From Sphingomonas sanguinis (lineage in GTDB: Bacteria; Pseudomonadota; Alphaproteobacteria; Sphingomonadales; Sphingomonadaceae): a DNA stretch of 64,000 nt. Shown here piece by piece: positions 1 through 64,000 of this stretch. Within the stretch, counting starts at the first letter, position 1. Each line of letters begins with the position of its first letter. The DNA lies in NCBI RefSeq assembly GCF_019297835.1, contig NZ_CP079203.1, positions 345,001 through 409,000 of the forward strand. The letters run 5' to 3'. Below the pieces are notes generated by a model. The model was given only the letters and a program-made list of their open reading frames with translations. It had not been told where the DNA came from and did no database searches. The translations under genes were made by a program, and so were the position numbers.

Positions 1-1626
<1,626 letters not shown>

Positions 1627-1747
1627 AGAGCTCCACACCCCCACCATCAGCCCTGGGCTAGATGGCAATACGGGTGCGGTCATCAATACAGCCAGTGCAC
1701 GCATCGATTTTATACCCACACACCCTCGAGCCAACCCTCGAGGGTCA

Positions 1748-1899
1748 GTATTCGCGGACTCTATTGCCTGGTGGCCATAGCGTCGGTGTCCCACCCGATC
1801 CCATCCCGAACTCGGCCGTGAAACCCGACTGCGCCAATGGTACTACTGCTCAAGCAGTGGAAGAGTAGGGCGTCGCCAGGCATTACAGTCCGCGAATAC
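1748..1899 (+). repeat. Perfect 13-bp inverted repeat flanking the 5S gene
   Basis: GTATTCGCGGACT at 1748-1760 is exactly the reverse complement of AGTCCGCGAATAC at 1887-1899. The arms bracket the 5S gene, so the precursor RNA should fold into a long stem extending 5S helix I, as expected for an RNase III/RNase E processing site. The role is inferred; the repeat is directly visible. Confidence 0.8.
1766..1882 (+). rRNA. 5S ribosomal RNA
   Basis: About 117 nt starting GCCTGGTGGCCATAG and ending CGTCGCCAGGC, so the 5' and 3' ends pair as helix I. The internal CCCGATCCCATCCCGAACTCG block is the universal 5S loop B/C region. It follows the 23S gene by about 140 nt, the standard bacterial order. 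The ends may be off by 1-3 nt. Confidence 0.96.
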
Positions 1900-2001
1900 A
1901 CACAAAACCCATTCACTCGTCTCCTCGGGCCAATCCAGCCCGGGGCGCTAAGCCCCACGACACCACGCGTGAAGCGTGCCGCCGTGCGGCTCAGCTAGCG
2001 T

Positions 2002-2078
<77 letters not shown>

Positions 2079-2097
2079 TTCCTCCCCACTACCATAA

Positions 2098-2137
2098 CCG
2101 CCCGGCATACCCCGTGGCGGCTTTTCGCGTCTTTTTT
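2098..2137 (+). terminator. Probable rRNA operon terminator
   Basis: CCGCC at 2098-2102 pairs with GGCGG at 2116-2120 and is followed by CTTTT and then by a six-T run at 2132-2137. It begins about 20 nt after the tRNA. A second short inverted repeat (GGGGGTAT 2217-2224 and ATACCCCC 2257-2264) lies just before the IS left end; its role is unclear. Confidence 0.55.
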
Positions 2138-2331
2138 CCGCGGCTTAGCCCCGTGTCGCGGACGCTCAAGGCAGTTCATTTCCGCCCCGGCGGTGCCAAG
2201 ACGTCGATTTGCCTTTGGGGGTATTTTCGTAGGTATCATCCCGGCCCCGGCAGGAGATACCCCCATGGCCCTTGACGTGCTCCCCGGAAATCATGCCATT
2301 GGTAAGTTAGCTCGTCATATGGAGACGAGCG

Positions 2332-2595
2332 ATGCGGCGAGGCCGTTTTACCGAGGATCAGATCATAGGCGTGCTGCGTGAGCACAAGGCTGGCGTAAAG
2401 ACCGCCGAGCTGTGCCGGAAGCCCGGCATTAGCGATGCGACATTCTACAACTGGAAGTTGAAATACGGCGGGATGATTGTGTCGGAAGCGGCGCGGTTGC
2501 GGACGCTGGAGGACGAGAACCGGCGGCTGAAGAAGCTGCTGGCGGAGTCGATGCTGGACGTGTCGGCGCTGAAGGATCTGCTGGGAAAAAACTGA
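2332..2595 (+). CDS. IS3-family transposase OrfA
   Basis: An 87-residue helix-turn-helix protein that binds the IS ends. Residues 1-50 are the HTH (FTEDQIIGVLREH, then ISDATFYNWKLKYGG), followed by a leucine-rich coiled segment (LEDENRRLKKLL) used for dimerisation. Its last codons contain the slippery heptamer AAAAAAC at 2586-2592, read A AAA AAC just before the TGA stop. That is a canonical -1 ribosomal frameshift site leading into the orfB frame to make the OrfAB transposase. Confidence 0.9.
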   Translation: MRRGRFTEDQIIGVLREHKAGVKTAELCRKPGISDATFYNWKLKYGGMIVSEAARLRTLEDENRRLKKLLAESMLDVSALKDLLGKN

Positions 2596-2621
2596 CCCGG
2601 CCTGCGGAACGCTACGCTGCA

Positions 2622-3462
2622 GTGGAGAAGCTGATGACCGACCACGGCTTCTCCGAGCGTCGCGCCTGCAGGCTGATCGGGGTCAACCGGTCGGCGTGGC
2701 AATATGAGCCGCTTCGCGGGAAGGACGATGCTGTCCGCGAGCGGATGCGCGAAATCGCCAACGAGCGTCGTCGTTTCGGCTATCGCCGGTTGGCAATCCT
2801 GCTCAGGCGTGAAGGCAAGGGCATGAACCTGAAGAAGGTGTACCGGTTGTATCGGGAAGAGCGGCTGACGGTGCGCAAGCGTGGCGGCCGGAAACGAGCG
2901 CTGGGCACGCGGGCGCCGATGGCGATCCCGCAGGAAGCCAACCAGCGCTGGTCGCTCGACTTCGTGTCGGATGCATTGGCCTGCGGCCGGCGGTTCCGCG
3001 TCCTCAACGTCATTGACGATTACGGCCGTGCGTCGCTGCGCTCCGCTGGCGTGCATCGTCGATACCTCGTTGTCAGGCCGGCGTGTCGTCCGCGAACTCA
3101 CCGCCATCGCCGACCGTCGCGGGCTGCCGTGCATGGTGGTCAGCGACAATGGCACCGAACTGACCAGTCATGCCGTGCTCGCCTGGTGTCAGGACACCGG
3201 CGTCGAGTGGCATTACATTGCGCCCGGCAAGCCGCAGCAGAACGGCTTTGTGGAATCGTTCAATGGTCGCTTACGCGACGAATGTCTGAACGAGCACCTG
3301 TTCCCCTCGCTGCCTGCGGCGAGACGGATCATCAAGGCATGGCGGACGGACTACAACACCGTGCGTCCGCACAGCAGCCTCGGCGGCATGGCACCCGCTG
3401 AGTTTACCAACCGCCCGCGCCACGGGCACGAGGACGCCGAAGCTAACTTATCAGCGGCCTGA
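2622..3462 (+). pseudogene. IS3-family transposase OrfB, frameshifted
   Basis: The integrase-like catalytic half of the IS407-group transposase. The first part (to about 3040) carries the HTH_21-like region and the first catalytic Asp (SLDFVSDAL). The second part, in the +1 frame from about 3035 to 3462, carries the second Asp (VVSDNGTEL) and the Glu ([12 protein letters not shown]), then HSSLGG near the end. The break lies near 3028-3045, where the expected DDY-R-to-VDTS stretch is garbled. The split between the first and second catalytic Asp should abolish DDE activity unless it is a sequencing error. Confidence 0.85.
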
Positions 3463-3479
3463 AAATGGGGAGCACGTCA

Positions 3480-4236
3480 TGACCACTATTGGGGCGCATA
3501 GGAGTCGCAAGCTGCATGGTGTCGGTCCGGAAAATCACGCCACTGGGGTAGGAAAAGTGGTAGGCCCGCGTTGCGGTGCTAGTGCTCAAGACAGATAGTA
3601 CAATGTCTTACGCGAGAATCTCAACTTGCTCCGGCTCCGCCACTCGGTCCTATTTCAACGGCTCCGGTAAACCAACTTTGCAAGGCCGGGCAGGAGGCTG
3701 GTAACGATCGCGAATGAGCCGGAAATCGAGGGCGTTGCCGCCCCGGCCCGTTCCGCTATTTTAGTTCGTCGCCCGAGGTGTTCCTGCTGGTCGTGCTAAT
3801 GTCCGTGCGCTTCCCGCTGTTGCCGAGGAATGTGGAAGACCTGCTGTTCGAGCGCGGTATGGACATCTGTCACGAGGCGGTGCGGTTGTCCGCCTCAATG
3901 GTCAAATCTGACGCATACTTGCTTCATTCGCAGGGTCGTCACTTGGGCTAATCGGGGTACCGCAGACGCCTTCTGTTTATTGCGCTGAGACTGGTGGGCG
4001 GCCTTCACCGCGCCGCAGTGCATAACGATGCGCGCATCCTGCAATCGTGCTTGCAAAAGCTGAACAAGCGTCCGCTTCCGGGAGGAACGTCCGCGGCGAT
4101 GAACGGCCGAAGTCGGGTCCTATCGCCCACTAAATCTGGGTATGTTTTTGATCAGTTTGGACGCGTGAATTAGAGAGGTGAGGTCTTAAATCCACATGCG
4201 TCTGTTGAGCGCAATCGCATATTTGAACGCTGTGAC
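3480..4236. other. Gene-poor, decayed interval between the IS3 element and the catalase gene
   Basis: No intact gene is recognisable. The only homologous stretch is the IS6-type transposase remnant listed separately. Stops are frequent in all frames, and the base composition is less GC-rich than the flanking genes in places. I see no rRNA, tRNA or CRISPR structure here. Confidence 0.6.
3742..3903 (+). pseudogene. IS6-family transposase N-terminal remnant
   Basis: One frame reads PGPFRYFSSSPEVFLLVV, then VRFPLLPRNVEDLLFERG and DICHEAVRL, which matches the conserved N-terminal HTH part of IS6/IS26-type transposases (FRY-SSPEV, RNVEDLLFERG-DICHE-VR). About 50 residues are preserved. The start codon region and the entire DDE catalytic domain are missing, and the frame then drifts into unrelated sequence with a stop near 3951. 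No IS6 terminal repeat is seen nearby. It is a fossil of an earlier insertion. Confidence 0.75.
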
Positions 4237-4267
4237 GAACGGGAAGGCTCTGTAAACCTTCCCGTTC
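4237..4267 (-). terminator. Hairpin downstream of the catalase gene
   Basis: GAACGGGAAGG at 4237-4247 and CCTTCCCGTTC at 4257-4267 form a perfect 11-bp stem with a 9-nt loop, starting 10 bp after the catalase stop codon. There is no good T-run on the minus-strand 3' side, so it may act in RNA stability or Rho-assisted termination rather than as a classic intrinsic terminator. Confidence 0.55.
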
Positions 4268-4276
4268 TCTGAAGTG

Positions 4277-6457
<2,181 letters not shown>

Positions 6458-6532
6458 GATGCTGCCTTTGCGTCGTTGAGGAATATCCCCCTTCCAACGC
6501 GCGGATCGAACAATCGTCCTTCCACTAAATGC

Positions 6533-6546
6533 TTGATATTAATCAA
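6533..6546. promoter_or_regulatory. FNR/FixK/Anr-type box between katE and the GT2 operon
   Basis: TTGATATTAATCAA is a perfect match to the TTGAT-N4-ATCAA consensus bound by FNR/FixK-class regulators. It sits in the 164-bp divergent intergenic region, ending 76 bp upstream of the catalase start and 76 bp upstream of the glycosyltransferase start. It is symmetric, so it could serve either gene. A single perfect site can also occur by chance; no regulator gene is in the window. Confidence 0.6.
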
Positions 6547-6621
6547 GGCTTCTCCAGTGCAGCTGTCGTACACATGCAGCATTGATCTGGATCGAGCGTC
6601 GCGCCCCGTCTGCATGGGAGA

Positions 6622-7656
6622 ATGATTCTGCACGAGGACATCCCCGTGATCATCTGTGTTCCGGCGCGCAACGAGGCGGCGCTACTGCCCCAGTTGCTGT
6701 CGGCGATCGCCGGACAGTCGATGGGCGGGAATGGCATGCACCTTTGCCTGTATCTCGACGATTGCCGGGACGGCAGCGGAGATATGCTCGATCACGCGCA
6801 GCCGGTCTTGCCCTTCGGCTTGACCGTGAAGCAGGGGCCACGGAATACGGAGCCCAATGCGGGCGTGGCCCGCCGTGCGGCGCTGGCCATGGGCCTGGAA
6901 CGGCTGGCGGGCGCAGAGGGGCTGTTGTTCACGACCGATGCCGACAGCATGCCGCATCGCGACTGGATCGCGGCGGGGCGTCGCGCCCTCCAAGAGGCGG
7001 ACGTGGTCGCGGGGCGTATCCTCCGCTTCGACGCGACGCGCGATCCCCGGCAGTGCCGCATCGAACGCTATTACGATCGGCTCCACCGATATCGCCGCCT
7101 GGTCGACCCGGTGCCATGGGAGGCGCGGGATACCCATCATTTCGGCGGGGGCGCGAATATCGCGGTCCGCGCCTCCGCCTATTGCGCGATCGGCGGGTTC
7201 CGGCCCCTGCTATCCGGCGAAGATGCCCGGTTTCTCGACGACGCGGCGAGGGCCGGTTTTCGCGTCCGCCGCGACGGTGCGATGGCGGTCGACACGTCTT
7301 CCCGGCGAGACGGACGGGTTGCCGGGGGCCTTGCGGACGTGTTGCGAGCACTGGATCATGGCGAAGTGACATCCATGGCCGACCCGCGCGGATCGGCATG
7401 GCAATGGCACGCACAGGCGGCCGCGAGACGGAGTTTCACGACGATCGACCGGATCGATGTCCGCGTGGCGCTGGGGCAAATTCTGGGCCTGGCGGCGGAT
7501 CATGTTCTGGGCGTCGCGCGGGACTGTCCCAATGACGAGGCATTCGCCATGCGTATCGTTCCCGCGCCCTCGGTCCATGCCGCCATGGTGTCGCTGACGG
7601 CGGCCGAAGATCTTCTGGGCGAACTGGAAAGCCGCTATTGCGAGGTCGCGGCATGA
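6622..7656 (+). CDS. Family 2 glycosyltransferase, first gene of a four-gene operon
   Basis: A 344-residue cytoplasmic GT-A-fold glycosyltransferase without obvious membrane spans. The N-terminus has the nucleotide-sugar binding start VIICVPARNEAALLP and an LDDCRDGS motif near residue 45. The metal-binding DAD triad is D106-A-D108 in FTTDADSMP, followed by RDWI. FGGGANIAVR near residue 175 is the typical acceptor-side motif. The donor and acceptor are unknown. The stop TGA overlaps the next gene's ATG by 4 bp, implying translational coupling. The set GT2, acyl-CoA dehydrogenase, PIG-L, NodS-like methyltransferase recurs in alphaproteobacteria to my recollection, but its product is not established. 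Confidence 0.88.
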   Translation: MILHEDIPVIICVPARNEAALLPQLLSAIAGQSMGGNGMHLCLYLDDCRDGSGDMLDHAQPVLPFGLTVKQGPRNTEPNAGVARRAALAMGLERLAGAEGLLFTTDADSMPHRDWIAAGRRALQEADVVAGRILRFDATRDPRQCRIERYYDRLHRYRRLVDPVPWEARDTHHFGGGANIAVRASAYCAIGGFRPLLSGEDARFLDDAARAGFRVRRDGAMAVDTSSRRDGRVAGGLADVLRALDHGEVTSMADPRGSAWQWHAQAAARRSFTTIDRIDVRVALGQILGLAADHVLGVARDCPNDEAFAMRIVPAPSVHAAMVSLTAAEDLLGELESRYCEVAA

Positions 7657-8651
7657 CGATGATGGCCGATCAACTGAAAGACGCGATCGCGGGCCCGGGC
7701 TGGGCCGATGATCCGCCGGGCGATCCGCAAACGGCGGACGAACTGATCGCGCTGTTGACGGGGCTATATGAGATCGGTCGCTGCGATCTTCCGCTCGCTC
7801 GCCTGGTCGAAGGGCATGTCGATGCCGTGCAGATCGTCCGGCGCTACGGCACGGCCGCGCAGGTCGACATGCTGCGCCGTGCCTTCGGACGTGGTGCGAC
7901 GCTGGGCGTGTGGAATGCCGCGCTGCCGGGCGAGGCGCTGCGGCTGGACGACGGGCGGCTGAGCGGCGGCAAGAGCTATGCCTCGGGGGCGGGTGTGCTG
8001 AGCCATGCGGTGGTCACGGCGGACACGTCTGCGGGCGTGCAATTGCTCCTCCTTGACCTTTCGCGCGTGCCACCGGCGATCGACACCGATTGGTGGCGGG
8101 TGATCGGCATGCAGCGATCCGAAACGCATCAGGTGCGCTGGGATCATGCGCCGATCACCGACGCGGATCGGATCGGCCAACCTGACAGCTATGCGCGCGA
8201 GCCCTTTTTCAGCGGCGGCGCGCTGCGTTTCGTGGCGGTTCATGCGGGCGGGGTGGCGGGCATCTGCGACCTCAGTCGCAATCATCTGGTGAAGACGGGG
8301 CGCGCCGACGACCCCTTCCAGGCCGCCCGGATGGCCGAGCTGTTCGCACTGGCCGATGGTACCGCCGCCGTCGTGCGGCGGACGGCGCGGATGTGGTTCG
8401 AGGATGTCGACCGGGGGGATGAGCCGCGGCTGGCGCGCGTGGCAGCCGCCCGACTGGCGGTGGCCGAGGCGGCCGAGCGGGCGATGGTCGTGGCGCGCGA
8501 GGCGGTGGGGCTGGCTAGCCAGTTCCATAGCCATCCTCTGTCGGCCATGCTCAGCGATCTGGCGGTCTATCTCCGCCAACCCGCCCCCGACGCCCAAAGG
8601 CTCCGCGTCGGTCGCGCGGTTCGACAGGGTCTATTGGTGCCCGCCTTTTGA
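7653..8651 (+). CDS. Acyl-CoA dehydrogenase-like protein
   Basis: A 332-residue protein related to the FAD-dependent acyl-CoA dehydrogenase superfamily. The middle beta-domain (LDDGRLSGGKSYASGAG) and the C-terminal helical bundle (AVAEAAERAMVVAREAVGLAS) are visible. It is shorter than the usual 380-400 residues, and I cannot identify the catalytic Glu, so it may act on an unusual substrate or not as a CoA-ester dehydrogenase. The start at 7653 is chosen because ATGA overlaps the glycosyltransferase stop. Its TGA overlaps the TTG start of the deacetylase gene by 4 bp. Confidence 0.8.
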   Translation: MTMMADQLKDAIAGPGWADDPPGDPQTADELIALLTGLYEIGRCDLPLARLVEGHVDAVQIVRRYGTAAQVDMLRRAFGRGATLGVWNAALPGEALRLDDGRLSGGKSYASGAGVLSHAVVTADTSAGVQLLLLDLSRVPPAIDTDWWRVIGMQRSETHQVRWDHAPITDADRIGQPDSYAREPFFSGGALRFVAVHAGGVAGICDLSRNHLVKTGRADDPFQAARMAELFALADGTAAVVRRTARMWFEDVDRGDEPRLARVAAARLAVAEAAERAMVVAREAVGLASQFHSHPLSAMLSDLAVYLRQPAPDAQRLRVGRAVRQGLLVPAF

Positions 8652-9301
8652 AGCTGGATATCAAAGCCGTTGGCCGCGCGATTGTCGTCGCGCCCCATCC
8701 CGATGACGAGGTCATCGGAGCCGCTGGCTTGATGCGGGCCTTGCGGCGGCAGGGCAGTGTGGTCCGGGTCATCGTGGTCAGCAACGGTGCCGCGTCGCAT
8801 CCCAACAGTGGCGCATGGCCCCCCGAACGGCTAATTGCCGCGCGTCGCCGGGAAAGCCTGTTGGCGCTCCGCCGTCTGGGGGTAGCGCGTGATCACGTGA
8901 CCTTTTTGGGGCTGCCCGATGGCGGCCTTTCTGCGTGCGCGGTGCTGTGTCGCCAGCGGCTGAGCCGAGCGATCCGTCAGTGCCTGGATCTGGACATGAT
9001 CGTCGGACCCGCCATGACCGATGCGCATCCCGATCATCGGGCCGTGGCGGCGGCGCTTCGGGATACTCGATTCGACGGACGACGCATGACCTATCAGGTC
9101 TGGCCGCCGCAACGCGCGAGGGTCGCCCGAGGCCGGACCGTTGCGCTGACGGGCGGGGCGGCGGCGAAGCGATCGCTGATCCGGATGCATCGCACCCAAT
9201 TGGGGGCGATCACCGACGATCCTCACGGCTTTGCGATCGCACGCCATGAACTCGCGGTCTTCGCGCACCCGGTCGAACAGTTCGTCGAGCAGGGGCGATG
9301 A
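8648..9301 (+). CDS. PIG-L/LmbE-family deacetylase
   Basis: A 217-residue zinc-dependent N-deacetylase of the PIG-L family, which removes acetyl from N-acetylglucosamine-type groups in GPI anchors, mycothiol and bacillithiol. The zinc motif HPDDE is at residues 17-21 in VAPHPDDEVIGAAGL, and the second motif HPDH at 127-130 in TDAHPDHRAV. The start is TTG, chosen because it gives the TTGA overlap with the previous stop and places the HPDDE motif at the usual depth. Its stop overlaps the methyltransferase ATG by 4 bp. The substrate probably carries an N-acetyl sugar added by the neighbouring glycosyltransferase (inference). Confidence 0.9.
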   Translation: MKLDIKAVGRAIVVAPHPDDEVIGAAGLMRALRRQGSVVRVIVVSNGAASHPNSGAWPPERLIAARRRESLLALRRLGVARDHVTFLGLPDGGLSACAVLCRQRLSRAIRQCLDLDMIVGPAMTDAHPDHRAVAAALRDTRFDGRRMTYQVWPPQRARVARGRTVALTGGAAAKRSLIRMHRTQLGAITDDPHGFAIARHELAVFAHPVEQFVEQGR

Positions 9302-9933
9302 GGCCTATCGATCTTACGGGTTTTGCCGAGAAATTCGCGGCCCATGACGACCCCTGGCGTACCTATTCTGACCGCGACGAAGCCGTGAAGCGTGCGGCGA
9401 TCCTGCATGCCCTGGGGCCAGGCCCCCTTGGCCGCGTCCTGGAGCTGGGAAGCGGCAACGGATCGAACAGTCGGGTCATCGCCGCCCGCGCCTTGCGTCT
9501 TCATGCGACGGAGGGGACCGTCGAAGGTACGGCTCTGACGGCCCGCGCCATCGCGGACCGTCCCCGCGCGCGTGCCATCCGCTTGGCCTTGCCTGCACGC
9601 TTCCCGCAGAGGGACTATGACGCGATCGTGATCGCGGAACTCCTCTATTATCTTGCCCCGCAAGCGATGAGGCACGTCGCCAAATGCGTCGCCCAGGCGC
9701 TACGCCCCGGCGGACGACTGGTGCTCGCGCATCACCGGATCGACTATTACGACTTCGCGCAACACGCAGCCGGGATACAGCAACGCTTCCTCGATCTGAC
9801 TGACCTGCCTTGGCAAACAGATACGGTGCGTCGTCGAAAGAACTGGCATGTCATTGTCGCACGCCCAATTTGCAAGCCAAACCCCGGCGGCCAGCCCAGC
9901 TATAGCTTTCATTCTCCCGCATTCCGGCGCTAG
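9298..9933 (+). CDS. NodS-like class I SAM-dependent methyltransferase
   Basis: A 211-residue methyltransferase. The SAM-binding motif I is VLELGSGNGSNS near residue 45. The DPWRTYSDRDEAVKRAAIL stretch upstream, IVIAELLYYL near residue 115 and LRPGGRLVLAHH near 140 resemble NodS, which N-methylates the free amino group of the deacetylated terminal glucosamine in Nod factors. Following a deacetylase in the same operon, methylation of a newly freed amine is the natural reading, but this is inference. It is the last gene of the operon. Confidence 0.85.
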   Translation: MRPIDLTGFAEKFAAHDDPWRTYSDRDEAVKRAAILHALGPGPLGRVLELGSGNGSNSRVIAARALRLHATEGTVEGTALTARAIADRPRARAIRLALPARFPQRDYDAIVIAELLYYLAPQAMRHVAKCVAQALRPGGRLVLAHHRIDYYDFAQHAAGIQQRFLDLTDLPWQTDTVRRRKNWHVIVARPICKPNPGGQPSYSFHSPAFRR

Positions 9934-9953
9934 GAATTCAAGGGAAACGTTCC

Positions 9954-9992
9954 ATAGCTCCTATGAACGAGAGACCGGAGTCAGGGAGCTAT
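9954..9992 (+). terminator. Possible terminator hairpin after the methyltransferase gene
   Basis: ATAGCTCC at 9954-9961 is complementary to GGAGCTAT at 9985-9992, separated by 23 nt, between the convergent methyltransferase and LysR genes. There is no strong T-run, so function as a terminator is uncertain. Confidence 0.35.
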
Positions 9993-10020
9993 CATGGGGT
10001 CTTGATTGACCGCAACTGGA

Positions 10021-10926
10021 TCATTGCGGACGCTCCGATCCCGCCCTGATATAGGCGGTCATGCCGCTGACCAGTGCATCAAAGACCAGCCGCATCCGCC
10101 TTGTCGAGCGCAGGTCCTCATGCATGGCGATCCAAACGGGCAGATGGGCGTGGAAGGTTTCCGGCAGCACCGAGATCAGCGCCGGGTCACGGTGAGCTAT
10201 TGGGTCCTGCATCACACCGATCCCGCAGCCGGCGCGGATCAGCGCGATCTGGGCCAATTGGTTGTCGGTGCGCAGTGCAAAGGTGGGCAGGTCGGGCCAG
10301 GCCGCCTCGACCGATCGGATCGACGCCGCATCCCGATCGAAGCCGATGATCCCATGCCGCCCTAAGTCAGCGGCGCTATCAATCGACGCGGCGCGGGCGA
10401 GATATTCGCGGTGCGCATAGAAGCCCAGGCGGATGCGGCCCACTGGCTTGACGAGCAGCGCCTGTTGCCTTGGCTCCGTCATCCGGATCGCCAGATCGGC
10501 GTCGCGCCGCAGCAGATCGGACGGGGCGTTGGTGAGCAGCAGCTCGATCATCAAGCCGGAATGCTCCGCGCGCAGGGCAGCGAGGATAGGCGGCAGCACC
10601 TCGGCGCCGATCACCTCACTCACACTGATCCGGACGACGCCGGTCACCGCATCGGCGGGAGCGGAGGCGGTTCGCACCAACGCTGCCGCGGCGGCAGCCA
10701 TCGCCTCGACTTCCGACGCGAGCGCCAGCGCGGTCTCGGTCGGCTGCAGCCCGCGCGCCGAGCGTGTGAACAGCGCGCCGGCGCCAAGCGCCGCCTCCAG
10801 TTCCGCAATATGTCGCCCGGCGGTCGGTTGGGTGAGGCCGAGCGCGCGCGCCGCACCCGACAGGCTGCCCGCTCGCATGACGGCGTCAAAGGTGCGCCAC
10901 AACTCCCATCCGGGTCCGCTGTCCAT
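10021..10926 (-). CDS. LysR-family transcriptional regulator
   Basis: A 301-residue LTTR. The N-terminal winged HTH covers residues 5-65 (WRTFDAVMRAGSLSGAARALG, then QPTAGRHIAELE), followed by a periplasmic-binding-protein-like effector domain (VTGVVRISVSEVIGAEVLPPIL onward). The start at 10926 gives the normal LTTR length; the longer upstream frame is non-coding. It is divergent from the SDR gene with an 88-bp gap, the classic arrangement in which the LTTR controls its neighbour and itself. The effector is unknown. Confidence 0.9.
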   Translation of the reverse strand: MDSGPGWELWRTFDAVMRAGSLSGAARALGLTQPTAGRHIAELEAALGAGALFTRSARGLQPTETALALASEVEAMAAAAAALVRTASAPADAVTGVVRISVSEVIGAEVLPPILAALRAEHSGLMIELLLTNAPSDLLRRDADLAIRMTEPRQQALLVKPVGRIRLGFYAHREYLARAASIDSAADLGRHGIIGFDRDAASIRSVEAAWPDLPTFALRTDNQLAQIALIRAGCGIGVMQDPIAHRDPALISVLPETFHAHLPVWIAMHEDLRSTRRMRLVFDALVSGMTAYIRAGSERPQ

Positions 10927-11014
10927 ACGATCCTGTATAACTGCTCTGCATATTCTCGCAATTTCGGTTGGCGAGGATGGGGGCCATCTCTGCCTTCGCA
11001 ACGAGGAGGTGACC

Positions 11015-11980
11015 ATGAGCAAGGACACAAACACAAACACGGCGCTGGTGATCGGTGCGACTGGCGGCATCGGCGGCGAGGTGGCGCGGGTGTTGCTCGC
11101 CCGCGGCTGGGCGGTCCGCGCGCTCCATCGCGACCCGGCGCGGGCCCGGCTGAGCAACCCGGCGCTGGAATGGGTGCAGGGCGATGCCATGGACAAGGCG
11201 TCTGTCACTGCCGCTGCCGACCGCATGTCCGTGATCGTGCACGGTGCGAACCCGCCGGGCTATCGCAACTGGGCAGGGCTGGTACTGCCGATGCTCGAAA
11301 GCACGATCGCAGCGGCTACCGCGACCGGCGCGCGCGTGCTGCTGCCTGGTACGGTCTACAATTACGGGCCAGACGCGGGCGAGGCCGTCGACGAGGATAG
11401 CCCGCAGAACCCGGTGACCCGAAAGGGCGCGATCCGTGTCGAGATGGAGCGCCGCCTGCGCGCGGCGAGCCGGAACGATGTCAAGGCGCTGGTCGTCCGC
11501 GCGGGCGATTTCTACGGCCCCCGAAGTGGCAATAGCTGGTTGGCGCAAGGTATGGTGCCCACGCCCGGGCCGGTGAAGCGCGTATTCAATCCCGCGCGCG
11601 CGGGTACCGGCCATGCTTGGGCCTATCTGCCCGACCTCGCCGAGACGATGGTGCGCCTTCTCGAACGGCGCGACGCGCTGCCCGCTTTTGACAGCTTCCA
11701 TTTCGGCGGCACCTGGGTGGATGACAATCGAGCGTTTGCAGAGGCGATCCGCCAGGCGGCAGGCAAGCCGAACGCGCCGATTTACCCGTTCCCCTGGCCG
11801 GTGGTACACGCGATCGCGCCGTTCCATGAGACCGCGCGCGAGATGCGCGAGATGATCTATCTCTGGCGTCGGCCGCTCCGGCTGATCGACGACAAGCTGC
11901 GCCGCTTCCTCGGCGAGGTGCCGGCAACGCCGCTTGTCGAGGCGTTGCGGGCGACGCTTCAGGGTTTGGAACGGCTGTAA
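11015..11980 (+). CDS. NAD(P)-dependent epimerase/SDR-family protein
   Basis: A 321-residue extended/atypical short-chain dehydrogenase. The Rossmann glycine motif GATGGIGG is near residues 12-19, an NNAG-like region follows (VIVHGANPPGY), and PGTVYNYGP with downstream RVEMERRL is in the place of the YxxxK active site. C-terminal PWPVVHAIAPF suggests the NmrA/epimerase-like subgroup. The start is set by a strong ribosome site GAGGAGGT at 11003-11010. Divergent from the LysR gene, its likely regulator. The substrate cannot be told from sequence. Confidence 0.85.
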   Translation: MSKDTNTNTALVIGATGGIGGEVARVLLARGWAVRALHRDPARARLSNPALEWVQGDAMDKASVTAAADRMSVIVHGANPPGYRNWAGLVLPMLESTIAAATATGARVLLPGTVYNYGPDAGEAVDEDSPQNPVTRKGAIRVEMERRLRAASRNDVKALVVRAGDFYGPRSGNSWLAQGMVPTPGPVKRVFNPARAGTGHAWAYLPDLAETMVRLLERRDALPAFDSFHFGGTWVDDNRAFAEAIRQAAGKPNAPIYPFPWPVVHAIAPFHETAREMREMIYLWRRPLRLIDDKLRRFLGEVPATPLVEALRATLQGLERL

Positions 11981-12172
11981 GGATCCAGTGACTTTGCATC
12001 CGATGATGAACGAGCGGCAGTTCTGGAGCATCGGGCGCGCCGACCACAGCTTGCCTCCCGGCAATGAAATGCCCCGCTATCGTTCGTCCACGATCGTCAA
12101 CGTGCTCATCGCCATCGGATTTGTGCCGGTTCGTCGCCAGATGATCAGCGAGGAGAGAACATGGGTGTCAAA

Positions 12173-12397
12173 TCAATCCATAAGGACGGATGAGGCGGAT
12201 ATTTGAAGCTGCGCCTGTGAACGAGGACCGATCAGATGGCGGAGCAGTTCGACATCGTTCTGCAAGGCTACCGGATCTCTACCGTGGGCACTGCGAAGAG
12301 CTTGCTTCAGCCATTCACTCATATGCGGGTGGTCCAGCACCCAGGAGATACGCGCTTGCGCGATCGCCAGGAGCGCCTCGGGTTCGTGCGTTGCCAT
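12173..12397 (-). CDS. Small conserved-looking protein at the end of the dab operon
   Basis: A 74-residue soluble protein beginning MATHEPEALLAIAQARIS and containing WVLDHPHMSEWLKQALR. It appears mostly helical, with no signal peptide or transmembrane segment. It starts 22 bp after the DUF6671-like gene in the same direction, so it is probably the fourth gene of the dab operon. I do not recognise the family. Downstream on the opposite strand there is only a weak open frame (12007-12206) that I do not call. Confidence 0.6.
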   Translation of the reverse strand: MATHEPEALLAIAQARISWVLDHPHMSEWLKQALRSAHGRDPVALQNDVELLRHLIGPRSQAQLQISASSVLMD

Positions 12398-12419
12398 GGA
12401 ACAGCTCCAGGTCGATGGT

Positions 12420-13283
12420 CTAGGGGTTACAGCCCGGGCAATGGCCCGGGTCGGCGTGGGTCGCTTCGACAGGCCGCTCCAGCAACAGACCACAGCCTGC
12501 ACAGGCCCAGACGTCCGCGCGGATCAGCAGCGTGGCATCGCCGCACCAGGCACAAGGGAGTCCTGCGAGACGTTTGGAGACGGCGAAGCCGGGGCGCGCG
12601 CATTCGGGGCACGCACTGCGGGTCTTGCGCACCAAGTCCACCATGGCGCGCCCGATCGCCCGCATCCGTCGCGGGTTTCGGTGAGCGCGCATGTCGGTTT
12701 CCAAGAATGCGCTACCACATTGCTCAAGCGTTGCATCGATTGCCCGGATCAGTTCGTCCTGATCGTCTATCTCTTTGAACAGCATGAGATCGGGCGCGGC
12801 CTCGCCTTCCCGGATGCCCATGACGATCATGCCATGCGTGGGAAATCCGGCGCGCTCCGCAAAGGCGAGTCCGGTAGCCGAATCGCGCACGATGGTATGC
12901 GCGAAGTTCGTGCTCGACGTGGCGTTATGGCCAATCAGTTCCCATTCGTTGCGGCGGTCGCGGAGAACGACAATCTCCCGGTTCAAGGCGCAGAAAGGGA
13001 GGTATGGATGGGGGCCAAAACTCCCCTCGCTGGCGAGGGCAACTCCGATATCCGGGTACAGGTCGAAGGCGGCCGCGATTTTGGCCCGAGCCGCATCGAG
13101 CTGCGATCCGGCACGGGCGACCTCACGGCTGAACGTGCCGAACCGGTCGGTATCGAGACCGGCGGAGGCCTCCAGGCTCAGCCCAACGAAGCGGCAGGCA
13201 AGCGGCGCGATGATCCGTTCCTTGCCATGCATCGTCGCGAGAATGGCCTGGTCCCCATCATAGAGAGGTGCGGACCGGGCCAT
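12420..13283 (-). CDS. DUF6671-like protein with C-terminal zinc ribbon
   Basis: A 287-residue protein. The N-terminal 200 residues begin with YDGDQAILATMHGKERIIAP and include LATEGSFG-like and GHNATSSTNFAHT motifs that I associate with DUF6671. The C-terminal 75 residues contain four CxxC-type pairs (CPEC, CAWC, CAGC, CPGC), typical of rubredoxin-like or zinc-ribbon metal binding. It starts 44 bp after dabA in the same direction. No enzymatic function is known to me; a link to bicarbonate uptake is inferred only from the operon. The longer upstream frame overlapping dabA is ignored. Confidence 0.75.
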   Translation of the reverse strand: MARSAPLYDGDQAILATMHGKERIIAPLACRFVGLSLEASAGLDTDRFGTFSREVARAGSQLDAARAKIAAAFDLYPDIGVALASEGSFGPHPYLPFCALNREIVVLRDRRNEWELIGHNATSSTNFAHTIVRDSATGLAFAERAGFPTHGMIVMGIREGEAAPDLMLFKEIDDQDELIRAIDATLEQCGSAFLETDMRAHRNPRRMRAIGRAMVDLVRKTRSACPECARPGFAVSKRLAGLPCAWCGDATLLIRADVWACAGCGLLLERPVEATHADPGHCPGCNP

Positions 13284-13327
13284 CAGAATACCCTCGTCCG
13301 GCCGAGACCATGCGCAGCCCGCACCGG

Positions 13328-15742
13328 TCAGGCCGCCAGCTCGACGGGACGAGGATCGATGCCGCTTCCGCTTTCGGACTGCCAGGCAAGATCGCCCGCA
13401 TAGCGCCACGCAATTTGTCCTGCCTCGTCGAGTGCGAACAGGTGGAGCCAGCGATTGTCGAACAACGCCCGGACATCGGGATGCTTCGCCAGGACGGCCG
13501 ACATCGCTTCGCGTGGCGCTTCGATGCATATGGCAAGGCGCACCGGCTCATGCGCGAAACGCTCGCCATCATGCACCGATTGCCAGGGTAGCCCGACGCG
13601 CAGCGTTCCCCCGTTCCCCTCGACGACACCGATCCCGCCGACGACGTTGTGCAGCAGTTTGTTACCGCCCCCGAAGGTGTCAGGCGACACGGCGGAACCG
13701 TAATATTGGAGGCTGATCCAGCTCGCCACCACCACCGGCGCCGTCATGATGAGCTCCAGCACGCCGAAGCCGTCATCGGCCTGCCATTGATAGTCGTGAA
13801 GGAAAGCGCGGCCCCCAAGCGCAATATGTGCGGTGCGCGACCGTGGCGCCGCAATGAACGCCTTGCATCCGGCCAGCGCCCATTCCGGCCGTGTCTCCGA
13901 CCAGTCGCGGCCTCTCGCCGCGACCTGCTGCTGGCTGGTGGCCCGTGGCAGGCGAAGAGAACGCTCGCCACGCGCGACGACACCGGCGGCGGCCAGCCAT
14001 TTGTGGGCCCGGTCGATCTGAACATGCTGCTCCGGCGACGGAGATTGGTCCGTAAACAGCCGAACGTCATCCGTCGTCGTGTCGTGCAAGGCACCGATGA
14101 ACAGGGTTTCGGCCGGGATGGCGATACCCTGTGCCAGCAATCCTTGGCGCACCGCCGTATCATTCAGCAGGCTCGCGAGCAGGCGCGCATTGACCTCACC
14201 GGAATAGCCGCCACAGGCGCCGCATTGCAGGGCGCTCGCATGCGGATTGTTGACGACCTGTGCGCCATGCCCGACGAGGAGCACGAGCGGTGCGAACCGC
14301 TCGGTCAGCGACATCGCGCGCAAGATCGACGCCGCGGATGTGACGCGCGTGGCGATGTCCGGTGCCGGGTCTAGGTGCGGAAGGGGATCATTGTCCGTCG
14401 AGACTCCACGTAAGCCCAGAGCGTCGCGCACCAGTTTGGCGACGTAAAGCGGTCCCGATGCCTCGACGAACGCGAAGGACGATACCGCCGCCAGCTTGAA
14501 CCGGTCCCAAGCCCGCGATGCCCGCGCGCCATAGCGTTTCGCGCGATCCGCCGCGGCGTCGCCCTTGCCCCCCGCCGTCGAGCAAAGGCCAGGGTTGAGG
14601 AGGACAGGCAAACGCCGCTCGATGACATCGGAAGCAAAACGCCGGTGGGCGGCCGTCAGGCCGAAGAAGCCGGCAAAGCCCGCCGTCTCGATACGGGGAT
14701 CGACGGATTCCAGCGCACGCCGGAAAACCTCGGAGCGCACATCGATACAGAAAGCGGCGTGCAATTCGGGCGTCGGCCGCGGATCAGATGGGCGACCGGA
14801 GGCCAGCTTGCCCGCCAGATCACGCTGTTCCGCACGGTCGGCCGCTTCCTGGAGGATGGCATCGACGATCTGGTCGGCAGTCGGTGCCAGCGGCTCGGCA
14901 TAAGCCATCAAGGCCCTGCGCCATTGATCGCCGATCTGCGGCTCATATTGTGCCCAGAGCGCCTCCTCCCATAGGAAGCGGATCGTGAGCAGGTCGATGG
15001 TCGTGTCGTCGTTGTCGCCCGCCAGCTTGGCCTGCCACAGGCGATACCGTCCATAGTGCGACCAACCGCCCAGCGTCAGTAACAGACGATGGAAATAGGT
15101 CGGCATGGCAGCCGCCGGCAAGCGGAGCAGAGCGGCCGCACTCGCCAGCGTATCGGTGGCGGTGTCGGGCGCATCGGCGACGAAAGCGGCAAAGCCACGC
15201 AACCCGGCGATCTCAGGGGTGAGGTCATGGGTTGCAACTGCCCGCCAGGAGGCATAGGCGCCCTTGCCCTTCGGCAAGGTCCACGGCGCTTGCCCCTCGT
15301 CGAAATACGCGGCTGCCCAGGTTCCGATGCGTTCGGCGATGATCCCCGGCCAATCGATACCGGAAACCTTGGCGGCAAGATCGGCGATCGTCGGTAAAGG
15401 CGTCGGGGCGGGGGACGGGGCTTCCAGGGCGGACAGCAGCTGCGCCATGGACAGGTTCGCGCACGGCTGGGCAGCAAGCGCCGCCGCAAGATCGGGCGAG
15501 GTGATGATCCCGTTCGCGATGCGCTCGCGATACCATGCCCGCGGCATCGTAACCCTGGTGCCGCCAACGCGCGCCAGCAGCGCCGCCGTTTGCGCCAGCG
15601 TCAGACCGCTTTGGCCGAGATACGGATTGACGGCGACATTCGCCGCGAGCGGCCATGCCGGCGGAATGGCCAGGGTCGCCGCGTCCGCCGCCGCAAACAG
15701 TTCATGAAGACTGTGGTTTTGTTCGTTCGACAGCTTTGCCAT
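13328..15742 (-). CDS. dabA: DAB inorganic carbon transporter, carbonic-anhydrase-like subunit DabA (DUF2309)
   Basis: An 804-residue cytoplasmic subunit of the DAB complex, which hydrates CO2 to bicarbonate in one direction using the proton gradient. The beta-carbonic-anhydrase-like zinc residues are visible: C332 and D334 in [11 protein letters not shown]492 in LLVGHGAQ and C507 in LQCGACGG. The C-D and H-C spacings (2 and 15) equal those of Halothiobacillus DabA. The start at 15742 overlaps the dabB stop by one base (TAATG), showing coupling. A longer frame extending to 16987 lies antiparallel in phase over dabB and is not coding. Confidence 0.95.
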
Positions 15743-17325
15743 TACATGTGGTTCCAATCCGAGGAAGACTGCGGGGTCATCGTCCATCCGCCGAGCATCC
15801 GGTCGAAGACGGCATTGGCGTAGAGGCCGTTCGACAGGTGGACGCGCAGTCCTGCGACGGCCGGATGCGAAGACCAGAGCGGGAACAGCGACTGCGCCAC
15901 CGCGACGAGGCCGAAGCTCGCCACCGCGAGGATGAGCAAGGCCCATTCGAGCGCCCCGGGCTGTGGCGCCGGAGGAAGGGTTTGCGTCGTCAAGCGGAAG
16001 GCGGCTGCGTGGAGGGCGAAATAGCCGAGGGATGCGGCCGAGGCGTAAAGCGTGATGCGCCGCATCAGCGCCCGAGGTGCCGTATCCGCAAGGCCCTGCG
16101 CCAGCAGATACGCAACGCCGAAGATGAGGATCGCCCCCAGCGCGAAGGCCTGCGGGGAATGGTGCTGGAAGCCGAAGACCAGGCCGATGGCGGCGTAGAG
16201 CGCGATAGCGGCGAGGAATGCCTTTCCGACGGCCCATCCGTCGGGAACGGCGATCGGTCCCGGCCGCCGTGCGGTTGCGATCCTGTCCACCGCGCCGCCC
16301 GAGGCGAGGAAGGAATGGGCCTTGTAGAGCGAGTGCGCGACGATGTGGAGCAATGCCAGCGGGAAAAGCCCGAACCCGCATTGCATGATCATGAAGCCCA
16401 TCTGCGCGATCGTCGACCAGGCGAGCGAGGTCTTCACCGCCGGTTGGGTCAGCATGACCATGCCCGCGAACAGGGCGGTGAAGCCGCCGACCATCACCAG
16501 AACGGCCAACACCGCCGGGGACAACAGCATCACGTCGGCGAAGCGGATAAGCAGAATGCCACCGGCATTGATGACCCCGGCGTGCAGTAGCGCGGAAACC
16601 GGGGTCGGCGCCTCCATGACTTCGGTGAGCCAGCCATGCATCGGAAATTGCGCCGACTTCAGCAACGCGGCCAGCGCCAGCAGCGCCGCAGCCGCCGTGG
16701 AAGCGCCTCCCGCTATTACTCCGCCCCTGGCCTCCGACAGGATGGTGGCGATGTCGCCGGTGCCATAGTTCGACCAGAGCAGCAGAAAGGCACCCGCAAG
16801 GGCGGCGTCGGCGAGGCGCGCGGTGACGAACTTCTTCCGAGCGGCGCGCTGCGCCGCGACGCGATCGGGGTAGAACAGCAGCAGCTTGTGCAGACACAGA
16901 CTGGTCGCCACGAAAGCGAGCAGAAACTGCCCGAGATTGCCCGCAACCACGAGCAGCATGACCGTCGCCAGGGTCGTACACAGCCAACCCATGAACGCGC
17001 TCTGCCGCCGTTCACCATCCAGATAGGTTGTCGAATAGCGCACGACCACCCAGCCGATGAACGACACCAATGTCAGCATCGTCACGTTGACCACGTCGAG
17101 CCGTGCCGAAAGCGCCCAGCCGCCGATACCGACCAAGGTCCCGGTTGTAATGCCGTTTTCGAACAACGCTGCGATCGAGGCCAGAGAGGCCATCAGCGCA
17201 GCCAGGGAAAGCGCTTCGATCGCCCGCAGGCGCAATCGGCCGCGCAGGTGTCGGGTACCGAACCCGATGGCCGCCGCGGCGAGCAACAAGACGGGGGCTG
17301 CGTATGGGATGAGTGATAACGGCAT
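15742..17325 (-). CDS. dabB: DAB transporter membrane subunit DabB (NuoL/MrpA-like)
   Basis: A 527-residue polytopic inner-membrane protein of the proton-conducting NuoL/MrpA family that pairs with DabA and couples CO2 hydration to proton influx. Many hydrophobic helices are visible from the N-terminus ([19 protein letters not shown]) onward. The family core motif appears as [28 protein letters not shown] near residue 220, including the conserved Lys and the [11 protein letters not shown] loop. The start at 17325 is favoured by an AGGAGG site 7 nt upstream. It is divergent from a LysR-type gene. Confidence 0.95.
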
Positions 17326-17395
17326 CAATTGGCCTCCTGCTTGGCAGGCGACCGGCTATCGCCGTACGGGCCGTTATAAAAATATATAGTTTAGC

Positions 17396-17426
17396 ATCGA
17401 TCGTTCTGTTTTATAGAATGGTCGAT
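17396..17426. promoter_or_regulatory. Interrupted palindrome, candidate LysR-type operator of the dab locus
   Basis: ATCGATCGTTCT at 17396-17407 and AGAATGGTCGAT at 17415-17426 are inverted with 10 of 12 matching positions and a 7-bp spacer. It lies in the dabB/lysR divergent intergenic region, next to an AT-rich stretch (17374-17394) suited to a promoter. It ends right at the ATG at 17427, which supports that codon, not the in-frame ATG at 17418, as the regulator's start. Confidence 0.55.
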
Positions 17427-18302
17427 ATGCAATTGAACTACAACCATCTGCGCTACTTCTGGGCGGTAGCGCATGAGGGCAACCTCACGCAGACGGCGGT
17501 GCGGCTTAACCTATCGCAATCGGCGTTGTCGCTGCAGATCAGAAAGCTCGAACACCAACTCGGGCATGCCCTGTTCGAGCGACGGGGGCGTCGCCTTCAT
17601 CTGACCGAAGCGGGCCGGGTTACCCTCGATCATGCGAACACGATTTTTGCGGCCGGTGACGAGTTGCTGAGCACGCTCCATCAGACGGGCGTTGCGCGAG
17701 AGGCGGTGCGGGTGGGAGCGTTGGCGACCCTGTCACGCAACTTCCAGCTCAGCTTTCTCAAGCCGCTGCTTGGGCGAATGGACATCGAGATCGTCCTCAG
17801 GTCGGGAAGCGCAGCCGAGTTGCTTCTGGGGTTGCAGGCACTTACCCTCGACGTCGTCTTGACCAACGAGGTCCCGGCGAGCGACGCGCTCACGCCTTTC
17901 GTTGCCCACAAGATCGCGGAACAGCCGGTCAGTTTGATAGGAGCGCCGCATCTTCGCAGTGAACCGGCATCGATCGAAGGCTTGCTGGCAACCCATCCGG
18001 TCATCCTGCCGACCCGCCTAAGCAGCGTTCGTACCGGCTTCGATGCCTTTGCGGACCGCTTGGATATCCTCCCACAAATTGCCGCCGAGGTCGATGACAT
18101 CGCGATGATGCGGCTCCTCGTCCGCGAGGGCTTTGCCTTGGCGGTGCTGCCACCGATCGCCGTACGGGATGAACTCGCGGCGGGAACCTTGGTCGAATTC
18201 GATAGCCTGTTGGGTCTGACGGAAAGCTTTTACGCCGTAACCGTAAAGCGGCGCTTTCCCAAGGCGTCGATCAGGCAGCTCCTGGACAGCGTTATCGAGT
18301 AA
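17427..18302 (+). CDS. LysR-family regulator, NhaR-like, divergent from dabBA
   Basis: A 291-residue LTTR. The HTH is at residues 4-63 (NYNHLRYFWAVAHEGNLTQTA, then SQSALSLQIRKLE), the NhaR-type opening. The effector domain follows from about residue 90. Divergent orientation to dabBA matches the LysR genes reported beside DAB operons, so it probably controls CO2-responsive expression (inference). Start chosen as explained under the operator; no strong ribosome site is seen at either candidate ATG. Confidence 0.9.
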   Translation: MQLNYNHLRYFWAVAHEGNLTQTAVRLNLSQSALSLQIRKLEHQLGHALFERRGRRLHLTEAGRVTLDHANTIFAAGDELLSTLHQTGVAREAVRVGALATLSRNFQLSFLKPLLGRMDIEIVLRSGSAAELLLGLQALTLDVVLTNEVPASDALTPFVAHKIAEQPVSLIGAPHLRSEPASIEGLLATHPVILPTRLSSVRTGFDAFADRLDILPQIAAEVDDIAMMRLLVREGFALAVLPPIAVRDELAAGTLVEFDSLLGLTESFYAVTVKRRFPKASIRQLLDSVIE

Positions 18303-18471
18303 AGGCGTGGCCGCTTATTCTAACTAGGTCTACAGTTCGTCGCTCAGAAATTAACATCTACTGCGACTCCTGCCACTTAGAAAACGAATTTGCAGTTTCG
18401 TAGCTAAGACTAGCGCGATATCGATGCTGATAGATTGACGATCATTCACGCGATTGGGTAATAGCATTTTA

Positions 18472-19520
18472 GAGCGGATTCCGATCATTCTGGATCATAG
18501 CCGCAGGAGCTGAAGTAGTTGGCGCATTCCTGCGGGTGGAACAGATCGACCATTTTGCCGATGAGGGACCACAGTCCGGACACGGTGCGCTCGCCGGCCC
18601 GGCGCAGCATGGCCTTGAGGCGGGCGAACGCCTTCTCGATCGGGTTGAAGTCGGGACTGTAGGGCGGAAGGAACATGAGGCGGCCACCTGCGGCTTCGAT
18701 GGCTTCGCGGACGCCAGCACGCTTGTGGCTGGACAGGTTGTCCATGATGACCACGTCGCCGCGTCGGAGGTCGGGTACGAGGACCTGTCGGACATAGGCC
18801 TCGAACCAGTCGCCGTTGATCGGGCCGTCGAGCACCATCGGCGCGATCATGCCCGTCTTGCGCAAGCCAGCGACCAGCGTGGTCGTCTTGCGATGGCCGT
18901 GCGGGTAACCCATCCGCAGCCGCTCGCCCCGCCGGCAGCGGCCGTGGCTGCGCGTCATGTTGGTCGCCGTCCAGGTCTCGTCGATGAACACCAGCCGCGC
19001 AGGATCGAGATCGAGCTGGCCATCGAACCAGTCCTCGCGAGCACTCAGGACGTCGGCACGGTCCTGCTCGATCGCATGCCCGGTCTTTTTTGCGCGTGAT
19101 GCCATGCCGGGCGAAGAAGCGGTGCAGCGTCGAGATCGCCACCGTCACGCCCGCCTGGCCCAACTCGCGACGCAACTCGTTCAGCGTGATGTCGCGGCGT
19201 GCTTCGTGCAGCGCCAACACCGTCTCCCGATGCGCCTCGATCCGCCGCGACCGCGTGTCCCCGCCCTGCGGCTTGGCGGCATAGCCGCCTGTACTACGGC
19301 GCTGGTCGTGCCACCGGATCACCGTCGCGGCTGCCACACCGAACCGCACCGCCGCAGCCCGGCAACTCATTCCCTCGTCAACCGCGGCCAGCGCCCGCGA
19401 CCGCAGATCCATCGACAACGGCTTGCCCATCCATGCCGGCCTCCATCCAGCCAGCAATGTGAATCAGATCAGCCCGTCCATGTGAATCCCCCACCGACTC
19501 AGGTCGGCCAGAAAACGCTC
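18472..19520 (-). mobile_element. IS630-family insertion sequence
   Basis: A 1049-bp element bounded by TA dinucleotides at 18470-18471 and 19521-19522, the target duplication typical of IS630/Tc1 elements. The terminal repeats are imperfect, beginning GAGCGGATTCC on the left and GAGCGTTTTCT on the right read inward. It carries one transposase gene on the minus strand. Its right end is the insertion point of the next IS3-family element. Confidence 0.85.
18485..19430 (-). CDS. IS630-family transposase in two overlapping frames
   Basis: The first frame (19430 to about 19090) encodes the HTH half (SMDLRSRALAAVDEG, then CRAAAVRFGVAAATVIRW). The second (about 19105 to 18485) encodes the DDE half with FIDETW, VIMDNLSSHK and YSPDFNPIEKAFARLK, so all three catalytic acids are present. 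The frames meet at a run of six A (19086-19091 on the complement). Moving from the first to the second frame requires a +1 (or -2) shift. This is either programmed slippage, described for several IS630-family elements, or a homopolymer indel that inactivated the gene. Confidence 0.8.
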
Positions 19521-19573
19521 TAATGAACCGCGCCGGGTTTGTCGGAGGCTCCAACTCCTGAGAGGAAGGGGCT

Positions 19574-19900
19574 ATGACGAGCAAGACCACGAACAAGTTT
19601 TCGCCTGAGGTGCGCGCGCGCGCCGTGCGGATGGTGCTGGATCACGAGAAGGATCACCCGTCGCGCTGGGCAACGGTGGTGTCGATTGCAGCGAAGATTG
19701 GCTGTGCCGGCCAAACTCTGCACGAGTGGGTGAAGAAGGCCGAGGTCGATAGCGGCACGCGTGTCGGCGTGCCGAGCGATGTTGCCGACCGGATGAAGGC
19801 GTTGGAACGCGAGAACCGGGAGCTGCGCCAGGCCAACGAGATACTCAGGAAAGCGTCGGCGTATTTTGCGATGGCGGAGCTCGACCGCCGAGCGAGGTGA
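19574..19900 (+). CDS. IS3-family transposase OrfA
   Basis: A 108-residue DNA-binding protein of an IS3-family element. The HTH occupies residues 8-55 ([18 protein letters not shown], then [15 protein letters not shown]), followed by a leucine-zipper-like helix ([19 protein letters not shown]). Its TGA stop at 19898-19900 overlaps the GTG at which orfB can start, and orfB is in the -1 frame, the usual set-up for a frameshifted OrfAB transposase. Confidence 0.92.
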
Positions 19901-20805
19901 TGGTGTCGTTCATCGACGCGCATCGTGAGGTGTACGGGGTCGAGCCGATCTGCCGGGTTCTGCCGATCGCCCCATCCACCTACCATGCGCATGCAGCCAG
20001 AAGGATTGAGCCGACCAGGAGGTCGGCTCGGGCTCGGCGTGATGATGCGCTCGGGCTGGAGGTGCGCCGCGTGTTCGAGGAGAACTTCCGCGTCTACGGC
20101 GTGCGCAAGGTCTGGCGCCAGCTGCGGCGGGAGGGGTTCGACATCGCCCGCTGCACCGTTGCCCGCCTGATGCGGACGATGGGCTTGGCCGGCGTGATCC
20201 GCGGCAAGCCGGTGCGCACCACTGTCAGCGACAGGACGGCGTCATGCCCGCTCGACCGGGTAAACCGGCAATTCCGTGCGCCGGCGCCGAACATGCTCTG
20301 GGTGTCGGACTTCACCTACGTCGCGACCTGGGCAGGCTTTGTCTACGTCGCCTTCGTCATTGACACCTATGCCCGCCGGATCGTCGGCTGGCGCGCCAGC
20401 CAGAGCGCGCATGCCGGCTTCGTCCTTGATGCGCTTGAGCAGGCACTGCACGACCGTCGGCCACTTCGGGGTGGCGGCCTCGTCCACCACTCCGACCGCG
20501 GCAGCCAGTATGTGTCCATCAAGTACACCGAGCGCCTCACCGAAGCGGGCATCGAGCCGTCGGTCGGAAGCGTCGGAGACAGCTACGACAACGCTTTGGC
20601 CGAGACCATCAACGGCCTCTACAAGGCCGAGGTGATCCACAAGCGCGGACCCTGGCGCAGCTTCGAGGCCGTCGAATACGCCACGCTGGAATGGGTCGAC
20701 TGGTTCAACCATCGCCGGCTGCTAGAACCCATCGGCAACATCCCGCCTGCCGAAGCCGAAGAGCAATTCTATGCTGCCGCCAACATCATCGATATGGCAG
20801 CGTGA
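19897..20805 (+). CDS. IS3-family transposase OrfB
   Basis: A 302-residue integrase-core protein. The HTH_21-like N-terminus ([14 protein letters not shown]) is followed by the complete DDE triad: Asp in WVSDFTYV, Asp in HHSDRGSQY and Glu in [29 protein letters not shown] is the conserved end motif. No stop or frameshift is visible, so together with OrfA the element could be active. Confidence 0.93.
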
Positions 20806-20911
20806 CTCACATCCAATGGCCTCCGGCAAACCCGGAGCGGTTCACTAAATCTCCCGATCGCGGATATCGACGGCTCCAACCTGATAGCGAGGGAGCGCCA
20901 CTGCCGAGCGA

Positions 20912-22366
20912 TTAACGGTCTTGGTAGTGCCTTTCATTCCAACCGCCACCCAGCGCCTGATAAAGAAGCACGCTGTCGGTCAGGCGTTGAGCACGCGCCT
21001 GGACGAGGGCGCCTTGCGTGCCCAGCCAGGCGGCTTGCAGGTTCAGCGTCGCCGCATCGCTGACCTGGCCGAGCCGGGCCTGCGCCTGCGCGATATCGAG
21101 GGCGCGTCGCGCTGCCGCATCGGCCTGCGCCGCCGCGCGCAGCGCTTGCGCATCCGCCGACACGCCTTGCACCACGTCCGCGACATTCTGCATCGCGGAC
21201 AGCACGGTCGAGCGATATTGCGCCTTGGCCTGATCCAACGTCGCCTCCGCCGCGCGCTGGCGCTTGAGAAGCGTGCCGCCCTCGAAGATCGGTTGGAGCA
21301 ATCCGCCGGTCAGTGACCAGAAGGGGTTGCCGTTACGGAACAGCGTCGACAGCCCGGTCGAGGTGCCCCCTGCGGTGCCGGTGATCGAGAAACTGGGCAG
21401 GCGCGCGGCGATGGCGACGCCGACCTGTGCCGAGGCATAATGGAGATTGGCCTCCGCCGCGCGGATATCGGGGCGCTGCGCGACGAGTTCGGAGGGGAGT
21501 GAGACGGGCAGTTCGGCGGGTAGATGCAACGCGTCGAGATCGGGTGCGGCGAAATGCTCGGCCGGATAGCGACCGGTTAGCACCGCCAGGAAATCACGCG
21601 CCTGCGCCTGTTGCTTGGCCAGGGCGGGCAGCGCCGCCTCGGCCTGCGACAGCGCCAACTGCGCCGCCGCCACGTCCGCGCCGCTCGCCGCGCCCAACCG
21701 AAGCTGGGCCTGCACAATGGTCAGGTAACGACGGTCGGCCTCGATCACCTGTCCGGTCATCGCGATCTGACGATCCAGACTGGCCAGCGTGATTGTGGTG
21801 TTCGCGACATTGGTAGTGACGGTCAGATAGGCCGCCTCGGTCTGGAAACGCTGAGCCTCGGCCTGCGCCTTCGCGCCCTCCACTCCGCGCCTTATGCCAC
21901 CGAACAGGTCGGGGGTATAGCTAGCGGTCGCGCCCAGCGTGTAGAGCGTGAAGATGTCCGAATTGTCGTTCAACGGCGATTGCAGGACGTTCGCGTTCTT
22001 CTGCCGCTCGACCTGCCCGTTCGCCGAGACGCTGGGGAACAGGGTGCCGCGCTGCGCCAGATAGGTCTGGCGCGCCGCGCGGAGGGCTGCCTTGGCGCTC
22101 TCGACATCCGGGTTATGGGCTAGCGCATCGGCCTCCAGCGCATCGAGCGCGCGGGAGCCGAACTGCGTCCACCAACGATCGGAGACGACCCCGCCCCAGC
22201 GGAAACGCTGCGCCTTGCCGCCAGCAACGGGTGTGGCTTCGGTCTGCGCCGGGAGCGTGGCGGGCGTATAGCCGCTGGCGTTCGGGGCGAGGGGGGTGTG
22301 GAAGTCGGGCCCCACCGCGCAGCCACCCAGGACCAGCGCGAGCATCGACCAGGACAAGCGGCGCAT
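20912..22366 (-). CDS. RND efflux outer-membrane lipoprotein, NodT family
   Basis: A 484-residue TolC-like outer-membrane factor. The signal peptide ends in the lipobox LGGC with acylated Cys16 (MRRLSWSMLALVLGGC). Repeated long amphipathic helices rich in Ala/Gln (AQLRLGAASGADVAAAQLALSQ and similar) mark the two OEP domains, and VAQRPDIRAAEANLHYASA is the family signature. The start overlaps the stop of the RND permease gene by one base (TGATG). Third gene of the efflux operon. Confidence 0.94.
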   Translation of the reverse strand: MRRLSWSMLALVLGGCAVGPDFHTPLAPNASGYTPATLPAQTEATPVAGGKAQRFRWGGVVSDRWWTQFGSRALDALEADALAHNPDVESAKAALRAARQTYLAQRGTLFPSVSANGQVERQKNANVLQSPLNDNSDIFTLYTLGATASYTPDLFGGIRRGVEGAKAQAEAQRFQTEAAYLTVTTNVANTTITLASLDRQIAMTGQVIEADRRYLTIVQAQLRLGAASGADVAAAQLALSQAEAALPALAKQQAQARDFLAVLTGRYPAEHFAAPDLDALHLPAELPVSLPSELVAQRPDIRAAEANLHYASAQVGVAIAARLPSFSITGTAGGTSTGLSTLFRNGNPFWSLTGGLLQPIFEGGTLLKRQRAAEATLDQAKAQYRSTVLSAMQNVADVVQGVSADAQALRAAAQADAAARRALDIAQAQARLGQVSDAATLNLQAAWLGTQGALVQARAQRLTDSVLLYQALGGGWNERHYQDR

Positions 22367-25300
22367 CAGTTCGCCTCCTCCGCTTCTTCATCTGCAAGGA
22401 CGGGCCGGGGCCGTCCGGCGGGCGAGAACATTTCGATCAGCACCGGCAGCACCAGCAGGATCAGCGCGGGCGCGAGCAGGATACCGCCCACCACCACCAG
22501 GGCCAGCGGTCGTTGCACCTGCGCGCCGATCGCGGTCGACATGGCGGCAGGCAACAGGCCGAGACAGGCCGCAAGACAGGTCATCAGCACCGGCCGCAGC
22601 CGCGTCTCCGCCGCCTGAACCAGCGCCTGGCTCCGTTCGATCCCGCGTTCGACCAGTTCGTGGAAATAGGAGAGCACGATCACCCCTTCCATCGCCGCGA
22701 TACCGAACAGCGCGATGAAGCCGATCGCCGCCGACACGCTGAACGGCGTGCCCGTCAGCGCCAGCGCGAAGATGCCGCCGATCACCGTCATCGGCAGGAC
22801 GCTCGACACCAGCAACGTCTCGGTGATCGAGGAGAAGTGGAGGAACAGTAGCAGTCCGATCAGGACCAGCGTGATCGGCACGATCACCTCCAGCCGGTCG
22901 AGCGCGGCCTGGAGATCGCCGAATTCGCCCACCCATTCCAGATGCTGGCCGTCGCCCAGCGTCACATGGGTCGCGACCGCCTTTTGCGCGTCGGCCACCG
23001 CGCCGCCCAGATCGCGACCGCGCACGCTGAACTTGATCGGGATATAGCGGGTCTGCTGCTCGCGATAGATGAAGGACGGGCCGGAGATCAGCCGGACGGT
23101 GGCGACATCGCTCAAAGGCACCTGCGTCGTACCGCCCACCGCATTGCCGACACCGATCGGGATCGCGCGCAGATCGTCCAGCGTCGCACGCTGCGCGGTG
23201 TTCAGGCGGACCATGATCGGGAAGTTCCGGTCGCTGCCCTTCTCATAGAGATTGCCCGCCGCCTGGCCGCCGATCGCCGCCTGGACGACCGCGTTTACGT
23301 CGCCCGGCGCCAGGCCGTAGCGCGCCGCCTTTTCGCGATCGACGTCGATCTTGACCGTCGGCTGGCCCAGCGAGTTGAAGATCGACAGGTCGGTGATGCC
23401 CGGCGCCTTGGCCATCGCCGCCTTCACCGCCTCGGCAGTGCGCTGCAGGCTTTCCAGGTCGTTGCCGTAGAGCTTGACGGAGTTCTCGCCCTTCACGCCC
23501 GAAGCCGCTTCCTCGACATTGTCCTCAATATATTGCGAGAAGTTGAAGTCGACCCCGGCAAAGCTGGCCGCGAGCTTGCGGTTCATGTCGTCGGTCAGCT
23601 TTTCCTTGGTCATGCCGCTCGGCCATTCGCTGCGCGGCTTCAGGGGCACGAAGAATTCGGTGTTGAAGAAGCCGGTCGCATCCGTGCCGTCATCGGGGCG
23701 GCCATGCTGCGAGATGACGGTCGCGACTTCCGGGTAGCTCGCCAGGATGCGCCGCATATGGTTCACATATTCGTCGCCCGCCGCCAGCGAGACCGATTGC
23801 GGCATGGTCGCGCGGATCCAAAGATTGCCTTCCTCCAGATGCGGCAGGAACTCCAGGCCCAGGCCATGCGCGGCGACGATCGCCAGCAGGAAGAGCGCGC
23901 CCGCGATGGTCAGCGTCACCGCCCGCGCCCTCAGCGCCAGATGTAGCAGCGGATGATAGACCGAGTGGAGCCACCGCACGATCGCGGTCTCCCGCTCCTC
24001 CAGGTCCAGCCCGAGCAGGATCGCCGACAAGGCGGGCGACACGGTAAAGGTCGCGACCAGCCCGCCCGCGATCGCATAGGCATAGGTCCGTGCCATCGGC
24101 CCGAAGATGTGCCCCTCGATCCCGGTCAGGGTGAACAACGGCAGGAAGGACATGATGATGATCGCCGCCGAGAAGAAGATGGCGCGGTTCACCTCGCCGC
24201 TCGCCTCCGCGATGACGGCGATCTTGCGCGCCATCAGCTTGTCCTTGCGCAGTTTGACGTTGGGCGCCTCGGACAAATGGCGGAAGATATTCTCGACCAT
24301 GATGACGGTCGCATCGACGATCAGGCCAAAGTCGATCGCGCCGACCGAGAGCAAATTGGCGGACTCGCCCCGCGCGACCAGGATCATGACCGCCGTGAAC
24401 AGCGCGAAGGGGATGGTCGCCGCGACCACGATCGCGCTGCGCAGATTGCCGAGAAACACCCATTGGATCAGGAAGATCAGGATCACCCCGAACAGCAGAT
24501 TATGCATGACGGTGTGGGTGGTCAGGTCGATCAACTGGCTGCGATCATAGATGCGCTCGATGTGCACACCGGGCGGCAGGATGTTGGAGGCGTTGATCTT
24601 CTGCACCTCCGCCTCGACGGCGGCGATGGTGGGCGAGCTTTTTTCGCCACGATGCATCAGGACGATGCCTTCGACGATGTCGTTATCCTGATCCTGCCCC
24701 GCAATGCCCAGGCGGGGCAGATGGCCAACCTCGATCTTGGCCACGTCGCGCACGAAGACGGGGGCGCCGTTGACGGTCTTCAGGAACGTGTTGCGGATCT
24801 GGTCGGGCGACTGGATCAGGCCGACGCCGCGCACGATCGCCGCCTTCGGTCCCAGGTCGATGGTCTGCCCGCCGACATTGATGTTGGCGTTGTTCAGCGC
24901 CTGGAGCACCTGGGCGAGCGTCAGGCCGTTTGCCATCAACGCCTGCTTGTCGACCGCCACGTCATAGGTCTTGGTCTTGCCACCCCAGCCCGACACGTCG
25001 ATGACGCCCGGCACCGCCTTGAACCGGCGCTCCAGCATCCAGTCCTCGATGGTCTTCAGGTCCGTGACGGAATAGCCGGGCGGCCCGACGACGCGGTAGC
25101 GATAGATCTCGCCGATCGGGCTTTCGGGCGACAGCTGCGGCTGGACGCCGCCGGGCAAAGGCGGCAGCTGGCTCAGCTTGTTGATGACCCGCTGCTCGGC
25201 CTCTTCATAGGTAAAGTCGTAGGTGAACTGCACCTTCACGTCGGACAGGCCGAAGAGTGATATGGTGCGCACCGTCTTCACATGCGGGATGCCCGCCAGC

Positions 25301-25512
25301 TGGATCTCGATCGGGATGGTGATGTTGCGCTCGATCTCCTCGGCCGACTGACCCGGATATTGGGTGATGATGTCGACCAGAGGCGGGACGGGATCGGGAT
25401 AGGCCTCGATATTCAGGCGGCTGAAGGCGAAGGTCCCTGCGCCCAGCATGACGACGAAGAACAGGAGGACCAGCCAGCGGCGCTTCAGCGCGAAGTTGAC
25501 GACGGCGCCCAT
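22366..25512 (-). CDS. RND efflux permease, CzcA/CusA-like (HME-type)
   Basis: A 1048-residue inner-membrane proton antiporter with 12 predicted spans and two large periplasmic loops. The fourth-helix motif reads DFGLIVDATVIMVEN, close to the DFGIIVDG-type motif of heavy-metal RND pumps (CzcA, CusA), as is the early PLVDIITQYPGQSAEEIE stretch and SVRGRDLGG. It is therefore more likely a divalent-metal exporter than a drug pump, but the metal cannot be assigned: no methionine cluster is obvious, and no metal-binding accessory gene is adjacent. Middle gene of the adaptor-permease-outer membrane operon; 4-bp gap to the adaptor. Confidence 0.93.
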   Translation of the reverse strand: MGAVVNFALKRRWLVLLFFVVMLGAGTFAFSRLNIEAYPDPVPPLVDIITQYPGQSAEEIERNITIPIEIQLAGIPHVKTVRTISLFGLSDVKVQFTYDFTYEEAEQRVINKLSQLPPLPGGVQPQLSPESPIGEIYRYRVVGPPGYSVTDLKTIEDWMLERRFKAVPGVIDVSGWGGKTKTYDVAVDKQALMANGLTLAQVLQALNNANINVGGQTIDLGPKAAIVRGVGLIQSPDQIRNTFLKTVNGAPVFVRDVAKIEVGHLPRLGIAGQDQDNDIVEGIVLMHRGEKSSPTIAAVEAEVQKINASNILPPGVHIERIYDRSQLIDLTTHTVMHNLLFGVILIFLIQWVFLGNLRSAIVVAATIPFALFTAVMILVARGESANLLSVGAIDFGLIVDATVIMVENIFRHLSEAPNVKLRKDKLMARKIAVIAEASGEVNRAIFFSAAIIIMSFLPLFTLTGIEGHIFGPMARTYAYAIAGGLVATFTVSPALSAILLGLDLEERETAIVRWLHSVYHPLLHLALRARAVTLTIAGALFLLAIVAAHGLGLEFLPHLEEGNLWIRATMPQSVSLAAGDEYVNHMRRILASYPEVATVISQHGRPDDGTDATGFFNTEFFVPLKPRSEWPSGMTKEKLTDDMNRKLAASFAGVDFNFSQYIEDNVEEAASGVKGENSVKLYGNDLESLQRTAEAVKAAMAKAPGITDLSIFNSLGQPTVKIDVDREKAARYGLAPGDVNAVVQAAIGGQAAGNLYEKGSDRNFPIMVRLNTAQRATLDDLRAIPIGVGNAVGGTTQVPLSDVATVRLISGPSFIYREQQTRYIPIKFSVRGRDLGGAVADAQKAVATHVTLGDGQHLEWVGEFGDLQAALDRLEVIVPITLVLIGLLLFLHFSSITETLLVSSVLPMTVIGGIFALALTGTPFSVSAAIGFIALFGIAAMEGVIVLSYFHELVERGIERSQALVQAAETRLRPVLMTCLAACLGLLPAAMSTAIGAQVQRPLALVVVGGILLAPALILLVLPVLIEMFSPAGRPRPVLADEEAEEAN

Positions 25513-25516
25513 GGGA

Positions 25517-26713
25517 TCAGTCTCCGCCGTTCGCGCGGTCGATGAACACCGAGCCTTCGGTGACGACCGCTTCGCCCGGCGCGAGCCCTTGCGTCACCGT
25601 CACCGCGTCGCCCGTGCTGGTGCCGGTGCGGATCGCGCGCAGCGACAGGCTGTGTCGTTCGCGATGCGCGACCCAGACATGCGCGTCGTCGCCTTCGTAC
25701 AGGACCGCCATCGCCGGGATCTCGACCGCCTGCACGGCCGCGCCGTCCGACAACCGCGCGGTCGCGAACATGTTGGGGCGCAGCGCACCGTCCGGGTTGG
25801 CGATCTGCGCACGCACCACGATGCGGCGCGTGTTCGGATCGACGACCGGCGCAATGTAATAGACCCGCGCATCGAAAGTCCGGCCCGGAAAGGCCGGGAC
25901 GGTGACGGACAGAAGGGCTCCGCGCCTCAGTTTGCCCGCATCCGCCTCGCGCACATTGGCGACCAGCCAGACATCGCTCAGGTCGCTGATCGTAAACAGC
26001 GGCGTGCTGGCGCCAGAGGCGGCGCTTTCGACATATTGGCCGATCCCGGCGTTCCGCGCGGTAACGGTGCCGTCGATCGGGCTGCGAACGATCGCCTCGT
26101 CCCGGCCATGACCGGCCGTGCCGCCCAGCCCCAGCACCTGCAACCGGCCGCGCGCTGCCGACAGCTGGGCCTCGCTGCTCGCCAGCGTGCTGCGCGCGCT
26201 CGCCAGGTCGGCCTGTGCCTGCTGCACGTCGCGTTGCGCGGCACCCTGCACCGCGAGCAACGCCTGCTGGCGCGCGGCATTGGCCTCGGCGGTGGTCAGC
26301 GCCTTTCGGGCGGCGGCGGCGGCGGCCTCCGCCGTGGCGATATCGCTGCGCCCCTGCACCAGTTCCGAAGCGGCGATGGCATAGATGGGCTGGCCGGGCC
26401 GGACCACATCGCCAGGCTTCACGAAGATGCGCGAAATCCGGCCCGTGAAGGGCGAGAAGAGCTGCGTCGTGCGATCATCGTCGGTCGCGATCTGTCCATC
26501 GGTCAGCAGCGCGGGCGCGTATTGGTCGCCACCCGCCTTCGTGAAGCGCAGGTTCGCCCATTGCTGATCGGTAGGCCGGAACTCGCCGGGGGGCAGCGTG
26601 TCCTTTCGAGCGGGCGCCGCATCGTTCGATGACGAACAGGCGCCCAGCAGCAAAGCCAAGCCGACAGGGGCAAGTGCGGTCCAGAACCGTCGGTCGCGGG
26701 GAATGCAGGTCAT
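25517..26713 (-). CDS. RND periplasmic adaptor lipoprotein (HlyD/MFP family)
   Basis: A 398-residue membrane-fusion protein. The signal peptide ends in LGAC with Cys26 as the lipidation site, giving an inner-membrane-anchored lipoprotein. The barrel-sandwich hybrid is split around a long alpha-helical hairpin of Ala/Gln-rich heptads (about residues 130-220). SPFTGRISRIFVKPGDVVRPGQ and RSPIDGTVTARNAGIGQYV are the two half-motifs of the lipoyl-like domain. The start at 26713 is chosen for the signal peptide; the in-frame start 48 nt upstream lacks one. First gene of the efflux operon. Confidence 0.93.
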   Translation of the reverse strand: MTCIPRDRRFWTALAPVGLALLLGACSSSNDAAPARKDTLPPGEFRPTDQQWANLRFTKAGGDQYAPALLTDGQIATDDDRTTQLFSPFTGRISRIFVKPGDVVRPGQPIYAIAASELVQGRSDIATAEAAAAAARKALTTAEANAARQQALLAVQGAAQRDVQQAQADLASARSTLASSEAQLSAARGRLQVLGLGGTAGHGRDEAIVRSPIDGTVTARNAGIGQYVESAASGASTPLFTISDLSDVWLVANVREADAGKLRRGALLSVTVPAFPGRTFDARVYYIAPVVDPNTRRIVVRAQIANPDGALRPNMFATARLSDGAAVQAVEIPAMAVLYEGDDAHVWVAHRERHSLSLRAIRTGTSTGDAVTVTQGLAPGEAVVTEGSVFIDRANGGD

Positions 26714-26771
26714 GCGCGGGGCGTAGGGGCAGGCTTGGTTTACCGGCAATCGCCCAACCATATGGCTCGGC

Positions 26772-26785
26772 TATACTTTGGTATA
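26772..26785. promoter_or_regulatory. Palindrome in the efflux operon / two-component divergent promoter region
   Basis: TATAC at 26772-26776 and GTATA at 26781-26785 are perfect inverted half-sites with a TTTG spacer. The segment lies midway in the 120-bp gap between the efflux operon and the kinase gene. It may be an operator for the adjacent FixJ-like regulator, or simply overlap a -10 element (TATACT). Confidence 0.45.
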
Positions 26786-26833
26786 TGCCAATCCGGCTCG
26801 ACGGAGAGCGGCTCCGAGTCGATAAGAAACGCC

Positions 26834-27910
26834 ATGCTCCGCAAGGACCCTCTACAGGCCAATGCTCGTGCCCTCCACTGGATCACCGGAGCGGCTGTCG
26901 CGCTTCTGATCCTCGCCATCTTCGTGGTCGATGTCCTGACCGACCGGCTGATCGCGGTCGCGGTGCTCTATGTCGTACCGGTGCTGCTGTCGCTCCGGGC
27001 GTTTCCGCGCGCGCAGGTGACGGCGCTGGCGGCAGGATGCGTGGTCCTGACCATGCTGGGCACGCCGCTGACCCGGTTCGGCATGACCGAAGCGGGGGTC
27101 GTCAATCTGGCCATCAGCATCGTCGCGATCGTCACCACCGGCTATCTGGGCCTGCGCACCCTGTCGCACGAGGCCGCCTCGCATGAGGCGCGCGAGCATA
27201 TGCGCCGCTTGTCGCGGATCGGAAATCTGGGCGAACTCGCCTCCTCGATCGCGCATGAGGTGAACCAGCCGCTGGCCGCCATCGCGGGCAGCGCGGGCGC
27301 GTGTCGGCGCTGGCTGGAGGCAACACCGCCGGACCTGAGCAAGGCCAAGGAGTCGCTCGACCGGATAAGCCGCGACGCTGCGCGCGCCGGGGACGTGGTG
27401 GCCGGCGTGCGCCGTCTGGCCAGCCGGAAGGCGGCGACGCCCGAATGGACCGACATGGGCGAGCTGGTCGAACAATGCGTCGCCATCGCCCGCGCCGAAC
27501 TCGATCGCCAGCAGATCCGGCTCGACCTCGACCTGCCGCCCGAAGGCCCGCTGGTCTGGGGCGACAGGGTGCAGATCCAGCAAATCGTCCTCAACCTGCT
27601 GATCAACGCGATCGAAAGCCTGGGCGAGAACGGAGCCGCCGAACGGCGCATCCTTGTCATGGTGGCCCGGAATGACAGCATGATCGTTCTGAGCGTCGCG
27701 GACACCGGCCCCGGCCTGTCGCGCGACGCGGCCGGCCATTTGTGGGAGCCGTTCTGGACCAGCAAGGACGGCGGCGTCGGCCTAGGCCTGACCATCAGCC
27801 GGACCATTGCCGAGGCGCATGGCGGCGCGCTGGAATGCCGTCCGCGTGGCGGCGCGGGTGCGGTGTTTGAACTGCGCCTGCCTATGGCGCAGGAGGACAC
27901 GCATGGTTGA
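26834..27910 (+). CDS. Sensor histidine kinase, FixL/DctB-like
   Basis: A 358-residue membrane kinase. The N-terminal 110 residues contain about four hydrophobic helices (from WITGAAVALLILAIFVVDVL) and no large periplasmic sensor domain. The dimerisation/phosphoacceptor motif SSIAHEVNQPLAAIAG carries H141. The ATPase domain shows the N box NLLINAIESL, DTGPGLS and GGVGLGLTISRTIAEAHGG. The start at 26834 is preferred because the upstream residues are not membrane-like. It overlaps the response-regulator gene by 8 bp and is divergent from the RND operon, its likely target. Confidence 0.9.
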   Translation: MLRKDPLQANARALHWITGAAVALLILAIFVVDVLTDRLIAVAVLYVVPVLLSLRAFPRAQVTALAAGCVVLTMLGTPLTRFGMTEAGVVNLAISIVAIVTTGYLGLRTLSHEAASHEAREHMRRLSRIGNLGELASSIAHEVNQPLAAIAGSAGACRRWLEATPPDLSKAKESLDRISRDAARAGDVVAGVRRLASRKAATPEWTDMGELVEQCVAIARAELDRQQIRLDLDLPPEGPLVWGDRVQIQQIVLNLLINAIESLGENGAAERRILVMVARNDSMIVLSVADTGPGLSRDAAGHLWEPFWTSKDGGVGLGLTISRTIAEAHGGALECRPRGGAGAVFELRLPMAQEDTHG

Positions 27911-28559
27911 TGCCGCGCATGAGGGACCGCTCGTCCGGATCGTCGACGATCAATTTTCGGTGCGCGAGGCGGTGGCCGACTTGCTCGCCTCGGTCGGGCT
28001 TGCGACGCGCGGTTACGCCTCGGTCGCCGATTTCCACGAGCGGGACGAACCGGCGCGTCCCGGTTGCCTGATCCTCGACGTGCGTATGCCGGGCAGCAGC
28101 GGCTTCGACCTGTTCGCCACCATGGAGGCCGAGGGTAACGGCCTGCCGGTCGTCTTCGTCACGGGACATGGCGACATAGCCATGGCGGTCCGCGCAATGA
28201 AGGCGGGCGCTGTCGACTTCATCGCCAAACCATTCAACGACCAGCATCTGATCGACGCGGTCAATGCCGCGATCCGTGAGGACGGCGTGCGACGCCGGGC
28301 GGCCCGCGCCGCCGCCGACGCGGCCCGTCGCCTGTCTAGCCTGAGCGAGGGCGAGTATGAAGTCCTGCGCCTGACCGTCGAGGGCCTGCGCATCAAGCAG
28401 ATCGCTGACCGACTGACCATCAGCGAGATCACCGTCAAGACGCGGCGCGCCCGGATGATGCAGAAGCTTGGCATCACCTCCCTGCTTGAACTCCTGCAAA
28501 TTCATACGTTGGGATCAACCAGATGTGGAGGAGCGCGCGGGGGGGAGTTTAACCTCTAA
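27903..28559 (+). CDS. FixJ-family response regulator, C-terminus altered by IS junction
   Basis: A 218-residue two-domain regulator. The receiver domain (about residues 8-125) has phospho-acceptor D59 in LILDVRMPG, a conserved T in VTGHG and K in IAKPF. The LuxR-type HTH lies at about 140-205 (LSEGEYEVLRLTVEGLRIKQIA, then ISEITVKTRR). The last dozen or so residues look foreign, because the frame runs into an IS5-family remnant and uses a stop inside it. The HTH is complete, so function is probably kept. Partner of the upstream kinase. Confidence 0.9.
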   Translation: MVDAAHEGPLVRIVDDQFSVREAVADLLASVGLATRGYASVADFHERDEPARPGCLILDVRMPGSSGFDLFATMEAEGNGLPVVFVTGHGDIAMAVRAMKAGAVDFIAKPFNDQHLIDAVNAAIREDGVRRRAARAAADAARRLSSLSEGEYEVLRLTVEGLRIKQIADRLTISEITVKTRRARMMQKLGITSLLELLQIHTLGSTRCGGARGGEFNL

Positions 28560-29075
28560 AAGTCCGACCCATGATTCGAGTTTGGCGATACGTCGGGTCA
28601 TGCGCCTGACGGAAGCAATGAGGAGCCATGCTTCAGAGGAGGCGATGGTTGCCTCCCAGCCCTTGGCGAGGCGACGGCGTCGACTGAGCCATGCGATGGT
28701 GCGCTCGGCCAGCCATCGGCGGGGCAGGGCGACAAAGCGGTGGGTGTCGGAACGGTTGACGATCTCAATGGCGAGGCGGTCGACGGCGTCTGCCAGCTTC
28801 TGTCCGGCATAGCCGCCATCGGCAAAGAAACGGGACAGTGACGGATAGGCGCCCCGGCAGCGTTCGATGAGGTCTGGCGCGCCATCGCGATCCTGGATGC
28901 CAGCATGACGCACCAGTCCGTCGAGCAGGCTGCCGGCCGTGTCGGTCGCGATGTGGCGCTTGCGCCCTTTGACCTTCTTGCTCGCGTCATAGCCGCGAGG
29001 TGGTTTTCACCGACTGACTATCGATGATACCTGTGGTCGGTTCGGTTTCACGGCCTTCGGCGACACGTACCCCGG
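28515..29075 (-). pseudogene. IS5-family transposase remnant
   Basis: The minus strand encodes IIDSQSVKTTSR near 29015, then, after a 2-bp loss that shifts the frame, GYDASKKVKGRKRHIATDT and, down to 28515, SRFFADGGYAGQKLADAV, RRWLAERTIAWLSRRRRL and EAWLLIASVRRMTRRIA. These are the second and third catalytic blocks of IS5/IS427-type transposases. The N-terminal third is missing or scrambled, so the gene is dead. Its 3' edge is fused to the end of the response-regulator gene. Confidence 0.8.
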
Positions 29076-29307
29076 CCGCAGATCCCGTGCGCGGTGCAGG
29101 TGCGGACGGCCGACCTTCGTCGTTCGGGTCAGAAAGGGGACGATAACTGCCGATCCCCGTCGGTGTAGTCGCTTGCGGACCGCAGACCTCTTCCGTCATG
29201 TCTCCGGCGAGCGGTTTCGGTCCAGCCCCTGTGATCCTCGTGGTCTTCGCAAACCGCGGTGACTCACAACTGGCCGAGATCGCTCTACTCAATATTCGGT
29301 CGGGCTC

Positions 29308-29790
29308 TTAGGCCAATGTGGCAGCGACGAGCCGACCGATGCCAGCGAACGCCCTGTCGAACTGCTTCTCAGTCGGTTTGCCTCCACGCGTATAGACCGC
29401 GATGACGATCGGCTTGTCGGCTGTGGGCCAAGCAACTGCGATGTCACCGGCCATGTCGCGCCCGTTGCGGCCGGTCTTGTTACCGATCCGCCAGCGTTTG
29501 GGCAGGCCACCGTGCAGTCGAGGATTGGTCTGATTTCCGACCAGCCAGCGCGTCAACAACGCCTTCTACCGATCGGATAGCACGTGGCCAAGAACCACCT
29601 TTTGCAGGGTGGCGGCCATCGCTGCCGGCGTTGTCGAGTCATCCGGCCCGCCAGATGGCACACGATCGAGCGCCGGTTCGTAGTGATTGATCCGCGTCGC
29701 CACGTCTCCGATCGAACGCAGGTACGCGGTCAGTGCGGTCGGACCAGGTACTTGGCCATCAGCAGGTTGGCGCACACGCCAGCGCGGGGA
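29308..29790 (-). pseudogene. Class A beta-lactamase pseudogene (C-terminal half)
   Basis: Reading the minus strand, ANLLMAK is followed after a frameshift by GPTALTAYLRSIGD and TTPAAMAATLQKVVLG. Then comes an in-frame TAG near 29566, then LLTRWLVGNQT, WRIGNKTGRNG (the KTG triad) and DIAVAWPTADKPIVIAVY. These are characteristic of class A serine beta-lactamases from the Omega-loop region to the end. The N-terminal half with the SxxK serine is absent. A missing 5' half, one frameshift and one nonsense codon make it non-functional. It lies beside the IS5 remnant, consistent with an old acquired cassette. Confidence 0.82.
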
Positions 29791-29871
29791 TGCCCAAGGC
29801 CATAGTGCACCTCGTCAGCTTCATCCTCGAATACCTCCACTTCTGATAATGCGAACAGGATGGGGGGCAGA

Positions 29872-31386
29872 TCAGGGGCGACGCGGTGCTTGCAGTCGCT
29901 TCAGCGCATCGGCAGCGTAACTGTTGGTTGGATCGAGTGCCAGCGAGCGGCGGAACAGGTCGATGGCCTGTTTCGGATTACCCTCCGCAACAGCGATATC
30001 CGCCAATCCGTCATGGCTATAGGCGGATTTGGGATAGACCGTCAGGTTGAAGCGGAAGATCGCCTTGGCTTCCGCATAGCGATGCGCCTCATACAAATCG
30101 TATCCCAGCCCCACCAGCGCGTCGTCGCTGAAGTCGAGCTTCGCGGCCGATCGTTTCAGTTCCCCGTATCGGGCGATGGCGCCGGCCACGCCGTCGCGGT
30201 CGATCCGGTCCCACATTATCTCGCGAAGTTGCGCGACCGGCAGCGTCACGGGCTGACCGAAGGCGATGGCGGCCATCGCGTTGCCAACCTTGCCTGCCGA
30301 GGCGCGGTCGCTGTTGCTCAGCACAATCGCGGTGAGATCATCGGCGGGGAAACGGATGATGTACGTCGAGAAGCCGTTGTCGCTGCCCGAATGATCCATC
30401 TCGTGTCGACCGAACCGCTCGGCGATCCGCCATCCGAAGCCATAGTTTCCCTTGCTAGGCGTGAACATCGCGTCGAGCGACGCCTGGCTGACCAGCTTGC
30501 CGGGCACGAGCGCGCGGTCCCACAGCAGCAGGTCGCCGATTGTCGAATACAGCCCGCCTGCGGAATAGCCGACCGTACGACTGATGATCGGCGCGTTGAT
30601 GAAGGTGGTGCCGAGTGAATAATAGCCCGACGCACGACGCGGGATCAGCGCACGCGTGTCGTCGTCGCCGCTGTGCGTCATGCCGAGCGGCACGAAGATG
30701 CGTTGTTTCACATACGCCGCCCAGCCCATGCCCGACGCGCTCTCGACGATGAGGCCGAGCAGATGATAACCGGAGTTGGAATAGTCGTACTTCTCGCCCG
30801 GCGTAAACTTGAGCGGCAGATCACGGAACAGCGCGACCAGCTCGGCCGGCTTGTAGTCGCGCCGCGACAGCACCTCGTCCCATTCGGGCAGGCTAGAGAA
30901 GTTGGGGATGCCAGACGTGTGGTTCAGCAACTGGCGGATCGTTATCGGTATCCACGCGGCGGGGCAGTTGCTCAGATGGCGGCAGATCGGATCATCGATC
31001 TTGAGCTTGCCCTGTTCCTGAAGCTGCATCACCGCCAATGCGGTAAACTGCTTGGTGACAGACGCGAGGCGGAACACGGTGTCGAGGCCATTCGGCACTC
31101 CGAGCTCGTAATTCGCCATGCCGTAGCTGCGTGCAAACACCGGCTTTCCGCCCCGTGCCAGCAGCACGGTTCCGGAGAACTGCTCGTTACGCGTCGCGGC
31201 GCGGAGATAGTCGTCGAGCGCCGCATCGAGCGCCTGTCCGGTCGGGGCAGTCACGGATGGCGTCGGGTTTGCCTGCACCTGCGCTGCGGCAGGAGAGGCG
31301 TTGCCGGCCAGCGCCAGCGCCAGCGCACCCCACGCCACGGTTGCGAGGACTCGTCGCCGGCGCCCCGTCCGCCTTCGTTCAGTCAT
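29872..31386 (-). CDS. Secreted serine hydrolase (beta-lactamase/PBP-like) with TPR tail
   Basis: A 504-residue protein of the class C beta-lactamase-like (PF00144) esterase/peptidase fold. An Arg-rich N-terminus and hydrophobic stretch ending ASPAAAQ form a signal peptide. The catalytic SVTK has Ser109 and Lys112, the YSN motif follows in YDYSNSGYHLLG, and HSG (DHSGSDNG) takes the KTG position. From about residue 400 there are two TPR-like repeats (ALVGLGYDLYEAHRYAEAKAIF, then GLADIAVAEGNPKQAIDLF). It may be an esterase or a peptidoglycan/D-amino-acid peptidase; beta-lactamase activity cannot be claimed. Confidence 0.9.
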   Translation of the reverse strand: MTERRRTGRRRRVLATVAWGALALALAGNASPAAAQVQANPTPSVTAPTGQALDAALDDYLRAATRNEQFSGTVLLARGGKPVFARSYGMANYELGVPNGLDTVFRLASVTKQFTALAVMQLQEQGKLKIDDPICRHLSNCPAAWIPITIRQLLNHTSGIPNFSSLPEWDEVLSRRDYKPAELVALFRDLPLKFTPGEKYDYSNSGYHLLGLIVESASGMGWAAYVKQRIFVPLGMTHSGDDDTRALIPRRASGYYSLGTTFINAPIISRTVGYSAGGLYSTIGDLLLWDRALVPGKLVSQASLDAMFTPSKGNYGFGWRIAERFGRHEMDHSGSDNGFSTYIIRFPADDLTAIVLSNSDRASAGKVGNAMAAIAFGQPVTLPVAQLREIMWDRIDRDGVAGAIARYGELKRSAAKLDFSDDALVGLGYDLYEAHRYAEAKAIFRFNLTVYPKSAYSHDGLADIAVAEGNPKQAIDLFRRSLALDPTNSYAADALKRLQAPRRP

Positions 31387-31807
31387 CGTCAGTGTTCCCC
31401 CGGTTCCGCAGTTAAGCGAGCACCACGACCGCGTGTATTGTCATGGTAATACGCTGCGGAGCAGGTAAGACAAGAGCCCGCATATTCCGCGGAGCACGAT
31501 TATCAGGCAATGCCTATCTCCGAATTAGATCGTTTTTGGACAGCTAACGGCCGCCCGGCCTGCGCCGATGCTGGCTGCACGGCTCCCGCTCCGGATATGA
31601 ATGAACGTCTGAAGTTGGGAAGCGACAAAGATGGCGCGGATAACCGAATGTGGGTCTCCTCGGCGGTAGGGTAGGGCGGCTTTCGTCATGTTTCGGACAG
31701 CGGTGGTTATTCGTGACGTGGAATTACAACGAGACGTCGACCATCAACCCGCCGGCTTGTAGCGCGGCGTAACCGAATTCACGCCACGCAATCCTGCCCC
31801 CTTCTAA
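31387..31807. other. Intergenic region, nothing recognisable
   Basis: About 420 bp between the serine hydrolase start and the mntP stop. No frame of convincing coding quality, no strong repeat and no RNA structure was noticed by eye. It must contain the serine hydrolase promoter, which I could not pinpoint. Confidence 0.5.
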
Positions 31808-32380
31808 TTAAGACGATAGGTGCTGAGCCAGTATCAGCCCACCGATCACGATCAAGACGAAGCCACCGAGGATCCCAGCATATCGCCCGAGGTAAGGCCC
31901 GATATGCTTACCCAACATGACGCCGATGGTAGCCATCAGCGTGGTCGTGCCGCCAATAACCATGCAGGCAGCCCAGATGTTGACGTCCATTAAGGCCAGG
32001 GTCACACCGACGGCCGCCGCATCGACACTCGTCGCGATCGCCGTTGCAGCAAGCCGCAGCATGCTGGGCTTAGTCTTGCTGTCGATTTGGTGTGCATCGC
32101 CTTCACTCGTCCAGGCTTCCCGGATCGTATAGGCACCAACGGCAAACAGCAGCGTGAACGCGACCCAATGGTCGTAATCGGCAATCCAGTCATTCAACGC
32201 AAAGCCAAGCAGCCAGCCAAGTGCAGGCGTCAGAGCCTCGAAAAAGCCGAACACAATGCCGACTTTAACAGCATCACGAAGGCGGGCTCGCCCTTCGGTC
32301 GCCCCTTTGCCCAACGCCGCCGCGAAGGCATCGACAGACAGGCTTGCGCCCAAAGCGCCAAGGGTCAGAATTCCGGGCAT
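31808..32380 (-). CDS. mntP: Manganese efflux pump MntP
   Basis: A 190-residue six-helix membrane exporter that removes excess Mn2+. It has the two-repeat layout: the first repeat contains SLSVDAFAAALGKGA and the second ATAIATSVDAAAVGVTLAL, which hold the paired Asp residues needed for transport. GIVFGFFEALTPALGWLLG is the second helix signature. The start at 32380 is the ATG giving normal family length; the longer frame upstream covers the riboswitch and is not coding. Expression is probably controlled by that upstream RNA element. Confidence 0.95.
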   Translation of the reverse strand: MPGILTLGALGASLSVDAFAAALGKGATEGRARLRDAVKVGIVFGFFEALTPALGWLLGFALNDWIADYDHWVAFTLLFAVGAYTIREAWTSEGDAHQIDSKTKPSMLRLAATAIATSVDAAAVGVTLALMDVNIWAACMVIGGTTTLMATIGVMLGKHIGPYLGRYAGILGGFVLIVIGGLILAQHLSS

Positions 32381-32447
32381 CACGTCATTACTCAGGGCCA
32401 GCAAACCAAACGATGCATGCACCCGTGGCCACAAAGCGGAGTGCTGC

Positions 32448-32554
32448 ATCATTGGTCTCGCCGGGCAGGACGAACCTGCTGCTACCGCCACGAGCCGATG
32501 GCTCAAGGATGTTGACGGCAACCCCGCTACTGCGGGTAGCTACTCCCCAAGGAT
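32448..32554 (-). ncRNA. yybP-ykoY (manganese) riboswitch upstream of mntP
   Basis: On the minus strand the element contains the conserved GGGGAGTAGC (32549-32540) and GGCGAGACC (32462-32454). Its two ends pair as helix P1: ATCCTTGG with CCAATGAT, with one mismatch. GTTGCCGTCAACATCC lies between, as expected for the middle hairpin region. The family senses Mn2+ and usually turns mntP and related genes on. It ends 67 nt before the mntP ATG, leaving space for an expression platform acting on translation or termination. Confidence 0.85.
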
Positions 32555-33015
32555 GACGGCCCAATATATGGCGACACGCATTGGCTCCATACGATAAATG
32601 CGATCAATTCGATCCGATTAATCGAGAGCAAGTGCTGGGCACGGTACCGAAGGCTCGATCTTAACGTTCTTCGTATGGAAAACCGTCCCCCGGACTCTCA
32701 TGCCCACAGCAGAATAGGAGCGCTGGAGCGCCGCTGCCTTTTTCGCGATTGCTCGTCACATCTTCCAGGCGCAGGACGGTGATCATCGCCTTCGGGTGGA
32801 GGCCGATTGTCACGTGGTCGCTGGTCGAACAGCTTGACGGCCGCCTATAATATCGTCTGCGGCTCGCCATCAAATCGGGCTCGTTTACACATGTGCTCGA
32901 TATGCCCAAGGGTTACCGTAAGCCGCTCTAACGTTCTGATAAGGGTCTGTTTCCCATGGGTTTAGGCTAAAAAGAGGCTTGATAAGCCGCGCTGGCCACC
33001 CCCTTATCACAAGGT
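32555..33015. other. Intergenic region, nothing recognisable
   Basis: A stretch of about 460 bp holding the promoter side of mntP and the 3' flank of the chemoreceptor gene. A minus-strand frame at 32661-32909 has no ribosome site, no known domain and an odd composition; I do not call it a gene. Confidence 0.5.
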
Positions 33016-33037
33016 CCGGCAGCGCGGAGGCTGCCGG
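33016..33037. terminator. Stem-loop after the chemoreceptor gene
   Basis: CCGGCAGC at 33016-33023 and GCTGCCGG at 33030-33037 form a perfect 8-bp stem with a 6-nt loop, 8 bp beyond the chemoreceptor stop. A T-run (33041-33046 region) is present only on the plus-strand side, so action on the minus-strand transcript is uncertain. Confidence 0.45.
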
Positions 33038-33045
33038 GGATCTTT

Positions 33046-34866
33046 TCAAAATTCCGACCAATCCTCCGAGAGTGCTGCGCTGCCTCCTGAGACAAGACGC
33101 ATTGCAGGTTTCGGGGCCAGCCGAGCCGTTGAGTCAATAGCTTGGTTCGCACGGATCCCTGACGTGTCAATCCGGAAGCGAGCGACATGCCCCGCCAGCT
33201 CGTCCGCCTTGTCCGTCAGCTCACGAGCCGCAGCAGTCGTTTCTTCAACCATAGCCGCGTTGCGCTGGGTAACGCCGTCCATTTCCTCGACTGCGACATT
33301 GACCTGACCCAAGCCACTAGCCTGCTGCTCCGCCGAGTTGGCCAGGCTATTGATCAGTGTCGTGATCTCTTGGACTCGAACGATGATCTGATCGAGGGAG
33401 CGCCCTGTCTGCGCCACCAGTTCAACGCCGGCCCCGATCTGCTCATTGCTGGCGACGATCCGCGACTTCACGTCTTTGGCCGCATCTGCCGAGCGCTGCG
33501 CCAGCGCCCGAACTTCGGAGGCGACGACAGCGAAGCCCTTGCCCGCGTCACCGGCACGCGCCGCCTCGACTCCGGCGTTCAGCGCCAACAGATTGGTCTG
33601 GAACGCGATGCCATCGATCACGCTAATTATTTCCGAGATCTCATGGCTGGACCGCTCGATACCGCTCATCGCTGCGACTGCATCGCGGACGACCTGCCCA
33701 CCATTTTGCGCAGCGCTGCTGGCGTCTGCTGCCACCGTATCGGCACGTTTCGCGTCAGATGCCGAACGCCCCACCATGTCCGTGATCTGCTGCATTGAAG
33801 CAGCCGTCTCTTCCAAGCTAGCGGCCTGCTGCTCAGTACGTTGGGACAAGTCCTCGGACGCGGAGCGAATCTCTCCCGAAGCCGCACGAAGGCCTTCGGA
33901 AACACCGCTCACCGCGATCATCGCCTGTTCAACCTGAGCCATGGCGTTGTTGAAGTCGGTGGCCAGCGACGCAAAGGGCTCATCAAGTGTGACATGGATC
34001 CGAGCGGTCAAATCACCGGCCGCCAATGACTGCATGCCCGCGCCGATCGTGGTGACGATCAGTGCCGCTTGCTCTTCTTTCTGACGGTCGGCCTGTGCAA
34101 GTTGGTCACGCAATGCCGCGGCCGCACGCATCATCTCCCCCACCTCGTCTCGAGCATCGTTCGCAGGGATGGCAACGGTGCGCTCCCCTGCCGCCAGCTT
34201 GCCAAGCATGCCGCTCATGGCGCCCACAGGACGTGCGACAAGGCGAACCAACAGGATCAGCATGGCGATGGTCAGCAGAGCAACCGCCAACACCGTCCCG
34301 ATCATGATGCGGTGACTGGTGACGTAATTAGCCTCTGCCTCTTCAACCAGCGCGTCGATAGCGCGGGACTGTTTGAGACGCAGCGTGTCAGCCGCCTTGT
34401 TGACGGTCACGAAATAGGGTCGCGCGATCCGGAAAAGCTCTATCGCCTTTGGCGACCCTGACGCGGCCGCCTGTAATGTTTCATTGGCGTGGGACTGATA
34501 CTCATTCCAATCGCGGACGAAGGTATCGAGCGCGGTTCGTGTTTCGTCGTCAGCCAGACGTGGACGAAGCCAGCGCGACCGCTCCGCTATCTGGTCCCGC
34601 AGCTCGTCCAACCGCCGTTGCGCAACGGCACGATCTTCACGCGTAACAGATAAGAGATGCTGGCCGACGGTGGCGCGATACGTCGCTGTACTAGCGTTGA
34701 TGACAGCGATCGCCTCGAACTGGGACCGCTGTTCACCACCCAGATTGACCGCAACGTCGCGCATATCGCCCAAGCGAACGACGGCGAGTGCCGCTAGCCC
34801 CATGAGCGCGATCAGCAGAATGGAAAAGCACGCGATGAGCTTTCCGGAGATGCGGAGATTTTGCAC
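33046..34866 (-). CDS. Methyl-accepting chemotaxis protein
   Basis: A 606-residue transmembrane chemoreceptor. The first helix is at residues 8-30 (LIACFSILLIALMGLAALAVV). A four-helix-bundle-like periplasmic domain covers 30-190, and a second helix lies at about 190-212 (MIGTVLAVALLTIAMLILLV). HAMP follows, then the signalling domain from about 330, whose hairpin tip reads [24 protein letters not shown] see no C-terminal CheR-binding pentapeptide. No chemotaxis (che) genes are in the window, so it is an orphan receptor. The ligand is unknown. Confidence 0.94.
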   Translation of the reverse strand: MQNLRISGKLIACFSILLIALMGLAALAVVRLGDMRDVAVNLGGEQRSQFEAIAVINASTATYRATVGQHLLSVTREDRAVAQRRLDELRDQIAERSRWLRPRLADDETRTALDTFVRDWNEYQSHANETLQAAASGSPKAIELFRIARPYFVTVNKAADTLRLKQSRAIDALVEEAEANYVTSHRIMIGTVLAVALLTIAMLILLVRLVARPVGAMSGMLGKLAAGERTVAIPANDARDEVGEMMRAAAALRDQLAQADRQKEEQAALIVTTIGAGMQSLAAGDLTARIHVTLDEPFASLATDFNNAMAQVEQAMIAVSGVSEGLRAASGEIRSASEDLSQRTEQQAASLEETAASMQQITDMVGRSASDAKRADTVAADASSAAQNGGQVVRDAVAAMSGIERSSHEISEIISVIDGIAFQTNLLALNAGVEAARAGDAGKGFAVVASEVRALAQRSADAAKDVKSRIVASNEQIGAGVELVAQTGRSLDQIIVRVQEITTLINSLANSAEQQASGLGQVNVAVEEMDGVTQRNAAMVEETTAAARELTDKADELAGHVARFRIDTSGIRANQAIDSTARLAPKPAMRLVSGGSAALSEDWSEF

Positions 34867-35935
34867 GGAGGCAGTCCCTTCGATCCGTTGGCGCCCCCCA
34901 GCGCAGGGCGCGCCAACTGCCTGCCCCGAGTTAACGTTATGCTATTGATCAGAGTTAATATGGATTAATGATGGTAGTGCGGTGGCAGTGCGCTTCGTTT
35001 GGAGAGTACGCCAACTGCGAGACACGCTAGCAGCACCATCACCAGCGTAAGCGGCGCAGATTTGAACCCAGTCCCAGAACGCGGTGCCGCTTGCTGATCT
35101 TGCCCGCGAGTCCGGCCTGCGGACGCTATTACTCAAGTTAGACGCATGCCGGAGGTTGGTCGAATTTGGCAGACATCATGGCAGGAACCCCCCAAGAGCG
35201 CTCCCATCGCTAAGCCGGGCCTTTGCTGCTGCAAAGATCCGCATGACTGAATGTCGGACGTCGGAAAGTGGGCAGGGGCGTTGAATGACCGATATTGGGT
35301 CTTACGCGTCGTGACTGGCCGCCGACCGCTGCGGGATACTCCGGGGCGAATTTTCGCGTTACAGGTCGTTCCCTACGCCATGTTCAAATGCGCGGTCGCC
35401 GTTGGGATGAGGTCGCTGGCAAAGCTCTCTCCTCTCGAGGCGGACTTTACATCGGCATGGTCCCATTCGAGGGAAGCATGTCAGCCCGCACGGGAATTGG
35501 GCGAACTTTTATGCCCCGCTTTGCCTCTACGGATCAGTCTCGGGTGCAATTCTGTCTCGAACCTCCCCTTTTTGCTGGGGCCGGTTGCAAAAGCATATGC
35601 ATGTCAAAAACTTCATCAAGACAGCAGCGACGCACGATCAGTGACGTTTCATCGGACGGCCAATTGGCACCAAGCTGTAATGGCGGAATAAGACGGTAAA
35701 TCGCTCTTGTGTATCCGATGGGCAATCTACGTCCAAAAATGTCCAAAATGATAACAACAGAATGCTTAGCGAGGAGTTTGTGTGGCTTTCCTGCACGATG
35801 TGGCTCGTAATTTGATCTATGTATCAAATGTCATTTGTGTGGAGCTGTCACGTTGCTGAAATATTCCCGGGTCGCTTGACGCCAATATGACCAGATGCCG
35901 AACCGCTTGGGGGCGGTGGCACACAAGGGGGTAAC
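34867..35935. other. 1.07-kb intergenic region without a recognisable gene
   Basis: Several short frames exist on both strands (for example 35084-35284 and 35295-35699 plus, 35534-35827 minus), but none shows a domain I recognise and the reading quality is poor. The GC content drops near 34930-34980 and 35740-35840, compatible with promoters for the flanking chemoreceptor and TonB receptor genes. It may be a graveyard of an older gene. Confidence 0.5.
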
Positions 35936-35938
35936 GTG

Positions 35939-38900
35939 ATGAAACAAGGATGTTTCTCGCGCAGGGTTCTGCGCGGGGGTGTGGCTTTGCAGGCCCTGGC
36001 GATGGTCGGTGCCGGCATCGGTGCGGTCGCACTGGCCACGCCAGCGATGGCGCAGGACTATACCACAGGCGCGATCTCGGGCACGGTCGTCGATACCGCC
36101 AACAAGCCGGTGGCAGGTGTGACCGTAACTCTGCGCTCCAAGGCGCAGAATCAGGTGCGTACCTTCGTGTCGTCGGCCACTGGCCGCTTCTCGGCCGTGG
36201 GGCTTGTCCCGGGTCTGTACGACGTGACGACCGAAGGCGCCAATTACGCGACCCATACGGACACGATAACGGTTGCCGCCGCGCAGGAAAACCGGGTCAC
36301 CTTGACCGTCGTCGCCAAGGATGCGCCCGCCAATGAGGTGGTCGTCACCGGCCAGCGTGTCCGCGAGGATTTCACCAAGACCACGACGGGCATCAACCTC
36401 GATGTGGTTGCGACCGCCGCGCAATTGCCGATCGGTCGATCGGTAACGGCGTTGGCGCTGCTGGCGCCGGGCGCCGTCGCGGGTGCCCCCGGCTTTGGCA
36501 ACGTGGCGTCGCTCGGCGGATCGTCGGTGGCAGAGAACGCCTATTACATCAATGGCCTGAACATCACCAACCCGGACACCTATGTCGGATCCGCGCGGGT
36601 GCCGTTCGACTTCTATCAGACGGTCGACGTGCAGACGGCGGGTTATGCCGCCGAGTTCGGTCGCGCGACGGGTGGCGTCATCAACGCCACGACCAAGTCG
36701 GGCACGAACACCCCGATGATGGCGATCCACGGCAATTTTGATGAGACGGGGCTGCAATCCAGCAATCCGAACATTGGTGCAGCCACCAACCCGTCGACCA
36801 TCGGTCGACTGGCGCATACCGCCACCCAGGCCCTGAGCATCGAAGCCGGTGGTCCGATCATCAAGGACCATATCTTCCTATACGGTCTGTATCAGGCCAA
36901 TGATATCGTAGGTAAGAGCGCCTCGCCGCTTTCCAATTACTATCAGCGCACGATCAGCACGGATCCCTTCTACGGCGGCAAGCTGGACGTCTACGTCAAT
37001 CCGACCCAGCATCTGGAATTCACGCTGTTCGATACGCGCCAGACGACGCGCACCGACAGCTATACCTTCACGCCCAATTCCAGTTTCACCGGCGGCACAC
37101 CGGGCAAATATACCGGCAGTCAGAATTACAAGCAGGGCGGCCTTAACTGGGTCGGGCGGTACACGGGCAGCATCACCGACTTCTTCCAGATTTCGGGCGC
37201 CTATGGCATCAGCCGTGACTCGAGCAACACGTTGCCGCTGGACACTGCATCCTATTATGTGATCGATCGCCGCACCGCGACGACGGGTGGTCTGCCGCAG
37301 GTGATCTCGGCACAGCCCTATAGTGGCAATTCGATCAACAACACGCAGCGCAAATTCTATCGGATCGATGGCGACCTTCGGTTCGAGGCACTGGGGCGCC
37401 ATCATATCCGCTTCGGTCTGGACAATGAGGACGTCAGCGAAACCAAAATTTCGACGCTGAATGGCGGTCTTCCGATCATCTATGACTATCGCAACACCGG
37501 CGCACGGCTGACCTATGAACGTCTGGGCGGGTTCGTCTCCGGCCAGGACCGCGCCTATTATGTGCAGGATTCGTGGGAACCGGCGCGGGGCCTGACGATC
37601 AACCTGGGCGTGCGCGACGACGAGTTCCAGCAGTATAACCTGTCGGGACAGCGCTATTTGTCTTTGAAGGACAATATCGCGGCACGCGCCGGGTTCAGCT
37701 GGACGCCCGGCGGCGACTCCCGCTTCCGCTTCAACGGCAGCTATGGCCGCTACTTCATCCCGCCGGCGATGAACCTGGGTTTCCGCGGTCGCGACCTCTA
37801 TTTCCGGGAATATTTCGCCTATCCGACCGGCTTCACGGCGGCCAATTTCCCGGTCAATCCGAATACCGGCCTGCCTCTGGCCAATTTCGGTCCTGCGCTG
37901 ACCAACCTGGCGGGAGCGGGCTATGGTTCGGCCTGTCCGACGGATATTTCGGCCGCGCCGGGCAATCCGATCAACGGGGCGGCAACCTGCCTGATCTATG
38001 GTGCGGGCATTCAGGATCCGGCGGCGGCGAAGCTGGCCGTCGGAGCCAAGCCGACCTATGAGGACGAGTTCGTCCTGGGGGCGCATTTCCGGGTGACCGA
38101 GCTATTCTCCGTCGGCCTGACGGGGACGTATCGCAATCTGGGCCGCGTGTCCGAGGATACCGATTTCGCGCCTTTCCTCGCCAATTATTATTGCAACGGC
38201 GGCGCGAACGCGTCGGCCACGCAGTGCGATTTCTATCAGAACAACAGCACCTATTATATCTGGAACCCCGGTCGCTCGTCGCAAACCGTCCGCGACTGGG
38301 TCGACCCGACCAAGTCGGTGACGTTGACGGGTCTCGCCTTCCCCAAGCCCAAGCGTCAATATGAGGCCCTGGTCTTCGACTGGAAGCGGGCGGATGACGG
38401 CGTCTGGGCGCTGCAAGGCTCGATCACCGTGTCGCGCTCCTACGGTAATTACGAGGGCACGGTGAAGTCCGACGCGGGCAACGGCACCCAGTCCGACGCG
38501 GGGTCGACGCAGGATTACGATTATCTCGGTCTGACCGACTATTCGACGGGCCTGCTACCCAATGACCGGACGTTCGTGTTGAAGACGTTCGGCAGCTATC
38601 ACGTCACCGACAATCTGTTGTTCGGTACCAATGTGCTGGTCCAGTCGCCGACGCGGCTGAGCTGCCTGGGTTATCATCCGACCGATCCCAATGCGGCCGG
38701 GTATAATGCCTCGAGCTTCTATTGCGCCTATGGAGCGCTCAACTCGAACGGCAATTATACGATGACGCAGCCGTCGCCGCGCGGCACGGGTCTGCGGACG
38801 CAGTGGGTCAAGCAGATCGATCTGTCGTTCCGCTATCGGTTGCCGGAAGCGTGGGGCTTCAAGAACTTCGTTCTGCGGGCCGATGCCTTCAACGTCTTCA

Positions 38901-39043
38901 ATTCGCAGCCGATCACGCAGCGTTACGTGCAGCATGAAAACGCCAAGTCGGGTTCGGAATTTACCCCCGATCCGCTCTATGGCACGCCTTACGGCTATCT
39001 GAACCCGCGCTCGGTGCGGCTGGGCTTCGACATTCTCTTCTGA
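35939..39043 (+). CDS. TonB-dependent receptor with N-terminal carboxypeptidase-regulatory-like domain (Oar-like)
   Basis: A 1034-residue outer-membrane beta-barrel. The signal peptide ends ATPAMAQ near residue 38. Residues about 45-120 are a beta-sandwich (GAISGTVVDTANKPVAGVTVTL) of the carboxypeptidase-regulatory type. A TonB-box/plug region follows (NEVVVTGQRVRED, GFGNVASLGGSSVAENAYYING). The C-terminus ends in the barrel Phe motif (VRLGFDILF). Start chosen as ATG at 35939, 7 nt after AAGGGGG; a GTG three bases earlier is possible. The substrate is unknown; Oar-type receptors often take up peptides or glycans. Confidence 0.93.
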   Translation: MKQGCFSRRVLRGGVALQALAMVGAGIGAVALATPAMAQDYTTGAISGTVVDTANKPVAGVTVTLRSKAQNQVRTFVSSATGRFSAVGLVPGLYDVTTEGANYATHTDTITVAAAQENRVTLTVVAKDAPANEVVVTGQRVREDFTKTTTGINLDVVATAAQLPIGRSVTALALLAPGAVAGAPGFGNVASLGGSSVAENAYYINGLNITNPDTYVGSARVPFDFYQTVDVQTAGYAAEFGRATGGVINATTKSGTNTPMMAIHGNFDETGLQSSNPNIGAATNPSTIGRLAHTATQALSIEAGGPIIKDHIFLYGLYQANDIVGKSASPLSNYYQRTISTDPFYGGKLDVYVNPTQHLEFTLFDTRQTTRTDSYTFTPNSSFTGGTPGKYTGSQNYKQGGLNWVGRYTGSITDFFQISGAYGISRDSSNTLPLDTASYYVIDRRTATTGGLPQVISAQPYSGNSINNTQRKFYRIDGDLRFEALGRHHIRFGLDNEDVSETKISTLNGGLPIIYDYRNTGARLTYERLGGFVSGQDRAYYVQDSWEPARGLTINLGVRDDEFQQYNLSGQRYLSLKDNIAARAGFSWTPGGDSRFRFNGSYGRYFIPPAMNLGFRGRDLYFREYFAYPTGFTAANFPVNPNTGLPLANFGPALTNLAGAGYGSACPTDISAAPGNPINGAATCLIYGAGIQDPAAAKLAVGAKPTYEDEFVLGAHFRVTELFSVGLTGTYRNLGRVSEDTDFAPFLANYYCNGGANASATQCDFYQNNSTYYIWNPGRSSQTVRDWVDPTKSVTLTGLAFPKPKRQYEALVFDWKRADDGVWALQGSITVSRSYGNYEGTVKSDAGNGTQSDAGSTQDYDYLGLTDYSTGLLPNDRTFVLKTFGSYHVTDNLLFGTNVLVQSPTRLSCLGYHPTDPNAAGYNASSFYCAYGALNSNGNYTMTQPSPRGTGLRTQWVKQIDLSFRYRLPEAWGFKNFVLRADAFNVFNSQPITQRYVQHENAKSGSEFTPDPLYGTPYGYLNPRSVRLGFDILF

Positions 39044-39071
39044 TCGAACGGTGCCGTCGAGAAAGGGGGGC

Positions 39072-39101
39072 GGGGGCGTTTGCCTTCGCCCCCTCATTTT
39101 T
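39072..39101 (+). terminator. Rho-independent terminator after the Oar-like receptor gene
   Basis: GGGGGCG at 39072-39078 and CGCCCCC at 39087-39093 form a 7-bp GC stem with an 8-nt loop, followed by TCATTTTT. It starts 28 nt after the receptor stop. It could also work for the small minus-strand frame ending at 39094. Confidence 0.8.
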
Positions 39102-39285
39102 CTGGGTCGGTGTCGAAGCGCGGCTGCCTGGGCTGGATCTCTTGGCGGATCATGGCGGCATAGAATGCCCTGATCGGCGGCTCGGTGTTCATTCGGGCAT
39201 CTAACGGATCGGATATGACGATGAACCGATCCGGCTCCGACGCCTGCTTTACGACGACGGGTTTGACCTTCATCCAAACAGTCAT
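39094..39285 (-). CDS. Small hypothetical protein, convergent to the receptor gene
   Basis: A 63-residue frame beginning MTVWMKVKPVVVKQ and containing DRFIVISDPLDARMNTEPPIRAFYAAMI. Its composition is protein-like, unlike most shadow frames here. It ends exactly at the bidirectional terminator of the upstream receptor. No ribosome site is evident before the start, and its 5' end nearly abuts the GH92 promoter on the other strand, so divergent transcription is possible. No family recognised. Confidence 0.4.
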   Translation of the reverse strand: MTVWMKVKPVVVKQASEPDRFIVISDPLDARMNTEPPIRAFYAAMIRQEIQPRQPRFDTDPEK

Positions 39286-39298
39286 GTGTCTGTAAAAA

Positions 39299-39327
39299 TT
39301 GGCGTTCACCCACGCCTCTTCTATAAT
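39299..39327 (+). promoter_or_regulatory. Sigma-70 type promoter of the GH92 gene
   Basis: TTGGCG at 39299-39304 and TATAAT at 39322-39327 with exactly 17 bp between. The implied transcription start near 39334 lies downstream of the first in-frame start at 39286, supporting the ATG at 39355 as the true start. Confidence 0.7.
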
Positions 39328-39354
39328 GCGCGAAGCAGGGATGGGGGTGATCGG

Positions 39355-41379
39355 ATGAAATGGGTTATGGCAGCCCCGCTGCTTCTTGCCGCGATGCCGG
39401 CGCTCGGGCGTGAGGCGCCTGCCGATCTGGTCGATCCCTTCGTCGGTACGCTGGCCGACTTCGGACAGCTGACACCGGCGGCCGTGGCGCCGTTCGGGAT
39501 GGTGCAGCTTGGTCCGGATACCGATCCTGCCAATCATGCGGGCTATGACTTTGCGGCCGACAGGCTGCGGGGATTTTCCTTCACGCGTGGCGTGGGTGTT
39601 GGTTGTGGCGGCGGCGGTGGCGACCTGCTGGTCTCGCTTCGTCCGGCGGACGCCAACGGATCGGCCCTCATGGACAAGCATAGCGAGCATGCGGCGGCTG
39701 GCTATTACCGCGTGCGTTATGACGATGGGCTGACGGCGGAGGCGACCGCGACCCGTGGCGCGGGCTTGCTCCGTTTTTCGGTAGCGCGAGCAGGGGCGGT
39801 CGTGCTGCGGATCGACGCGCAGCATAGCTATGCCAAGCGTGCCTCGGCAGCGTGGCGAAGGGTGAACAGCGACGATCTTCGCGCCGAGATGGTGGCGGGT
39901 ACCGTTTGCGACAAAGGTCTTTATCGGCTCTATTCGTCGAGCCGTGTGACGTTGAACGGCCGACCGCTTCACCATGCCCTGACGGTGACGGACGGTGTCG
40001 CGTCGCTGACCCTGACCGTGCGACGGGGCGACGTCATCGAACTGGCGACCGGCTTGTCAAGCGTGGACGAGAATGGGGCGACCCGCGTTCGGGAACGGGA
40101 ACTGGGGCACCGCACCTTCCAGACGATCGCGGCCGGAACGCGGGCGGCGTGGAACGCGGTTCTGGGCAGGGTGATGCCGGAGGGGCCGCGGGCCGAGCGT
40201 GCGCTGTTCTACACGTCGCTGTTCCGGGTGTTCCAGACGCCGGTGGCGATCGACGATCCGGACCGGCGTCACCGCGAGAATGACGGGAGCATCGCCCGGT
40301 CTCCCCTGGGGCAGACCCGCTATGCCAGCTGGTCGCTGTGGGACAATTACCGGACACAATTGCCGCTGCTCGCCCTGCTGCAACCCGAACGCAGCCAGGA
40401 TATCGCCCGCTCGCTGGCCGACCTCTACATGCGCGGCAAGGCGCAATGGGCGACGATGAACGAGCCGTTCCTGACGGTTCGCACAGAACATGCCGGGATC
40501 GCGCTGCTGGACATGCGGCGAAAAGGCATTACCGGCTTCGACGCCAAGGCCGCGTTGAAGGGCATGGTGGTCGACAGCGCGACGCTGCAACGCGACACGC
40601 CCGACCAGCAGATCGAGGCCGCCTATGACGACTGGGCGACCGCGCAACTGGCGCACGATCTGGGTGACGAGACGACGGCCCGCCGTTTCTCTGCGCAAGC
40701 CTATGGCTATCGTCCGATGTGGCGATCGGTCTTCCAGGCGCCGGGAGCGGATGGGGATATCGTCAAGGCGCGCGGCCTTTATCAGGGAACTTTGTGGCAA
40801 TATCGCTGGGCGCCGGTCTTCGATCTCGACTGGATGGTCGCGACGGTCGGCAAGGCGGAGTGGCTGGCGCAACTGCGCCGTTTCTTCGATGACGGCCTGT
40901 TCAACATGACCAACGAGCCGGATATACAGGTGCCCTGGCTGTTCGCGGCGGCGGGGCAGCCTCAGGCGACTGCCGATCTGGTCCACACTATACTGACGCA
41001 GCCGATGGCGCATCCCTATACAAACGCGGGCAAGCTGGCCCGGCCTTTCGTCGGGCGCAGCTTCGCGCTGGCGCCGCAGGGCTTTGCCGATGGGATGGAC
41101 GATGACGCGGGGGCGATGACCGCCTGGTATGTCTTCGCCTCGCTGGGGCTTTACCCGTTGGTGCCAGGGGAGCCATGGTATGCGGTCACGGTGCCTTCCT
41201 TCACGCGAACGACCGTCGATCTGGGGCAGGGGCGGCGGATGACGGTGCGGCGGGTCGGTCCCCGCGATGGCGCGATCGTGCGGGCGGACTGGAACGGGCG
41301 GGTGCTAGCCGACTGGCGGGTGGAGCATCACGCGCTGCTCGAGGGCGGCGTTTTGACCGTCACGACACGGCCTCGCTAA
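39355..41379 (+). CDS. Glycoside hydrolase family 92 (alpha-mannosidase type), exported
   Basis: A 674-residue exo-alpha-mannosidase-family enzyme. Signal peptide MKWVMAAPLLLAAMPALG. The family signatures appear in order: VDPFVGTLADFGQ, FGMVQLGPDTDPANHAGYD, RGFSFTRGVG, FYTSLFRVFQTPVAIDDPD, WSLWDNYRTQLPLL, TNEPDIQVPWLFAAAG with the probable general acid E521, and MDDDAGAMTAWYVFASLGLYP with Asp582-584. The fold uses calcium. It is slightly shorter than typical GH92 enzymes (about 700-760 residues). The ribosome site is GGGGGTGA. Placed between two TonB receptors, it probably trims imported or surface-bound mannose glycans (inference). Confidence 0.93.
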   Translation: MKWVMAAPLLLAAMPALGREAPADLVDPFVGTLADFGQLTPAAVAPFGMVQLGPDTDPANHAGYDFAADRLRGFSFTRGVGVGCGGGGGDLLVSLRPADANGSALMDKHSEHAAAGYYRVRYDDGLTAEATATRGAGLLRFSVARAGAVVLRIDAQHSYAKRASAAWRRVNSDDLRAEMVAGTVCDKGLYRLYSSSRVTLNGRPLHHALTVTDGVASLTLTVRRGDVIELATGLSSVDENGATRVRERELGHRTFQTIAAGTRAAWNAVLGRVMPEGPRAERALFYTSLFRVFQTPVAIDDPDRRHRENDGSIARSPLGQTRYASWSLWDNYRTQLPLLALLQPERSQDIARSLADLYMRGKAQWATMNEPFLTVRTEHAGIALLDMRRKGITGFDAKAALKGMVVDSATLQRDTPDQQIEAAYDDWATAQLAHDLGDETTARRFSAQAYGYRPMWRSVFQAPGADGDIVKARGLYQGTLWQYRWAPVFDLDWMVATVGKAEWLAQLRRFFDDGLFNMTNEPDIQVPWLFAAAGQPQATADLVHTILTQPMAHPYTNAGKLARPFVGRSFALAPQGFADGMDDDAGAMTAWYVFASLGLYPLVPGEPWYAVTVPSFTRTTVDLGQGRRMTVRRVGPRDGAIVRADWNGRVLADWRVEHHALLEGGVLTVTTRPR

Positions 41380-41470
41380 TCGAGGTTGGTGCATAAGGCG
41401 TTAAAATTTCACAAATCTGTCGTGATTGCTTGGCATCGGAGCGACAAATTAATCCGAAACGGGGGAAATC

Positions 41471-43987
41471 ATGACCATTGCCAAAGCCGCGCTGCTGCGC
41501 GCGACCGCCCTGACCGCAGCCCTTGTCACCGCGCCGCAACTGGCCAGCGCCCAGACGGCGAACGAGGCGGCGACGGACGCCACGCAGGCGGATACGGGAA
41601 CGCAGGCGGCGACCGGGGAAGAGGTGATCGTCACCGGATCGGCCCGGCGGCAGCGGCGCTTCGACGTGTCCTATGCGGTGAACTCGCTGGGGCAGGATGA
41701 CGTGAAGCGGCTCGCCCCGCTGAATTTCGCCGATCTGCTCGGCAAGCTGCCCGGCATCCAGGTCGAGGCGACCGGCGGTGAGGTGCAGAATGTTACTCGC
41801 GTACGCGGCATTCCGACGGATGACGGCTATGCCGTGTTTCAGCAGGACGGCCTTCCGCTCTTCCATGACATCAACGGCAACTTCTTTCGCGGTGACAGCC
41901 TCAACCGCTATGACCTGATGACCGAAAGGGTCGAGGTGGTGCGCGGTGGCCCGGCGCCGATCTTTGCGAGCCAGGCGGCGGCGATCGTGAACTCGATCAC
42001 TGCGACCGGCACCGACACGACGCGCGGCAAGGTGCAGGCGACGGTGGGAACCACCGACCTCTATCGCCTGGACGCGATGCAGGCGGGGCCGCTGGGCGAG
42101 CGGACCTATTATGCGGTCGGCGGCTATCTGCGCCGCGACGGCGGCCAGCGCGACAATGGCTTCCCCAATGATCGCGGCGGCCAGATTCGGGCCAACATCA
42201 AGCGTGACCTAGACAATGGATCGCTGAAGATCAGCGTCAACTATCTGAACGATCACAACACCTTCTACCTGCCGATCCCGGTCGCCGATCCGCGCAACCC
42301 CTCGGTGTCGCTCAACCCCTATATCAATTACTTCCATGGCACGCTGAACTCGCCCGCCTTTCGCGGCGTGACGCTGAAGTATCGGGACTCCGCCGGGGTC
42401 GTGCGTAGCGAAACGCGCGATCTGGCCGATGGCCGTCACATGGAATATGGCAATATCGGCCTGCAATATGATGCAGAGTTCGGCGGCTGGCAGTTCTCCG
42501 CCAAGACCGGCTACACCCAGGGTAAGCTCAGCTTCGACGCCCTCTATTCGACCTCCAACCCGGTCGATGCCAACAGCTTTGCCAATGGATTCCTGAGCGC
42601 CGCCAACGCCGCGTTCGGCCCCGTCGCGCGGCTTGGCTATGCGCTGTCGGGCACCAACGGCGCGACCGCCTATGACCCTTATGCCGCCTCGGGTCTCGTC
42701 GTGCAGGGCCAGTATCGCGGCGTCGATTCCCGCTTCTATTCGGGGCAGGGCGATATTAGCGTCACCCGCAAGTTCGAGACGGGCTTCGGCACCCACGACC
42801 TGCGGCTGGGTGGCTATGCCTCGGCCTATGGGTTGACCAACAAGGCGATCTATCAGGATTATCTGATGGAAGTTCGTGGCCAGCCCCGGACGCTGGACCT
42901 TGTCGCCTATTCGGCGACCGGCGCCGTGCTGGGTTCCGTCACTGACAAGGGCGTGCTGCGTTACGGGACGACGCTTAACCAGGGCGATGTCGATTCCACC
43001 GTCTATGCCGTTTATGCCAATGACACCTGGGAAGTGACGCCCGGCCTGCGCATTGACGGCGGCATTCGCCACGAATGGTACAATATCAGCGGCTATGGCC
43101 TGACCTCGACTTCGGTCAATCTGGGCGATCCGACGACACTGGCCGACAACAATGTCCGCAGCTTCGACGGCGGACGCCAGACCCGCAAGGACAGCCCGGT
43201 CGCGACCAACTGGACGGTCGGCATCAACTATGATGTCAGCACCCATTTCGGTGGCTATCTGCGCGCCTCGCATCTGGAGGTGCCGCCCCAGTCGGCCAGC
43301 TATTACAATATCAATCCCGTGCTGGTGAAGACGCAGGCCGATCAGTATGAGGCGGGGCTGAAGGCGTCCTTCGGTCGCAACTATCTCTACATGACCGGCT
43401 TCTACACCAAGTTCGATCCGTTCAACGCCTCGTTCGTGGCGTTCAACCCGACGACGGGCCGCAACGACCAGGCGGTGCCCTTTATCGGCCAAGCCGAGGT
43501 GAAGGGCGTCGAGGTCGACGGCACGCTGGCCCCGGCACGCTGGTTCTTCGTCTCCGGCTCGTTCACCTATCAGGAGCCGAAGTACAAGAACCTGCAGAAC
43601 AGCTCGGGCGCCGACCCGTCGGCGGTGAATGGCAAGCAGATCATCCGCGAACCCAAGATATTCGGCAATATCCGCCCGACCTTCGCCTTCGATGCCGGAA
43701 GCGACCAGGTGGAAGTCTATGGCCGCTACGAGTTCGTCGGACGCCGTTATGTCGACCTGTTCAACAATACCGGCCTGCCAGCCTATAACACCTTCGGGCT
43801 GGGCGCGACGCTGACCCATGGCGGGTTCCAGTTCCAGGTCGTCGGCGACAATATCTTCAACAACAAGGGGCTGACCGAGGGCAACCCGCGGACCGACCAG
43901 CTCGACGGCCAGACCTCGCGCGATGCGATCTATGGTCGTCCGATCTTCGGACGCAGCGTCCGCTTCGTCGTCAGCAAGGCCTGGTGA
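41471..43987 (+). CDS. TonB-dependent receptor coupled to a DUF218 gene
   Basis: An 838-residue outer-membrane receptor. The signal peptide ends QLASAQT near residue 28. The TonB box region EEVIVTGSARRQRRFD is at about 55-70, then the plug domain (LGKLPGIQVEATGGEVQNVTRVRGIP, RVEVVRGGPAPIF). The rest is the 22-strand barrel. GGGGGAAATC precedes the ATG. Its TGA overlaps the GTG start of the next gene by 4 bp. It lies 91 bp after the GH92 gene in the same direction and may be in one transcription unit with it. Substrate unknown; a glycan is plausible. Confidence 0.93.
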   Translation: MTIAKAALLRATALTAALVTAPQLASAQTANEAATDATQADTGTQAATGEEVIVTGSARRQRRFDVSYAVNSLGQDDVKRLAPLNFADLLGKLPGIQVEATGGEVQNVTRVRGIPTDDGYAVFQQDGLPLFHDINGNFFRGDSLNRYDLMTERVEVVRGGPAPIFASQAAAIVNSITATGTDTTRGKVQATVGTTDLYRLDAMQAGPLGERTYYAVGGYLRRDGGQRDNGFPNDRGGQIRANIKRDLDNGSLKISVNYLNDHNTFYLPIPVADPRNPSVSLNPYINYFHGTLNSPAFRGVTLKYRDSAGVVRSETRDLADGRHMEYGNIGLQYDAEFGGWQFSAKTGYTQGKLSFDALYSTSNPVDANSFANGFLSAANAAFGPVARLGYALSGTNGATAYDPYAASGLVVQGQYRGVDSRFYSGQGDISVTRKFETGFGTHDLRLGGYASAYGLTNKAIYQDYLMEVRGQPRTLDLVAYSATGAVLGSVTDKGVLRYGTTLNQGDVDSTVYAVYANDTWEVTPGLRIDGGIRHEWYNISGYGLTSTSVNLGDPTTLADNNVRSFDGGRQTRKDSPVATNWTVGINYDVSTHFGGYLRASHLEVPPQSASYYNINPVLVKTQADQYEAGLKASFGRNYLYMTGFYTKFDPFNASFVAFNPTTGRNDQAVPFIGQAEVKGVEVDGTLAPARWFFVSGSFTYQEPKYKNLQNSSGADPSAVNGKQIIREPKIFGNIRPTFAFDAGSDQVEVYGRYEFVGRRYVDLFNNTGLPAYNTFGLGATLTHGGFQFQVVGDNIFNNKGLTEGNPRTDQLDGQTSRDAIYGRPIFGRSVRFVVSKAW

Positions 43988-45078
43988 GGCGCATGGGACG
44001 GATGATGGCGGCGGCGCTGGCGATCTCCATCGGCCTGCCGCTGCCCGCCATCGCCGAGACGCCGGTGCGCGACCGCCAATTGGCGGCGATGGCGGAGCGG
44101 TTGTTTCCGGCGCTGCACGGGCCTTTGGCGGGCGACACGCGTGATCGTCGCGTCGCGATCTGCGCCGGGGCGCCCGCCTGTGTCGTCGCGGCGGCGATCC
44201 TGCGCGACGAGGAGCGGGAGGCTTTGGCCGCGCGCTCCCCGGATCGCGGCGATGACGTGCGGCGGCAGGTCGATGGGCTGAACGAGATATTGCGGGTCTA
44301 CGGGGTCGGCAAATTGCCGCGCTATCCGTTGATCGACGGCTCCGACGCGCCCTTCGGCAGCGAGGATTTCGCCGCAAAGGTCGCCGACGCGGTCGTCATG
44401 GCCGGGGCGCAGCGCGCCGATCCGGCCGTGGGTGGCGACCTCAGCCTGTCGCTCGCGCTGGCGCTGCTCGACGCGAACGACAAGAACGCGGCCGTCGCCT
44501 TCGAGCCGCTGGACCAGCGATACAACGCCGCCGCATTCCGGCGCGCCCGGATCTTGGACTGGGGCCGCTATCGCTATACCGCGATCCTGGTCCTCGGGGT
44601 CGGGCCGGATGACCTGGAGACTCCGCTCAGCGCCAAAGCAAAGGTGAACGTCCGTGTCGCGACCGAGCAATATGCCAAGGGCCTGGCACCGTTTCTGATC
44701 GTCAGCGGCGGCGCGGTGCATCCGCGCGACACCCCGCATGTCGAGGCGCTGGAGATGCGACGCGCGCTGATCGAACGCTATGGCATTCCGGCCGAGGCGA
44801 TCGTGATCGATCCCTATGCCCGGCACACGACGACCAATTTGCGCAACGCCACGCGCCGGTTGATCGCGATGGGCGCGCCCCTCGATCGGGATATGCTGGT
44901 CGTCAGCAACGCGCCGCATATCGACTCGATCGCCAGCCCCGGCTTCGTCGAGCGCAACCGCCGCGAGCTGGGCTATCAGCCTGCCACCGCCGATGGCCGG
45001 GTCACCTCCACGGCCATTGCGATGCGACCGTCGCGGGATTCGCTGCGGATCGATCCGGCCGACCCGCTCGATCCCTGA
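43984..45078 (+). CDS. DUF218 (YdcF/SanA/ElyC-like) exported protein
   Basis: A 364-residue protein with an N-terminal signal sequence (MMAAALAISIGLPLPAIA). The DUF218 domain lies at about residues 200-330: YRYTAILVLGVGP, FLIVSGGAVHPRDTPHVEALEMRR, IDPYARHTTTNLRNA and DMLVVSNAPHIDS match the family's conserved G, E and N-rich blocks. DUF218 proteins are linked to envelope permeability and cell-wall or polysaccharide metabolism. The GTG start at 43984 overlaps the receptor stop (GTGA); ATG codons at 43993, 44002 and 44005 are alternatives. Translational coupling to a TonB receptor suggests a shared envelope role. Confidence 0.85.
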   Translation: MRRMGRMMAAALAISIGLPLPAIAETPVRDRQLAAMAERLFPALHGPLAGDTRDRRVAICAGAPACVVAAAILRDEEREALAARSPDRGDDVRRQVDGLNEILRVYGVGKLPRYPLIDGSDAPFGSEDFAAKVADAVVMAGAQRADPAVGGDLSLSLALALLDANDKNAAVAFEPLDQRYNAAAFRRARILDWGRYRYTAILVLGVGPDDLETPLSAKAKVNVRVATEQYAKGLAPFLIVSGGAVHPRDTPHVEALEMRRALIERYGIPAEAIVIDPYARHTTTNLRNATRRLIAMGAPLDRDMLVVSNAPHIDSIASPGFVERNRRELGYQPATADGRVTSTAIAMRPSRDSLRIDPADPLDP

Positions 45079-45082
45079 GCGA

Positions 45083-46864
45083 TCAGGCCGCGCGGCTTGC
45101 CTGCGGGTGGCCGAAATCGTCGGTGCGATAGCGGGCTGGGGTAGCGGGCGCTCGCGAGGCTGATGCCGTATCAACGTTGAAGCGCATCACCGATGCCATC
45201 AGCGTCCCGCATTCCTGGGCGAGCAGGCTGGCCGCTGCGGTCGATTCCTCGACCATCGCGGCGTTCTGCTGGGTGACCGAGTCGATCTCGCCGATGGCGA
45301 TGTTGACTTGGCCCAGGCTGTGCGCCTGCTGTTCCGACGAGCGGGCGATCACGTCGACCACGGTGCTGACGTCCGAAACCTTGCCGATGATCCGTTGCAA
45401 GGCGTTGCCGGTTTCGTCGACCAGCACCACGCCCGAGCGGACATGCTCGATCGCAGACAGGATGCGTGCCTTGACGTCGGAGGCCGCGTCGGCAGAGCGC
45501 TGCGCCAGCGCGCGGACTTCGGAGGCGACGACCGCGAAGCCCTTGCCCGCATCGCCTGCGCGCGCCGCCTCGACGCCCGCGTTGAGCGCGAGGAGGTTGG
45601 TCTGGAAGGCGATGCCGTCGATGACGGTGATGATATCGACGATCTCGCGGCTGGCCTGGTCGATGCCGTTCATCGCTACGATCGACTTGGCAACGATCTC
45701 GCCGCCCTTTTCGGCCTCGTCGCGTGCTTCCGTCACCGCGCGATTGGCCTCGCTGGCGCTCGCGGCGCCGTCGCGCACGCCCTGGGTGATCTCGCCCACC
45801 GCCGCGGCGGTTTCGCGCAGGCTGGCCGCCTGCTGCTCGCTGCGTGCCGACAAATGGTCGGTGGCCTGACGGATTTCGTCGATGTTGGAGCGAATGCTGC
45901 CCGCGCTGCCGCGCACGTCGCTGGTCAGGCCCGACAGGTTCTGGACGGCACGGTTGAAGTCGGTCGCCAGCTGATGGAAGGACGGCGGCAAGTCGGTCAG
46001 GCGAACGGTCAGGTCGGCCTCCGACAGGCTGTGTAGGCCGGAGCCGATCGCCTGTAGCGCCAGTTCGCGCTCGCGGTCGTCGCTGACCTTGGCCACGGCG
46101 GCATCGCGGAAGACGACGACGGCACGGGCCATATCGCCCAGCTCGTCGCCACGCTCGCTGCCGGGCACCTCTATCTCGTTGCGACCGCGTGCCAGCTCTG
46201 CCATCAGGCGGGTCAGGGTCGTGATCGGCCGGGCAATGCTGCGGCTGAGCATCATCTGCAGGGTGATGACGACGCCGATCAGCATCACGCCACCAACAAC
46301 GAGGGCGATGATCGCGGTGCCGATCGCCTTATCCTGCGAAGCGGCGTTGCTGGCGATCGCGGCCGTTTCCTCGTCGCGAATGGCGCGGAGCGGCAGCACG
46401 ATGTCGCTGGTCAGCACGGCCTTACCCGCGTCGCGGACTGCCTGCTGCGCCTCGTCGCGCCGCCCTTCCTTGACCCAGTCGGTAAGCCGGTCGCTCCAGG
46501 TGCGCCGCCACTTGGTCTTCTCGGCATTGGACTTGGCGAGCAGCGCCAGTTCGTTCGGGTCTGTCAGCATCGCGGCCAGTTCGCGGCTGGTCGTGTCATA
46601 TTCCTTGCGCGCTTCTTCGTAGGACTTGAGATAGCTTTTGTCCGCCGTGACCAGGAAGCCGCGCAGCTGGCTGTTCTCCCGCAGGATCGAGGTCTCCAGC
46701 GTTAGGGCCTTGGCATAGACCTCCTGCGCATGGTTGTTGCGGGCGGTCGCGCTTCGGATTTCCCAGATGTTGGCGAAGAACACGATCGTCATGATCGCGG
46801 CCGACAGGCTGACGATCAGGAACGATACACCCAGCTTCTTGGGGATGTTCATGTTCGTGAACAT
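45083..46864 (-). CDS. Methyl-accepting chemotaxis protein with CHASE3-like sensor
   Basis: A 593-residue chemoreceptor. The first helix is at residues 10-30 ([21 protein letters not shown]). The periplasmic part at about 30-180 has the CHASE3-type [18 protein letters not shown] segment. The second helix is at about 183-205 ([20 protein letters not shown]). HAMP and the signalling domain follow, with the tip [23 protein letters not shown]. It converges on the DUF218 gene with only 4 bp between the stops. Orphan receptor; no CheR pentapeptide is obvious. Confidence 0.94.
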
Positions 46865-47135
46865 TATGCGTTTCTCTCAACAGGTCGGGCCGGGGACGAT
46901 GCGGGAGGATCGATCTGGATGTCGTGACCAAAGCCAGGGGAATGCGGGGCGGTCGGCGCCTTGGACAAAGGCACAGACTCGACCATGGCGGCTGCCGTCA
47001 TACACAGCGGCGCAGTTCCGACACGATGCTTGATCCGCATATCCTAAGTTAACCTTTGGTTTCGTCGGACAATTGTTACAATTGCGGAGTTAATTATGGA
47101 TGAAGCCGCCGATTGTTATCGGCAGCCATGCTGAC

Positions 47136-48185
47136 TTATCCGCCGATCCATTCGATCCACGCGCCATAGGGATGGCAATGGGCGATGACCCGGTCGCGGC
47201 CCTCCGGCCAGGAACGCAGGCGCAGTTCGACCCGTTCGCGGAGCGTGTCCCATTCGAAACCGATGACGGCGAAGGGGCGGGTCGGGGTCGCGGACGCTCC
47301 GGCTTTCTGCACGGTCGCCTCGATGCTCGCGCGGTCCTCGGCGCTCAGATATTGCAGCACCATCGAATGCAGGACGACGCGGTGCCGCCGCTCCGGCCCC
47401 GACGCGGCGAGCTGGTCCGCGAGCCAGGATGCCGCATCGCCGGTATCGAGCCGGGGCGGGTGGCGGCGCGCGATCTCCAGCGCCCGGTCCAGGCGCTGCG
47501 CGCGCTCGGGCTGATCGGCGAAGATGAAGGAAGCCAGTCGCTCGCAGGCGGCGGGATCGTTCACGTCGAGCGGATGGAGGTCGACGCCGCGCGCCGCGTG
47601 GACGATCACGGCGGTATCGGGGGGCAGGGGGCCGCGCCATTCGGGGGCGATCCGCACCGTCGAGTCCGACTTGCCGGTCCGAACGCCGCCCAGATCGTAG
47701 GCGTAGCGCGCCAGATTGAGGTTCAGTCCCGCGCTCGCCCCGATCTCGAACAGTTCGAAATCATGGTTGTGATACTGCGCCAGGACCATCAGGGCGGCGT
47801 GCAGGGCCGCCGCGCGGCCGATCTCGTTGGTCTGCGGCACGCGCAGCAACCAGTCGACCAGAAATTCGTCATGGGCCGCCAAGGCCAGCGCGACCGCTTC
47901 GTCGAAACGGGCATGTTCCCCGGCGTACAGCGCGGCAAGCTGCGGCTCGACGCCGCGTCGGGCCAGCGCGTGGAGCGCGGCGTTGATCCGCATCGCGATT
48001 GCCGAGGATGCGGCGGTGTTGCCCCAGGATCGGATCAGCGCGGCGCTGAGGGGCGCCTTGTCGAGCTGTCGGTCCACGGCGGCCAGCAGATCGGCGACGA
48101 AGGGCGTGCCGATCGCCCGCATGACCAGCGATTGCCGGTATAATTCGCTCGGCGAAGCGGTCGGATCATCCGAACCCGGATACAT
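47136..48185 (-). CDS. DUF2332 family protein
   Basis: A protein of about 349 residues matching DUF2332: SPSELYRQSLVMRAIGTPFVADLLAAV, PQTNEIGRAAALHAALMVLA, then the strongly conserved ELFEIGASAGLNLNL and DLHPLDVNDPAACERLASFIFADQPERAQRL. EIGASAGLNL looks like a SAM-methyltransferase motif I, but activity is not established. The start is uncertain: ATG 48185 is chosen for a GGAG-like site upstream; 48209 and 48245 are in-frame alternatives. Single gene, downstream of a TonB receptor gene on the same strand. Confidence 0.85.
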   Translation of the reverse strand: MYPGSDDPTASPSELYRQSLVMRAIGTPFVADLLAAVDRQLDKAPLSAALIRSWGNTAASSAIAMRINAALHALARRGVEPQLAALYAGEHARFDEAVALALAAHDEFLVDWLLRVPQTNEIGRAAALHAALMVLAQYHNHDFELFEIGASAGLNLNLARYAYDLGGVRTGKSDSTVRIAPEWRGPLPPDTAVIVHAARGVDLHPLDVNDPAACERLASFIFADQPERAQRLDRALEIARRHPPRLDTGDAASWLADQLAASGPERRHRVVLHSMVLQYLSAEDRASIEATVQKAGASATPTRPFAVIGFEWDTLRERVELRLRSWPEGRDRVIAHCHPYGAWIEWIGG

Positions 48186-48247
48186 GGTGTGGGAACGCTC
48201 CGGCTGCATCGGTCGCCTATGACGCCGCAAGGGTAGAGATGGCAATA

Positions 48248-48282
48248 CGCACCGGGACGACGGAATAGTCGGTCCCGGTGCG
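48248..48282 (-). terminator. Strong hairpin after the TonB receptor gene
   Basis: CGCACCGGGA at 48248-48257 and TCCCGGTGCG at 48273-48282 form a perfect 10-bp stem whose loop contains a further CGAC/GTCG pairing. It begins 20 bp after the receptor stop. The T-run on the 3' side is weak (ATTGCC), so termination efficiency is unclear. Confidence 0.6.
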
Positions 48283-48302
48283 CGTCACTCGGTCAGGTCA
48301 GA

Positions 48303-51300
48303 TCAGAAGTTGAAGTTCGCACCGGCGCTGAAGCTGCGACCGACGAGACCTGCATAATGCCAGCTGCTCAGATAGTTCGGATTGCTAGTATAGGCGCCCG
48401 ATGCCAGCGGGGCGCGGGCATTGGTCAGGTTCTGGATGCTGAAGAAGAAGCGGAAGTCTTCGTTGACCCGCACGGCCATGTTCAGATCGGTATAGATGAA
48501 CGGCCGCACATAGCACTGGTTGTTGACATCGCCGCCCGTCGGGATCGGCGCCAGCGTGTGCGAGCACGACAGGTCGATCACGCCGTTGACCGGGGTGATC
48601 TCGTCGGCGGCCACCTGCTTGATCCGACCGACATAATAGGTCGTGCTGGTCAGCGAGAAGTTGCCGACTTCGATCGTGTTCTGCCAGTTGCCACGGATGC
48701 GCGGCGTGCCGCCACCCGACGATAGCTCGTACGGCCCCAGCGTACCCGCATATTTCTGCACAACGCCAGCCGGGGTGACGAGGTCTAGGCGCAGGACGCG
48801 GGTCACGTCGACGCGGCTGATGAACTTCACGCCGTTTGCGAGGCGGACGTTCGCATTGGCCTGCATGTCGATGCCCGAGCTGACCATGTAGTTGGCGTTG
48901 ACGTAAGGTACGTCGAATACCAGCAGGCGGGGCAGGGCGTTCGGGTTGACGGGATCGGGCGCGTCGATGACGTTGCACTTATAGCCCTGGCCCACTGCCG
49001 CCAGCGCGGCGCAACCGGCGGTCGCATTGGTCTGACCATAATAGGCCGCGATCGCCTGGGCGCGCAGCGGACCACTGACGATCAGGTTCGACTTGCGGAT
49101 GTTGTAATAGTCGACCGTGACGTTCAGCCAGCGCGTCGGGTTGACGATCGTACCGGCGGTGAAGCTGCGCGACACTTCCGGCAGGATGGCGGGGTTGCCC
49201 TGCGCACCGCTGCCGATGTTGTACGAGGTCGTATAGGCCGGATTGCCCTGGTGCGCCGCGATGAAGCTGGCAGGCGGGGTGAAGGACGAGAAGCCGGAAT
49301 AGCTGCTGGCCGCGTTGTATTCGGCAAAGGTCGGTGCGCGGAAGCCCTGCGAATAGGTGGCGCGCAGCGAGAACTGCTCGACCGGCGTGAACTTCGCACC
49401 GACCTTCGGCGAGAAGTGGCTATAGCCTTGCGAATAGTGGTCGTAACGGCCCGAGACGTTCAGGTCGAACGAGCGAAGAAACGGTGCATCGATTTCGAAG
49501 AACCCAGCGGTCACGGTCTGGCGACCCTGAGCAGACGAGGTGTTCAGGCCGTAATAGGACAGGTCGAAATTCTGGTTGCGGTTCATCAACGTCTCGCGAC
49601 GGACCTGGAAGCCGCCGCCGACATTGAGGTCGCCGCCCGGCAGTTCCATCAGCGACTTCAGCAGCGAGCCGCCGATCGTTGCCACCGTCGAATAGGACGG
49701 GGTGGTCCGCTCGGGCGAGATCTGGTTGCGCACGGCCTGCGTGTTCTGCTCCGGATTGACGAAGTTGTACGCGCCGGTGTTGACCGCGTTCAGCAGGCCC
49801 TGGATGTTGATGAAGCCGCGCTGCGTGACCGCGAAATTGTCACGGGCATAGACGCCGTTCAGGCGGAACTTGAAACCATCGCCCAGATCGCCCGAAATGC
49901 CGTAGGTCGCGCGGAACACGTCGACATAGCGGTGGCTGCCCGCCGGGATGTCACCGAACAGGTAATAGATGCGCGCGGCGTTCTGGGTCGGGTCGGCCCC
50001 CGCCACGGCATAGGGGTTGTTCGGGTTGAGGCGACGATCGGCGGCGGTGGCGCAGTTCACGCCCGCCGAGCAGACATACATGGGCAGGACGATGCCGGGG
50101 CTGCTCGACGCCAGTGCGGCGGAACCGCCGAACGGCTGGGTCTGGCGGATGCCCGCCGGAGTGCCGCGAATATCGACTTCGGAATGCGAATAGCTGCCGC
50201 TGGCAAAGGCTTCCCAACCCTCGGCGATCCGGACGTTCAGGCGCGCGGTGGTCGAATAACGCTGCTGGCGCGGCTGGATGATCGAATATTCGGCGGGCAG
50301 GTTGTGCGCACAGCCGGTGCCCTGCGCCGCGCCCGAGGTCACGGTGAAGGTGCCGAAGGGGCAGGCGTTCGGGTTGAGCAGGCGATACTGGTTGGTCGGC
50401 GGCGCGCCGACCTGGCCCGAAAGCGGGTTGTTCAGGTCGCTCTGCGAAACGCGGGTGACGACCGCCTGCGGGTTGGCGGCAAGCAGCGAGTCGTCGTTGC
50501 GGTTGCGGTCCAGCAGGCCGCTCGGACGCAGGTCGAGCGTGTTGAACGGATAACCGCGCGAATTGTTGGTGATGAACCCGTCATAGGTGTATTCACCGTT
50601 GACGTAGAAATTGAAGCCCTGCTCGCGATAGTCGCCGAACCCGGCGGTCAGCGTCGCACGGTAATGCGCGCCATCGGCCTTCTCGGTGGTGCCGCCCTGG
50701 ACCGAACCGGAAATGCCCTGGACGTTCTTCTTGCTGATAAGGTTGACGACGCCGCCGATGGCGTCCGCGCCATAGGTCGAGGACGCACCGTCCTTCAGCA
50801 CTTCGACGCGCTCGATGGTGCTGAACGGGATCGAATTGAGGTCGACATAGGCGTTATGGCCATCGTCGTTCAGCGGGAAGTTCGCGTTGCGCAGGCCGTC
50901 GATCAGTACCACGGTCGACGAGACGCCCAGGCCGCGCAGCGACACCGCGGCGCCACCGGCCGAGAAGCCGTTCTTGAAGCCGGTCGAGATCGAGCCTGCG
51001 CTGTCGGCGGACACCGAGCGAATGGCTTCCTGCGCGGTCGTGATGTTCGCGCGCTGCAGCACGTTGGAGTTCACCACGGTCACGGGCGAGATCGAGCTGG
51101 CGTTGGAATCGCGGAACAGCGTGCCGGTGACGACGACCGTCGCGCCTTCGGCCGTGGCGGGAGCGGGGGCAGCCCGCTTGATCTGGACGTCCTGCTCGGA
51201 CTGTGCCGGATTACCCGATGTGGCCGCGGCCGCGGTCTGGTCTGCGGCGTCGGCCGTCTGGGCGGGCGCCGCCTCCTGCGCATAGGCCGGGCTTGCGATC

Positions 51301-51368
51301 GCGGTCAGCAGTGCCGCGGTCGAAATGCCGAGGCGCAGTTTTCCAAATGCGGAATTCATCGAAGTCAC
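48303..51368 (-). CDS. TonB-dependent receptor
   Basis: A 1021-residue outer-membrane receptor. The signal peptide ends ASPAYAQ near residue 30, then comes a low-complexity Ala/Gln-rich linker, the TonB box region (GATVVVTGTLFRD) and the plug (ITTAQEAIRSVSAD, GLGVSSTVVLIDGLR, VEVLKDGASSTYGADAIGGVVNLI). The end AGANFNF is the barrel-terminal aromatic. Start is GTG at 51368, favoured by GAGGGGG spaced about 8 nt; ATG 51359 is possible. This RAPS/plug type is common for oligosaccharide receptors in sphingomonads, but the substrate is not readable. Confidence 0.93.
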   Translation of the reverse strand: MTSMNSAFGKLRLGISTAALLTAIASPAYAQEAAPAQTADAADQTAAAATSGNPAQSEQDVQIKRAAPAPATAEGATVVVTGTLFRDSNASSISPVTVVNSNVLQRANITTAQEAIRSVSADSAGSISTGFKNGFSAGGAAVSLRGLGVSSTVVLIDGLRNANFPLNDDGHNAYVDLNSIPFSTIERVEVLKDGASSTYGADAIGGVVNLISKKNVQGISGSVQGGTTEKADGAHYRATLTAGFGDYREQGFNFYVNGEYTYDGFITNNSRGYPFNTLDLRPSGLLDRNRNDDSLLAANPQAVVTRVSQSDLNNPLSGQVGAPPTNQYRLLNPNACPFGTFTVTSGAAQGTGCAHNLPAEYSIIQPRQQRYSTTARLNVRIAEGWEAFASGSYSHSEVDIRGTPAGIRQTQPFGGSAALASSSPGIVLPMYVCSAGVNCATAADRRLNPNNPYAVAGADPTQNAARIYYLFGDIPAGSHRYVDVFRATYGISGDLGDGFKFRLNGVYARDNFAVTQRGFINIQGLLNAVNTGAYNFVNPEQNTQAVRNQISPERTTPSYSTVATIGGSLLKSLMELPGGDLNVGGGFQVRRETLMNRNQNFDLSYYGLNTSSAQGRQTVTAGFFEIDAPFLRSFDLNVSGRYDHYSQGYSHFSPKVGAKFTPVEQFSLRATYSQGFRAPTFAEYNAASSYSGFSSFTPPASFIAAHQGNPAYTTSYNIGSGAQGNPAILPEVSRSFTAGTIVNPTRWLNVTVDYYNIRKSNLIVSGPLRAQAIAAYYGQTNATAGCAALAAVGQGYKCNVIDAPDPVNPNALPRLLVFDVPYVNANYMVSSGIDMQANANVRLANGVKFISRVDVTRVLRLDLVTPAGVVQKYAGTLGPYELSSGGGTPRIRGNWQNTIEVGNFSLTSTTYYVGRIKQVAADEITPVNGVIDLSCSHTLAPIPTGGDVNNQCYVRPFIYTDLNMAVRVNEDFRFFFSIQNLTNARAPLASGAYTSNPNYLSSWHYAGLVGRSFSAGANFNF

Positions 51369-51386
51369 TTAGCTTTCCCCCTCTGA

Positions 51387-51765
51387 CGCAGCAGCGACTT
51401 GCGTCGCCGGTACTCCACTCGCCATGAACCGGCGCTGCGATGGATGGGCGCGTATCATCGCCGAAGTTACTGGGACGTTAAAAATCCGAGCTTTGGCGAT
51501 GCAATGGTAGGTTATTGGCTTTGTTCTAGTCGCGATCGGCTAGGGAGGCGGTTGCTTGGCGTCGTGCCGCCTCATCTTTATAGGCTGACGTCACTTAAGC
51601 ATTTGAATTTATGAACTGCTTGGGCATAAGCGGACTTGGGCGCCTGCCCCCCGATCCGACCCACTCGGACAGCCCTGATTTCCAAAACTAATTTACCTTT
51701 ATAAATCATGTTTTAAGGTTCTGGTGCGACCACGATGTCCCCATAAGCCTTGAACAAGAGAGACG
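51387..51765. other. Intergenic region, divergent promoters
   Basis: About 380 bp between the divergent TonB receptor and GAF genes. AT-rich segments near 51490-51530 and 51690-51720 are plausible promoter zones. No gene, repeat or RNA element was recognised. Confidence 0.5.
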
Positions 51766-52278
51766 ATGCTCAAAAGCCTGTCCCGGGAACGGCGACGTTC
51801 CGGTGCCGTACATGCGCTGGGCATTCTGGGTTCGTCTCGCGAACCCGGCTTCGACCGTTTCGTCGAACGGGCGGCGCAATCGTTCGACGCCCCCATCGCG
51901 CTCCTGTCGCTGATCCATGGCGGCCAGCAATGGTTCAAGGCGAGTTTCGGCGTGGACATCGCCTGCAACCCGCGACACCGCAGCTTCTGCACCTTCGCGC
52001 TCGACCGGCCGGACGTGCTGGAGATTTGCGACCCGTGCGGAGACCCGCGCGTGGCGAAACTGCCGGTCGTCAGCGAGGCGCCTTTCGTCCGCTACTATAT
52101 CGGCGTGCCGCTGCGCGTCGCGGGCGGCGTGGACGTGGGCGCCTTGTGCGTCTTCGACACGCGGCGACGCCAGCCCGCTTCGCCTGATCAGAAGGCCTAT
52201 CTGGTCGCGTTGGCGCGGCAGGCGTCGATGGCGCTCGAAAGCCGGGCCGACCTGCTCCAGATGGGAGGACGCGCATGA
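51766..52278 (+). CDS. GAF-domain protein
   Basis: A 170-residue cytoplasmic sensory protein made of one GAF domain (about residues 25-165): FDRFVERAAQSFDAPIALLSLI, RHRSFCTFAL, YYIGVPLRVAGGVDVGALCVFD. No output domain. Its TGA overlaps the ATG of the cyclic-di-GMP gene (ATGA), so the two are translated together and the GAF protein may sense a signal for that enzyme (inference). The ligand is unknown; Cys residues near 70-90 hint at redox or heme sensing but are not diagnostic. Confidence 0.88.
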   Translation: MLKSLSRERRRSGAVHALGILGSSREPGFDRFVERAAQSFDAPIALLSLIHGGQQWFKASFGVDIACNPRHRSFCTFALDRPDVLEICDPCGDPRVAKLPVVSEAPFVRYYIGVPLRVAGGVDVGALCVFDTRRRQPASPDQKAYLVALARQASMALESRADLLQMGGRA

Positions 52279-54326
52279 CCGACGTCATTCTATGCGTCAC
52301 GCAGCTGCATGACCTGCGCCTCGTGGCGCTGGCGTTGGTGATCTGCCTGATGGGCTCACTCGCGACCATCCAGTTGTTCAGCCGGGTCCGTGCCTCGTTG
52401 GGCTATCGCCGCTTTGGCTGGACCGTCCTGGCAGCGGTGGGTGCGGGGACGATGGTCTGGGCGACGCACTTCGTCGCAATGATGGCGTTCCGAACCTCGG
52501 CACCCGTCATCCTCGACCCGATCCTGACGCTGTTGTCGCTGGTGGCGGTGATCGGCATCGCCATTCCGGGCCTGGCCCTTGCAGCCGGGCGAGGGCCGTG
52601 GGCGGGGGCGATCGGCGGCGGGGTCATCGGCCTGGGCATTTCGGTCATGCATTATGTAGGCATGTCCGCCTACCGGGTCGACGGGATCGTGGAGTGGAAC
52701 CGGCCCTATGTCGTCGCCTCCATCCTCCTGTCGAGCGGTCTGTCCGGCATGGCCTTCCACGTCCTGACCGGCGGTGGACGGTGGCGGAATGTCGGCGCGG
52801 TGACGTGGCTTAGCGTGGCGGTCGCGGCGCTGCACTTCACTGGCATGACCGCGATGAAGATCTCCGTCCTGAAGCTCGGCCAGGGGCTGTCGGACCTGAC
52901 CATGGTGACGCTGGCGACCACGACGACGGTCGCCACGCTCATCATCGTCGGCTGCGCGGCGATCAGCGCTCTGATCGACGGGCATACCCAGTCCGAAACC
53001 TATCGCCGCCTGCGGCACATGGCTCTGCATGACAGCCTGACCGACCTGCCGAACCGGATCAGCTTCATCGAGGATCTGGAGGAACGCTTCCGCATCCGGG
53101 GCGGCTATCGGCGCATGGCGATCATCATGATGGACCTGTCGCGCTTCAAGGTCATAAACGACACCTATGGCCACCAGGCGGGCGACCAGTTGCTGACCGC
53201 ACTCGCGGCGCGGCTGTCGGCGATCCTGCGGCCGGGCGAACGCATCGCCCGGCTAGGTGGCGACGAGTTTTCGGCGGTGGTCTCCTATGACGATCCGGCC
53301 GAGCTGGAGGATTTCCTCGGGCGGCTGACCGCCGCTTCCGAAGCGCCGTTCCTGTTCGACCGCTTCACGGCCTCGATCGGCGCGAATATCGGCGTGGCGC
53401 TGGCGATGCGTGACGGCACCGACGCCGACGCGCTTCTCGCCAAGGCGGATCTGGCGATGTACCGGGCCAAGTCCGCGCATTCCAAGGAACCCTGTTTCTA
53501 CGATGCGCACATGGACGACGCCGTGCGCGAGCGGCGCGAGCTGGTCGCCGATCTGCGCCACGCGCTGGATGCCGCGGCGTTCGAGCTTCATTATCAGGTG
53601 CAGGCGGCGATCCCGTCGGGCGAAATCTGCGGTTACGAAGCGTTGATCCGCTGGAACCACCCGGTCCGGGGCATGATCCCGCCCGCCAAGTTCATCCCGC
53701 TCGCCGAAAAGAGTGGCGACATCGTGCCGCTGAGCAACTGGGTACTGCGTCGTGCCTGTTGCGAGGCGGCGCGCTGGGCCCAGCCGCATCCCGTGTCGGT
53801 CAACCTCTCGCCGATGCATCTCGCCGACCGGCGGCTGATCGAGACGGTCAGCTCCGCGCTGGAAGACAGTGGCCTGCCGCCCGAGCGGCTGACACTGGAG
53901 CTGACCGAGAGCGCGATCATCCACGACAAGCATTTCGCGCTGGAACAGCTCAAGGCCCTGAAGGCGATGGGGATCGCCATCGCGCTGGATGATTTCGGCG
54001 TCGGCTATTCCTCGCTTGAGGTGCTGCGGTCTTTCCCCTTCGACCGGATCAAGCTCGATGCCTCCTTCTTCTCAGAGATCGAGCATGACGAACAAGCCGT
54101 GTCGATCCTGCGGTCCGTGGCGGCGCTGGGTGCGACGTTGAACATGCCGGTGCTGGCCGAAGGGATCGAGGAGCCTGCCCAACTCGCCATCGTCACGCGC
54201 GAGGGCTGCGCCGCGATCCAGGGCTATCTGATCGGCAGGCCGTCCCGCACCCTGGCCGAGCCGGACCATGTGCGACGGGTGGCGACCTTGCGGCCCCGGA
54301 TCGTTGGGAACGAGGCGGTCGCCTGA
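52275..54326 (+). CDS. MHYT-GGDEF-EAL cyclic-di-GMP enzyme
   Basis: A 683-residue membrane protein. Seven hydrophobic helices at residues 1-235 carry three MHYT-type motifs (ATHFVAMMAF, MHYVGMSAY, LHFTGMTAM), proposed to bind copper and sense oxygen, CO or NO. The GGDEF domain at about 255-410 has an intact RLGGDEFSAVV signature, and the EAL domain at about 430-670 has GYEALIRW, ELTESAIIHD and DDFGVGYSSLEVL. Both cyclase and phosphodiesterase motifs are complete, so either or both activities are possible. Coupled to the upstream GAF gene. Confidence 0.95.
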   Translation: MTDVILCVTQLHDLRLVALALVICLMGSLATIQLFSRVRASLGYRRFGWTVLAAVGAGTMVWATHFVAMMAFRTSAPVILDPILTLLSLVAVIGIAIPGLALAAGRGPWAGAIGGGVIGLGISVMHYVGMSAYRVDGIVEWNRPYVVASILLSSGLSGMAFHVLTGGGRWRNVGAVTWLSVAVAALHFTGMTAMKISVLKLGQGLSDLTMVTLATTTTVATLIIVGCAAISALIDGHTQSETYRRLRHMALHDSLTDLPNRISFIEDLEERFRIRGGYRRMAIIMMDLSRFKVINDTYGHQAGDQLLTALAARLSAILRPGERIARLGGDEFSAVVSYDDPAELEDFLGRLTAASEAPFLFDRFTASIGANIGVALAMRDGTDADALLAKADLAMYRAKSAHSKEPCFYDAHMDDAVRERRELVADLRHALDAAAFELHYQVQAAIPSGEICGYEALIRWNHPVRGMIPPAKFIPLAEKSGDIVPLSNWVLRRACCEAARWAQPHPVSVNLSPMHLADRRLIETVSSALEDSGLPPERLTLELTESAIIHDKHFALEQLKALKAMGIAIALDDFGVGYSSLEVLRSFPFDRIKLDASFFSEIEHDEQAVSILRSVAALGATLNMPVLAEGIEEPAQLAIVTREGCAAIQGYLIGRPSRTLAEPDHVRRVATLRPRIVGNEAVA

Positions 54327-54370
54327 CGAACCTTGCAGGTCGATCGTCAGGCTCGCGCAGCACGCGCCGT

Positions 54371-57355
54371 TCAGAATTTTGCGCGCAGACCGATCCGATA
54401 GAAGCGGCCCAGCGTGTCATAGAGTGCCGGGTTGACGTCCAGGCCGGTATTGGTCTGCGGCGATGGCTCGGGATCGCGGTTGAGCAGATTGTCGACCTTG
54501 AAGAACATGCTTACCGCCGGCGTCACGTTCAGCGAGCCGCCGATGTCGAGGTAGAAGGCGCCCTTCATGAAGTTGCGGTCGATCGTCGGGTTGTTGCCGG
54601 TCGACACCGGGCAGCTGGTCGAGCAGACCACATATTGGTTGCCGAACACGCCGTCGCTGAACCAGCGTTCCTGGACCAGCAGGCTGAATTTGTCGGTGTC
54701 GTAGCTCTGGATCGCCAGCCATTTCCAGTCCGGGGTCGCGCCCGAATTGGCCCCGGCGCTGTCGACCGGAATGGTGCCGGGCAGGCCGGGATCGGTCACG
54801 AACTTGATGACATGGGTTGCCAGCGCGCGCAGGGTCAGATTGCCGCCCAGGCCCATTGGATTGCGCCACTGATAGCTGCCCTCGATATCGAAGCCGCTGG
54901 TCTTGATCGAGGCGAGGTTGAACGCCTGCACGTTGACGAAGTTCGGCCCCGCCGTGTTCTGAAGGTTGAAGGCGCCGCACGTCTCGGTATTGCCTTGAAA
55001 GCACAGGTTGACGATCTGCGCCGCCGACAGGCTGGAGACGACGTCGTTCACCTTGATCGTGTAATAGTCGAAGGACAGGCTGAGCCCCGGTGCCCAGCTC
55101 GGCCGCGACAGGACCACGCCCGCCTCGGTGCTGCGCGCGATTTCGGGGCGCAGATTGGGATTGCCCAGCGAGTTTTGAATGATCAGCACCTGGGTATTGC
55201 GGAACGGATCGGTGAAGTTGGGCACCGTCGTCGTCGTGGGGGCCGCGAACAGCTCGGATAGGTTGGGCGCGCGCACGTCGCGCGAGGTGACGGCACGCAG
55301 GCGGAAGCCGTCGAGCGGCGTGTCCCATGTGCCGCCCAGCTTCCAGGCATAGACCGCGCCCGAGGTCGAGTAATGGGTGGCGCGACCCGCTGCGCTCAGA
55401 TTGGCGCGGCCCAGGCTTTCCGAATTGATAAGCGGCAGGTTGAGCTCCAGGAAGCTTTCATAGACGTCGTACTTGCCCGAACCGTTCTTGTAATTGCCCG
55501 CATACCAGTTGCTGCCCGTCGCCGAGTTCAGGAATGGATCGGACGGATAGGCGGCCGAATTGGGGCTGATCGCCGATACACCAGCACCATAGGGATCGGC
55601 GTTCACCCGGTACGCCTCGCGGCGATATTCGACGCCGGTCGCGATCGATAGCGGGCCTGCCCACAGGTCGATCAGATTGCCCGAGATGCTGCCCGCCGCC
55701 GCGTCCTGGGTCTGGCGTGTATGCTGAAACGGGCCGTTGGCGGGGGTGATATAGGCCAGCGCGGCGGCGGACGGCGTCGCGCCGCCGAAGATGTTGATCG
55801 GCTGACACCCGCTGGCCCGCGCGGCGGCGTTGGCGCAGACGATCTGGCCGTTGAGCGTCGTCGCATTGATCGCCTGATTATAGCGTCCGGTCAGGCTGAT
55901 ATTGTCGACGTCGATATCGGTGACGTTGATGCCATGCTCGTAATAGACGTCATAGGTCCAGCTGCCGCCGAACACCTCCGCCTTGCCCTTCAGGCCGCCG
56001 ACGAAGCGATACTGGCGGCGGTCGGTGTTGACCTTGATGTTCGGCAGGATCGCGTTGCTCAGGCCGTAGCTGAACTGGGTGATGCCGTTGGCGGCGCATT
56101 GCTGCTGGATGGATTGCGGCAGATAGGGGTTGGAGCACTGGATGGTCAGCCCGGTCTTGGACGCGCCGGGATTGGGCTGGTTGCTGGTCTTCACCTGCGC
56201 GATATTGGCGGTGACATACAACTCCATGTCGGGCGCGATGTCGTAGCCGATCCGGGTATAGCCGTTGACCCGCTCCAGCGCGGATTGCAGCGAGGTGCCC
56301 GAGCCGACATGGCCCGACTGGTCGCCACCGACGCAGAAGCCGACATAGCACCCGACGACGTTGCCCGCTGCGTTCTTGGCGGGAACCCCGTTCGATCCAT
56401 ATTGGAAGGGGAAGGGATTGCCATTGGCGTCGAAGGCAATGCCCTGAAGCGGCCCGGCGCTGATGAGGCCGTATTTGGTGTATTGATAGGCCTGGCCATG
56501 GTCGCGGTAGAGGAATTGCGGCGTGCTGCCGTTGCGGATGCCGGTATCGACCAAGGTTGTCGCGCGGTACCAGTCGCGGCTTCCGGCCAGATCCTCACCG
56601 AAATTGCCCGGTCCGACGCCCTGGTCCTTGGCATATTCGCCGCTGACGATGACATGCAGCCGGTCGCCCGCCAGCGACTTGCCGAAGGCCGCCTGCGCCA
56701 GCACCTGTCCGTCGTCGCCGTACGTGGTGACGCCGGTCTGGAGATTGCCCTTGAACCCGGTGAAGCGTGTGTCGGTGATGAAGTTGATGACGCCGCCGAC
56801 CGCGTCCGAACCCCATGAGGCCGAGGCACCGCCGGTCACGACATCGACTCGTTTGATCAGCAGTTGCGGGAACTGGCTGATGTCGGGAACGCCCGTGACG
56901 TTGGCGCCGACCACCCGCTGCCCATCGAGCAGCGTCAGCGTGCGGATCGTGCCGAGGCCGCGCAGCGAAAAGGAGCTGAGGCCCTGCTGCCCGCTCGACG
57001 TGCTGAAGGTGCCCGTCGTCGCGCCGGTCGACCCTTGCAGGGACGGCAGCTGGGCGACAGTGTTGAAGATGTTGGGCTGGGCGTTGGCCTGGATCTGCTC
57101 CTCGCCGATGACCGTGGTCGGGGTGGGGGCGTTATAGCCATTGGCGGTGATGCGGGTGCCGGTGACGACGATATCGCGCTCGCTGGCCGAAGGCGTCTGC
57201 GGATCGGCGGGAACGGCCGCCGGATCGGGGGCCTGGGTCTGCTGCGCCGGTGCGGCCAGTGCAGGGCTCGCGATCAGCGCCAAGGCCAAGGCTGCGACGC
57301 TGGTAGCGTTACCGGATTTCCACGAGGCGCGATTGCGCCGATTGCCGATGCTCAT
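54371..57355 (-). CDS. TonB-dependent receptor beside the pectate-lyase-fold gene
   Basis: A 994-residue outer-membrane receptor. The signal peptide ends ASPALAAPAQQ near residue 38. TonB box DIVVTGTRITANGY, plug FNTVAQLPSLQGS, GLGTIRTLTLLDGQRVVGAN and VDVVTGGASASWGSDAVGGVINFI follow. The C-terminus IGLRAKF is the barrel Phe signal. It lies 123 bp downstream of the pectate-lyase-like gene on the same strand, so the two are probably co-expressed; uptake of oligogalacturonide-like products is a reasonable inference but not shown by the sequence. Confidence 0.93.
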   Translation of the reverse strand: MSIGNRRNRASWKSGNATSVAALALALIASPALAAPAQQTQAPDPAAVPADPQTPSASERDIVVTGTRITANGYNAPTPTTVIGEEQIQANAQPNIFNTVAQLPSLQGSTGATTGTFSTSSGQQGLSSFSLRGLGTIRTLTLLDGQRVVGANVTGVPDISQFPQLLIKRVDVVTGGASASWGSDAVGGVINFITDTRFTGFKGNLQTGVTTYGDDGQVLAQAAFGKSLAGDRLHVIVSGEYAKDQGVGPGNFGEDLAGSRDWYRATTLVDTGIRNGSTPQFLYRDHGQAYQYTKYGLISAGPLQGIAFDANGNPFPFQYGSNGVPAKNAAGNVVGCYVGFCVGGDQSGHVGSGTSLQSALERVNGYTRIGYDIAPDMELYVTANIAQVKTSNQPNPGASKTGLTIQCSNPYLPQSIQQQCAANGITQFSYGLSNAILPNIKVNTDRRQYRFVGGLKGKAEVFGGSWTYDVYYEHGINVTDIDVDNISLTGRYNQAINATTLNGQIVCANAAARASGCQPINIFGGATPSAAALAYITPANGPFQHTRQTQDAAAGSISGNLIDLWAGPLSIATGVEYRREAYRVNADPYGAGVSAISPNSAAYPSDPFLNSATGSNWYAGNYKNGSGKYDVYESFLELNLPLINSESLGRANLSAAGRATHYSTSGAVYAWKLGGTWDTPLDGFRLRAVTSRDVRAPNLSELFAAPTTTTVPNFTDPFRNTQVLIIQNSLGNPNLRPEIARSTEAGVVLSRPSWAPGLSLSFDYYTIKVNDVVSSLSAAQIVNLCFQGNTETCGAFNLQNTAGPNFVNVQAFNLASIKTSGFDIEGSYQWRNPMGLGGNLTLRALATHVIKFVTDPGLPGTIPVDSAGANSGATPDWKWLAIQSYDTDKFSLLVQERWFSDGVFGNQYVVCSTSCPVSTGNNPTIDRNFMKGAFYLDIGGSLNVTPAVSMFFKVDNLLNRDPEPSPQTNTGLDVNPALYDTLGRFYRIGLRAKF

Positions 57356-57478
57356 CAGTCCATCCCCTCACTCGAATCGCGGAGCATGGGCCGGTAATCG
57401 CTGGCCCCTCCGTCTTCCGTCCGCTTTACCGCAGGGACGAAGGGGCGGCATCTACGACCATAGTCGGTATCGTGGAGG

Positions 57479-60400
57479 TCAGGGCCGCGCCGAGTAAAGC
57501 CCGTGATGCGTCAGGATGAACAGGGTCCGCCCGTCCGTGCCGCCGAAGACCAGTTGCAAGGGGCGCTCGGGCACGTCGATCCGGCCGAGTTCGGTGCCTG
57601 TCGCGTCATAGACGAAGACCTGCCCGTTCGCGACATAGACCCGCCCGTCCGCGCCCGTGACGACGCTCTCGCCGCCGCGATGGGCGAAGGGTTTTAGCTC
57701 GGTCACCGCGCCGCCCGCGCCGACCAGCCCGGTATAGGTCCGGTCCTCCGACCCGTTGGCGATGGCGATCCGGGTGCCGGGGCGCGCGGCAATCAGGCCA
57801 TAGGTGTCGAGCGTGTCCGAAAAGCGCCAGCCGCGATGATCGGTCGGCCCCTGCTGCCACACGCGAAAGGCGGGCAGGGCGATGCTGCCATCGGGGGCGA
57901 CATAGGATAGCGGCTTGGGCTGGCCGATGTCGCGGGCGAACATCTCGGCCAGGGTGGTGAAGCGGTCGGCGGCGGGGTCGTACTGGTCGCGGAACTCGCC
58001 ATTGACCCAGAGGCTGCCGGGCAGGACGATCCGGGCGTTCGCCGGCGTTGCGGCGGTGGGTGACAGCGTCGTCACGGCGGCGGGAGCCTTGGGGTCGATG
58101 CTATAGACCGTCGCGGTGGGACCGGCCGAGGACAGCACCAGCAGCTTGCCCGAGCCATCGACCGCCAGGTTCACCGGATCGAGCGGCGCGTCGGATACGA
58201 CCGACAGGCCTTCTGTCTCGCTCCAGCCATGGATGCGCTGGAAATAGCGGTCGACCAAATAGAGCTTGCCGCTAGCGTCGGTCGCACCGCCGCCCAGCGA
58301 ATAGAAGCCATCGGCCAGCCGCCGAACCGGCGCCAGACTGGGCGAGGGGGCGGGCAGCGGGGCAGGGGTTACGTCGAGCGTCGCGAACTCGCGCTCGCGT
58401 ACCTCCACGCCTCGGGTCATGTCGCGAATGGCGTTCTCGTACGGATATTTGCTGGCGCGCAGATAGGTGCCGCAACCATCAGTCTGACAGGTCGCAAGGC
58501 CGCTCTCGGCATTCACATGGACGTTGCGGAAACGGATGTCGTTCTGGCCGTACAGCGCGATTGCCGCGCGCGCGGGCTGGAGCGAGCGGGTCACGCGATA
58601 GGCGTGGAGATTGGCGAACAGCACGTCCCGCACATGGCGCACTTCGAAGGCGACGGCATCGCGGCTCTCGCCTGCCTCCTCCTCGGTCTGGGGGGCGAGG
58701 AACTCCCAATGCGCCACCCGGTCGAGCACGATCTCGGCGCGGCGATGATGCTCGGCCGAAATCTGATAGACATGGCCAGGCGTCTCGGTGTTCGACACCA
58801 GCATCCCCGCCGACGCATAAGTGTCGGGCGTCCACAGCCCGTTGAACGTGCCGCCGCCACCATCCGTCACCCACAGGCTGGGATAATGGCCGTCCCAGCG
58901 CTGCTTTGGATCGGGATCGCCGGTGTGGTCGGCATTATAGGGATCGAAGCGGCTGCCATCGGCGCGGAAGGTGCCGTGCCCGCCCTGGAACTTGACGTCG
59001 TCGACCAGCGAGCTTTTACCCGCGCGCCAGAGCAAAGCGGTCGCGCGCGGATTGCGCCCGCCCGCAGCCAGCCCGAGGCCGGAGACGATGGCGTCGCCGC
59101 CCTTGGCGCTCTCGATCAGCCCCTTCGTGCTGCCGATGCCCCGAAAGGCCGGGCTGTCATCGGTCAGGACGATCTGGGTCAGGCTGGGATGCAGGCCTAT
59201 CAGCACGCTGTCGGGGCGCAGGCGCAAGCTGTCGCTGACCCGATAGAAACCGGCGGGGAAATAGAGGACGCGGTGCGTGTCGATCGCCCGTTGCAGCGCG
59301 GCGGTGTCGTCGGTCGCATCGTCGCCCTTGGCGCCGAGGTCACGGACATTGACCCAGCGTTCGACCGGCGGAAGGGCGCGAATCGCGGGAGCCTCGCGGG
59401 ACATCAATGCGGTCAGCGGCACCGCATCCGCCTTGGTCGCATAGCGCCCCGTCTGGCCGAGCGACGGCACTGCCAGACCGTAGGAAAAGTCGCGCATCCG
59501 ATAGCGTCGGGCGGGGCCGGCAATCGTCCGCCCACTGTCGCGGAACTGCGCGAAGACCGGCGTGTCGCTCGCGGTCGCGTCCTGGAAGCCGATTTGCGTA
59601 TAGGCATTGTCCTCGTTGCTGATGACGATGCCTGCGCGCGACACCCGCTCGAACCGGACCTTCTTGCCCCAGAGCCAGTCGCCATAGCCCCGGTCGATCT
59701 CGATCCCGACGGGCACGTTGCGGATCACCGTGTTGACCAGGGTCAGCCCCGCCTCATGCTCGCGGATCGCCGCGTCGCGCTGTCCGTCGAAGCTGGAGTC
59801 GATCAGCGTGTAGGACCAGGCGGGGGAGGGCTTCTCGGTCAGGATGCCGTAGCGCCCGCCATGGAAGTGCAGGTCCTGCCCCAGATTGCCGACCTGATAG
59901 ATGCCCGCCAGGCCATCGCCCAATCGGAAATCGATATGCGCCAGATAGCTGTGCTGGGCGGTGTGGAAACGGACGGCGGTCGTGGCCGGATTGCCGGCCC
60001 CGATCTCGAAATCGACATTGGCCATGGCCGAATAGAAGGTGCCCGAATTGGCGTCGGCGATGCTCTTGTCGAAGGGGACGCTGGTCGGCGGCGGTACGGG
60101 GACCGGCGCTGCATCCTTGCCCGCTTCGGGGGGCAGCGTGCCGGTGAAGAAGACCATGGTCCCGACGCCCTGCTGGAACCCCGGGGTGGCGGGGGCGAGG
60201 ACGAAGACGGGGCGTGTCTTGCCCACGCCGAACAGGCGGACGCCCGGCCGCATATAGAGCGTATGGGTCAACCGATACCGGCCGGAGGGCAGGAAGACGA
60301 TACCGCCGCCGCCCTGACCCGCCACCCGGTCGATCGCCTGCTGGATCGCCGCGCCGTCGTCGCTCCGACCGTCACCGCGCGCCTGCACCGTCACCGCGCG

Positions 60401-60511
60401 GGGATCGGCGGGCGCGCGAGTGAAGACCGAAGCGGTGCGACCGGCCCAAGCCGGCAACGCGGCGGTTCCGGCGAGCAGCGCCAGAACGGCAAGGGAAAGC
60501 GGGCGCGTCAT
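57479..60511 (-). CDS. Exported pectate-lyase/GH55-fold protein with C-terminal beta-propeller-like region
   Basis: A 1010-residue secreted protein. The signal peptide is MTRPLSLAVLALLAGTAALPAWA. Two right-handed beta-helix modules are visible: residues about 30-390, opening VTVQARGDGRSDDGAAIQQAID, and about 420-760, opening VNVRDLGAKGDDATDDTAALQRAI, the entry motif of the Pectate_lyase_3/GH55 type. From about 790 to the end, repeated short strands (GKLYLVDRYFQRIHGWS, GKLLVLSSAG, GRVYVANGQVFVYD) suggest an SMP-30/NHL-like propeller. Start at 60511 is set by AGAGGA spaced 8 nt. The double-helix plus propeller layout is unusual; substrate unknown. Confidence 0.85.
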   Translation of the reverse strand: MTRPLSLAVLALLAGTAALPAWAGRTASVFTRAPADPRAVTVQARGDGRSDDGAAIQQAIDRVAGQGGGGIVFLPSGRYRLTHTLYMRPGVRLFGVGKTRPVFVLAPATPGFQQGVGTMVFFTGTLPPEAGKDAAPVPVPPPTSVPFDKSIADANSGTFYSAMANVDFEIGAGNPATTAVRFHTAQHSYLAHIDFRLGDGLAGIYQVGNLGQDLHFHGGRYGILTEKPSPAWSYTLIDSSFDGQRDAAIREHEAGLTLVNTVIRNVPVGIEIDRGYGDWLWGKKVRFERVSRAGIVISNEDNAYTQIGFQDATASDTPVFAQFRDSGRTIAGPARRYRMRDFSYGLAVPSLGQTGRYATKADAVPLTALMSREAPAIRALPPVERWVNVRDLGAKGDDATDDTAALQRAIDTHRVLYFPAGFYRVSDSLRLRPDSVLIGLHPSLTQIVLTDDSPAFRGIGSTKGLIESAKGGDAIVSGLGLAAGGRNPRATALLWRAGKSSLVDDVKFQGGHGTFRADGSRFDPYNADHTGDPDPKQRWDGHYPSLWVTDGGGGTFNGLWTPDTYASAGMLVSNTETPGHVYQISAEHHRRAEIVLDRVAHWEFLAPQTEEEAGESRDAVAFEVRHVRDVLFANLHAYRVTRSLQPARAAIALYGQNDIRFRNVHVNAESGLATCQTDGCGTYLRASKYPYENAIRDMTRGVEVREREFATLDVTPAPLPAPSPSLAPVRRLADGFYSLGGGATDASGKLYLVDRYFQRIHGWSETEGLSVVSDAPLDPVNLAVDGSGKLLVLSSAGPTATVYSIDPKAPAAVTTLSPTAATPANARIVLPGSLWVNGEFRDQYDPAADRFTTLAEMFARDIGQPKPLSYVAPDGSIALPAFRVWQQGPTDHRGWRFSDTLDTYGLIAARPGTRIAIANGSEDRTYTGLVGAGGAVTELKPFAHRGGESVVTGADGRVYVANGQVFVYDATGTELGRIDVPERPLQLVFGGTDGRTLFILTHHGLYSARP

Positions 60512-60678
60512 GGCGGTCATCCTCTTCAGGCGGAACGGTTCGGGGGCAGGGCCATTGGGATAGGCAAGGCGACGCTTCGGCACGACTGCGACAAAGGTCG
60601 TAATGGCCTTTGTCGTCCCAGACGCGATAGCCAAGGTCGAACGGGCATGGCTGATAGTGCCAATGCTAACGACAAGGG

Positions 60679-61230
60679 GTGCGGGTGAAGGCGAAAGACG
60701 GCAACGGCAACGGCACAGGCGCACGCGCCCAGGGCATCGTGGTGATGGGCGTCAGCGGCACGGGCAAGACCACCCTGTCCGAGCGGCTTGGCGCGCGGCT
60801 CGATTGCCGGGTGCTGGAGGGCGATGCGTTTCACTCGGCCGAGAATGTCGCGAAGATGCGTACCGGCCATGCCCTGACCGATGCGGATCGTTGGCCCTGG
60901 CTGGATCGTCTCGGCGCGGCGATCGGTGAGGCGGCACGGGAGGGCGGGACGGCCATCGCCGCCTGTTCGGCGCTCCGGCGGGTGTATCGCGAGCGTCTGC
61001 GGACAGCGGCGGGCGTGCCGCTGTATTTCGTCTTCCTCGACACGGATACTCAAGAGATTGCCAGGCGGATGAGCGGGCGCAAGGATCATTATATGCCGCC
61101 CAGCCTGCTCGACAGCCAGTTGGCAACGCTGGAGCGGCCGACGGCGGACGAGTGTGCGTTGACGCTGGATGCCGGACTGCCGCCCGAAATGCTGGTCGCC
61201 CATACGCTCGGGTGGATCGAGCAACGCTAG
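60679..61230 (+). CDS. Gluconokinase
   Basis: A 183-residue P-loop kinase that phosphorylates gluconate to 6-phosphogluconate. The Walker A motif is GVSGTGKTT near residue 25, followed by LEGDAFHSAENVAKMRTGHALTDADRWPW and ACSALRRVYRERLR, the substrate and adenine-binding motifs of GntK-type enzymes. Start GTG 60679 or GTG 60685, the latter with AAGGGG 5 nt upstream. It is divergent from the beta-helix protein and convergent toward the GntR/GntP genes, with which it forms a gluconate-use set. Confidence 0.93.
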   Translation: MRVKAKDGNGNGTGARAQGIVVMGVSGTGKTTLSERLGARLDCRVLEGDAFHSAENVAKMRTGHALTDADRWPWLDRLGAAIGEAAREGGTAIAACSALRRVYRERLRTAAGVPLYFVFLDTDTQEIARRMSGRKDHYMPPSLLDSQLATLERPTADECALTLDAGLPPEMLVAHTLGWIEQR

Positions 61231-61256
61231 GAGGCGCCGACATTCAACCAGCTTTC

Positions 61257-61457
61257 TCCTCCCTCTCCCCTCATGAGGGGAGAGGGTTGCGCAGACTTGG
61301 CCTTTGCGAAGGCAAAGGCTTAGTCGGAGCTGGGTGAGGGGTGAGCGCTCACCACGTGAGCGCGCGAGCCAAAGGCTCGCTCGACCCCTCACCCAAGCTG
61401 CGCTAGCCAGCACGCTGGCAAGCTCCGCTAACCCTCTCCCCTGTCCAGGGGAGAGGG
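61257..61457. repeat. Compound palindromic intergenic repeat
   Basis: Three nested inverted structures: CCCTCTCCCCT with AGGGGAGAGGG at 61261-61286, GGGTGAGGGGT with ACCCCTCACCC enclosing a TGAGCGCTCA-type core (61332-61394), and a second CCCTCTCCCCT/AGGGGAGAGGG pair at 61432-61457. It lies between the convergent gluconokinase and GntR genes. The modular symmetry resembles REP/BIME or small MITE families in proteobacterial genomes; it may also terminate transcription from both sides. Confidence 0.75.
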
Positions 61458-61484
61458 AAGAAGGGTATGTTCCATCCAATCTGC

Positions 61485-62162
61485 TCACGGCATCAGCCGC
61501 TTGCGCCCCTGCGACAAATGCCAGCGCATCGCCAGTGCCGCACCGTCGGGATCGCGGCCCCGGATGGCCTCGACGATGGCGTCATGCTCGTCCATCATCG
61601 CACCGATCACCTCGGGCGGGCGCGAGCGTGAGATGTCGACGCCGGCGCGCAGGATGTGCATCACCTCGTCCTTCAGATGGTCGAAGACGGGGATGAAGGC
61701 CGAATTGCCCGTTGCCTCGACGATGGCCCGGTGAAGCACCCAATCCTCGTCATGCGCGGGTGCGTCCGACAGGAGCGCGGCGCGGAGCGCGGCCAGTGCC
61801 CGCTCGATCGCCTCCATCTGTTCGCTTGAACGGCGCAGCGCCGCCAGCCGCGCCGTTTCCGCCTCCAGGACGAAGCGCACCTCATAGGTGCCCAGCGTCT
61901 TGGCCAGCTCGTCCATCGGCATATGGGTGCCCAGCCGCTCGGACGGACGGCGCTTTACATAGGAACCCGCGCCGCGCCGCGCCTCGGTGATCCCGTCCGA
62001 CGCCAGCCGGGCTAGCGCCTCACGCACGATCGTCCGCGACATGCCGAACGTCTCGGCCAGCCTCGCCTCGGAGGGCAGGCGGTCGCCGATGGCCAGTCCC
62101 TCGTCATTGATAATGCGGACGATCGCCGTATAGGCCCGGTCCGCCAGCCGCCCTTCGTTCAT
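61485..62162 (-). CDS. GntR/FadR-family (FCD) transcriptional regulator
   Basis: A 225-residue regulator. The winged HTH is at residues 5-70 (LADRAYTAIVRIINDEGLAIGDRLPSE, then MSRTIVREALARLASDG), and the all-helical FCD ligand domain at 90-215 has the metal/acid-binding His residues in DEDWVLHRAIVEATGN, HDAIVEAIRGRD and MRWHLSQGRKRL. Regulators of this class commonly sense sugar acids. Start at 62162 is favoured by a GTGGGGG ribosome site; 62174 is an alternative. It follows the permease gene by 13 bp in the same operon, so it probably represses gluconate uptake genes (inference). Confidence 0.9.
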   Translation of the reverse strand: MNEGRLADRAYTAIVRIINDEGLAIGDRLPSEARLAETFGMSRTIVREALARLASDGITEARRGAGSYVKRRPSERLGTHMPMDELAKTLGTYEVRFVLEAETARLAALRRSSEQMEAIERALAALRAALLSDAPAHDEDWVLHRAIVEATGNSAFIPVFDHLKDEVMHILRAGVDISRSRPPEVIGAMMDEHDAIVEAIRGRDPDGAALAMRWHLSQGRKRLMP

Positions 62163-62175
62163 CGTCGCCCCCACT

Positions 62176-63522
62176 TCAGACGATATGGCTCAAGACCATC
62201 ACCAGCGCGAGGCCGACGACCGAGATGACCGTCTCCAGCATCGACCAGGTCCTGAACGTGTCGGCGGTGCTGGTGCCGACATAGCTTTTGACCAGCCAGA
62301 AACCCGGATCGTTGACATGGCTGAAGAACACCGAGCCCGCGCCGATGGCCAGCACCACGAGTTCGGGCGACACCCCCGACCCGGCCACCACCCCCGGCAT
62401 GATGCCGACCGCCGTGATGGTTGCGACCGTCGCCGACCCCGCCGCCAGCCGGATACCGACCGCGACGAGCCAGCCGAGCAGCAACGGCGAGATGGCGTAC
62501 ATGGTGACCAGCCGGGCCAGCAGGTCCGACAGGCCTGCGCTGACCAGCACCTGCTTCAGCGCGCCACCCGCGCCGATCGCCAGCAGGATCGCGCCCGCCG
62601 CGCCCATCGTCTCATGCCACACCGCGTCTTGGATCGTCGCCTCGCGCAGCCGCCGCCCGAACAACAGGGGCAGGGCGAGCAGGTTGGTGACGAGCAGCGC
62701 GATCACCGGATTGCTCGCCGCGACCAGCCAGGCGGCGCCCTTCAAGCCTGTGGCAAGCTGTCCCAACTCGCCCGTCGCGATCAGCAGCACGGGCAGCAGC
62801 ACGATGAACAATGCGGCCCCGCGCCCCGGCACCGCGATGTCGAGCTGGTGGTCGCCCAAGACGGGCGGCGCCAGGCGGACACCCGGCGTGACGATCCGCG
62901 CCAGCACCGGCCCCGCGAGGATCGCCGTCGGTATGGCGATCAGGATGCCGTAGAGCATCGTCCGGCCCAGATTGGCCCCCAGCGCCTCGACCGCCAGCAG
63001 CGGGCCGGGATGCGGGGGCACCAGCGCATGGACGACGCCCAGTCCGGCGAGCGCGGGCATGATGAGGCGCAGCTTGGCGGCATCGCGCGCCTCGCCATCG
63101 GGCGTGTTCATCGCCTCCGCCGCCGCCACGACGATCGGGAGCAGCAGGACAAGGCCCGTCTCGAAGAACAGTGGCAGGCCGATCAGGATCGCAATGCCCA
63201 AGGTAGCCCAGGGGGCCGCCCGCGCGCCGGTCAGCCGCAATGCGCTCTGCGCCAGCGCCGCCGCCGCGCCCGACAGGTGCAGCATCGCCCCCAGCGACAG
63301 GCCAAGCGCGACGACCAGGCCGGTGCCGCCGACGATGTCGCCCACGCCCTTTTGCACCGCCTTGGCGATATCGGCGAGCGGGAGCCCGGCGAGCAGCCCG
63401 ACCGTGAACGCGCCGCACAGCAGGCCGATAAAGGGATGCAGCCGCCCCTTCACGATCATCAGGACGGCGAGCAGGATGCCCGCCAGCGCGGACGCGATCA
63501 GGCGGATATCCTCGCCGGTCAC
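62176..63522 (-). CDS. GntP-family gluconate:H+ symporter
   Basis: A 448-residue inner-membrane permease of the gluconate/idonate family. Some twelve hydrophobic helices are visible, with the family blocks ALVPPHPGPLLAVEALGANLGRTMLYG near residue 160, AAGSATVATITAVGIM near 370 and FSHVNDPGFWLVKSY near 415. The GTG at 63522 is preferred as start because GGAG lies 7 nt upstream; the GTG at 63537 is the longer alternative. First gene of the permease-regulator operon. Confidence 0.93.
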   Translation of the reverse strand: MTGEDIRLIASALAGILLAVLMIVKGRLHPFIGLLCGAFTVGLLAGLPLADIAKAVQKGVGDIVGGTGLVVALGLSLGAMLHLSGAAAALAQSALRLTGARAAPWATLGIAILIGLPLFFETGLVLLLPIVVAAAEAMNTPDGEARDAAKLRLIMPALAGLGVVHALVPPHPGPLLAVEALGANLGRTMLYGILIAIPTAILAGPVLARIVTPGVRLAPPVLGDHQLDIAVPGRGAALFIVLLPVLLIATGELGQLATGLKGAAWLVAASNPVIALLVTNLLALPLLFGRRLREATIQDAVWHETMGAAGAILLAIGAGGALKQVLVSAGLSDLLARLVTMYAISPLLLGWLVAVGIRLAAGSATVATITAVGIMPGVVAGSGVSPELVVLAIGAGSVFFSHVNDPGFWLVKSYVGTSTADTFRTWSMLETVISVVGLALVMVLSHIV

Positions 63523-63647
63523 GGGCGGGCTCCGCACGTCATCTGGTTCCAGCGCGTGATGTGGTTCAAGCTCTGCGGATTGCGCATCGACACCCCTCCA
63601 TGGTCCATGGCGGCGTTTTCACCTGCCGGACTTCTCCCGTATCTGTA

Positions 63648-63724
63648 GGACAGGTTTTTGGGTCTCAGCAATAGAAAAGGGCTTGATCCGGGGCAATTGG
63701 CGGGCGCATGATGAAAACCTGTCC
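63648..63724. promoter_or_regulatory. Perfect 11-bp inverted repeat upstream of gntP
   Basis: GGACAGGTTTT at 63648-63658 and AAAACCTGTCC at 63714-63724 are exact reverse complements, 55 nt apart, in the promoter region shared by the permease gene and the LuxR-type gene. Paired operator sites for DNA looping or a transcript hairpin are both possible. Confidence 0.5.
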
Positions 63725-63825
63725 AACCGAATCCACATAGATTGGGTCGCAACGGACGCGGGATCATGTTGGCGCGCACGACCGACAGCCTTTGGCCCAG
63801 CCGGGCCGCATAGTGGAGGATGACG

Positions 63826-64000
63826 ATGGAAGGGACACGTCCGACGGCCTGCCAACCCCTGAGCGCGCGCGCCGAAGCGCCCTCGCTCGCACGGCTGACC
63901 CCGACCCAGATGAAGGTGCTGCGCGGCGTCCATTCGGGGATGCTCAACAAGCAGATCGCGTTCGACCTGGGTATCGCCGAGGCGACGGTGAAGGCGCACA
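63826..64000 (+). CDS. LuxR-type HTH regulator, cut by the window end
   Basis: The first 58 residues include ARLTPTQMKVLRGVHSGMLNKQIAFDLGIAEATVKAH, a LuxR/NarL-type HTH nearly identical in pattern to the output domain of response regulators common in sphingomonads. The usual N-terminal receiver domain is absent: the frame is closed by TAG near 63811. ATG 63826 is 6-7 nt after GGAGG; ATG 63820 is in frame. It could be a stand-alone HTH regulator or a truncated response regulator. Confidence 0.75.
   Translation, partial: MEGTRPTACQPLSARAEAPSLARLTPTQMKVLRGVHSGMLNKQIAFDLGIAEATVKAH

Follow-up and report, generated by a model that had tools for sequence, protein, structure and literature searches.

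Four overlapping genes of Sphingomonas sanguinis specify a GT2 glycosyltransferase, a protein resembling acyl-CoA dehydrogenases (ACAD-like), a PIG-L deacetylase and a NodS-like methyltransferase. They raise the question of what this set of enzymes makes, and of how far the likeness to Nod-factor synthesis, on which the original prediction was built, extends.

A conserved four-gene cassette

The window (the whole stretch of DNA analysed, 64,000 nucleotides long) carries these genes head to tail on the + strand in the order GT2 (6622..7656; GT-A fold, predicted soluble), ACAD-like (7653..8651; an ACAD-fold flavoprotein, possibly a flavin monooxygenase), PIG-L/LmbE-type de-N-acetylase (8648..9301, TTG start; PF02585) and NodS-like class I SAM methyltransferase (9298..9933; DPW...E motif, PF05401). 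The ORF coordinates bear out the predicted 4-bp overlaps that join them (ATGA, TTGA and ATGA, in order). (The ACAD-like ORF is also open from an upstream TTG at 7638; the start within the overlap is the ATG at 7653.) A sigma-70 promoter scan returned 0 sites, and a terminator scan 1, against 2.2 in shuffled sequences.

The ACAD-like gene is present in 34 of 398 Pseudomonadota genomes, the window's own included (34 matches at 196 bits or more, followed by a gap down to 93 bits). The NodS-like methyltransferase gene adjoins it in 33 of the 34, and 33 of the 35 methyltransferase matches (156 bits or more; the next is at 140) sit at ACAD loci. Detection of all four genes, run on the 33 loci that were fetched besides the window, finds PIG-L at 28 (29 if a Pfam match in L098 is counted), GT2 at 26 and the complete set at 24; the corresponding figures for the genus and plasmid sets are 20/20 and 12/14. 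Of the 40 control regions, drawn from 20 cassette genomes, none shows any of the four genes. The pairing in 33 of 34 genomes, the complete set at 24 of 33 loci and its absence from the controls exclude chance grouping, and the proposal of one conserved pathway is thereby strengthened. Where PIG-L is missing beside the cassette (4/33 loci), one genome has it 12 kb off and three have it elsewhere; GT2 is undetected at 7/33 loci, one of which (L102) has another PF00535 gene. Single ORFs fuse GT2 with ACAD (L031) and PIG-L with the methyltransferase (L077). Distance matrices of the cassette genes correlate at r 0.73-0.86 (highest permuted value, 0.135) over 53 loci other than the window that have all four genes (L085, L086, L087 and L107 were dropped as near duplicates); common descent by itself lifts correlations of this kind. 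The four genes show joint conservation and parallel divergence; the neighbourhood comparison, on which the former could have failed, leaves it standing.

Relatives are found in Deinococcus, Nostoc and Actinomycetota, a spread over at least four phyla that the original prediction passed over, as it did the stress-gene neighbourhood described below. Searches of the open-licence PMC literature on the cassette and its trehalose setting returned nothing in which a title or the opening of an abstract names it. It is apparently a widespread, uncharacterised enzyme set.

Nod-like steps outside Nod-factor synthesis

The GT2 protein matches Pfam Glycos_transf_2 at 33.4 bits, and its DxD (D106/D108) and ED (E200/D201) motifs are invariant in the family alignments; a fold search does not separate GT2 subfamilies. 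No membrane segment is predicted in the window protein (maximum 19-residue hydropathy, 1.37). QxxRW, the motif of NodC-type membrane glycosyltransferases, is absent from it and from 8 other family seeds.

The deacetylase was predicted to be PIG-L and not NodB, and so it is: it matches PF02585 at 94.4 bits (gathering cut-off, 28.2) instead of the NodB-type PF01522. Its metal site is intact: the ligands at the positions known from MshB, H17 and D20 in HPDDE and H130 in HPDH, are invariant in the 17 sequences of alignment A4. By profile it is closest to LmbE-like 1uan, diacetylchitobiose deacetylase and GlcNAc-malate deacetylase (BshB, 62 bits; MshB scores 48), and it is the sole PIG-L match found in the window's genome. 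The metal motif and profile are thus common to the cassette enzyme and the known PIG-L/LmbE deacetylases (diacetylchitobiose deacetylase, BshB, MshB), from which it differs in its company of GT2, methyltransferase and flavoprotein. In Rubrobacter a PF01522 NodB-type enzyme lies just upstream of the ACAD gene and PIG-L is not detected in the cassette stretch; as a phmmer query, this NodB-like protein matches nothing in any other of the 68 stretches.

A glycosyltransferase paired with PIG-L, with BshB and MshB among the profile matches and neighbours of the oxidative-stress type, might point to a low-molecular-weight thiol like bacillithiol or mycothiol, possibly N-methylated. This product is very unlikely. 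BshA and MshA are GT4 glycosyltransferases, whereas the cassette enzyme is GT2, and the conserved set holds no Cys ligase. BshC was found in 0 of the 12 cassette genomes tested (the control gave matches in 3 of 14 known genomes), and a bacillithiol-type thiol was on this ground rejected as the main reading.

The window methyltransferase matches NodS PF05401 at 30.9-32 bits (cut-off 24), and several methyltransferase Pfam families besides; another methyltransferase of the same genome outscores it on PF05401 (36.6 vs 30.9 bits), and it falls well short of the NCBIfam NodS equivalog cut-off (38.8 against 300 bits). Taken alone it matches NodS no better than it matches DnrK-type O-methyltransferases. 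The family profile, in contrast, scores 222 bits against 4isc (a structure named merely 'Methyltransferase'), 112.7 against NodS (3ofj/3ofk) and 50.5 against the next characterised structure. By this profile the family has its closest characterised relative in NodS, and it is through the family that the window enzyme is linked to NodS, its single-sequence match being weak. What was predicted, a NodS-like enzyme as opposed to an O- or C-methyltransferase, holds at the level of the family and not for the window sequence by itself.

Sugar transfer, N-deacetylation and NodS-type methylation are common to the cassette and the NodC-NodB-NodS steps. The same three activities recur in tri-domain proteins of multi-glycosyltransferase clusters, where all three complete examples examined (L174, L175, L176) combine GT2, NodS-like and PF01522 domains; their NodS-like domain is clearly akin to the cassette methyltransferase (128-134 bits; hhalign probability 99.9). 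These proteins differ from the cassette in being one polypeptide with a NodB-type deacetylase, among further GT2-like genes and with no ACAD-like gene detected beside them. The predicted logic of glycosyltransferase, N-deacetylase and NodS-like methyltransferase gains support from the family profile, the tri-domain fusions and the exchange of deacetylase in Rubrobacter.

The lipid part of the analogy fares differently. A NodS-like methyltransferase acting with NodB- and NodC-like steps could in principle yield a Nod-factor-like lipochitooligosaccharide, a product that is scarcely credible here: the acyltransferase NodA was found in 0 of 12 cassette genomes tested (of 34), against 4/4 in the positive control (genomes with NodS-sized matches of 108-115 bits), nod genes are absent from the annotations of the loci read, and the GT2 lacks both a membrane segment and QxxRW. 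Relative to Nod-factor synthesis, then, the cassette has PIG-L for NodB, a soluble-predicted GT2, no NodA, an extra flavoprotein and a stress-gene context.

The ACAD-like protein: dehydrogenase or monooxygenase

The window ACAD-like protein matches no Pfam family; its Deinococcus and Bradyrhizobium relatives match Acyl-CoA_dh models. Aligned with two dehydrogenases of its own genome (L125, L126), it has Gln309 at the position of the dehydrogenase catalytic Glu (YEG motif), and this Gln is invariant in family alignments A1 and A2. By alignment, this ACAD-fold protein has no Glu where dehydrogenases usually carry it. The catalytic Glu stands elsewhere in some dehydrogenases, so the missing residue is not conclusive.

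Against the family profile, the flavin monooxygenases MsuC (79.6 bits), DszC (77-78) and KijD3 (71) stand slightly above the best ACAD (70.6), and the nitrososynthases 3mxl (59) and DnmZ (58) below many dehydrogenases. The profile thus places the protein somewhat closer to ACAD-fold flavin monooxygenases than to dehydrogenases, by a small margin. Its AF2 model (pLDDT 91.2) has the ACAD fold, with Foldseek and VIA rows tied between the two classes; the modelled fold cannot decide between them. Conserved His and Ser residues, as in DszC, were considered as oxygenase markers and dropped, the dehydrogenases of the same genome having them too (the His by eye in L123). The group D flavin monooxygenases (MsuC, DszC, TdsC and the sugar N-oxygenase KijD3) share its fold and are its best profile matches; the cassette protein is shorter (332 residues, against 414-454 for the monooxygenase chains compared) and a dedicated reductase was not found. 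The neighbours scanned include no constant flavin reductase (an FMN_red protein lies near L098, and the Rubrobacter run contains a Pyr_redox_2 protein); such an enzyme may be encoded elsewhere in the genome. In D. radiodurans the ACAD protein carries a 390-residue N-terminal extension that matches no Pfam family and has no counterpart at the other loci or in the controls. The ACAD-like protein is possibly a flavin monooxygenase.

It had been predicted to stand in for an acyl branch, a reading that finds no support, with the catalytic Glu missing (Gln309 in its place) and NodA absent from the 12 cassette genomes tested. In another form, the protein would be a true, if variant, dehydrogenase or oxidase whose substrate is an acyl group bound to CoA or to a carrier; the product of the cassette would be an acylated or acyl-modified amino-sugar glycoside (a glycolipid). 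The fold, which it shares with acyl-CoA dehydrogenases and which ties as well with the carrier-tethered dehydrogenase ColB1, is consistent with this, as are the Acyl-CoA_dh matches of its relatives. The invariant Gln argues against it. Nor do acyltransferases, carriers or thioesterases appear among the recurrent neighbour representatives scanned; Komagataeibacter alone has a thioesterase and a GNAT acetyltransferase annotated nearby. We regard this form as rather unlikely.

Stress-gene neighbourhood and a candidate pathway

A KatE (catalase HPII-like) gene (4277..6457, - strand) is divergent from GT2, 164 bp from its start; its product matches PF00199 at 600 bits and PRK11249 at 920, under the equivalog cut-off of 1102. 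KatE occurs at 15 of 68 loci by the stricter of two counts (clustering gave catalase-like ORFs in 17) and in 1 of 40 control regions; ten of the 15 are Sphingomonas loci. Any of 13 stress markers, which were chosen after the cassette neighbours had been seen, is present at 36/68 loci and in 4/40 controls; 32/68 loci have none. Catalases, trehalose or sucrose synthesis, Ku/LigD and Dps are commoner beside the cassette than in control regions, which suggests a stress role. An EcfG general-stress promoter was dropped as support: the motif matched in 3 of 39 upstream regions (0.45 expected), none of them in the window or its Sphingomonas relatives.

Among these neighbours, TreY-like genes are found at 6/68 loci, GlgX-like at 7, OtsA at 5 and SPS-like at 3 (TreY and GlgX are named from Pfam matches and size). 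The treY and glgX gene types beside the cassette in L080, L085-L087, L089 and L095 are those of the Pseudomonas syringae treY/Z trehalose operon (PMC8982409); the main text of that article has neither 'acyl-CoA' nor 'methyltransferase'. In Comamonas the cassette is flanked by a trehalose-6-phosphate synthase gene and otsB, and L086 and L087 have the order TreY-like, GlgX-like, cassette. Such loci would suit a cassette that tailors disaccharide osmolytes made next door into amino-, N-methyl derivatives. That trehalose and sucrose genes are absent near most loci, the window included, and that OtsA is also in 2/40 control regions, make this decidedly unlikely.

The reading we prefer, at somewhat less than even confidence, is that the four enzymes form a cytosolic, predicted-soluble pathway whose product, a small N-methylated and probably oxygenated amino-sugar glycoside, protects against stress. 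GT2 would place an N-acetylated hexosamine on a cytosolic acceptor, PIG-L would strip the acetyl group and the NodS-like enzyme would methylate the freed amine. The ACAD-fold flavoprotein would oxygenate the product rather than desaturate a CoA thioester; the amine is a possible site, by analogy with the sugar N-oxygenase KijD3 (PMC5481743 describes both KijD3 and DnmZ as N-oxygenases that modify glycosides). A role for the product in protection during stress or dormancy is probable, given the greater frequency of catalases, trehalose/sucrose synthesis, Ku/LigD and Dps beside the cassette than in the controls. Speculatively, and with the odds well against it, nod-like chemistry may here yield a new, widely transferred class of stress metabolite: amino-sugar glycosides that are N-methylated and N-oxygenated, of hydroxylamine or nitrone type. 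These might act as redox-active protectants in bacteria that tolerate desiccation and radiation, and NodS-type methylation might have been recruited to symbiosis from this class or alongside it.

A conserved set that 34 of the 398 Pseudomonadota genomes carry, and that has relatives in three or more further phyla, is a direct target for metabolite discovery: its enzymatic logic is clear, and the literature searched yielded no product for it. If the preferred pathway is right, the name acyl-CoA dehydrogenase is probably wrong for genes in this setting, and Nod-like chemistry, which deacetylates and then methylates an amino sugar, would extend far beyond symbiosis, with exchangeable deacetylases. 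A stress role would give these bacteria an additional protectant besides trehalose and catalase.

The operon and its conservation as a unit

The four genes of the cassette, encoding a GT2 glycosyltransferase (6622-7656), an acyl-CoA dehydrogenase (ACAD)-like protein (7653-8651), a PIG-L deacetylase (8648-9301) and a NodS-like methyltransferase (9298-9933), lie on the forward strand exactly as first read and overlap by 4 bp at each junction. The observation of an overlapping four-gene operon is confirmed and is stronger than originally stated. The nearest named relative of its ACAD-like protein, 95% identical, is from S. sanguinis. A divergent catalase HPII-like gene lies upstream, 164 bp from the GT2 start. 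Neither a sigma-70-like promoter nor an EcfG site was found at the operon, and a terminator scan there gave nothing above chance. The downstream segment (10021-13529) holds a LysR regulator ORF, an overlapping, tentatively delimited opposite-strand ORF with an SDR/NmrA-like domain, and a DUF6671 protein.

An ACAD-like profile (12 sequences) run on 398 Pseudomonadota genomes (an even draw, from a larger group, that itself includes the window genome; no more than five candidates were scored in each) gave one match of at least 196 bits in each of 34 genomes; the next score is 93. A methyltransferase profile (22 sequences), run on apparently the same 398 genomes with at most eight candidates in each, gave 35 matches of at least 156 bits, the next scoring 140. 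The two sets coincide at 33 loci. The exceptions are a truncated ACAD match without methyltransferase (genome G336) and two methyltransferases, close relatives of those of the cassette, with no ACAD-like gene detected (G385:C2:1438032, locus L177, and G330:C5:110868, locus L178); an NAD(P)H-binding NmrA-like gene lies near the methyltransferase of L178.

HMM searches of 33 fetched loci besides the window detected the ACAD-like gene in 33, methyltransferase in 32, PIG-L in 28, GT2 in 26 and all four in 24. All four are present at 20 of 20 same-genus loci (19 genomes) and at 12 of 14 plasmid loci; none was detected by HMM in 40 arbitrary control regions from 20 cassette genomes. The order ACAD, PIG-L, methyltransferase is nearly constant, while GT2 may be first, last or reversed. 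Single ORFs fuse GT2 with ACAD (L031) and PIG-L with methyltransferase (L077). Protein distances of the cassette genes rise together (r 0.73 to 0.86, 53 loci), to which shared descent also contributes.

Chemistry of the encoded proteins

PIG-L residues H17, D20 and H130 are invariant among 17 aligned sequences, and the nearest solved structures by profile are LmbE-like 1uan, diacetylchitobiose deacetylase, GlcNAc-malate deacetylase and glycopeptide deacetylases. Several of these PIG-L-related enzymes act on N-acyl glucosamine conjugates. The GT2 protein is predicted to be soluble, with a GT-A fold and DxD and ED motifs; its fold matches include transferases for mannose, rhamnose and fucose besides those for GlcNAc, GalNAc and GlcA, which narrows neither donor nor acceptor. 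The methyltransferase family profile scores 222 bits with 4isc (named just Methyltransferase), 112.7 with NodS and 50.5 with the next match. The window sequence alone scores 34.7 bits with NodS, no better than with DnrK-type enzymes (up to 37.9), and its genome encodes a further protein that outscores it for PF05401.

Two other arrangements bear on the methyl acceptor. In the Rubrobacter stretch no PIG-L was detected, and a NodB-type deacetylase (PF01522) is encoded 44 bp upstream of the ACAD-like gene. In separate multi-glycosyltransferase clusters, a single protein of ~1000 residues combines GT2, NodS-like methyltransferase and PF01522 NodB-type deacetylase domains; three cases are complete (L174:3379-6384, L175:3947-7003, L176:4528-7707) and a fourth, L179, is ended by a contig edge with its last two domains (NodS-like, PF01522) visible, these being the four examined out of nine long-frame matches of the methyltransferase profile. 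The clusters contain further GT2-like genes, and their genomes are from the same class as the window, one being from its genus. NodS-like methyltransferases are thus found alongside sugar deacetylases from two families that are not related, and these two independent swaps support an amine as the probable methylation target.

The ACAD-like protein is predicted with high confidence to have the ACAD fold, and carries an invariant Gln where two dehydrogenases of its own genome have the Glu of YEG. Its profile scores 79.6 bits with MsuC, 77-78 with DszC, 74 with TdsC and 71 with KijD3, as against 70.6 for the best dehydrogenase; the nitrososynthases 3mxl (59) and DnmZ (58) fall below many dehydrogenases. 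KijD3 and DnmZ are described as glycoside-modifying N-oxygenases related to DszC (PMC5481743), and ACAD-fold enzymes are assigned to monooxygenase group D (PMC13352529).

The original prediction put the ACAD-like protein in the place of the acyl branch of a Nod-factor-like pathway. This acyl role is unsupported, since Gln replaces the dehydrogenase Glu and NodA turned up in none of the 12 cassette genomes examined for it, as against 4 of 4 in the positive control. Despite the NodS-like methyltransferase, the NodA result and a GT2 that is not of the membrane type argue against Nod-factor synthesis itself; a bacillithiol-type thiol is disfavored by the detection of BshC in 0 of 12 tested cassette genomes. 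The broader amino-sugar interpretation is well motivated but unproven.

Distribution and variant loci

Within the genus an ACAD-like match occurs in 22 of 37 genomes, some of them incomplete, implying a patchy distribution; in the weakest-scoring of the 22 (G031) the short locus showed GT2 and ACAD alone. Plasmid records with a tblastn match number 75, some of them no more than general relatives; in 46 the match covers at least 80% of the query. The named carriers inspected were Deinococcus, Bradyrhizobium, Paracoccus, Sphingomonas, Sulfitobacter, Komagataeibacter, Rubrobacter, Kitasatospora, Acinetobacter and Comamonas, and the cassette was matched by HMM in unannotated Methylobacterium, Nostoc and Novosphingobium records.

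In D. radiodurans a helicase gene separates the methyltransferase from the rest of the cassette and no GT2 was detected at the locus; the ACAD-like protein (L030:4546-6885) has an N-terminal extension of ~400 residues, which matches no Pfam family and, by eye, resembles a glycoside-hydrolase barrel. Extended regions (L102:4275-8719; L039, L074, L077, L078, L097, L120-L122) have added glycosyltransferase-like genes: GT4, a second GT2 and a weak GT28-like match below the Pfam cut-off (Pfam scans covered representatives only). In L102 a sucrose-phosphate-synthase/phosphatase-like protein is encoded upstream as well. A second ACAD-fold protein (L071:7956-9323; PF08028, 76.9 bits) directly precedes the cassette ACAD gene at a locus where no PIG-L is adjacent. 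In L080 (12333-13238), L085, L086 and L087, loci with TreY/GlgX-like neighbors, another PIG-L gene comes after the cassette; the L080 copy of this second gene, which was aligned, deviates from the family at near-invariant Asp19 and His127.

Stress-gene neighborhood and likely function

Any of 13 stress-linked markers, picked from cassette neighbors rather than blind and sought identically in controls, occurs at 36 of 68 cassette loci (7 to 19.5 kb long) versus 4 of 40 controls (19.5 kb). KatE occurs at 15 loci (10 of them Sphingomonas) versus one control. On the same denominators the remaining counts are TreY-like 6 versus 0 and GlgX-like 7 versus 0 (names assigned here from alpha-amylase and isoamylase-type Pfam matches), OtsA 5 versus 2, OtsB 3 versus 2, SPS-like 3 versus 0, Ku 3 versus 0, LigD 2 versus 0, Mn-catalase 4 versus 0, DUF892 4 versus 0, Dps 3 versus 0, GH15 trehalase-like 4 versus 2 and ferritin-like 1 versus 1. 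The Comamonas cassette is flanked by a trehalose-6-phosphate synthase gene and otsB; in Acinetobacter, catalase and trehalose-6-phosphate synthase lie nearby. Leaf-surface survival has been linked to the treS and treY/Z operons of P. syringae in a paper (PMC8982409) from whose main text the terms 'acyl-CoA' and 'methyltransferase' are both absent. The likeliest role of the cassette, within stress physiology, is to make an amino-sugar glycoside that is deacetylated, methylated and probably oxygenated.
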